Below, one piece after another: positions 1-35,687 of a stretch of DNA of 35,687 nt. The notes beneath the pieces were generated by a model. The model saw only the letters and a program-made list of their open reading frames with translations. It was not told the origin of the DNA and made no database searches. This stretch comes from Flammeovirgaceae bacterium (GTDB lineage Bacteria > Bacteroidota > Bacteroidia > Cytophagales > Flammeovirgaceae): assembly GCA_019634305.1 (NCBI GenBank), contig JAHQVQ010000425.1, positions 1-35,687 of the forward strand, given 5' to 3'. The translations under genes and the position numbers were made by a program. Position 1 is the first letter of the stretch; each line of letters begins with the position of its first letter.

Positions 1-40
1 AACTGTTTTCAGACTATTTAATCCATGTAATTTCAACGAA

Positions 41-71
41 ATTGTATTAGTAAAATAATACAATCTTTTTT
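41..71 (+). terminator. intrinsic terminator 1 of 3
   Basis: A perfect 9-base stem, ATTGTATTA at 41-49 and TAATACAAT at 56-64, encloses a 6-base loop and is followed by CTTTTTT. It ends a forward transcript whose gene lies left of the window. Confidence 0.7.
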
Positions 72-82
72 CGATAAACATG

Positions 83-120
83 AACACGGTTACCTCTGCT
101 GGCCGTGTTTTTCTTTTTTT
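83..120 (+). terminator. intrinsic terminator 2 of 3
   Basis: The 7-base GC-richer stem AACACGG (83-89) / CCGTGTT (103-109) is followed by a T-rich tract to 121. It has the strongest stem of the three tandem hairpins at the left edge. Confidence 0.7.
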
Positions 121-125
121 TAAAG

Positions 126-160
126 AATAACCATTTTTCATTTCTAATGGTTATTTTTGC
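126..160 (+). terminator. intrinsic terminator 3 of 3
   Basis: AATAACCAT (126-134) pairs perfectly with ATGGTTATT (147-155), followed by a short T tract. It may be a back-up terminator or act before the next gene. Confidence 0.5.
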
Positions 161-259
161 AATCCACAATTTATAAGGTAAAGTAATTGGCAATAGCAAT
201 GAATAGATGCTTACAAAAAGGACCGCATCTTTAAATTCCTGCTTATATAGGTTTTAGAT

Positions 260-3200
260 ATGTCAAGAAAGATAGTAAAATACTTTGCCACAAAATTTCA
301 GGAAAACCCGAATAACTCCTTTCCTATTTTTAAAAGCCTGATTTCTGCATTATCCTCCTACTATTCAGTTGTTTTTGTTGAAGATTCCCAAGACGATTCT
401 ACTGTAAAAATATTTCATCAAACAGGTTTGATAATAGGAAGTTTTCACATCGCTTCTACAACCCTTTCAGAAAGTAGCATTGATACCGTTGCGGAGAATT
501 ATTCCACTTTTTTCACAGATGGTTTTTTACTTAATCAAAATGGAGAAATCATAATTTCTGGTTTATATAACGAAGAAGCCTTATTTTTCAAAGCACTTAA
601 ACAGTTTTTCAAATTTGAGTCTTCCCAGCTTATTCGAGTAAAGGTCCAAAAAGCTTATTTAGTAAAAAATATTGGAAAATTTAAACCTGAATTAATTAAT
701 AAAATAGAAGAACGGGTCCGTAATGAAAGGGATTTTCGAAACAAAAGAAATGAGCTTGTAAATAAGTTACGAAAGCTTCTTCATCCTAAAATAGAACCAA
801 AATTTATCCATGAAATTATTACCCAATTTTTAATACTTTCAGGTTTTATTGATCAACTTAATTTCTCAAAGAAAAGACTTGAACAAGATCATATTTTCAG
901 GGCACTTCAGGCTTTAACTGAACCTGTAAAAAAGACCTTCCTAGATAATTCCTCTTTGTGGGAAAGCATCCAGAATTATTTTAATGACATTGCAAAAATC
1001 ATAAATGGATTAGAGGATAAACCTTACCAATCAAAATTCTTATTGAATTTTGCTAATGAATTCTATAACCTTTTTTATCAGGAGAAAACGCAAAAAAGAT
1101 CAGCAGAAATTCCTAAAGAAATATCTGGTTTTTGTAAAAAATTACTGAAGGAATTTAGATTAAATGATAAGGATAAAAATCTTCAAACTTTAAATCTTTC
1201 CCCAAGGGAAATTAATACCAACATGCTTTTTGAAAGTGGAGATAATTTCTCCCAATTCGAAAAAAAACTGATTCCCTATCTTTTATATCTTCTGTTTGAA
1301 AAAAATAAAATCGATTTCTTAAATCCACTATCCATTTCTAGGACAGCTACTACTGGTTTGCAAACAGATTTATTTGGAGTAAGTAGAAATGAATTAGGAT
1401 CAACTCAAATTGGTAATCAGGACGTAGATATTATCACTTTTTCTGCTATTTCCTCTTCCTCACCTGAAAATGAATTTCTAAGTTTTGAATATTCCCAAAG
1501 AGATAAAAAAGGAGTAGATGACAAAATTACAGAGACATATTTTTCCAGCAGCCCGGCTCCTTCAAATGCACTCTTTGAACCTGGATTAAAATACCTCAGA
1601 TGGGCCACAGATTATATTAAAGACGATGGGATAATATTGGCTATTTTGCCCTCCAAATATTTTATTGAAAAAAAATACGATGGATTAAGGATTTCCCTAG
1701 AAAATGAATTTTCAAAGATCAATATGATTTCTTTAGGAAAAGTAAATTTTCAGGAAAACCCGAACTTGGAACCTATTTGGAAGAATTCAACAATTTGCCT
1801 GTTAAAGAAAAGCAAGAAACATAAAGGCAATTCGGAAATTAAATTTCATCAATTGCCAGGTTGCAACTCCAATTACGAAAAATCCACCTTAATTCAGTCT
1901 CTGACCTATGAAAGTATTGATTTTAAATTAATTAAACCGGAAAAAGGTAATTGGTTTTCACAAGAGTACTTTGATTTTATACCATTGGTTGAAGAGGCTT
2001 CAGCTCCAGGGAAAAGTATTTTTAAGACATTTTCAAAAGGCATTTTTCCCCAGAATAGTCAATACATGGTGAAGTTTCATCAGGAAAATTTACAGGAAAA
2101 ATTTAAACTTTTAAAGCCTAGTTCTGAAGCCCCAAAAAAGCATTTTGCTACTCGAACTGGTTATTATAAACCTTTTGTAAAAAGAAAAATGGTTTATTCA
2201 AAAGTTTTGGAAAAGGAATTACAGCAATTTCCCGCCTTTTTCCCTTTTCAAAAGAATGTTTCTAATCAGTTAATCTGTACCTCAGGGCCAGGTTGTGAAA
2301 AACCTTTTCAGGTTTTAGCAACCGATTCTATCACAACTTATGATTTCCTTGAAAAAACGCTCTGTTTTCCACTTTTTTTTATTAATCAAAAAGGAAAGTC
2401 AGAGGAGAATATTACCGATTGGTGCCTTAGGCAGTTTAAAGAATTTTATATTCCTATTATTAAAAATCGGATAAAAGAAGCCAAGAATAAATCTGATTTT
2501 TTACAAGAAATGCTTCAGAAAATATCTCCTCTTTCCAAAAACCTTCCAGTACTTCATAAATTCACTTTAAAAATTGCTTCACTTTCAAAAAGTAAAGAAC
2601 AAAAGTTGATAGCGCCAGCATTAGCAAATGAAATTGTATTTGTAATACAGAATTTTGAAAAGAAACTTCAATTATTGGGGAAAGATGCAAAGGAGCGAAA
2701 AAAAATGATTGAAACACTGAAAAAAAATTTATCAGTAACAAAATCTGAACTTTTAAAAATTGGAAAGTCAGTAGAAGAATTAGAGCAAAAAAAAGCGATG
2801 CTTTCCAAAGAAAATATATTTTATTACACTTATGCTATTTTGTTAGACCCTGATTATCAAAAGCAATTTCAGGAGAATCTAAAAAATAATGTACCTAGAA
2901 TTCCCCTAAAACCTGACTTTTGGAAGTATTGCGAAAATGGAAAGTTATTAGTGGAACTCCATTTGGGATTACAAGAAATTCCTGGCTATCCGATAAGTAA
3001 AAATGAACAAATTTTAGAAAATGCAGCAAACAATAAACCAGAGCTAAAAGTGAATAAAGCCCTAGGTAGTATTTCTGTTGATGGCAGTCTGGAATTGGGG
3101 AATATTCCTCCCAAGGTTTGGCAATTTAAAATGGGAAATCATTCAATTTTAGAAATCCTTGTAAAAAATTATAAAAAAAAGGCAATACGTAAAAACACCA

Positions 3201-3325
3201 ATTGGAAGGAATTATATCAATATGATTTCAATGTATTAAAAGAAGATTTCATCAACGATATTTCACGGTTATCTGCTCTCAGTATAGAGACTCAGAAAAT
3301 TTTAAAAAACATGGAAATATCCTAA
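260..3325 (+). CDS. type ISP restriction enzyme-like methyltransferase/specificity protein, probably catalytically inactive
   Basis: The 1021-residue product resembles the methyltransferase plus target-recognition half of single-chain type ISP enzymes (LlaGI/LlaBIII group). Family-like blocks are GLKYLRWATDYI (442-453) followed by GIILAILPSKYF, SLGKVNFQENPNL (491-503), SGPGCEKPFQVLATD (675-689), FLEKTLCFP (696-704), ENITDWCLRQF (716-726), RIPLKPDFWKY (880-890), and a C-terminal GNHSILEILVKNY block (959-971). The helicase/nuclease half is absent. Where the family has the SAM-binding DPxTGTGTF motif and the catalytic NPPY motif, this protein shows unrelated residues (about 305-325 and 391-406; DIITFSAISSSSP replaces the NPPY segment). 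A lysine-rich, coiled-coil-like insertion of about 120 residues lies at 730-850. The frame is open throughout, so the gene looks maintained rather than decaying. No restriction partner is adjacent. An inverted repeat AGATGC/GCATCT (205-210, 225-230) lies in the leader. The homology is inferred from motifs; the inactive state and function are inference. Confidence 0.7.
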   Translation: MSRKIVKYFATKFQENPNNSFPIFKSLISALSSYYSVVFVEDSQDDSTVKIFHQTGLIIGSFHIASTTLSESSIDTVAENYSTFFTDGFLLNQNGEIIISGLYNEEALFFKALKQFFKFESSQLIRVKVQKAYLVKNIGKFKPELINKIEERVRNERDFRNKRNELVNKLRKLLHPKIEPKFIHEIITQFLILSGFIDQLNFSKKRLEQDHIFRALQALTEPVKKTFLDNSSLWESIQNYFNDIAKIINGLEDKPYQSKFLLNFANEFYNLFYQEKTQKRSAEIPKEISGFCKKLLKEFRLNDKDKNLQTLNLSPREINTNMLFESGDNFSQFEKKLIPYLLYLLFEKNKIDFLNPLSISRTATTGLQTDLFGVSRNELGSTQIGNQDVDIITFSAISSSSPENEFLSFEYSQRDKKGVDDKITETYFSSSPAPSNALFEPGLKYLRWATDYIKDDGIILAILPSKYFIEKKYDGLRISLENEFSKINMISLGKVNFQENPNLEPIWKNSTICLLKKSKKHKGNSEIKFHQLPGCNSNYEKSTLIQSLTYESIDFKLIKPEKGNWFSQEYFDFIPLVEEASAPGKSIFKTFSKGIFPQNSQYMVKFHQENLQEKFKLLKPSSEAPKKHFATRTGYYKPFVKRKMVYSKVLEKELQQFPAFFPFQKNVSNQLICTSGPGCEKPFQVLATDSITTYDFLEKTLCFPLFFINQKGKSEENITDWCLRQFKEFYIPIIKNRIKEAKNKSDFLQEMLQKISPLSKNLPVLHKFTLKIASLSKSKEQKLIAPALANEIVFVIQNFEKKLQLLGKDAKERKKMIETLKKNLSVTKSELLKIGKSVEELEQKKAMLSKENIFYYTYAILLDPDYQKQFQENLKNNVPRIPLKPDFWKYCENGKLLVELHLGLQEIPGYPISKNEQILENAANNKPELKVNKALGSISVDGSLELGNIPPKVWQFKMGNHSILEILVKNYKKKAIRKNTNWKELYQYDFNVLKEDFINDISRLSALSIETQKILKNMEIS

Positions 3326-3339
3326 AGAAATAAGATTTC

Positions 3340-3365
3340 ATAAAATGGGTATAATTTTATTTTTT
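3340..3365 (+). terminator. weak AT-rich terminator
   Basis: ATAAAAT (3340-3346) pairs with ATTTTAT (3354-3360) across a 7-base loop and is followed by TTTTT, 15 bases after the upstream stop codon. The stem contains only A-T pairs. Confidence 0.45.
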
Positions 3366-3487
3366 AATTTATTTTATATTTTAAATTTGGTATTATCATT
3401 GTTATAAGATTTTTAAAACAGTTTAATGCTATTTTTACCATACTAATTACCATTGAAAATTATCCAAATTAATCTTAATCTTTCAAT

Positions 3488-4501
3488 TTGAAAACACAAG
3501 TTTTATCTGGTTACCAACCTATAAAAGGATTGAAATTTTTAGCCTTCATCTCCCTTGGGTTTGTATTACTTTATTTGGCTTTTAAAGACCGGGATCTTTC
3601 TGAGATTTTCAATCAGTTGAAATCCGCCAATTATATTTGGGCAATTCCTGTATTTTTCATATCCCTTTTTAGCCAAATTATAAGAACAATACGGTGGCAA
3701 ATGCTCATGAAGCCTCTTGGCTATAGGCCTGGAATAAAAAACAGTTTGTATGCTTTAATGTGCGGATATTTAGTAAACTATGCTGTTCCAAGACTTGGCG
3801 AAGTAACCAGATGCGCATTACTCAATAAGAGCAATAATGTTCCTTTCAAACCCTTATTTGGAACTGTGGTAACAGAAAGAGCCATAGATATCTTATGCCT
3901 GTTAATATTGATTTTATTGGTCACCATTTTTGAGTTTAGTACTATTTCAGGTTATTGCTATCAAATTATCTTTCTTCCTCTTTATTCCCATTTTCTATCC
4001 TCTTTACCTGAAATTACCACACTTTTAGCGATTGGTTTTATTACCATTGTTTTGCTTATTTCCATCTTTTTTATTTTTCAAAAAAAGATAACAACAAATT
4101 CTTTTTACCATAGAATGATTAACTTTTTTCAGCAAATTTTGGTGGGTATAGCCTCAGTCTCTAAAGTAGAGAAAAAGTGGTTATTTACATTAATTACAAT
4201 TACTATTTGGGCCACTTATTTTTTAACCACATATCTCTGGTTTTTTGCTTTTGAGGAAACAAAAAACCTCACTTTAGGAGCCGGATTGTTTTTTATGGTA
4301 ATGGGAAGTATAGGAAAATCCTTACCAATACAAGGTGGGGGAATGGGAGCCTATCATTACCTGATCACACAAGCAGTTTTATTATACGGTGTAGGTGAGG
4401 TATATGGAAATGCCTTATCAATAATAGTCCATGGATTTCAGACTGCTTTTTATCTGGTACTTGGGGGAATAAGTTTCTTCATTATTTCCTTAAAAAAATA
4501 A
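3488..4501 (+). CDS. UPF0104/lysylphosphatidylglycerol synthase-like integral membrane protein
   Basis: The 337-residue multi-pass inner-membrane protein belongs to the family related to the flippase-like membrane half of MprF (PF03706). Diagnostic blocks are RWQMLMKPLG (69-78), NYAVPRLGEVTRC (97-109), GTVVTERAID (125-134) and the glycine-rich GGGMGAYHYL near the C-terminus. About eight hydrophobic segments are visible. There is no C-terminal soluble aminoacyltransferase domain, so lysyl-PG synthesis itself is not expected; a lipid transport or lipid-modifying role is inferred from the family. The start is TTG: an in-frame TAA lies 12 bases upstream at 3476-3478 and no ATG lies between, while the first ATGs downstream would remove the first membrane segment. 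It stands alone, with a reverse-strand gene downstream. Confidence 0.8.
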   Translation: MKTQVLSGYQPIKGLKFLAFISLGFVLLYLAFKDRDLSEIFNQLKSANYIWAIPVFFISLFSQIIRTIRWQMLMKPLGYRPGIKNSLYALMCGYLVNYAVPRLGEVTRCALLNKSNNVPFKPLFGTVVTERAIDILCLLILILLVTIFEFSTISGYCYQIIFLPLYSHFLSSLPEITTLLAIGFITIVLLISIFFIFQKKITTNSFYHRMINFFQQILVGIASVSKVEKKWLFTLITITIWATYFLTTYLWFFAFEETKNLTLGAGLFFMVMGSIGKSLPIQGGGMGAYHYLITQAVLLYGVGEVYGNALSIIVHGFQTAFYLVLGGISFFIISLKK

Positions 4502-4533
4502 CAAAAAAGGACTTACCAATTTTCGATAAGTCC
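4502..4533 (-). terminator. intrinsic terminator of the small reverse-strand gene
   Basis: GGACTTA (4509-4515) pairs with TAAGTCC (4527-4533). Read on the reverse strand, the hairpin is followed by a run of six T. It lies between two convergent genes and may also slow the forward transcript. Confidence 0.65.
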
Positions 4534-4572
4534 ATTTCAAATAAGAATAAGAAATTAGTTAATATCTTGTTT

Positions 4573-4758
4573 TTAGTTAGCCTTTACAAAGTGATAACTT
4601 AATTCCTGATAATGACCTGAAAAATTAGTTTCACACCAAATTCTAAGGTCTTTAACTTCCTCCCCGATTAAATGATCAATAGCTTTTACTAATTCTCTTT
4701 CAAATAATTTTAAATCAAAGCTTACTTTTTCGAGGATTGTTTTACTGTATTCAAGCAT
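4573..4758 (-). CDS. conserved hypothetical small protein
   Basis: The 61-residue acidic/amphipathic product has no signal peptide or membrane segment. It begins MLEYSKTILEKVSFD and contains EEVKDLRIWCE, and looks largely helical. I believe similar 60-65 residue proteins with an MLEY-KTILEKVSFD start and a single tryptophan-cysteine motif occur in other Cytophagales, but this is from memory and no function is known to me. The gene has its own terminator downstream and an A-rich leader, and is transcribed divergently from the amidohydrolase gene. It is short, but the codon pattern and strong terminator support a real gene. Confidence 0.65.
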   Translation of the reverse strand: MLEYSKTILEKVSFDLKLFERELVKAIDHLIGEEVKDLRIWCETNFSGHYQELSYHFVKAN

Positions 4759-4896
4759 AGTGCTGGTTTAATTTGTTGGTAAAAAAAAATTACTTTAGTT
4801 TACGGATGCTTTAGACAAAAGTTAGGCAGCATTTTGTTAAAATATCACAAATAATCTACCCCAAGTATCTGCTCTATTAGATTAAACTTCTTTATA

Positions 4897-6486
4897 ATGA
4901 CTAGGATAACATTTTTTATATTCCTTTTATTCTCCTCACTTCCTTTACTGGCACAATCTATAGAAGTTCCCAAATCCCCAGAAAGGACAGAAGGTAATGG
5001 CCCTTATAAGCAACTTATTATTCAGGGTGTAACCTTAATAAATGGGGCGGGATCTCCTCCTATCGGTCCAGTGGATGTTATTATCGAAAAAAATAAAATT
5101 AAGGATATAATAGTAATTGGATATCCTGGCTTGCCAATTGATGAAAAAAAACGGGAAAACTACGACAAAGATGCAGAGGTTTTAGATGCTGAAGGCATGT
5201 ATTTATTACCCGGATTTATTGATATGCATGGCCATATAGGTGGAAAAAGTCAGGGAACAAGTGCAGAGTATGTATTTAAATTATGGATGGCTCATGGCAT
5301 TACTACCATTAGAGATCCTTCAGCAGGAAATGGACTAGAATGGACATTGGAACATAAAAAGAAAAGTGAGGCAAACTCCATTACCGCCCCCAGAATTGAA
5401 GCTTATTCCTATTTCGGTCAAGGAAGTGAAAGTGCTATTTCAAGTCCTGAAATGGCCAGAGCATGGGTAAAAGATATTGCTAATAAAGGTGCAGATGGCA
5501 TTAAGTTTTTTGGTGCCCGACCAGATATCATGGAGGCAGCACTATCAGAAGCTAAAATTCAGGGGTTACGGTCAGCCTGTCATCATGCACAAACTGATGT
5601 GGCCTGGTTAAATGTTCTGAATACTGCAAAAATGGGTTTAATTTCTATGGAACACTGGTATGGATTACCAGAAGCATTATTCACTGATAAAACCATTCAG
5701 AATTACCCATTAGATTATAATTACCAAAATGAACAACACAGGTTTGGTGAAGCAGGCAAATTATGGAATCAGGCAGCTCCACCTTATTCAGATAAGTGGA
5801 ATGAAGTTATGGATGAGCTGATTGCATTAGATTTTACAATCGATCCCACCTTTAATATTTATGAAGCCAACAGAGATTTGATGAGGGCAAGACTTGCAGA
5901 GTGGCATTCGGATTATACTTTACCGTCTCTTTGGAAATTTTACCAACCCAGCAGAATTTCCCATGGTTCTCACTGGCATTATTGGGGCACTGAAGAAGAA
6001 GTGACCTGGAAAGAAAATTATAAGCTTTGGATGACTTTTGTAAATGAATATAAGAACCGAGGAGGAAGGGTTACCACAGGTTCTGATTCTGGTTTTATTT
6101 TTCAATTATATGGCTTCGCTTATATTAGAGAATTGGAATTGCTTAGAGAGGCTGGATTTCACCCTTTAGAAGTAATTAGGGCTGCTACGCTAAAAGGTGC
6201 AGAGGCATTGGGAAGAGATAAGGATATTGGCTCTATTGAAATTGGCAAGCTGGCCGATATGATAATCGTGGAAGAAAACCCATTACAAAACCTTAAAGTT
6301 TTATATGGAACCGGTGCAATTAAGCTAAATAACAAAAATGAAGTAACTCGTGTTGGAGGAGTAAAGTATACGATAAAAGACGGAATAGTTTATGATGCTA
6401 AGAAATTACTTTCTGATGTAAAAAAAATAGTGGATAAAGCTAAGGAAGAAGAAGATTTCATTTTAAAGCAACCCGGTATAAGATAA
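4897..6486 (+). CDS. secreted amidohydrolase family protein
   Basis: The 529-residue metal-dependent hydrolase has a cleavable signal peptide (residues 1-20, ending LLAQ), so it acts in the periplasm or outside. The fold is the amidohydrolase superfamily, nearest the imidazolonepropionase-like/prolidase-type group. Visible metal and active-site motifs are LPGFIDMHGH (H111, H113), GIKFF with K203 as the likely carboxylated bridging lysine, ACHHAQ (H229/H230), SMEHW (H253) and TTGSDSG (D397). The C-terminal AATLKGAEALGRDKDIGSIEIGKLADMIIV region is split across the usual composite beta-sandwich. All ligands expected for a binuclear site appear present. The substrate cannot be read; cyclic amides or dipeptides are typical for exported members. 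Its 3' neighbour follows after 104 bases without a clear terminator, so co-transcription is possible. Confidence 0.88.
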   Translation: MTRITFFIFLLFSSLPLLAQSIEVPKSPERTEGNGPYKQLIIQGVTLINGAGSPPIGPVDVIIEKNKIKDIIVIGYPGLPIDEKKRENYDKDAEVLDAEGMYLLPGFIDMHGHIGGKSQGTSAEYVFKLWMAHGITTIRDPSAGNGLEWTLEHKKKSEANSITAPRIEAYSYFGQGSESAISSPEMARAWVKDIANKGADGIKFFGARPDIMEAALSEAKIQGLRSACHHAQTDVAWLNVLNTAKMGLISMEHWYGLPEALFTDKTIQNYPLDYNYQNEQHRFGEAGKLWNQAAPPYSDKWNEVMDELIALDFTIDPTFNIYEANRDLMRARLAEWHSDYTLPSLWKFYQPSRISHGSHWHYWGTEEEVTWKENYKLWMTFVNEYKNRGGRVTTGSDSGFIFQLYGFAYIRELELLREAGFHPLEVIRAATLKGAEALGRDKDIGSIEIGKLADMIIVEENPLQNLKVLYGTGAIKLNNKNEVTRVGGVKYTIKDGIVYDAKKLLSDVKKIVDKAKEEEDFILKQPGIR

Positions 6487-6590
6487 AAAAATGTTAAATT
6501 AGAACGATTTTATTAATAATGGTTTTAATGCCATTGGTACCTGTTTAATTGAAATAGCAAACAAAATCAAATTGCAATAATTTCCCACGG

Positions 6591-7868
6591 ATGGAATCAG
6601 TAAAGAACACAATAGTAGAGGACGCTAAAACTTTTGCACTCCATATTTTACAGGACGAAACGCCTAAGAACCTTGAATATCATAATGCGGAGCACACTGA
6701 GGAAGTAGTAATTGCTGCCATTGAAATAGGAACCGCAAATGACTTGAATGAGGAAGATATGGAGATTTTGCAACTGGCTGCCTGGTTTCACGATACAGGC
6801 CACAGCAAAAGAGTGAATGGACATGAGGAGGAAAGCCAGACTATAGCAGAAAAATTTCTGCAATCAACCAGTTATCCGGAAGAAAAATTATCCAAAGTAA
6901 AAAGTGCTATTAAAGCCACAAAAATGCCACAATCTCCACAAAACCCTGTGGAAGAAGTACTTTGTGATGCTGATTTAGCTCATCTGGGGAAAAAAGGGTT
7001 TATGGGAAAAATGGCCTGTCTCAGAAAAGAATGGCATTCTCTAGGCAGTATAGATTTTAACGATGAAGAGTGGTATAATTACAATCTTAAGTTTATTGAC
7101 CAACACAATTATTTTACTGAATACGGTAAAACCAATTTACAACCTCGGAAAAAAAAGAACCTAAAAAAAATAAAAAAGAAATTAAAGGAGCTGAGTGCCA
7201 AAAAAGATGATTTCCTTGTAGAAGAGTTGGGCGTAGATGCTAATGAACTAAAGAGCCTTAAGAAAAAACTGCTAAAGGTTCAGGGCAGACCTGAAAGAGG
7301 AATCGAAACAATGTTTAGAACAACCTCTAGAAATCATGTAGATTTTAGTTCCATGGCTGATAGTAAAGCTAATATCATGATTTCAGTAAATTCCATTATC
7401 ATTACGATCATTATTGGTGTTTTAATGAGAAAACTGGACAGTAATCCACACCTTATTATTCCTACAGTCATCCTTTTAGTAGTTTGTTTAACCTCAATAG
7501 TTTTTGCCATCTTAGCCACCAGACCTAACGTAACCTCAGGAAAATTCACAGAAGCAGATATTAAAGATAAAAAAGCCAATTTATTATTTTTCGGCAATTT
7601 CCATCAAATGAAAATCTCTGATTTTGAATGGGGAATGCGGGAACTGATAAATGATAGCGATTATTTATATGGAAGTATGATAAGGGATATTTATTTTCTT
7701 GGAGCCGTATTAGGAAGGAAATATCATTTTTTAAGAATTGCCTACACCATTTTTATGTTTGGGCTGATTATCGCATCTATCGCTTTTGTAGTGGCTACTT
7801 TTATGTACAATCAGGGCCTTACTACCCCTCCTATCGATCCCTCTGAAATTATTGATGATACTTTTTAA
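6591..7868 (+). CDS. HD-domain hydrolase fused to PycTM (Pycsar effector-type) membrane domain
   Basis: The 425-residue protein has two parts. Residues 1-170 form an HD phosphohydrolase: H31/H35 in EYHNAEH, the doublet H67-D68 in AAWFHDTGH, H78, and the distal D126/D128 in CDADLAH complete the expected metal set. A lysine-rich, probably helical linker spans 183-235. Residues 241-404 match the PycTM/DUF5706 domain: RNHVDFSSMADSKANIMISVN leads into membrane segments at about 262-279 and 287-308, then LATRPNVTSGKFT and NLLFFGNFHQM, and a third segment at about 382-404. PycTM domains are membrane effectors in Pycsar phage defence, triggered by cCMP or cUMP from a PycC cyclase. No cyclase or defence gene is in this window. 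I recall such HD fusions in many Bacteroidota genomes, which suggests a resident role. The HD part could degrade the activating nucleotide or sense it; both are inference. Confidence 0.85.
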   Translation: MESVKNTIVEDAKTFALHILQDETPKNLEYHNAEHTEEVVIAAIEIGTANDLNEEDMEILQLAAWFHDTGHSKRVNGHEEESQTIAEKFLQSTSYPEEKLSKVKSAIKATKMPQSPQNPVEEVLCDADLAHLGKKGFMGKMACLRKEWHSLGSIDFNDEEWYNYNLKFIDQHNYFTEYGKTNLQPRKKKNLKKIKKKLKELSAKKDDFLVEELGVDANELKSLKKKLLKVQGRPERGIETMFRTTSRNHVDFSSMADSKANIMISVNSIIITIIIGVLMRKLDSNPHLIIPTVILLVVCLTSIVFAILATRPNVTSGKFTEADIKDKKANLLFFGNFHQMKISDFEWGMRELINDSDYLYGSMIRDIYFLGAVLGRKYHFLRIAYTIFMFGLIIASIAFVVATFMYNQGLTTPPIDPSEIIDDTF

Positions 7869-7956
7869 ATATCAGACCTTATTTATAGAAGAAATTTTAA
7901 TCTTCATAATTTATTAGCTGTACTGAAACTTTCATATTTGGCTAATTTTCGCAAAT

Positions 7957-7989
7957 AAAAAAGCTACACTAAAAATTAGCGTAGCTTTT
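7957..7989. terminator. bidirectional terminator between convergent genes
   Basis: AAAAGCTAC (7959-7967) pairs with GTAGCTTTT (7981-7989), and the inner CTAA/TTAG extends the stem after one mismatch. T runs are present in both directions, between the HD-PycTM gene and the oxidoreductase gene. Confidence 0.75.
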
Positions 7990-8007
7990 ATGGTATTAAC
8001 CTCAAAA

Positions 8008-9636
8008 TTAAATTGTAATAAAATCACATTGGTCGATTTCTTCCTCAGTTACATTAATTATTTTTTTAGCATCTGCATCCCATTCTATTTTCCTTCCCAA
8101 CTTGAATGCTAATGTAGTCATGTGAGCAGAAATGGCCTCTTCAAATCCTTCCTCAATTCCACAGCTTACTTTTGTTCCATTTCGAATACCACTTAACCAC
8201 TCTCTGATATGCAAGTGAGTAGAATCAACTCTTTTCCCATTTCTGTAGGTAAATAATAAACCTTTATTCGCAAAATATTTAGCAGTGGCTGAGGTTACTC
8301 CATCCACTCCATTTGCCATAGGGTTATATGCATAAAGAGGTACATCAGGATCAATTTTTTTATCTTTTATCATATCCTGATACCTAGTGGATCTTGAATC
8401 TGCGTGAACAGTAATAGTATTCCCTAGTAGTTCTAAAGTAGCATCATGACCCATTAACAGAGTATTCCTGCCACCAAACTGATTCCCTAAAGTAGCACTG
8501 TACATAAAGGTAAAACCTTTTTCTTTTCCATTTTCCTGAGAAGTACCCATTTTAAAATCTGGATATTCCATTATTACATGATAAACATCAGGTACATCCC
8601 TTCCATCATTATGAGTATAAATTCCTCCTGATGCGGTAGCTGATTTTGGAATTCCCATTTTGAAAAGGCAATTTATCCTATCATAATCATGCGTTAAAAG
8701 GTCTCCTGCCAAACCAGAACCATACTCCCACCATTTTCTCCATCTGAAGAAGTGTTCTTTGTTAAACGGAATTTGAGGGGCATTTCCTAAAAACTGTTGC
8801 CAATCAATGGTTTCTGGATTTGCTTTTTCATGAATGTTATATTGCCATGCCCCATTATCCGAATTTCTGTTGGTACAAGCCTGAACCAGAGAAACATGAC
8901 CTAAAACATTTTTCTTTAAAACATCTTGGGCAGTAAGGAAACTTTGCGTTTGCCTGTGTTGGTGACCAACCTGAAATATGATTCCTGAAGCTTTTACGGC
9001 ATCATAAAGCTCATAAGTTTCATTTACTTTATGGGTCATACATTTTTCAACGTATACATGTTTTCCTGCTCTTGCAGCATCTATGGAAATTGGAGCATGC
9101 CAATGGTCAGGAGTAGCAATGATTACCCCATCGATATCAGGGCTGGCAAGCATCTCCTGGTAAGTTCTAAAACGTTTTGGTTGATTATCATCCGTGGTCA
9201 CAGTTTCCAAAGCTTCTTCTGCCCGAATATCAAAAAGATCACATACTCCTGTAAATTTCACATTTAGATTTTCCTGATCCATGAAATCCTTTAATCTGGT
9301 ATCATTAGAATTTTCCAATGCAGATTTCTGCAGTTTTTCTTTTTCTTCTCTTGACATAAACCCAGCCGCTTTCACCAACTGTTTACCCCTAATTCCATAA
9401 CCTATAATTCCCAACCTGATTGGGTCACCTGCCATAGGACCTGTCGGAGGAGGTATAGAGGCATCAATATTAAGTTCTCTAAGGATACTGTTTTTTAAGT
9501 TTTGATCGTAAGAACTTTTTTTGGAGGTGCTAAATGCCAATGCCCCTAATACCGGAACAGCAGCCAATCCTTTTATAAGGTCTCTTCTACCGATTCCTTT
9601 TTTTCCACTATTATTTGAATTATTATTATTTTCCAT
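8008..9636 (-). CDS. Tat-exported Gfo/Idh/MocA family oxidoreductase
   Basis: The 542-residue NAD(P)-dependent sugar dehydrogenase-like protein carries an N-terminal twin-arginine leader (G-R17-R18-D-L followed by a hydrophobic stretch to about residue 36), so it is exported folded. The Rossmann fingerprint GYGIRG (79-84) starts the catalytic domain. YVEKCM contains the signature E197-K198, with GHQHR at 224-228, and LTHDYD (314-319) supplies the conserved His-Asp pair. Length is normal for the exported Bacteroidota subgroup. The upstream gene on the same strand encodes a DoxX membrane protein 93 bases away, an arrangement that suggests one transcript. The substrate is unknown; oxidation or epimerisation of sugars or cyclitols is the family norm. 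Confidence 0.9.
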   Translation of the reverse strand: MENNNNSNNSGKKGIGRRDLIKGLAAVPVLGALAFSTSKKSSYDQNLKNSILRELNIDASIPPPTGPMAGDPIRLGIIGYGIRGKQLVKAAGFMSREEKEKLQKSALENSNDTRLKDFMDQENLNVKFTGVCDLFDIRAEEALETVTTDDNQPKRFRTYQEMLASPDIDGVIIATPDHWHAPISIDAARAGKHVYVEKCMTHKVNETYELYDAVKASGIIFQVGHQHRQTQSFLTAQDVLKKNVLGHVSLVQACTNRNSDNGAWQYNIHEKANPETIDWQQFLGNAPQIPFNKEHFFRWRKWWEYGSGLAGDLLTHDYDRINCLFKMGIPKSATASGGIYTHNDGRDVPDVYHVIMEYPDFKMGTSQENGKEKGFTFMYSATLGNQFGGRNTLLMGHDATLELLGNTITVHADSRSTRYQDMIKDKKIDPDVPLYAYNPMANGVDGVTSATAKYFANKGLLFTYRNGKRVDSTHLHIREWLSGIRNGTKVSCGIEEGFEEAISAHMTTLAFKLGRKIEWDADAKKIINVTEEEIDQCDFITI

Positions 9637-9729
9637 GATTTGTCTGTAATTGATATTTTATAATCGAAATTTAAGTTGATAAAAACCCAGGATCGGATGA
9701 AATTAAATCATCCGGAATTTTTCCTGTAG

Positions 9730-10269
9730 CTATGCAGGTTCTTTTTCTAACTCCTCAGTTTTCATAGATTTCCCTCTTGCTAAAGCAATTAGTCTATCTA
9801 TTCCAATTTGTAATCCTGTTGGAAAAACTGCAAGCACAACCAGCGCAAATATTTCGATTAAATTTTTGTTTACAATTAGGTAACTTCCTTCACTAGGAAG
9901 TGCATATTTTAATCCAATAAATGGAGGATGAGAGAGATAATACATACTTAAAAGCACTACTCCGGCAATGGCTGCCGCTTTATTAAATAACCCAAGAATT
10001 AGTCCCAAGCCAATGGCGATTAATCCCCAAACATTTAAGAAGTCAACTACATTAAGCACAGCCGGATTACTTGCAAGATCAAAAAAGAATTGCGAGAAAA
10101 TTCCTTTCGAATCCATTAAAAATGAACCAGCCGACCACGATGGGTTATACAATTTCACTACACCTTCATACAATAGATGCCAACCGATTAGCATCCTTAA
10201 GATCACTAATGCGGTAACCTGACCATTGGAATAATTTAAAGTTGCCGCTTTGTTTAATTCTGTTTTCAT
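9730..10269 (-). CDS. DoxX family membrane protein
   Basis: The 179-residue inner-membrane protein has four hydrophobic segments (about 19-38, 68-95, 98-112 and 138-152) and typical DoxX-family landmarks: RMLIGWHLLYEGVVKL near the start and GLILGLFNKAAAIAG in the middle. DoxX-like proteins are small subunits or partners of membrane redox enzymes; no catalytic residue is diagnostic. It is the first gene of a likely two-gene unit with the Gfo/Idh/MocA oxidoreductase downstream, so a role in handling electrons or cofactors for that enzyme is a reasonable inference. Two palindromes of FNR/CRP shape lie 125-161 bases upstream of the start, suggesting redox or stress control. Confidence 0.85.
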   Translation of the reverse strand: MKTELNKAATLNYSNGQVTALVILRMLIGWHLLYEGVVKLYNPSWSAGSFLMDSKGIFSQFFFDLASNPAVLNVVDFLNVWGLIAIGLGLILGLFNKAAAIAGVVLLSMYYLSHPPFIGLKYALPSEGSYLIVNKNLIEIFALVVLAVFPTGLQIGIDRLIALARGKSMKTEELEKEPA

Positions 10270-10373
10270 AGAATAGGGGGTTTATTTTATTGGTAATAAT
10301 TTGAGGTTTTCTGAGGCAGAAAATGCTAGTAAAATTTGAAATGAATGAAAAACTGAACCTAAGTAAAATTCAG

Positions 10374-10407
10374 TAATGATCCTTAAAAAAAGGATGACTG
10401 GCGTCAT
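10374..10407. promoter_or_regulatory. composite element: TAATGATC plus ATGAC-N4-GTCAT dyad
   Basis: TAATGATC (10374-10381) is followed by the perfect dyad ATGAC-TGGC-GTCAT (10394-10407), upstream of the DoxX gene. The same pair of elements, in the same order, lies upstream of the DUF892 gene at 16051-16088. The shape suits a dimeric CRP/FNR-family regulator. Confidence 0.4.
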
Positions 10408-10414
10408 GAAAGAT

Positions 10415-10430
10415 TTTGATAATAATCAAA
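10415..10430. promoter_or_regulatory. FNR-like palindrome
   Basis: TTTGATAATAATCAAA is a perfect dyad that matches the classical FNR consensus TTGAT-N4-ATCAA. Its centre lies 22 bases, about two helix turns, from the neighbouring dyad centre. Which Bacteroidota regulator would use it is unknown. Confidence 0.45.
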
Positions 10431-10592
10431 TATACCAATTTTGTTGATACTTTTCTGATATTAGGCACCCGTGTTCCACACCGGGTACTATTATTTCCGA
10501 GAAATAGTAATCTTTCTATCAGTCTTTTACGGCAAAATAATACACGGTTAATTTGGAATTACTACTTAAATTGGATTTATGGAAGGTTTTAC

Positions 10593-10637
10593 GGAAAAAA
10601 AAGTCATTCCCTAAAAACATATTTCAGAAAATGACTT
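10593..10637 (-). terminator. intrinsic terminator of hisC
   Basis: AAGTCATT (10601-10608) pairs perfectly with AATGACTT (10630-10637). On the reverse strand the hairpin is followed by eight T. It lies about 75 bases after the hisC stop. Confidence 0.7.
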
Positions 10638-10712
10638 AAAAAAAATATTACTCTAACCCAGATCAGTTCAATTTTTTATTTCACTAAACAAAATCGGTTA
10701 GTAATTTAATCT

Positions 10713-11822
10713 TTACGATTTCAGCAACTTAATCACTTCTTCTAGTTTTTCAGCTAATAATTCACATTCATTTGGTGTTCCTATGGAAATCCTTAAACAA
10801 TGTGGCAATTGGAAAAATTTAAGAGGCCTCACAAAGACTCCTCTTTTCAAAAGTTCCTCAAAAACCTTCCCAGCTATTTCTTCAGTACCAAAATCAACCA
10901 TTACAAAGTTACCAAAAGAGGGAATGAACTTTAAACCCATTTCCTCAAACTTTTCCTTGTAAAAACTCATTCCTCTTAGATTATTAGAAATGGTTTTCTG
11001 CAAAAACTCCTCATCATCCAATGCTCCAACTCCAGCTTCCTGGGCCACTATGGATGGATCGAATGTTAGTTTTACCTTTAGTAAAGTGGAGACAATTTCT
11101 TCATGAGCAATACCATAGCCCAACCTTACTCCGGCCAATCCATAGGCTTTGGAAAAAGTCCTTAATGTTATGAGGTTCGGAAAATTATATTTGGTGCTGT
11201 CAGGGAAATCATCGGTAAGGCTATTAGCAAACTCCGAATAAGCTTCATCAACAATTATCAGAATATTTTCTGGAACCTTTTTTACAAAACCATCCAATGT
11301 TTTCTGATTGATGATTGTCCCTGTAGGATTATTGGGATTGCATAGATATATCGCCTTGGTCTTTGAATTAATTTTTTCAGCAATTGCATCCAAATCAAAC
11401 TTATATCCATCCAACATTTCCGCCTGGATATATGGAATATTATTTAATTTGGTCATCACGTTTACTGCCACAAATGATCCTTTTGATGAAATCAATTCAT
11501 CTCCAGGAGAGAAAAATGCTTTAAAAATAGTGGACAAAATCCCATCAGATCCATTACCAATAATCAGGTTTTCAGGTAATGTATTTAATCTCTTTGCTAA
11601 TTTTATTCGTAGTGATACACTCCTTGGCTCTGGGTAAAGGTTTACTCTATCCATAGCTTTCTTCATAGCTTCCAGTGCCTTAGGAGAAGGGCCAAAGTTA
11701 TTCTCATTACTACTCAGAATTGCCGTCCTTTCTAAATTTAACCCTTCAAATACATTATTGATGGATTTGCCTGGTTTATAACTTTCAACTGAAGCTATAT
11801 TTTCAGGTAATTTTATCTTCAT
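10713..11822 (-). CDS. hisC: histidinol-phosphate aminotransferase (HisC family)
   Basis: The 369-residue PLP-dependent class I/II aminotransferase, cytosolic, would convert imidazole-acetol phosphate and glutamate to histidinol phosphate and 2-oxoglutarate. Key features are SSNENNFGPSP (37-47), GNGSDG (89-94), CNPNNPTG (161-168), the cofactor-binding VDEAY (191-195), and RTFSKAYGLAGVRLGYG (221-237), in which K225 is the PLP lysine and R233 binds phosphate. FGNFVMVDF and LRISIGTP (substrate carboxylate arginine) follow near the C-terminus. Length is normal. It is not inside a his operon: neighbours are unrelated and it has its own terminator. It may therefore be the only copy or a paralogue used for aromatic or related amino acids. 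Confidence 0.88.
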   Translation of the reverse strand: MKIKLPENIASVESYKPGKSINNVFEGLNLERTAILSSNENNFGPSPKALEAMKKAMDRVNLYPEPRSVSLRIKLAKRLNTLPENLIIGNGSDGILSTIFKAFFSPGDELISSKGSFVAVNVMTKLNNIPYIQAEMLDGYKFDLDAIAEKINSKTKAIYLCNPNNPTGTIINQKTLDGFVKKVPENILIIVDEAYSEFANSLTDDFPDSTKYNFPNLITLRTFSKAYGLAGVRLGYGIAHEEIVSTLLKVKLTFDPSIVAQEAGVGALDDEEFLQKTISNNLRGMSFYKEKFEEMGLKFIPSFGNFVMVDFGTEEIAGKVFEELLKRGVFVRPLKFFQLPHCLRISIGTPNECELLAEKLEEVIKLLKS

Positions 11823-12151
11823 TACACACTATTTTTGCCCCAAAAAGAGGTTTTGTAAATTGAATTTTATTTAGATTTTATCTCCCTTCTGATTAATTTA
11901 AATTGTCATCATCTCAAGAAATTGAAAACTCAACAAAACCTAAATAGGTTATAGATTCCATTTGTATTTTTGGAACCTTCCCTCTCTCTTAAGTGGCGGT
12001 TTCTTCAATAAATAATTGGCAAAAATACTGAATTGGTTTTTAATCACCTATTAAAGCAGACGGCTAAATAGCATAAAAAATTGAAGCTACAACGAGGAAT
12101 ACATCACAACTATTTCATTATGAGGGAATTGTTTTAACTCAGCAATAAAAA

Positions 12152-12186
12152 CAAAAAAAGGGTATCAGATCTAATTCTGACACCCT
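12152..12186 (-). terminator. reverse-strand terminator without an annotated gene
   Basis: GGGTATCAGA (12160-12169) pairs with TCTGACACCC (12176-12185) with one mismatch. On the reverse strand the hairpin is followed by a run of seven T. No reverse-strand coding region ends here, so it may end a non-coding transcript starting before 12668. Confidence 0.5.
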
Positions 12187-12242
12187 ATACAGATAACTAA
12201 ACTAAAAAACACTAATTAATAATAATCATGAATGTAAAGTCG

Positions 12243-12261
12243 AGGTAAAAATACCTTTTTT
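12243..12261 (+). terminator. short forward hairpin with T run
   Basis: AGGTA (12243-12247) and TACCT (12252-12256) form a 5-base stem with an AAAA loop followed by T. It overlaps the stop codon of a 6-codon reading frame beginning at 12228 (M-N-V-K-S-R). Confidence 0.35.
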
Positions 12262-12568
12262 ATATAGTTTCATTAATGTTCTATCCAGACTTCAAGCTAA
12301 TGTTTTTTCGAAAAAAACATTATTGTAATTAAAATATTACATTTTAAACAATCTAAAGGAATTACTGTGCCAGGAGGACTACTCCTCTCAGGGTATAAAT
12401 ATACCCAATTTCCCTGATTGTTGGTTTAATAACGGTAATTTGTTTCCCATATTGGGATTCACTGCGATTTTTTTAAAGTAATTTAAAAAAAATTACATGA
12501 GTAATTAAAGTTTAATTCGGGAAACGCATTGCCAAACAGGTCTAGAGTCTAAATACATGTTTTTTTAA

Positions 12569-12576
12569 TACATTTG
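12569..12576 (+). promoter_or_regulatory. possible -7 box of the TonB receptor gene
   Basis: TACATTTG matches the Bacteroidota -7 consensus TAnnTTTG, about 92 bases before the start codon. No TTG is found at the expected -33 distance. Confidence 0.35.
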
Positions 12577-12647
12577 AAATGTCTAAAAATTTAATTCGGC
12601 ATACCAAAAAGTTTTCAATTTTTCGGTAAAAATGCTTACTTTTCTGG

Positions 12648-12665
12648 TTACCAACTAGCTGGTAA
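12648..12665. promoter_or_regulatory. near-perfect palindrome abutting the receptor start codon
   Basis: TTACCA (12648-12653) and TGGTAA (12660-12665) are exact inverted repeats around a central CTAG. Sixteen of 18 positions are symmetric. It ends three bases before the GTG start, so it could be an operator or a hairpin that hides the start. Confidence 0.5.
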
Positions 12666-12668
12666 ATT

Positions 12669-15326
12669 GTGTATACTTTTATTCAACAGTCTCTTCAAAT
12701 CTCTATTTTATACTACCCGACATTTTTTCTCTTCGTCCTGTCGTGTATCTTTCCTTCCATTGGAAATGCCCAGAATATTTTAGATAAAGAAATTTCTATT
12801 AACTGGGAAAATCTTTCTTACCAAGAGGCTATTGAAAACATTAACCATAAAAATGGTATAACCTTTATTTATAGTGCTGATTATCTTCCCACAAACACCC
12901 TAACTCTAAAACTTGATCACCAATCGCTAAAAAATATTTTAACCGAAATGTTTTTTAATACAAATATTTCATACCAAGTTTTTGAGAATGAAATAGTCCT
13001 TTCAAATCAGCCCACAAAGAAAAATAAATGTATCCTGAATGGAAAAATTACTGATAGTAGTACTGGAGAAGAATTGATAGGAGTAAATATTTGGGTAAAA
13101 TCAGTTAATACTGGTGCATCTTCAAATTCTTACGGTTTTTATTCTCTGCCTTTACCAGAGGGTATTTATGAATTAAAAATCAGTTATTTAGGCTTTGAAA
13201 TTTATAAAAGAAAAATCACCCTAAATGGAAATCAGCGATTAGATTTTGCCTTAAAACCATATGAAACTCAATTGGAAGAAGTAACTGTTCTCGGTAAAAC
13301 TCATTTGGAAAACAGAAACGTGAAGAAACTTCAGATGAGCTCATTTTCATTAAGTGCAAAAGAAATAAAACAAGTCCCTTCCTTGATGGGTGAAAATGAT
13401 GTAATTAAAACTATCCAATTGTTGCCAGGAGTGCAATCAGGAAATGAAGGAAGTGTTGGTTTTTTTGTAAGAGGAGGTGGTGCTGACCAAAATCTTATAT
13501 TGATTGATGAAGCTCCTGTCCTTAATCCCTCTCACTTTTATGGGATTTTTTCAATATTTAATCCAGCAATAATAAAAGATGTAGAATTTTCCAAAGGAGG
13601 GATTTCCTCCAAATATGGAGGGAGGTTATCTTCTGTACTAGATGTACGGTTAAAGGAGGGCAATTATAAAAAAATTGGTTTTTCAGGGGGAATTGGAAGT
13701 ATTTCAACTCACCTGCTTATTGAAGGGCCAATCAATAAAGGAAAAGGGTCATATGCTTTCGCTGGAAGACGAACCTATGCCGATCTACTTGTAAAGTCAA
13801 TTCCTAATCAAAATATTTCAGGTAATTCCCTTTACTTTTATGATTTCAATGGAAAAATTGACTATAAGTTTAATAAAAAAAATAAGGTCTCTTTTTCATC
13901 TTACTTTGGAAATGATAAATTCGGTTTTCAGGATTTCTATGGTGTAAACTGGGGAAATCAAACAATTTCAGCCAGGTGGAATCATATTTTCTCCCCTAAA
14001 CTTTTCTCTAACCTGACTTTGTATACCAGCTTTTTTAGGACAAAATCACTTGTAAATCTGGTAGAAAATTTTGGCTATAGAACTAAGTATAATGTTAGAA
14101 ATATTGGAGCTAAATATAACTTTAGTTATTATATAAGTGCCAAAAGCTTTCTTGACTTTGGAATTGATTTAAATCAACATCGGTATTTCTTTGGGGAGAT
14201 AATTCCTTTAGTAAAAAGCTCTGTTATAAATGAAGAGTTTATCGAGCCAAGCTATGGCATAGAATCAGGAGTCTATTTAAGTTATACTACAGAAATAACC
14301 CCAAAAGTAGGCGTAAATTTAGGTTTAAGATATTCAAGATTTGATAACAAAGGTCCGGGAATAAGTTATATTTATGATACGGAGGATGTTATTTCTCCTG
14401 AAACTAGTGTCAACAATATTGTTGACTCGGTTTTTTATGGGAAGAAGAATTATTACAATTCCTACCACGGATTGGAACCAAGGCTTTCAATTCGGTATTT
14501 AATTAATAATCAACATGCTGTGAAAATTTCTTACAATAGAACCAGGCAATATGTTCATCAGTTATCGAATACTAATGTTCCTAGTCCTATTGACATGTGG
14601 GCTCCAGTCAATAAATATATTAAACCACAAATTGCAGATCAGGCTGCTTTGGGAATATTCCGAAACTTTGGAGGCAATATGTATGAAGCTTCAATTGAGG
14701 CTTATTATAAATTAATGCAAAATCAAATTGATTTTAAACCACTTGCCAATTTATTACTCAATAATCATTTGGAAACAGAAATTCTCTCCGGAAATGGAAA
14801 GTCAATGGGTTTGGAATTTTTTCTAAAAAAGAATAAGGGGAGGTTTACCGGATGGCTTAGTTATACACATTCTAAAGCCGAAAGGGAAATATTTGGCATA
14901 AATGGAAATCTTCCTTATCCTACATCCTTCGACAGATTACACGATTTTTCAATCTTCGCCAATTTTAAACCAAATAATTTTATAAACCTTTCAGCAAATT
15001 GGAATTATTCATCTGGGCAGGCATATACTTTCCCGGTTGGTAAATATGAAAAGGATGGATTTATAGTCCCATTTTATACTTCAAGAAATGGGTTTAGACT
15101 GCCTTCAGTCCATCGTCTGGATTTATCAATTACATTTTACCGAAGAATGTCTCCAGAACACAAAAATGAAAGCAGTTTTAACTTTTCAATTTACAATGTC
15201 TATAATAGGAAAAATACTTACGCTTATATATTCCGCCAAAGTGAGGTAGATCGTACCAAAACTGAAGCCGTAAAACTTTACCTTTTCACAATTTTGCCAT
15301 CCTTTACCTACAACTTTAAGTTTTAA
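12669..15326 (+). CDS. TonB-dependent receptor with STN and carboxypeptidase-like N-terminal domains
   Basis: The 885-residue outer-membrane transporter has, in order: a signal peptide (about 1-34, ending GNAQ), an STN/secretin-type domain (about 41-112), a carboxypeptidase-D regulatory-like beta-sandwich (about 121-197, with GKITDSSTGEELIGVN), a plug domain (about 230-335, with TIQLLPGVQSGNEGSVGF and FVRGGGADQNLILIDEAPV), then a beta-barrel ending in an aromatic-rich strand FTYNFKF. The STN domain normally contacts a FecR-type anti-sigma factor, but no fecI/fecR pair is adjacent. No SusD-like partner is present either, so this is not a SusCD system. The ligand is unknown. The start is GTG at 12669; TAA lies in frame just upstream at 12663-12665. 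A palindrome directly precedes the start. Confidence 0.88.
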   Translation: MYTFIQQSLQISILYYPTFFLFVLSCIFPSIGNAQNILDKEISINWENLSYQEAIENINHKNGITFIYSADYLPTNTLTLKLDHQSLKNILTEMFFNTNISYQVFENEIVLSNQPTKKNKCILNGKITDSSTGEELIGVNIWVKSVNTGASSNSYGFYSLPLPEGIYELKISYLGFEIYKRKITLNGNQRLDFALKPYETQLEEVTVLGKTHLENRNVKKLQMSSFSLSAKEIKQVPSLMGENDVIKTIQLLPGVQSGNEGSVGFFVRGGGADQNLILIDEAPVLNPSHFYGIFSIFNPAIIKDVEFSKGGISSKYGGRLSSVLDVRLKEGNYKKIGFSGGIGSISTHLLIEGPINKGKGSYAFAGRRTYADLLVKSIPNQNISGNSLYFYDFNGKIDYKFNKKNKVSFSSYFGNDKFGFQDFYGVNWGNQTISARWNHIFSPKLFSNLTLYTSFFRTKSLVNLVENFGYRTKYNVRNIGAKYNFSYYISAKSFLDFGIDLNQHRYFFGEIIPLVKSSVINEEFIEPSYGIESGVYLSYTTEITPKVGVNLGLRYSRFDNKGPGISYIYDTEDVISPETSVNNIVDSVFYGKKNYYNSYHGLEPRLSIRYLINNQHAVKISYNRTRQYVHQLSNTNVPSPIDMWAPVNKYIKPQIADQAALGIFRNFGGNMYEASIEAYYKLMQNQIDFKPLANLLLNNHLETEILSGNGKSMGLEFFLKKNKGRFTGWLSYTHSKAEREIFGINGNLPYPTSFDRLHDFSIFANFKPNNFINLSANWNYSSGQAYTFPVGKYEKDGFIVPFYTSRNGFRLPSVHRLDLSITFYRRMSPEHKNESSFNFSIYNVYNRKNTYAYIFRQSEVDRTKTEAVKLYLFTILPSFTYNFKF

Positions 15327-15406
15327 ACTATTCATCCATTTCTACCTCTTCTTCAAGCACTAATAAAATGAAACTCTTCAACTTCTATTGGAATTTAAAA
15401 TATCAT

Positions 15407-15913
15407 CTATAAAACAATCTCCTTATTTGCTTTCTTATTTACACTATTCAGTGCTACTTCTTTTAAAATTTCATCTAAATTCTTTTCTTCATCAAGCATT
15501 TCATGAAGCTCATGCGCTATTTCATCATAACCCAAGATTATTGCATAAGCACTCAGAGACCCATAACCAGCAATATCATAGTGGTGTATATGCTGGATAG
15601 CAGTAATTAAAGCAGCATCTTTAATTTCCTTATTACCAGCTTTCCTAATTAGCTTCCAGGCATCATTTATCATCACTAAACATCCTTCACAAACATCATC
15701 AACTGGATCTACCTTTAAGCTGTTAAAAATGGTAACTATTTTTTTGAAATGAATTTTGGATCGGTTAATACTAGTCTGAATAGCATTTTTTAGTGCAGTT
15801 GAAGAAGCTTCCTCCATAAGCTCTGGAAATGCTTCAATTTGCTGTTGTTCTGAATCATATCTATTTTTCAATAATTCTATAAACAGGTCTGCTAAATTGT
15901 TTATTGGTTTCAT
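15407..15913 (-). CDS. DUF892 (YciE/YciF-like) ferritin-like protein
   Basis: The 168-residue four-helix-bundle protein resembles the DUF892 ferritin-like family: YDSEQQQIEAFPELMEEA (19-36) in helix 1, DAALITAIQHIHHYDIAGYG (99-118) in helix 3, and LHEMLDEEKNLDEIL near the end, carrying the usual acidic and histidine di-metal ligands. Members are stress-induced cytosolic proteins of unclear biochemical role. One oddity is the pair C75-x-x-C78 (DVCEGC) in the central loop, where common family members have at most one cysteine as far as I recall. A promoter-like TTG-N20-TTCATTTG lies about 45 bases upstream of the start, and the dyad ATGAC-N4-GTCA about 160 bases upstream. It is convergent with the TonB receptor gene. 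Confidence 0.82.
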   Translation of the reverse strand: MKPINNLADLFIELLKNRYDSEQQQIEAFPELMEEASSTALKNAIQTSINRSKIHFKKIVTIFNSLKVDPVDDVCEGCLVMINDAWKLIRKAGNKEIKDAALITAIQHIHHYDIAGYGSLSAYAIILGYDEIAHELHEMLDEEKNLDEILKEVALNSVNKKANKEIVL

Positions 15914-15956
15914 AATCCTTGAAATTTATATGCCGGATTCCTGGGAAAGAAAAAGG

Positions 15957-15987
15957 CAAATGAAAAATTAAACAAAACAATCGCCAA
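15957..15987 (-). promoter_or_regulatory. Bacteroidota-type promoter for the DUF892 gene
   Basis: On the reverse strand, TTG (15987-15985) is followed by 20 bases and TTCATTTG (15964-15957). This is one mismatch from the consensus TTG-N17-23-TAnnTTTG, giving a leader of roughly 35-40 bases. Confidence 0.45.
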
Positions 15988-16050
15988 AAAATACTGGAAG
16001 AGCTTAAGTTTTGTTTTCAAGATAAAGCTATCATTTTTACCAAGAATTTA

Positions 16051-16088
16051 TAATGATCGTAATTTTTGATAAACATGACTTTCGTCAA
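16051..16088. promoter_or_regulatory. composite element: TAATGATC plus ATGAC-N4-GTCA dyad
   Basis: TAATGATC (16051-16058) and ATGACTTTCGTCA (16075-16087) repeat the arrangement found at 10374-10407 upstream of the DoxX gene. It lies upstream of the reverse-strand DUF892 gene. Confidence 0.4.
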
Positions 16089-16170
16089 AGGAAATCTGTC
16101 CTGAAAGTTTTAACTTAAGTAGCTTGCCAAATGAAATGGTATCAAAATAGCACTTTTTCTAATCGCCTGC

Positions 16171-16683
16171 TTAAAACACTCTTCTTATTCCTTTGAATCT
16201 TTTAGGATAATTACTTTTATCATACTCTGCTATTACAATTCCAAAGTGCTTTTTTGAAGAAGAGGAATGAATAAACCTTACTGGTTCTCCTTGTTGAGAA
16301 ATGACAATTCCAATATGCCCAATTTTATCAACATTAGGGTCAGTACCTTTGAAAAGGATAACATCTCCTTTTTTGGCTTCATCAATTGTTAATTTTTGTC
16401 CGAAATTCTTATATCCTGAGCTAGTCCGTGGAACTTCAATTTCATTTTTTTTCATCACATAATAAATAAAACCAGAGCAATCAAATCCAACTTTTGGACT
16501 TGCCCCACCATATTTATAAGTAATCCCCAAAAAATTTTCGGCTAAGAAAACAACACTATCAGCTTTATTAGTTCTAATATTTATATTTTCTTTACAAACA
16601 TTTTTAGCAGAAAAATCGAAATTGGCATATTGAAAAGTGCATAAGCTAAAAAATAGACTAATAGTTATTCCGAATAGTTTCAT
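16171..16683 (-). CDS. secreted NlpC/P60 family cysteine peptidase
   Basis: The 170-residue cell-wall hydrolase has a signal peptide (about residues 1-20) and a single NlpC/P60 domain. The catalytic triad is visible: C69 in GFDCSGF, H123 in IGHIGIVI and H139 in FIHSSSS. TYKYGGASPKVG precedes the cysteine, and KKGDVILFKG is the usual strand before the histidine. There is no SH3 or LysM wall-binding domain, so this is the minimal form. Family members cleave the D-Glu-diaminopimelate bond in peptidoglycan stem peptides. It may act in wall remodelling or recycling. Its start at ATG 16683 gives a good signal peptide. It is transcribed divergently from the duplicated-unit secreted protein gene. Confidence 0.88.
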   Translation of the reverse strand: MKLFGITISLFFSLCTFQYANFDFSAKNVCKENINIRTNKADSVVFLAENFLGITYKYGGASPKVGFDCSGFIYYVMKKNEIEVPRTSSGYKNFGQKLTIDEAKKGDVILFKGTDPNVDKIGHIGIVISQQGEPVRFIHSSSSKKHFGIVIAEYDKSNYPKRFKGIRRVF

Positions 16684-16846
16684 TTTGTGTTATGGTTTGG
16701 CTGATTCAAATCATTAAAATATGCCGAAAAAAGGATTCCTGATTTTATTCACATTTATTTAAGTTCAGATTTGTTAAATAAAATTCCCTTTCAACCTTTT
16801 TTTATGGCGGTATAATTGATCTTCAATTTATTATTAATTAAAAAAA

Positions 16847-17500
16847 ATGCCAGAAAAGTCTATTCATAAATATTTTATTATTCTCCTAGTCCTTTTTACT
16901 GGGTTTGCATCTTCGTCTTTTCGAGATGGTGATTTAAAACCTCGTGTTCTAATAGTAGGAAAGAAAAACTCTCCATGTGGAGAAAAGGGTATGACCTTCG
17001 AAAAAGCTTATGTAAAGAGCAGAATAAAAAACGAAGAGGTAGAGGTAGTACTTTTTTGCCAGAAATATGATGGTCATTGGATGAAAAAAACCTACAAAAA
17101 GTTAGGTTCTGGTGAAATAGTGATCAATTTGTCTTCTTGTGAATTTACTGGAAATTACTATTCTTTAGTTTATTATTCCTCCGAAGGAGAATCAGGAATC
17201 AATTTAAAAGAAATTTCAATTCTACATTCCTCAAAAGGAGAAAATCCGAACTTTAAAGTTACTAAAAGAGAGAAAATTTCCGAGGAAAAAGGGGGCGGAG
17301 TTAAATTTATTGAAGGAAAAATTTTCACACCAGAAGGAGAAGAAGTATCAATCACCCTTTTTATGGAAAAAAAAGATGGCACCTGGAGAAAAAAACATTT
17401 TAATTTTGTAGGAAGTGGAAAGACTAGATTAAACATTGAGGGAAATGATTTAACTGGGAAATATAAGTTTCATATCACCAGTCTATCCGAAACTACTTAA
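16847..17500 (+). CDS. secreted protein of unknown function built from a duplicated unit
   Basis: The 217-residue product starts with an uncleaved anchor or signal peptide (hydrophobic 9-24). I do not recognise a named family. Two copies of the same unit can be aligned: residues 64-112 and 165-213 share the pattern hydrophobic-LF, then DG-x-W-x-KK, then GSG, then I and TG-x-Y (for example KYDGHWMKKTYKKLGSG and KKDGTWRKKHFNFVGSG). Each unit is probably a small beta-sandwich. The first has three cysteines (C44, C71, C98) that the second lacks, so the copies have diverged. A hairpin terminator follows the gene. Function could be binding in the periplasm or at the surface, but nothing in the sequence decides this. 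Confidence 0.7.
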   Translation: MPEKSIHKYFIILLVLFTGFASSSFRDGDLKPRVLIVGKKNSPCGEKGMTFEKAYVKSRIKNEEVEVVLFCQKYDGHWMKKTYKKLGSGEIVINLSSCEFTGNYYSLVYYSSEGESGINLKEISILHSSKGENPNFKVTKREKISEEKGGGVKFIEGKIFTPEGEEVSITLFMEKKDGTWRKKHFNFVGSGKTRLNIEGNDLTGKYKFHITSLSETT

Positions 17501-17541
17501 TATTGATTGAATAACCCCTTTCTAAATACCAGTTTTTTCTT

Positions 17542-17568
17542 AAGGCTACTTTATCTTTTTAGCCTTTT
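17542..17568 (+). terminator. intrinsic terminator
   Basis: AAGGCTA (17542-17548) pairs perfectly with TAGCCTT (17560-17566), followed by TTAA. It lies 41 bases after the stop of the duplicated-unit gene. Confidence 0.5.
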
Positions 17569-17629
17569 AATAATTCTCAAAACACTATAATTAAATCCTG
17601 ATCAGATAGTTATTAGATAATAATTCTTA

Positions 17630-17843
17630 GAGCTTGTTTAAGTTTTGTTTTTCCCGAAATGTCGGACCTTAACAAAAATGATCAGTTCGAGGTGCTCAGG
17701 AAGTAAGAAAATTTTGGCTGAGCCGACACTCGGAAGCAGCGCCATTGTGAAATTTCCTTTTGAACTAAGCTGCTTGAACCGGGCAGACGCCTCTGTGGTC
17801 ATTTGCAGAAAGGGCTAGGCGTCCCCGATTAAAATTTAAACAT
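17630..17843. mobile_element. MITE-like non-coding element, about 214 bases
   Basis: The left end GAGCTTGTTTAAGTTTT (17630-17646) and the reverse complement of the right end, ATGTTTAAATTTT (17843-17831), share TGTTTAA-x-TTTT, giving imperfect terminal inverted repeats. ATTCTTA occurs directly outside both ends (17623-17629 and 17844-17850), a candidate 7-base target duplication. Inside, GC content is clearly higher than the surroundings and three stems follow one another: a nested one (TGTCGG 17660-17665 with CCGACA 17723-17728, and GCTCAG 17694-17699 with CTGAGC 17718-17723), then AAGCAGC/GCTGCTT (17734-17740, 17769-17775), then GACGCCT/AGGCGTC (17786-17792, 17817-17823). No reading frame of useful length is present. 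The left flank 17569-17629 holds nothing recognisable. Confidence 0.65.
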
Positions 17844-17872
17844 ATTCTTATTCGATTAAGCATTAATTATTT

Positions 17873-19348
17873 ATGGATTCATTCTTTTTCAACTACATGT
17901 CTAGAAAGGACTTAAAATCAATTTCCTATTGGTTTTTAGTTTTTTTTGCCATTTCCAGTTGCATTCCTATTGAAGATAAAATAGGCCCCAAGGTTAATGA
18001 TTTTGATATCCAAAACACATATTTCTATCAGGATACTATTGATTTCTCTGTCATTTTCACAGATAATAGTGGCCTAGATAGTGGTAGTATCGTAATTGAA
18101 AGAATCTCTACTGTTACACCTGGACCAGAGGCCTGGTTCTTCCTTGACACCTTCAATATAAGAGGAAGGAGAATTGAACCCAATTTTAAGATTGTAGTTC
18201 CAGAATATAAAGAAGTAGGGGAATATACACTCACGGTGTTCGGATATGATGAAGGAGGAAACCCTGACACTGTAAGAAGAATTTTCAACTTACAACCAGA
18301 TATAAGTTCCCCTGTTTTCGATTCCTTATTTATAGGATTAGACAAAATAAATGACTCAACTTATTTGGCCTGTAGATCTTCAGTTATCAATATTTCTGGA
18401 AATGTAAAAGATAATTTAAAACTAAATAGAGTCGGTTTTTCCATGAATAATGGTAAAGAAAACCTTTCCGTAAACGCTACTGATTCCCTCGATTTGGCCA
18501 CATTATTTCGCAATCAGGTAAATATTCCTCCTGATACCCAAGACAGTACAGTTATTAACCTCAATATTATTGCCGTAGATACATTTGAGAATCGTTCTAT
18601 AAAAACATTTAAGATCCTTGTAGATTGTGACGATCAGTCCCCAAAAATTGAAGTTATAAAATCAACCCCCAAACTAAATGCTTTCAATAGAGTATTCGTG
18701 ACCCAAGGAGGAAGATTTAAAATCCCTGAGCTGAATATTAAAGATAATCGATTTATTTCTGAGGCTACTGTTTATTACAACCTCCAAAGCGATCCACTTA
18801 CATTATTTGGCACTACCAAAATTAATTCCAGTGGTCCAGTAAACCTCAATGATTTTATCAAACTTGAATTTGACATTCCATCTTCAGCCCCAATTGGAGA
18901 AGTAAGAGAAGTTAGTATTATGGCTGAGGATAGTATTGGGAATGAATCGGAAATAGCCAAAATAACCATAAATGTTATAGAGGATGAGTCTCCATTAATA
19001 ATCATTACTGACACTTACATTAATAATTCTGCTGTAGCGTTTGATCAAGTTGGCTATACACCAATAAAACCTGGTGATTTTGTCACTTTTGATGGTAAAG
19101 TGGAAGAACTAAATTTTCTAAAATCATTACAAATTTATTGGTCAGACGAATTATCTGTAGAGGATCCACAAGTAAATGAGGTAAATTTTCTCCAGTTGCC
19201 TTTAAACCTTTCTGAGTACCATAACTTATTTTCATTCGTAATTCCCGATAATGCTTTGGTAGGCACAAAATTCAAACTAGTAATTGTGGCCACAGATTCC
19301 AAAAATCAAGAGACAAAAATGATTTACTTATTTGAAGTAAGTAACTAA
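17873..19348 (+). CDS. lipoprotein with repeated Ig-like domains
   Basis: The 491-residue product has a lipoprotein signal ending in the lipobox I-S-S-C, cysteine 30 when counted from this ATG. Starting at the second ATG (17897) would put the cysteine at position 22 and give a more usual N-terminus, so that start may be correct. The rest appears to be about four Ig-like beta-sandwich repeats of roughly 100-115 residues. Each has a segment of the type D-N-x-(L/F)-x-x-x-x-(V/A): DNSGLDSGSIVIE, DNLKLNRVGF, DNRFISEATVYY and EELNFLKSLQIYW. The protein is probably anchored in the outer membrane and may bind surface polymers or partner proteins. It begins only 30 bases after the MITE-like element, which may therefore carry or disturb its promoter. 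A strong terminator follows. Confidence 0.75.
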   Translation: MDSFFFNYMSRKDLKSISYWFLVFFAISSCIPIEDKIGPKVNDFDIQNTYFYQDTIDFSVIFTDNSGLDSGSIVIERISTVTPGPEAWFFLDTFNIRGRRIEPNFKIVVPEYKEVGEYTLTVFGYDEGGNPDTVRRIFNLQPDISSPVFDSLFIGLDKINDSTYLACRSSVINISGNVKDNLKLNRVGFSMNNGKENLSVNATDSLDLATLFRNQVNIPPDTQDSTVINLNIIAVDTFENRSIKTFKILVDCDDQSPKIEVIKSTPKLNAFNRVFVTQGGRFKIPELNIKDNRFISEATVYYNLQSDPLTLFGTTKINSSGPVNLNDFIKLEFDIPSSAPIGEVREVSIMAEDSIGNESEIAKITINVIEDESPLIIITDTYINNSAVAFDQVGYTPIKPGDFVTFDGKVEELNFLKSLQIYWSDELSVEDPQVNEVNFLQLPLNLSEYHNLFSFVIPDNALVGTKFKLVIVATDSKNQETKMIYLFEVSN

Positions 19349-19377
19349 AGACAAGAAAGTTCAAAAAAAAGTAGGCT

Positions 19378-19415
19378 AAGGAGGCTTCAAAAATATTTTG
19401 AAGCCTCCTTTTTTG
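19378..19415 (+). terminator. strong intrinsic terminator
   Basis: A perfect 15-base stem (19378-19392 with 19396-19410) closes on a 3-base loop and runs into a T tract. It isolates the lipoprotein gene from the downstream sensor gene. Confidence 0.9.
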
Positions 19416-19611
19416 TTTTTTATACATTGTTAATCTTCCACTTTTGAATATTGGTTTATTTTAAAGTTTAATAATACTTCCCATCCAATTTAAGGTCATC
19501 TAAATCGTAATAAATAGAGTAATAATTAAAAAGATATTTTACGGATAAATCTCAATTCCGATAAAATTTTCTTTTCAAGAAACTAACATAAATAAATACA
19601 CCACAATAGAA

Positions 19612-22600
19612 ATGAAATTCTATTTCCAATTCCCTTATTTACTATTATTAATTTTTGTCTTTCTCAGAATATCCGTATTTGGGCAATACAATAAATTTGC
19701 TTTTGAAAATATAACACTTGATAAAGGATTATCACAAAGTCATATTAACTGTATTCTCCAGGATAAAAAAGGATTTATTTGGGTTGGTACACGCGGTGGA
19801 TTAAACAGGTATGATGGTAGCAACTTTAAAGTGTACTTTCATGATCCTTCCGATTCCACTTCCATTTCCAATAACATAATTTATTCCATCTATGAAGATG
19901 AAAATGGATTAATCTGGATTGGAACCCAAAATGGATTAACTGTATTTGACCATAAATTTCAAAACTTTAGAACTTTCCAAAAGGATCCCAACAGTTCAAA
20001 TAGTTTGAGTGATAATGCTATTACCGCCATTCAGCAAGATACTCTTGGCAACTATTGGGTTGGGACACAGGAAGGAGGAATTAATAAAATTTCATTTCCA
20101 AATGGCTTAGAGGGTAAAGCTGAATTTACATTATATCAAAATATTATAGGAAACCCACAAAGTATAAGTAGTAATAGAATTACTGCTATCACTGCTGATA
20201 GATTCGGTTTTTTATGGGTTGGAACCCAGGAAAATGGTTTAAATAAATTTAATCCTGAGACAGGAAAAAGTATCCGATACCTGATAGCCAAAGACAATTC
20301 TGGCGTAAAAATTAATACTATTTTTGAAAGCTTTAATGGAGAAATTTGGGTAGGAACCAATAATGGATTGAAAAGGATTTTTTTAAGAAAAGGAACCAGG
20401 ACATTTGAGAAAAATGAAACCATTGTTTCCTATACTCATAATCCAAAAAGAGGAAATTCTATTTCCAGCAACTCTGTAATGGCTATAACTCAAACCGATT
20501 CTCTAAATATTTGGATTGGAACGGATGATGCCGGTATAAATAAATTTGATTTCAAAAGAATTATTTTTTATAAGTATCAATATGATGATACCAACAAAAA
20601 ATCATTGATTAGTAATAATATCAAATCAATGTCGGGTGATTATATGGGAGCCTTATGGGTAGGAACTAATTCAGGAATAAGTAAAGGAGGAGAAGAGGCC
20701 AATAGATTTAAACTGTATCATAAAGATCCTTCAATCCAAAATACCTTAACAAGCAGTAATGTACAAATGCTCTATAAAGAAAGAAGTGGTATCATCTGGA
20801 TAGGGACTTTTGATGGAGGTTTAAATAAATATGATTCTAAAACCAAAAAATATACTGCCTATACCAGTAAAGATATTTTTGATCAGGGAATTAGCAGAAC
20901 ACAAAAATTAAAAGAGGAACAAGAAAAGAAGGCAAAAAAGAAAAAACGAAGAAGGTCGAGGCGAAAAAGGACTAAATCTAAACCCAAGCCAAAGCCATTG
21001 AACCTCAGTAATGACAGAGTACTTTCATTGCATAGAGATAAAAACAAAACTGTTTGGATTGGGACAGGAGATGGAGGATTAAACAAGCTGGATTTAAGAA
21101 CCGAAACATTCTCTCATTACAAAGCCGTAATAGAAAACCCTGATAGTTTGAGTAATAATACCATCCGGGTGATTTATGAGGATGAGTACAACAATCTATG
21201 GTTGGGGACTGAAGGTGGATTAAACAAGTTTGATGGGAATAAATTTAAGCGATATATCAATGATGTAAATGATATTAACAGTCTTAGTCATAATGATGTT
21301 AGGGCAATTATTAAAGATAAAAAAGGCAACTTTTGGATTGGTACTTTCGGAGGAGGTCTAAATAAATTTAATCCTAAAACAGGCCAGTTTTTCCGATACC
21401 AAAAATCAGAAGAAAACAGCTTACCAAGTAATGCAATTTTTTGTCTTCACGAAGATCAATCCGGATTTATTTGGGTGGGAACTTCTACTGGTTTTAGCAA
21501 ATTTGATCCGGAGGATGAAACTTTTATCAATTATTCAGATAAGGATGGACTTCCTAACAATTTCGTCTATGGCATTCTTGATGACAATAAAGGGAACTTA
21601 TGGCTAAGTACAAACAAGGGAATTTCAAGGTTCAATATTGAAAATCAAATCTTTAAGGTTTACGACAAACGAGATGGATTACAAAGTAATGAATTTAACC
21701 CAGGTGCATTTTTCAAAACTCCATTTGGAGAAATGCTATTCGGTGGAATAAATGGATTTAACTCCTTTTATCCAAAAAAAATTAAGGATAATGAAAAATT
21801 ACCTTCTATTGTAATCACCGAGTTTAGGCTTTTTAACACTGAGGTTCCTATAGGAACAAATGATTCTCCATTAGAATATCACATTTCCGAAACTAAAAGA
21901 ATCACCTTACCTTACACAGACAATGTATTTTCTTTTGAATTTGTAGGACTTAGTTTTACCCATGCCGAGAAGAATCAATATGCTTATAAATTAGAAAACT
22001 TTGAAGATAAATGGGTGAATTCTGGGACTCGTAGATTTGCTAACTATACCAATATTCCTCCTGGAAAATATATTTTCAGAGTAAAAGCTTCAAATAATGA
22101 TGGATTGTGGAATGAAGAAGGTGTTGCAATCGAAATTACGATTACACCCCCATTTTGGAAAACATGGTGGTTTTATTTAATACTTGTATTAAGTATAAGC
22201 TCTATAGTATACGGATATATAAAACACAGGCTCGTCAGTTTGTATAAAAAACAACAGGATTTAGAAAAAAAGGTGCAAATCAGAACCTCGGAGCTCCAGA
22301 TTGAAAAAGACAGGGTAGAAATGGCCAATAAGGAGATATTAGAGCAAAAGGATGAGATTTCAACAAAGAATAAAGAGCTTACCAAAAAGAATACTGATAT
22401 CACCAGTAGTATTTTCTACGCCAAAAGAATTCAAGAAGCGATTTTACCCATTAATATCAATAAAGATTTACCTGAATCATTTGTTTTTTACCAACCAAGA
22501 GACATTGTGAGTGGAGATTTTTATTGGTATACAGAGAAAAATGGCAAACTAATTATTGCTGCGGTAGATTGTACAGGTCATGGTGTTCCTGGAGCATTTA

Positions 22601-23151
22601 TGTCTATGATAGGCAATACTTTGTTAAATGAAATTGTAAACAGCAAAGGCGTTGAAGAACCATCTGAAATTCTAAAGTTTCTGAATATTGGTGTTAGAAA
22701 TGCATTAAAACAAGACAATGAAGAGGTAAAAAGCAGAGATGGTATGGATATGGGGATTTGCTCAATTGATATGAAAGATAAAAAACTGGAATATGCAGGG
22801 GCAAAAAGACCTTTATATCTAATTAAAAATGAAGAGTTTCATGAAATTAAAGGAGACAAAGCTTCAATAGGTGGAACATTATTATTTAAAGACCATAGTT
22901 ATACTAACCATATAGTTAATCTTGAAAAGGAACAAACCATATACCTTTCTTCTGATGGCTATGCCGATCAAATAGGGGGACCAGAGAATAGAAAATATAT
23001 GACGAAAAAGTTCAAACAGTTTCTTCTACAAAATAATAGCCACGATTTAAATACCCAGAAATCTATTCTGATACGTGAATTTGAGAATTGGAAAGGTGAT
23101 GAGAAACAGCTAGATGATATTCTGGTAATAGGAATTAGATTAAGGGCTTAA
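19612..23151 (+). CDS. two-component-regulator propeller / Y_Y_Y sensor with SpoIIE-type PP2C phosphatase output
   Basis: The 1179-residue membrane sensor has a signal peptide (1-24), periplasmic beta-propeller repeats up to about residue 770 (repeated I-W-(V/I)-G-T with G-(L/I)-N-K-F), a Y_Y_Y domain (about 781-848), one membrane helix (852-872), a coiled coil (873-935), and a cytosolic SpoIIE/PP2C domain (950-1178). Metal-binding aspartates are present: D969 in SGDFYW, D986 in VDCTGHG, D1115 in SSDGYAD and D1168/D1169 in LDDILVIG. The output is therefore protein-serine/threonine dephosphorylation, not histidine kinase activity. A target such as an anti-sigma antagonist is not adjacent. Residues 432-463 hold a strongly basic insertion (17 of 23 residues at 439-461 are K or R) between propeller blades, which is unusual in a periplasmic domain. 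A terminator follows. Confidence 0.9.
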   Translation: MKFYFQFPYLLLLIFVFLRISVFGQYNKFAFENITLDKGLSQSHINCILQDKKGFIWVGTRGGLNRYDGSNFKVYFHDPSDSTSISNNIIYSIYEDENGLIWIGTQNGLTVFDHKFQNFRTFQKDPNSSNSLSDNAITAIQQDTLGNYWVGTQEGGINKISFPNGLEGKAEFTLYQNIIGNPQSISSNRITAITADRFGFLWVGTQENGLNKFNPETGKSIRYLIAKDNSGVKINTIFESFNGEIWVGTNNGLKRIFLRKGTRTFEKNETIVSYTHNPKRGNSISSNSVMAITQTDSLNIWIGTDDAGINKFDFKRIIFYKYQYDDTNKKSLISNNIKSMSGDYMGALWVGTNSGISKGGEEANRFKLYHKDPSIQNTLTSSNVQMLYKERSGIIWIGTFDGGLNKYDSKTKKYTAYTSKDIFDQGISRTQKLKEEQEKKAKKKKRRRSRRKRTKSKPKPKPLNLSNDRVLSLHRDKNKTVWIGTGDGGLNKLDLRTETFSHYKAVIENPDSLSNNTIRVIYEDEYNNLWLGTEGGLNKFDGNKFKRYINDVNDINSLSHNDVRAIIKDKKGNFWIGTFGGGLNKFNPKTGQFFRYQKSEENSLPSNAIFCLHEDQSGFIWVGTSTGFSKFDPEDETFINYSDKDGLPNNFVYGILDDNKGNLWLSTNKGISRFNIENQIFKVYDKRDGLQSNEFNPGAFFKTPFGEMLFGGINGFNSFYPKKIKDNEKLPSIVITEFRLFNTEVPIGTNDSPLEYHISETKRITLPYTDNVFSFEFVGLSFTHAEKNQYAYKLENFEDKWVNSGTRRFANYTNIPPGKYIFRVKASNNDGLWNEEGVAIEITITPPFWKTWWFYLILVLSISSIVYGYIKHRLVSLYKKQQDLEKKVQIRTSELQIEKDRVEMANKEILEQKDEISTKNKELTKKNTDITSSIFYAKRIQEAILPININKDLPESFVFYQPRDIVSGDFYWYTEKNGKLIIAAVDCTGHGVPGAFMSMIGNTLLNEIVNSKGVEEPSEILKFLNIGVRNALKQDNEEVKSRDGMDMGICSIDMKDKKLEYAGAKRPLYLIKNEEFHEIKGDKASIGGTLLFKDHSYTNHIVNLEKEQTIYLSSDGYADQIGGPENRKYMTKKFKQFLLQNNSHDLNTQKSILIREFENWKGDEKQLDDILVIGIRLRA

Positions 23152-23175
23152 CTACAAATTATTAAATATTTTAGG

Positions 23176-23211
23176 AATCCTTTTGAAATCATACTTCAGA
23201 AGGATTTTTTT
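23176..23211 (+). terminator. intrinsic terminator
   Basis: AATCCTT (23176-23182) pairs with AAGGATT (23200-23206), extended inward by TGAA/TTCA, and followed by a T run to 23211. It lies between the convergent sensor and cydB genes. Confidence 0.75.
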
Positions 23212-23212
23212 A

Positions 23213-24289
23213 TTAATAGCTATTTTCCCCAAGCGTTGTTTTCCCACGGAATACCCAATAAATCGCAATGGTATATGAAAGAACAAAGGGCACTCCTACC
23301 AAAGCAACAAAAAACATGATTTTAAGCGTTTTCAATGATGAAGAAGCATTATAAATGTCAAGGCTAAAGGCCGGATCAATACTTGAAATCATTAGGTTAG
23401 GGAAAATTCCCAAAGCAAATAAACTAATTAAAGCTGCGATAGATAATGATGAAGAAATAAAGGCAGGCAATTCCTTCTTTTTAACTACATTCCGATGGAT
23501 ATTCAATATCGCCAGGAAGTTTAAAATTACAACTAACCAAGCCACAATAGAAATAAAATATTGATTATCAATAATTAGAGGATGTTTATCGAAATCTCCC
23601 TGAACCATTCCAAATGAGAAATTAGCAACCATTTGAGGTTTTAGAAAAAGTGTATAAGCAGTTACTACAAAATAGAATACTATAAATATCCAAAAAGCTC
23701 TAAAGGTCCATTTCCGAACCTGTTCTTGTAAATTCCCTTCTGTTTTTCGCATGAGATAAACAGCACCATGCAACATAAATAGGGAAACTGTAAATAAGCC
23801 TGTTAATAAACTATACCCATTCAAATGGTTGAAAAAAGTTCCTGCATACTCTTTATCTGCTCCAATTTCCATTCCTATTACTATATTTCCAATAGCTATT
23901 CCAAAAAGTAGAGAAGCAATTATCGATGCTGTGGCAAATGCCCTATCCCAAGTGTTTCGCCACCATTTCATTTTTTCCTTACTCCGGAATTCCAGGGCTA
24001 CAGCTCTAAAAATTAACGCCACCAACAAAATCTGAAATGGCAGGTAAAATCCGGAAAAAGCTGTAGCATAAACATCTGGAAATGCAGCAAATAAGGCTCC
24101 TCCTGCTGTGATCAACCAAACTTCATTGCCATCCCAAACGGGCCCTATTGAATTTAGGAAAATCCTTCTGTCATGATCTGTTTTTGAAAATAAATGCAGA
24201 ATACCTACACCCAGATCAAAACCATCGAGAATTGCATAGCCAATAAGTAATATTCCCACAATTAAATACCAGGCCACCTGATAATCCAT
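23213..24289 (-). CDS. cydB: cytochrome bd oxidase subunit II
   Basis: The 358-residue polytopic membrane protein is the partner of CydA in the cytochrome bd quinol:O2 oxidoreductase, which reduces oxygen with high affinity without pumping protons. Family landmarks are ILDGFDLGVGIL (20-31), the block GPVWDGNEVWLITAGGALFAAFPDVYA split over residues 49-75, and a FLPFQILLVALIFRAVALEFR-type second helix pair. About eight hydrophobic segments are visible and the length is normal. It follows cydA by 65 bases on the same strand, completing the operon small protein-cydA-cydB. The stop codon abuts the forward terminator at 23176-23211, with no separate strong reverse terminator seen. Confidence 0.93.
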   Translation of the reverse strand: MDYQVAWYLIVGILLIGYAILDGFDLGVGILHLFSKTDHDRRIFLNSIGPVWDGNEVWLITAGGALFAAFPDVYATAFSGFYLPFQILLVALIFRAVALEFRSKEKMKWWRNTWDRAFATASIIASLLFGIAIGNIVIGMEIGADKEYAGTFFNHLNGYSLLTGLFTVSLFMLHGAVYLMRKTEGNLQEQVRKWTFRAFWIFIVFYFVVTAYTLFLKPQMVANFSFGMVQGDFDKHPLIIDNQYFISIVAWLVVILNFLAILNIHRNVVKKKELPAFISSSLSIAALISLFALGIFPNLMISSIDPAFSLDIYNASSSLKTLKIMFFVALVGVPFVLSYTIAIYWVFRGKTTLGENSY

Positions 24290-24354
24290 ATTTTAAGATT
24301 TTTAAGTAAAGTTGATATTCTCCTATTTTAATTATTTGAGCTTAAAAATATTTT

Positions 24355-25746
24355 TCAATCTCTTTTGGTAAAAAAGCCAAGCCTTTCCTTTCGGTGATAG
24401 TAATCAGTCTCCTGATCCAAATCCACTTCCTCTGGTCCATGTTTTATTTCCTTATTTAATATGTAGATCCACACAAAAAACAAAAGGAGATAAACTATCA
24501 TAAACATAATGATGGAAATTAAAACTTCCTCAGCAGAAACTGATTTGGATAAGGCATCACTTGTTTTCAATAAACCATACACAATCCAGGGTTGCCTACC
24601 TGCTTCCGCTGAAATCCATCCAAACTGATTGGCTAAAACAGGAAAAATTACCGAAATCACGAAAATCTTAAGCAGCCACTTTTTTGTTGCTAGTTTTTTC
24701 AGAGAAATAAGAATAATACCTAAAGCAGTAATTCCAATAAAATATATCCCCAAAGCCACCATGGCATGATAAGTTTGAAAAATTAAGGAAACATTTGGCC
24801 ATTCATCCCTTGGGAATTCATTTAAACCTTTCACTTCATGGTCAAAATCATCACCAACCAAAAAACTTAGCATTCCCGGAACTTTTACCCCATAAGTTGA
24901 TGCTGTTTCAGGATCAGTTCCGCCAAATAGATACAATGGTACCTGTTTTTGAGTTTCATAATGACCTTCAAAAGCAGCCAGTTTTGCTGGTTGATATTCT
25001 GCGACTTCCTGAGCATGAATATGTCCTAGAATGGGTTGAAAAGCAGAAGATACAAATGCTACAATCAATGAAATACGCATAGACCTTCTGGCAATTTCAT
25101 AATGTTTGTCTTTAAGTAAATAGTAGGCAGAAACACTTATAACCAAAAAGCTACCCTGAATAAATGCTCCTACAATTGTGTGGGTAAATCTAATCATGCT
25201 AGATGGGTTGAACACCATTCCCCAAAAATCTGTGATTTCTGCTCGTGCATTTAGTCCTTCCCCAACAATATGAAAGGCAACCGGAGTTTGCATCCAGGAA
25301 TTAGCCACCACAATCCAGAAACCGGACATTATAGAACCCAAGGCTACCATGCAAGTTGCAAACAAATGAACTCTTGGTGAAACTCTTTCCCAGCCAAAAA
25401 GCAAAATAGCCAGAAATCCTGATTCCAGGAAAAATGCAAAAATCCCTTCTGCAGCTAAAGGAGACCCAAAAATATCGCCCACATATCGGGAATAAGTGGC
25501 CCAATTTGTACCAAACTCAAACTCCATTACAATTCCTGTAGCCACTCCTATCGAAAAATTGGCCGCGAATATCTTTATCCAAAACCTGGTCATTTTTTCA
25601 TAGACAGGATTTTTGGTTTTCACATAAAGTGATTCCATAATCACCAAAAGCAATCCGGTTCCAATACTAAATGGTGGGAATATGTAGTGGAACATTATGG
25701 TAAGTGCAAATTGAAATCGGGCTAGGATTTCTACATCAAGGCTCAT
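24355..25746 (-). CDS. cydA: cytochrome bd oxidase subunit I
   Basis: The 463-residue heme-carrying subunit oxidises the quinol and reduces oxygen. Expected ligands are present: H20 (heme b595/d site), E100 and E108 in the oxygen-channel region, H189 in RFTHTIVGAF and M329 in YHAMVALG for heme b558. The quinol loop has K255 and E260 in HAQEVAEYQPAKLAAFEGHY. The protein is about 60 residues shorter than the E. coli subunit, consistent with the short Q-loop class. Its ATG (25746-25744) overlaps the end of the upstream small membrane protein gene, so translation is probably coupled. The operon promoter lies upstream of that small gene. Cytochrome bd in Bacteroidota supports respiration at low oxygen and stress tolerance. 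Confidence 0.95.
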   Translation of the reverse strand: MSLDVEILARFQFALTIMFHYIFPPFSIGTGLLLVIMESLYVKTKNPVYEKMTRFWIKIFAANFSIGVATGIVMEFEFGTNWATYSRYVGDIFGSPLAAEGIFAFFLESGFLAILLFGWERVSPRVHLFATCMVALGSIMSGFWIVVANSWMQTPVAFHIVGEGLNARAEITDFWGMVFNPSSMIRFTHTIVGAFIQGSFLVISVSAYYLLKDKHYEIARRSMRISLIVAFVSSAFQPILGHIHAQEVAEYQPAKLAAFEGHYETQKQVPLYLFGGTDPETASTYGVKVPGMLSFLVGDDFDHEVKGLNEFPRDEWPNVSLIFQTYHAMVALGIYFIGITALGIILISLKKLATKKWLLKIFVISVIFPVLANQFGWISAEAGRQPWIVYGLLKTSDALSKSVSAEEVLISIIMFMIVYLLLFFVWIYILNKEIKHGPEEVDLDQETDYYHRKERLGFFTKRD

Positions 25747-25945
25747 TCTTGTTGGATTTTTTCTGAAAATAAAGTTTGAGAAGTATTAAAATGAAGGAAA
25801 TTCCTACAATTATTTTTAATACTTTTTTTAAAAATAATTCATTTTCATCTGATGCAAAAAACCCAATAGATCTGCTAAAAATCCCATAGATAAGGAATAA
25901 TCCAAGTGCGACTAAAAATGATTTTTGGGTTCTGTTAGTTTTCAT
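25736..25945 (-). CDS. small two-helix membrane protein leading the cyd operon
   Basis: The 69-residue protein starts at ATG 25945, preceded by a clear ribosome site (AAGAGGAGAA just upstream). A longer frame to a TTG at 26002 is unlikely because that TTG and the following bases form the promoter. Two hydrophobic segments (about residues 9-27 and 41-59) are separated by a short acidic stretch, ASDENEL. It ends in a lysine/asparagine-rich tail. Its stop TGA (25738-25736) overlaps the cydA start by 11 bases. Small membrane proteins such as CydX, CydS and DUF4492-type proteins accompany cytochrome bd in other bacteria; this one is not obviously homologous to those I know. A role as assembly factor or extra subunit is inferred from position only. 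Confidence 0.75.
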   Translation of the reverse strand: MKTNRTQKSFLVALGLFLIYGIFSRSIGFFASDENELFLKKVLKIIVGISFILILLKLYFQKKSNKNEP

Positions 25946-25967
25946 TTCTCCTCTTATCTGGCGAAAA

Positions 25968-26002
25968 CAAAGGTAAACCTCAGCCTTTATTTTCACTAAC
26001 AA
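25968..26002 (-). promoter_or_regulatory. cyd operon promoter
   Basis: On the reverse strand, TTG (26002-26000) is followed by 24 bases and TACCTTTG (25975-25968), an exact match to TAnnTTTG. The spacing is one base over the usual 17-23. The start codon is 22 bases downstream, with AGGAG between. Confidence 0.5.
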
Positions 26003-26090
26003 TTCCTCCGTTTCTTAGCAAAAAAAACCATTGCAGTTTTGAAAAAGAATAGAACAGAATTTTTATTCTTTTTTATCTAATTTTAGGAAA

Positions 26091-26108
26091 TTACTTTTCG
26101 AAAAGTAA
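26091..26108. promoter_or_regulatory. perfect 18-base palindrome between cyd operon and acetyltransferase gene
   Basis: TTACTTTTCGAAAAGTAA is exactly self-complementary and lies 27 bases before the ATG of the Pat-like gene. It could be an operator for the forward gene or for both divergent units. Confidence 0.5.
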
Positions 26109-26135
26109 CAAACTTGATTTCTTGTTAAATAAAAC

Positions 26136-28823
26136 ATGCTAACATTTTTTCATCCAAAATCCATTGCAATTATCGGTGCCTCTGAAAAGAAATTCAGTGT
26201 GGGCAGAAAACTATATGAAAATTTAAAAAGTAGTGATTATGATGCTAAGCTTTACATTGTAAATGTAAATAACAGCAAAATTTTTGGTGAGAAATCTTAC
26301 TCAAATGTAAAGAAAATCAAGGCTCAAATAGACCTGGCTATCATTGCCATCCCACCAAAAGAGGTTCCTGGAGTAATAAGAGAATGCGGAGAAAAGGGAA
26401 TACTAAATGCAATTGTGATCACAGAAGGGTTTAAGGTGAGTGGAAATATTGAAGAAGGCTTATTGGAAGAAGAATTAATGATTTATGCACGCAAATACAA
26501 CATGCGTGTATTAGGTCCCAATTGTGTAGGGTTCTTAAATCCCCATTCTGGATTAAATGCTTCTATTTTAAGAGCCAGGGCTCAACCAGGTCAAATAGCC
26601 TTCATCAGCCAAAGTGGGGCATTATGTAATGCTATTTTAGATTGGGGAAATAAAGAAAAATTCGGGTTTAGCCAATTCGTTTCCATAGGTTCCATGGCAG
26701 ATTTAGAATGGGGGGATTTAATCCTATTTCTGGGAAATGATCCTCATACCAAAGCCATTCTTATTTTCATGGAAAGCATTGTAGATGTTAGGAAGTTCAT
26801 CTCCGCGGCAAGAGAAGTAGCTTATACCAAGCCGATCATTGTAATAAAAACCGGTAAATCCTTTGATGCCGCCCAAATTTCTGTTTTCCATACTGGGGTT
26901 TTGGCCAATCACGATTCCTATTACGATGCTTCATTTCGAAGAAGTGGAGTTTTAAGGGTTGATACTTTAGGTGAGCTTTTTTATATGGCATCCGTTTTGG
27001 CAAGGCAACCTATCACTCCGGGAAAAAGATTGGGAATTATTTCCAATGCCGGTGGTCCTGCGGTTTTAGCTACTGATGCCTTAATCAATGGTGGAGGAAA
27101 ACTTGCCAAGCTTTCCCCACAATCAATCTCAGCCCTGGGAAAAATTAAAGCTTCAGAAAAATGGCGCTTGGCCAACCCCTTGGATATTCATCGTGATGCT
27201 TCACCCATTTCATTTGAAAAAGTAGTAGAGATATTTTTCAACGAGAATAATGTTGATGGCTTGTTGATTATCATTACTCCCCAATTACAAATAGATCTCA
27301 ATCAGATAGCCATAAGGCTAAGAAAATTTGCCCAGATAAGGAAAAAACCCATCATTGTTAGTATAATGGGTGGTGATGAAGCAAATGAAGTAAGGGAAAT
27401 TCTTAGCCAGGCGAATATTCCCGTTTTCCCATTTCCTGATATTGCCACAAGGGTTTTCAATTATATGTGGAAAAATGCATTCAACATAAAGGGTATTTAT
27501 GAAACTCCAAGGCTTCCAAAATCTTCTGAATCTCAAAGTATTTTAAAAATCCAGGCAATTAAGGATATTGAAACTGCTTTTGATTCGGGCAGGACCTGGA
27601 TGACTGAATATGAATCGAAGGAAATTTTAAAAAAATATGATATTCCTGTAATTCCTACAACATTAGCCACAAATGAAATGCAGGCAGTGGCTATAGCCAA
27701 AAAGATCGGTTTTCCGGTAACTATAAAAGTCCATTCAGAAATGGTGATGGATAAGCGAATAAATGGTGGGGTAGTCCTGAATATCAATAGTAAAAAATCT
27801 CTGAAGAAAGCTTTTTATCAGATAAAAACCCATTTCACAAATTATTTTGGTCCACAAAGTTTTAAAGGAGTTACTATTCAAAAAATGTTTTTAACGCACT
27901 TCGGTCTAGAGACAATTCTGAGCAGTGAATATGATGAACAATTTGGCTCCTTAATCTATTTTGGAAATTCTGGTAAAGTAGTAGGCCTTTATGAAGATGG
28001 AGCCATTGGCTTCCCTCCTCTGAATACTACTCTGGCTCATAGAATGTTAGAACAAATTAAAATCTACCAATTACTTAAAAACCAGCCTGCCTTTAATCCT
28101 AAAATTGTTGATGAATTAGAACAAATAATGGTAAAGTTCAGCCATATTGTAGCAGAAAATAAGATTATAAAAAGTTTTAAAATTCATCCTCTTGCCATCA
28201 CCTATAATGAAATTTCTGTACTGGACGCCCGAATAGAATTCCATGAGCCTGGTACTAACCCTGACGATTTGACTCCATTGGCCATTAGACCCTATCCATC
28301 TCATTATAGTAAAAAATGGACCATGAGAAATGGCACTGATATTAATATTAGACCAATAAGGCCTGAAGATGAACCACTTTTTATCAATTTTCATAAAACT
28401 CTTTCCAATGAAAGTGTTTATCTAAGGTATTTTCATCAGGCCAGCTTCGATTACAGAGTTTCCCATGAAAGGCTTTCAAGAATTTGCTTTGTTGATTATG
28501 ATAGGGAAATAGCTCTGGTAGCAGTAACTGAAGAACAAAATCATGATGATGAAAAAATATTAGGAGTGGGAAGAATTGTAAAATCCCGTGTTTTAAATGA
28601 AGCTGAATTTAGTGTCACTATTTCTGATAATATGCATGGAATGGGATTAGGGACAGAGCTGATAAGACGAATAGTTGAAATAAGTAAGTTAGAAAAAATT
28701 GATAAATTACTGGCTGATATTCTAATAGGAAACCAGGCAATGGTTGCTATTGTCAAAAAATTTGGATTTGAAACTAAATTGGATTTAGAGGAAAAGGTTA
28801 TAAAAGTCTGGCGAAATTTGTAA
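26136..28823 (+). CDS. Pat/YfiQ-like protein: ADP-forming acyl-CoA synthetase-like domains fused to GNAT acetyltransferase
   Basis: The 895-residue cytosolic protein has, in order, a CoA-binding Rossmann domain (1-130; SIAIIGAS), succinyl-CoA-ligase-like flavodoxin domains (about 150-460, with AFISQSGALCNAILDW and the H252 segment SVFHTG), an ATP-grasp domain (about 485-710; MTEYESKEILKKY and a GFPVTIKVHS strand), and a C-terminal GNAT domain (about 735-893; INIRPIRPEDEPLF and the acetyl-CoA motif HGMGLGTEL near 833-841). The order matches Pat/YfiQ-type protein lysine acetyltransferases, which in other bacteria acetylate and silence acetyl-CoA synthetase. Here H252 lies at the position of the phospho-acceptor histidine of true ADP-forming enzymes, so synthetase activity cannot be excluded. 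It is divergent from the cyd operon, and a perfect palindrome precedes it. Confidence 0.85.
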   Translation: MLTFFHPKSIAIIGASEKKFSVGRKLYENLKSSDYDAKLYIVNVNNSKIFGEKSYSNVKKIKAQIDLAIIAIPPKEVPGVIRECGEKGILNAIVITEGFKVSGNIEEGLLEEELMIYARKYNMRVLGPNCVGFLNPHSGLNASILRARAQPGQIAFISQSGALCNAILDWGNKEKFGFSQFVSIGSMADLEWGDLILFLGNDPHTKAILIFMESIVDVRKFISAAREVAYTKPIIVIKTGKSFDAAQISVFHTGVLANHDSYYDASFRRSGVLRVDTLGELFYMASVLARQPITPGKRLGIISNAGGPAVLATDALINGGGKLAKLSPQSISALGKIKASEKWRLANPLDIHRDASPISFEKVVEIFFNENNVDGLLIIITPQLQIDLNQIAIRLRKFAQIRKKPIIVSIMGGDEANEVREILSQANIPVFPFPDIATRVFNYMWKNAFNIKGIYETPRLPKSSESQSILKIQAIKDIETAFDSGRTWMTEYESKEILKKYDIPVIPTTLATNEMQAVAIAKKIGFPVTIKVHSEMVMDKRINGGVVLNINSKKSLKKAFYQIKTHFTNYFGPQSFKGVTIQKMFLTHFGLETILSSEYDEQFGSLIYFGNSGKVVGLYEDGAIGFPPLNTTLAHRMLEQIKIYQLLKNQPAFNPKIVDELEQIMVKFSHIVAENKIIKSFKIHPLAITYNEISVLDARIEFHEPGTNPDDLTPLAIRPYPSHYSKKWTMRNGTDINIRPIRPEDEPLFINFHKTLSNESVYLRYFHQASFDYRVSHERLSRICFVDYDREIALVAVTEEQNHDDEKILGVGRIVKSRVLNEAEFSVTISDNMHGMGLGTELIRRIVEISKLEKIDKLLADILIGNQAMVAIVKKFGFETKLDLEEKVIKVWRNL

Positions 28824-28910
28824 TGTTTATTGGGGAAAATAAAAGTGACTTCTTTAGAAAATTGGTGGCTATTATCCTTAATCCAATATTAATTTTCATT
28901 GGAAATACTC

Positions 28911-31900
28911 ATGTTTAAAAAAATCAAAACAAAACTCCTTTTCTTCTTTATAATTGTTGGGTTTTTCCCAATGGTTTTGGCCCTTACCTATATTTATTAT
29001 AGTTTTCCAAAGACCATTCAGGAGCAGGTTTTTAATCAGTTGACAAGTATAAGAGAAAGCAGAAAAAGGGATATTGTTGATTACTTTGTTGATTTGGCAG
29101 AAGAAGCTAATTATGTAGGCTCTCGTCCAATAACTAAAGAGGCTTTTAAAGCTATTAATGAGACTTTCTCAACTATTAGTATTAGTGCTGTAGATACACT
29201 TCAGGGAAATAAAAACACTCTTCAGGAATATTACAATAAAAAATTCTATCCTTTTATTCAGGGATTAAATGAGGAATTACCAGTTGAAACCCTGTTTCCT
29301 AAAGATCCAAAAACCATATTTTTTCAAAATTTATTCTTTAGAAATAATAGTTCGGAAAGGGGTGTAAAATACATGAAGATCCATGCAACCTTCCATCAAA
29401 TTTTTTCAGAATACAAAAATTTCGAAAATTACTATAACCTCTACCTGATAGACAATACTTCCGGATATATTATTTACTCAGTAACAAAAGAAACAAGCTT
29501 TGCCACCAACCTTTTTAATGGACCATATGCTGATACCGAATTAGGTAACCTATTTAAAAAAGTAAGAGAACTTAAAACTCAGGAAGCATTGGTAAGTGAT
29601 TGTGAACCATTTCTACCATCATATTCTAGAATTTCCAATTTTATAGGCTCACCAATACTCGATGATAATGGCGAAAATATAGGCACGCTTATCATGCAAA
29701 TGCCAGTTCAGGAAGTGGACAATATTATGACAAATGCAGGTGAGTGGGAGGAAGAGGGTTTGGGAAGAACAGGGGAAGCCTATCTGGTTGGAGAAGATTT
29801 TAAAATGAGAAGTAATTCCCGATTCTTTTTACAAAATCCGGATCAGTTTTTTGAAATGATCAATTCTGAAGGAGAAAATATTACAAGGGAAATAAAATTT
29901 CATAGAACAACTATCCTTCTACAATCTGTTTATTCAGATGGGGTTAAATCCGCTTTTGATGGAAAAGAAAATACTCAAGTAGTGACCGATTACCGTGGCC
30001 AGAAGGTTTTAAACTCATTTACTCTTATTGAAGCATATGGAATAAAATGGGCATTATTGGCACAAATGGACATGGAAGAAGTGCTATCTCCAGTTTTAAA
30101 AGTGAAAAGAAGACTTTTTATCCTCCTTCTAATCGCTACGGCTACTGTTATTATCTTATCATTTTTAGTCGCTCTAACTATCTCTAAGCCTGTTTTAAAA
30201 TTATCGAATGCTACCAACGCACTTAGTCAAGGGGAATTAGGATTACAAATTGATATTAAATCAAAAGATGAATTAGGAGAGTTGGCAGCATCTTTTAATA
30301 AAACATCTGTAGCTCTAAAAAAACAAAGGGAAGAAATTCTGGATAAAGCTGAAAGATTAGACCATGCCAATAAAGAAGCCCGGCTTAAAAATGATGAATT
30401 AAGAGAACAGCAGGACCAAATCCTCCAACAACAGGAAGAAATAAAACAACAGAATGAAGAGCTTTCAGTAAACCTTGAAAAAACTGAAGAAATCAACAGG
30501 GCTCTTTCAGTACAAACTACGGCTATCGACCTATGTGCTATTGTAGCTATAGCTGATTTGAAGGGAAATTTCATTCATGCAAATGAGAAGTTTTGTGAAA
30601 TATCGGGCTATGATAAAAGTGAATTAATTGGAAGAAACCACAGTATTGTCAATTCTGGATTTCATCAACGAGAGTTTTTCAAGGAAATGTGGAGAACTAT
30701 TGGAAGTGGTAACGTTTGGCGGGGAATTATCAGAAACAGGAGAAAGAATGGGGAAATTTATTGGGTGGATACTTCCATAGTTCCTTTTCTGAACCAGGAG
30801 GGTAAACCTGAAAAATACTTATCCATAAGATTTGATATTACAGATCGTGTAATTGCATCGGATAAAATTAATGACCAAAATGAAGAATTAAGGCAATACA
30901 ATGATCAATTAAAAAACCAAAATGAATTTATTTCAACTCAACAACTGGAAATAAAAGAAAATGAGGAAAAGCTAAATGCCATTTTAGAGGCTATACCAAT
31001 TCCCATTTTAATGACAAATTTAGAATCAAAAATAGTAATTTTTGGAAACTCAAAATATGCTGAATTTTTTGGCTATGACAGAGAAGAAGTTTCAGGAATG
31101 AGTACTCCCAAGCTTTTTGCCAACAAAGAGGATAGGCAAAAAGTGGTAGAAGCCCTTACACAAAATAGCGAAGTGAATAATTTTCAGGTGAAGGTAAAAA
31201 GAACCGATGGTAGAGAGCCCTGGATATCTGCATCTGGTAAGGTCTTTAATTTTAAGGGGAAACTTACTACGGTTTTTGGGTTTATTGATATTTCTGCGGA
31301 AAAAGAAGCTGCAAGGAGAATTGACGAACATTTAAGGGAAATACAGGTTCAAAATGAGGAAATCCAACAGCAAAACGAAGAGATAACTACTATAATGGAA
31401 TCCCTCGGAGTAACTAATGCAGCCTTAAGAGAAAAAGAAAACAGATTAAAATTTGCAATGGATTCTGCCAGCATGGGAGCTTGGGACTCGGATCTTGAAT
31501 TCACGCTTTGGGATGAAAAATGTGCGCTTATGCATGGATATCCAAAAGATCATAACAAATCTACTTTGGACGATTGGTTTAATGCATTGGTAGATGAAGA
31601 TGTGGAAAGAGTAAAGCAATATTTTCAGGAATACCTTGATGGAATACATCCTAAATATGAGGTAGAATACAGGATTAAAAAACCTGAAGGTGGATTTCGG
31701 TGGATTTTAAGTAAAGGTGCTTTAATTGATAATGAGGATAAAAATGAACCAAGAAGAATGTTGGGTTTGGTTATGGACATCACTGAAAGGAAAGCTGCTG
31801 AGATCGCAGTCTTAGAATATACTGAAAAAATTGATGCTGCTTTTAAAGATCTTCAATTGACACATGAAGAGCTAAAATCTACTCAAAATCAGCTTGTTAA

Positions 31901-32669
31901 ATCAGAAAAAATGGCTTCTCTTGGGCAACTTACTGCCGGTGTGGCCCACGAAATAAATAATCCAGTCAATTTTATTAGTGGTAATATTTACCCATTAAAA
32001 CGTGACATTGAAAATATACATAAGTTATACATTGAGTTAGTTGCTCTCTATAAATCCAACCCTGATAAAATTGAATTCGACAAATTATTGGAAATGGCTG
32101 AAGAAATGGATATAGAATATTTGTTTGAAGAAATTAAGGTACTTTTGGAAGGTATAGAAGAAGGTGCTGACAGAACTGCGGAAATTGTATTGGGATTAAG
32201 AAGTTTTGCCAGAACCGATAAAGGTGACTTCCAAACCATAAATATTATTGATTGCATCGAATCTAGTTTAACGTTGTTGATAAATAAGACTAAAGGAAGA
32301 ATCACTATTCATAAAGAATTTGCCGATGTTAGCCCAATCAGGTGTATGCCAGGAAAAATGAACCAGGTATTTATGAATCTTTTTTCAAATGCCATTCAGG
32401 CAATTGAAGGAAAAGGGGATATATTTATTAATATAATGGATAAAGGAGAATATTTAAAAATAACTGTTAAAGACACTGGAAAGGGAATGTCCAACGAAGC
32501 AATTGATAAAATTTTCGAACCATTTTTTACTACTAAGAAAATTGGGGAAGGTACTGGTTTAGGTTTATCTATTACCCATGGAATCATAGAGCAACATAAA
32601 GGAAAAATTGAAGTAAAAAGTAAAATTGGGGAAGGAACAGAATTTATTATTTTATTACCTAAGAAATAA
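28911..32669 (+). CDS. Cache-HAMP-triple PAS sensor histidine kinase
   Basis: The 1252-residue kinase starts at ATG 28911 (MFKKIKTKLLFFF); a TTG four codons earlier is less likely. A membrane helix (about 8-28), a large extracytoplasmic Cache-like sensor (30-400), a second helix (402-424) and a HAMP linker (425-475) are followed by PAS domains at about 538-648, 688-795 and 843-965. Glutamine/glutamate-rich coiled coils separate them. The HisKA site is GVAHEINNPVNF with H1013. The ATPase shows an N box (LFSNAIQAIE), a G1 box (DTGKGMS) and a G2 box (GEGTGLGLSI). No receiver domain is fused and no response-regulator gene is adjacent, so the partner must be elsewhere. The gene is followed by a perfect hairpin. 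It probably senses a small molecule outside plus redox or ligand cues at the PAS domains. Confidence 0.92.
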   Translation: MFKKIKTKLLFFFIIVGFFPMVLALTYIYYSFPKTIQEQVFNQLTSIRESRKRDIVDYFVDLAEEANYVGSRPITKEAFKAINETFSTISISAVDTLQGNKNTLQEYYNKKFYPFIQGLNEELPVETLFPKDPKTIFFQNLFFRNNSSERGVKYMKIHATFHQIFSEYKNFENYYNLYLIDNTSGYIIYSVTKETSFATNLFNGPYADTELGNLFKKVRELKTQEALVSDCEPFLPSYSRISNFIGSPILDDNGENIGTLIMQMPVQEVDNIMTNAGEWEEEGLGRTGEAYLVGEDFKMRSNSRFFLQNPDQFFEMINSEGENITREIKFHRTTILLQSVYSDGVKSAFDGKENTQVVTDYRGQKVLNSFTLIEAYGIKWALLAQMDMEEVLSPVLKVKRRLFILLLIATATVIILSFLVALTISKPVLKLSNATNALSQGELGLQIDIKSKDELGELAASFNKTSVALKKQREEILDKAERLDHANKEARLKNDELREQQDQILQQQEEIKQQNEELSVNLEKTEEINRALSVQTTAIDLCAIVAIADLKGNFIHANEKFCEISGYDKSELIGRNHSIVNSGFHQREFFKEMWRTIGSGNVWRGIIRNRRKNGEIYWVDTSIVPFLNQEGKPEKYLSIRFDITDRVIASDKINDQNEELRQYNDQLKNQNEFISTQQLEIKENEEKLNAILEAIPIPILMTNLESKIVIFGNSKYAEFFGYDREEVSGMSTPKLFANKEDRQKVVEALTQNSEVNNFQVKVKRTDGREPWISASGKVFNFKGKLTTVFGFIDISAEKEAARRIDEHLREIQVQNEEIQQQNEEITTIMESLGVTNAALREKENRLKFAMDSASMGAWDSDLEFTLWDEKCALMHGYPKDHNKSTLDDWFNALVDEDVERVKQYFQEYLDGIHPKYEVEYRIKKPEGGFRWILSKGALIDNEDKNEPRRMLGLVMDITERKAAEIAVLEYTEKIDAAFKDLQLTHEELKSTQNQLVKSEKMASLGQLTAGVAHEINNPVNFISGNIYPLKRDIENIHKLYIELVALYKSNPDKIEFDKLLEMAEEMDIEYLFEEIKVLLEGIEEGADRTAEIVLGLRSFARTDKGDFQTINIIDCIESSLTLLINKTKGRITIHKEFADVSPIRCMPGKMNQVFMNLFSNAIQAIEGKGDIFINIMDKGEYLKITVKDTGKGMSNEAIDKIFEPFFTTKKIGEGTGLGLSITHGIIEQHKGKIEVKSKIGEGTEFIILLPKK

Positions 32670-32670
32670 G

Positions 32671-32696
32671 AAAGGGAAGTTTTAAAACTTCCCTTT
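32671..32696. terminator. perfect palindromic terminator
   Basis: The stem AAAGGGAAGTTTT (32671-32683) pairs fully with 32684-32696. Forward it runs into a T-rich stretch to 32712. It begins one base after the kinase stop and also ends the small reverse-strand frame at 32699. Confidence 0.8.
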
Positions 32697-32698
32697 CT

Positions 32699-32827
32699 TT
32701 AATCTTTTTTTTGGCTTTCCCTATTAGCTAAAGGCTTGTTGGTAAAAGTTCCTTTCTTACTAAAGAATTCTGCTACATTTGAAATTGGAGTTTGAATTTT
32801 TCTAGACTTAAAAAGAGATTCATTCAT
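32699..32827 (-). CDS. probable small basic protein, 42 residues
   Basis: Reading the reverse strand from ATG 32827 gives 42 codons to TAA at 32701-32699. The product begins MNESLFKSRKIQTPISNVAEF and continues FSKKGTFTNKPLANRESQKKD. It is basic, has no membrane segment, and its composition is that of a real polar protein rather than a random AT-rich frame. The stop lies two bases from the bidirectional hairpin, as expected for a terminated gene. No clear promoter or ribosome site is seen. I believe short proteins of this type occur near this position in relatives, but I cannot verify it. The function is unknown; such small basic proteins are often ribosome- or nucleic-acid-associated. Confidence 0.5.
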   Translation of the reverse strand: MNESLFKSRKIQTPISNVAEFFSKKGTFTNKPLANRESQKKD

Positions 32828-32872
32828 TTTTATGGTTTTTCGGTATAAATTACGAATTCGATGGATGCACAT

Positions 32873-32951
32873 CAAACTTCCCGTTTTGATAATTCAAAAC
32901 TCTATTGAATCGCTCTGAGAGCAATTGCTTATCCGCAAAAAAGGAAGTTTG
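32873..32951. other. nested hairpins enclosed by a 9-base inverted repeat
   Basis: CAAACTTCC (32873-32881) and GGAAGTTTG (32943-32951) are perfect inverted repeats. Between them lie ATTCAA/TTGAAT (32892-32897, 32905-32910) and GCTC/GAGC (32912-32915, 32919-32922). The arrangement could be a small structured RNA. The rest of the gap to 33092 shows nothing recognisable. Confidence 0.35.
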
Positions 32952-33092
32952 TCTTACACCCAATTCGATTTTCCGCTTTCCTCAATTGGATTCGCTTTAT
33001 ACAACAACGATACTAAATTCCACTTTTAGTATTCAGGCTAATATCCTTTTTTAATATTTAAGAAAAAATAATAGGCTTCTTTAACTATTGAT

Positions 33093-33422
33093 TTAGAACC
33101 AATATACTTTCCTCCAGCCTGTTTCAAATGCTTGTTCAATTTCTTTTAAATCTGGATTAGGGTCTGTTACTATCACCAATCTGTCATACTGAAGAATCTT
33201 TCCATTTCTCAAATAAATAAGTCCAGCCATAGCCTCAATTCCACTAATCAGTTCCAGCAACATATCACTTCCCTCCTCCTCAGTATCTCTATAAAAATTC
33301 AGCGTTGAAATATTCCATTCACTTTCATTTTTAGTTTCCTTAAATATATCTTGTAAAAGTTCAGTTGTTTTTTCTTTTCCAATGATGATTACTTTTTTTA
33401 ATTCTTCTGCTATCCCTTCCAT
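33093..33422 (-). CDS. hypothetical protein, small alpha/beta
   Basis: The 109-residue soluble product has alternating strands and helices: KKVIIIGKEKTTELLQDIF near the start, YDRLVIVTDPNPDLKEIEQAF near the end, and no signal peptide. I do not recognise a family. The N-terminal hydrophobic strand followed by glycine-lysine (IIIGKEKT) recalls a nucleotide-fold start, but no full P-loop is present, so nucleotide binding should not be assumed. It lies 134 bases after truA on the same strand and may share its transcript. Start and stop are clean, and the sequence looks like normal coding DNA. Confidence 0.6.
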   Translation of the reverse strand: MEGIAEELKKVIIIGKEKTTELLQDIFKETKNESEWNISTLNFYRDTEEEGSDMLLELISGIEAMAGLIYLRNGKILQYDRLVIVTDPNPDLKEIEQAFETGWRKVYWF

Positions 33423-33556
33423 AATTTCCTATGCTTTTGTTATTGTTTTTGTATGCAAATTGTACGCTTTTAACCCTTCAAAAAACAATTAGGAAGTGAA
33501 CAGGAATTTTTTGGGAGTAATTGGGAAGGAAGATTGAAAAAGGGGAAAATTGAGGT

Positions 33557-34306
33557 TTATTCCACCAAAAAAATTTCTTCAGGATAAAGCACTCTACATA
33601 AATAAAGTCCATGAGCCGGAGCGGCATATCGATTAGAATTCTGGGATTTTGATTGAATTTTTTCCTCAAAACCCTGAATTGAAAGTTTACCCGAACCAAC
33701 TTGTAACATTGCACCCGTCAAAAGCCTTACCATGCCTCTCAGAAAACGATTAGCTTTAATATGGAATTCAGTTCTTCCATTTTCACTTTTCCAGTAAGCT
33801 TCTGAAATAGAACAATGATAATTATTCACTGCAACCCTGGTTTTACAAAAAGCCTGGTAATCTGTATAATGTAGTAAGAGACTAGCAGCTTTGTTCATCA
33901 AACCCAAATCCAGCTGATGGGGGAAAAAATAAGCCAGGCCAGTAGAAAAGGGATTTTTCTGGTGTACGATTTTATAAACATAGGCTCTACTAATAGCATC
34001 AAATCGGGCATGGGCCTCAGGTTTTACAGGTCTGATACTCAGGATAGAGATTTCTTCATTCAAGAAAGCATTCAGCCTATGCTGAAGGTCCTTCAAATTA
34101 AATTGAATAGATACATCAAAATGGGCAAATTGTTGGGAACAATGTACTCCGGTATCTGTTCGTCCGCTGCCATACACAAAAATATCCTCCCTCAATAATT
34201 TACTGAGTTTGTCATTAAGCTCACCCTGTACACTTTTTGCATTATCCTGCACTTGCCATCCATGAAAATTTGCACCATGGTAGGCGACTTCTAAAAAATA
34301 TCTCAC
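33557..34306 (-). CDS. truA: tRNA pseudouridine(38-40) synthase
   Basis: The 249-residue enzyme isomerises uridines 38-40 in the tRNA anticodon arm. Its catalytic aspartate is D51 in GSGRTDTGVH; the N-terminal VAYHGANFHGWQVQ and C-terminal FLRGMVRLLTGAMLQVG are both family signatures. Length is normal for bacterial TruA. A TAAATTTG box, matching the -7 consensus, lies only 4 bases upstream of the ATG, so if it is used the message would be leaderless or nearly so. The 5' end abuts a PorP/SprF gene remnant read in the opposite direction, meaning the intergenic distance is almost zero. Confidence 0.95.
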   Translation of the reverse strand: MRYFLEVAYHGANFHGWQVQDNAKSVQGELNDKLSKLLREDIFVYGSGRTDTGVHCSQQFAHFDVSIQFNLKDLQHRLNAFLNEEISILSIRPVKPEAHARFDAISRAYVYKIVHQKNPFSTGLAYFFPHQLDLGLMNKAASLLLHYTDYQAFCKTRVAVNNYHCSISEAYWKSENGRTEFHIKANRFLRGMVRLLTGAMLQVGSGKLSIQGFEEKIQSKSQNSNRYAAPAHGLYLCRVLYPEEIFLVE

Positions 34307-34308
34307 GG

Positions 34309-34689
34309 CTCAAATTTAATAGTTCTATAACAAAATTTTACTACCTATCACTTCCAGTATCAGATGAAAGAGACAAATTTGAAGTGTTGGTATACTATAA
34401 AAACTTCTCCACTATTACTGGAACATTAGATTTAGGTGGCTACTACACCTATGATAATAAATTTAACCTGGGTGCAAATTATAGCACCTATTCTTCATCC
34501 CATATTTCTGCAGGAGTTACTTTAATAAATAACCTTTCATTAGGCTATTCCCATGAAATATTGCTAAAAGATTTTTCCAGAGTAGTTGGTGCTTCCGATG
34601 AAATTACCATTAGGTATACCTTTGATCAATTAGAAAGTATTTTTTATGCTACCACCGGAAAGAGAAACTTTGGTAAAGGAGCCTCATGA
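34309..34689 (+). pseudogene. C-terminal remnant of a PorP/SprF-family outer-membrane protein
   Basis: The forward frame from about 34309 to 34689 reads as the C-terminal beta-strands of a PorP/SprF-type protein: KFEVLVYYKNFSTITGTLDL, LGGYYTYDNKFNLGANYS, ISAGVTLINNLSLGYSHEIL and DEITIRYTFDQ. Family members are about 300 residues with a signal peptide and form part of, or accompany, the type IX secretion/gliding apparatus. Here at most 127 codons remain, with no signal peptide; the frame upstream runs into the antisense of truA. The N-terminal two thirds have been deleted, probably by the event that placed truA next to it. The reading frame is still intact, so the loss may be recent. An ORF beginning inside truA (34237) is not a credible start. 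Confidence 0.7.
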
Positions 34690-35052
34690 AGTGTAAATAA
34701 AATTTATTCTGTAAAAAGAAAGTGGGGAAATGGAAAAGGTAGAACAGATAGCCATACACTAAAGAAAAGAAAAAAATGAGCAAGTTCAGAGGTTCTAAAA
34801 ATTAGTATTCAGCAAGATTAGAATGATTCTTAATTCTTCTGTTTTTGAACCAAAAATTCCCCAATTCATACCAAGATCATTTATTATTCACCCATAGCTC
34901 ACTATTTTTGGAATAGATAAAGATAAGTACCAGTACTATTTTATATTGAGTACTTTTATCTCATTATCAAAAAGTTGTGGCACTTATTAAGTATTTTTAA
35001 TTCTGCACATCTATTTAAATTAATAAACTAGGCTATTTTCCAAAGATATTTC
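34690..35052. other. 363-base gap without a recognisable gene
   Basis: AT-rich sequence without a usable reading frame. One hairpin, AAGTAC/GTACTT (34925-34930, 34950-34955), is visible but lacks a T run. It probably contains decayed sequence after the PorP/SprF remnant and the promoter of the last gene. Confidence 0.5.
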
Positions 35053-35634
35053 ATGCAAAAATTTTCCCTTAGGGTAATAAGTTACACCTTTTTAATATCC
35101 TTTATTTATGCAATAATCAGGTACAATATATTCAAAGGAATTCCATGGGAAAATCTTCCATTATATGTTTCTAATAAGGCCTTTTCCCTTGCCTCCCTTA
35201 TCATAATTCTTTTCGTTTTTTCACTTACTCCACTTAAAAACATGGGTGGAAAGATTCCAGATCATTGGATGGAAGCCCGTAAAGGGTTGGGTATAATCGG
35301 ATTAATTCTGGCTTTTATTCATTCAGGAATTAGTTTCTTTATTTTGAATCCGGCCTATTTTGGGAAACTATTCCAGGAAAATAATACCATGACTTTATTC
35401 GGGGAAATTTGTATGCTTACTGGAATGATTTATTTTACTTTTCTATTAGCTTATCATATAAATTTTCAAGCCTTGCTAAGGGAAGGAAATCAGGTTTTTA
35501 AAATTTTTACTACCAAATGGTTTATACTTTTTGGAATGTTGATGAGTGGATGTCATGTTTTTTTTCTTGGTGTGAAAGGCTGGCATATTATAGAAAAATG
35601 GCCAGGGGGATTACCCCCAATGCCGTTTCCATAA
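35053..35634 (+). CDS. ferric-reductase-like (MsrQ/YedZ-like) integral membrane protein
   Basis: The 193-residue protein has about five membrane segments (near 7-24, 43-60, 79-98, 112-135 and 152-173). The segment ARKGLGIIGLILAFIHSG (75-92), with H90 in the third helix, resembles the heme-binding helix of ferric-reductase-like membrane proteins such as MsrQ. H135, H168 and H178 are further candidate ligands. No FAD/NAD domain is attached and no msrP gene is visible, so the partner enzyme is unknown. The stop codon lies inside a perfect hairpin (35624-35641). The assignment rests on pattern resemblance and is moderate. Confidence 0.6.
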   Translation: MQKFSLRVISYTFLISFIYAIIRYNIFKGIPWENLPLYVSNKAFSLASLIIILFVFSLTPLKNMGGKIPDHWMEARKGLGIIGLILAFIHSGISFFILNPAYFGKLFQENNTMTLFGEICMLTGMIYFTFLLAYHINFQALLREGNQVFKIFTTKWFILFGMLMSGCHVFFLGVKGWHIIEKWPGGLPPMPFP

Positions 35635-35641
35635 GGAAACG
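35624..35641 (+). other. hairpin spanning the stop codon
   Basis: CGTTTCC-ATAA-GGAAACG is a perfect 7-base stem with a 4-base loop that contains the stop codon TAA (35632-35634). There is no T run, so it is not a typical intrinsic terminator; it may protect the 3' end. Confidence 0.4.
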
Positions 35642-35687
35642 ATGCAGAATTAAGTATTAGACAGCCCTCCTGTAATTAGTAAAAGTC

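Follow-up and report, generated by a model that had tools for sequence, protein, structure and literature searches.

What does a cell keep when it keeps a protein built like a restriction-methylation enzyme from which the catalytic motifs have gone? This question is raised by the gene at positions 260–3325 (+ strand) of the window, the whole stretch of 35,687 nucleotides analysed here. The window is an entire contig (G000:C409:1-35687) of a draft genome that is 84.7% complete, and the gene begins 260 bases from its edge. The initial annotation described a stand-alone type ISP-like methyltransferase/specificity protein that was kept for a non-methylating task.

Identity of the protein

The reading frame runs from the ATG at 260 to the stop codon at 3325 and is, as annotated before, uninterrupted over 1021 codons. 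The profile search proposed at that time gave a match to the Type_ISP_C domain (PF18135) with E 2.3e-45 and 155.6 bits, above the curated cut-off of 25.9, and the match falls in two stretches with an insert between them. PADLOC type IIG models match the protein as well (best 6.6e-51). By sequence, the best solved structure is PDB 7lo5, aligned over the full length with E 8.9e-64, and matches to LlaGI and LlaBIII are found at ~1e-18. 7LO5 is the structure of DrdV, in which a single type IIL chain holds the nuclease, the methyltransferase and the target-recognition domain (TRD) (PMC11842806, PMC10201449). The same type IIL/IIG layout is present here: a single chain of ~1000 aa with the nuclease place, coupler, methyltransferase region and TRD. 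Flexithrix dorotheae has a full-length orthologue with 59% identity.

Since the protein has the length of DrdV, the view that it is one half of a type ISP enzyme fails; domain order and the trees described below, which place it with type IIL, rule out that reading too. Judged from sequence, the product of 260–3325 is a full-length relative of the type IIL enzyme DrdV. The type ISP-like relationship noticed initially therefore holds at the level of PF18135, and the type ISP label has to give way to that of a DrdV-like type IIL derivative. Similarly, the reported lack of a nuclease half is true for the Mrr nuclease and SF2 helicase of type ISP, neither of which is in the 1021-aa chain (no helicase match was obtained), and no helicase or other restriction-modification half was seen among the ORFs scanned over the 32 kb downstream of the gene. 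It is not true for the type IIL nuclease place, which is occupied by residues 1 to ~134 (260–661, +), although without the catalytic PDG and WESK residues. In orthologues of genus g3 (probably Flammeovirga) the alignment shows this N-terminal region to be missing entirely. Residues 136–252 (665–1015, +) form an ISP_coupler-like region that is helical in the model; its match to PF22240 (E 3.8e-4) is weak and lies under the curated cut-off. PglX/BrxX membership is not indicated, as no BREX genes are found among the scanned window ORFs, and the Foldseek match to BrxX has E 1.4e-4 and TM 0.13.

Compared with DrdV (1029 aa, PDB 7LO5/7LVV), the protein is alike in length and domain order, DrdV being its best match both by sequence and in Foldseek and belonging to its sister group. 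The difference is that DrdV is an active enzyme, cutting and methylating at CATGNAC (PMC10201449). In the window protein the nuclease, SAM, NPPY and loop III residues are missing, and there is an additional insert of ~115 aa. With the type ISP enzymes LlaBIII and LlaGI (PDB 4XQK, 5FFJ) it shares the coupler–methyltransferase–TRD order and the PF18135 specificity domain, but it has no Mrr nuclease, SF2 helicase or catalytic methyltransferase motifs and groups with type IIL. Structure models of the whole protein (pTM 0.37) and of a fragment (pTM 0.43) are both poor, their alignment being poor in true orthologues. In a Foldseek search with the low-confidence model DrdV chains come out on top (4.1e-31), which is partly circular because the alignment behind the model held related enzymes.

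Loss of the catalytic motifs

Alignment with DrdV-like active enzymes locates the places where catalytic residues should stand. RPDG...GYWESKD of the active nuclease is replaced by HQTG...SFHIAST in the window protein, GVxYTP (motif X region) by SAEIPKE, LDPxTGTGTF (motif I) by LQTLNLSP, and IIGNPPY (motif IV) by ITFSAISSSS. Thus the PD-(D/E)XK nuclease residues (PDG...ExK) are lacking. The former SAM motif I position (1181–1204, +) reads LQTLNLSP in place of VQILDPCTGTGTF of an active relative, and the former motif IV position (1424–1459, +) reads VDIITFSAISSS in place of ISVIIGNPPYNA. Neither DPxxGxG nor NPPY is found at the aligned positions, so that the pair of motifs marking gamma-class N6-adenine methyltransferases is absent, in agreement with what had been reported from the sequence before.

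The loss is not a property of the window protein only. Comparison of orthologues, suggested together with the initial annotation, shows that the catalytic motifs are absent in all 15 clade members compared, with replacements that differ among genera. By contrast, NPPY is kept in 17/17 active relatives and WESK in the five type IIL rows that cover the site. Even G108, which keeps the full architecture, has YWKSC, NPFMETGQW and SSYTS in place of the three motifs. We conclude from the alignments, with high confidence, that catalysis has been lost in the window protein, a state shared by the compared members of its clade. At the SAM-loop (motif I) position five orthologues of genus g3 (L034, L038, L039, L042 and L083) carry an invariant YLYPSFTLPPFLD, to which G004 has a near-match. 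This sequence pattern suggests that YLYPSFTLPPFLD is a new conserved site in genus g3.

The loops that read DNA from the methyltransferase side have also changed. In LlaGI and LlaBIII loops I and III give base contacts, and loop III provides intercalating residues and a phenylalanine that contacts the flipped adenine (PMC4872093). Both loops are degraded in the window protein, and canonical site reading is therefore doubtful. What remains of the base-flipping/recognition loop III (1736–1789, +) is shortened and has neither the aligned phenylalanine nor the intercalating arginine; the aligned segment is 33–39 residues long in active relatives versus 16–30 in the dead proteins.

A helical insert in the target-recognition domain

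The first part of the target-recognition core, residues ~564–730 (1949–2449, +), can be followed in the 7lo5 match and in the alignment, its jaw segment being shortened. It is followed by a clade-specific insert of ~115 aa, residues ~731–848 (2450–2803, +), which is missing from active relatives and separates the recognition loops from the conserved core helices. These helices and the C-terminal guide domain make up the remainder of PF18135 (2804–3322, +; PF18135 and 7lo5 matches). The lysine-rich insertion previously placed at 730–850 is real, those numbers being protein coordinates. In the alignment this segment has 10–11 residues in three active type IIL enzymes versus 120–124 in the dead proteins, and the insert profile A2 matches at 2423–2803 with E 6.1e-37. 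The window protein combines the LPVLHKFT and ERKK signatures of the insert with loss of all catalytic motifs, the combination that characterizes the clade. Its insert region has a net charge of +14, as compared to +3 to +9 in orthologues.

The structure models predict, with low confidence, that the insert is helical. We could not identify it as a known domain: comparison with the PDB gave weak coiled-coil-like matches, and one orthologue gave a single weak spectrin-like Pfam match.

Distribution and phylogeny

An insert query finds exactly one copy of the gene in 16 of the 18 genomes of the window's family, probably Flammeovirgaceae (E 1e-34 to 1e-43); the two genomes in which it is absent are both ~3 Mb. 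Among 390 genomes of the order further clear cases are G371 of family f19 and G108 of family f22. Within f19 the insert gene occurs only in genus g126 (three genomes, G371, G399 and G458), and within f22 only in G108, one of eight genomes; each of these four carriers, too, has a single copy. In 395 genomes of the phylum there is no convincing insert besides the window's own, other matches being weak (E above 8e-5) and partial. A search with PF18135 in ten carrier genomes finds the dead gene and no second Type_ISP_C protein, and therefore these carriers have no active relative of that kind; this search found no active paralogue elsewhere in their genomes.

Two trees of dead proteins and active relatives were built. 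In the quick tree, from which the insert columns were left out and which came with long-branch warnings, all 15 dead rows lie on one side of a branch beside the DrdV-like enzymes, with SH-aLRT support of 90. The careful tree omits three long dead rows and two active rows, and gives 98/96 for the remaining 12 dead rows. In both, the dead clade groups with type IIL and not with type ISP; in the careful tree the DrdV-like enzymes are its sister group. Within the dead clade G108 branches off first. The position of g126 within the family's branch (90/86) is unsure, its branches being long, and may reflect transfer or an old origin with loss. Taken together, the trees and alignments indicate that the dead state is common to one clade and old.

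Genomic context and selection

Loci are stable within genera, and no neighbour conserved across all genera was found. In the window the gene is followed by an LPG_synthase_TM (flippase-like) gene (3488–4501, +), which in genera g1 and g8 lies next to the gene of the dead enzyme and is used here purely as a synteny marker. Genus g8 has the order dead enzyme – LPG_synthase_TM – amidohydrolase, as in the window and in Flexithrix, and its gene sits after ribosomal-protein/rpoA/carA genes. In genus g3 the gene adjoins polA. Genus g126 has one syntenic locus. Downstream genes of the window are syntenic with those of Flexithrix and 85–94% identical, as compared to 59% for the dead enzyme; between G399 and G371 the gene is 39% identical and its neighbours 65–85%.

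All 15 compared orthologues have long uninterrupted frames. dN/dS, estimated by a simple counting method that is saturated for distant pairs, is 0.058–0.065 in three close pairs, most neighbours having 0.01–0.06. The least saturated congeneric pairs give 0.058 and 0.062, and other g3 pairs, whose dS exceeds 2, give 0.021 and 0.105. Between window and Flexithrix dN/dS is 0.23 versus 0.02–0.06 for neighbours. These values indicate that the gene is functional, though evolving faster than most of its neighbours. The distribution of constraint along the protein is different in different branches. In close pairs of genus g3 the pseudo-methyltransferase core is the most constrained part (dN/dS 0.02–0.03). 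In the window/Flexithrix pair the motif I–IV part is the least constrained (0.47), and the recognition domain with the insert is the most constrained. A single conserved DNA target is therefore doubtful. The net charge of the orthologues varies from −10 to +30, that is, with no consistent positive charge.

In G458 the orthologue (L082:9193-12031, − strand) is split into frames of 349 and 570 aa near an A-rich stretch, which may be real or a sequencing error. A further gene of the window, at 6591–7868 (+), encodes an HD domain joined at its C-terminal side to PycTM, a membrane domain of the Pycsar effector type. Flexithrix has a 92% identical gene in the same place, and the scan of neighbouring ORFs recognised no cyclase.

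Possible function

Catalytic motifs are lost and a single copy is nevertheless kept under selection, which makes a non-catalytic binding job probable. We consider it likely that a DrdV-like type IIL restriction-methylation enzyme has here been domesticated into a protein that has no catalytic activity and acts by binding. The initial proposal of a non-methylating task is supported in so far as all 15 orthologues have degenerate motifs and the insert, form one clade, occupy loci that are stable within genera and are under purifying selection. The sequences show that a DrdV-like type IIL ancestor lost the nuclease, SAM-binding and NPPY motifs, with the base-flipping loop gone or reduced to a remnant, and gained the helical insert within its target-recognition domain. 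The gene is maintained as a single chromosomal copy under purifying selection, with no active relative in the tested carriers. The remaining recognition core and guide could still contact DNA, and the coiled-coil-like insert could join copies of the protein to each other or to a partner. That the TRD core, the guide and a coiled-coil-like insert are kept points to a DNA-bound scaffold, not an enzyme, and we put this role forward tentatively, as somewhat short of an even chance. It is conceivable, with still less assurance, that the protein has settled in the family, with stable vertical inheritance, into a role in chromosome architecture or regulation, after it was stripped of all catalytic functions and gained a coiled-coil-like domain, and that its dead core has come under new strong selection in one branch.

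A conserved DNA target is hard to reconcile with the degraded methyltransferase-side loops, the variable charge and the shifting constraint, and binding of a partner is the strongest rival explanation. The protein would then be a non-catalytic partner or regulatory subunit of an unrelated methyltransferase, a nuclease or a repair/replication protein, with the pseudo-methyltransferase core serving as a protein or ligand surface and DNA no longer needed. METTL14, the non-catalytic partner of METTL3, is a precedent: pseudo-methyltransferases of the METTL14 and DNMT3L types keep the methyltransferase fold without catalysis and are under selection, but they are eukaryotic and have established active partners. 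The strong constraint on the dead core in genus g3 with its invariant new motif, the coiled-coil-like look of the insert and the location beside polA in g3 and after ribosomal-protein/rpoA/carA genes in g8 would fit such a subunit. However, no neighbour is kept across all genera, the tested carriers have no active Type_ISP_C paralogue that could serve as partner, and window and Flexithrix show the opposite pattern of constraint. We regard this alternative as possible but doubtful.

A role as decoy or sensor for phage anti-restriction proteins, i.e. Ocr-like DNA mimics that bind the DNA-binding clamp of such enzymes, is improbable. Evolution faster than that of the flanking genes (59% versus 85–94% identity between window and Flexithrix) fits conflict with phages, and Ocr binds the related BrxX (PMC11842806; PDB 9ex7). 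Nevertheless dN/dS is well under 1 and loci are stable within genera, most of the clamp surface, to which loops I and III and the jaw belong, is degraded, the protein has no effector domain, and PF18135 reveals no type IIL/ISP enzyme to protect in the tested carriers.

It is very unlikely that the gene is a decaying restriction enzyme, a pseudogene awaiting loss. Missing motifs, fast divergence, the split gene of G458 and the two ~3 Mb family genomes lacking the gene could be read in this way, but unbroken long frames in 15/15 orthologues, dN/dS of ~0.06 in close pairs, the insert and loss state common across genera and the single copy in 16/18 family genomes speak against it; local decay is largely refuted by the shared state together with dN/dS. 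Least probable is that the protein is still an active methyltransferase whose motifs have diverged past recognition: part of the fold is retained and the model does not resolve the SAM region (residues ~300–416, pLDDT mostly 23–54), but GxG loop, NPPY and base-flipping loop are absent without exception, and what replaces them varies by genus.

Restriction-modification enzymes can become solitary, still active methyltransferases, as in the case of DnmA and CamA. A wholly dead enzyme that persists throughout a family as one copy on the chromosome would take domestication a step further, and we found no described dead type IIL family in the open-licence literature. DnmA (YeeA) of Bacillus subtilis, an MmeI-like solitary methyltransferase, is similarly derived from a restriction-modification enzyme, lacks the nuclease motif and has been put to another use, but it still methylates GACGAG, while the methyltransferase motifs of the window protein are gone. 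The catalytically inactive Y465A variant of DnmA localises like the wild type (PMC9973331), so a dead protein of such kind can still find DNA; it is important to note that this mutant kept its recognition loops. The dead clade offers a defined test case, as each genome has one gene, Flexithrix dorotheae is in culture, G108 branches early, and there is the signature insert plus motif loss by which more members can be found.

Two observations concern other relatives of type IIL enzymes. Type IIL-like genes of two genus g28 genomes (L044:7013-11183 and L045:7180-10855) are split into coupler+methyltransferase, ~200-aa and Type_ISP_C frames, possibly a split-subunit variant. On an IMG/VR viral contig (L086:2783-6004) there is a gene for a DrdV-like type IIL enzyme in which WESK, DPCTGTGTY and NPPY are all present.
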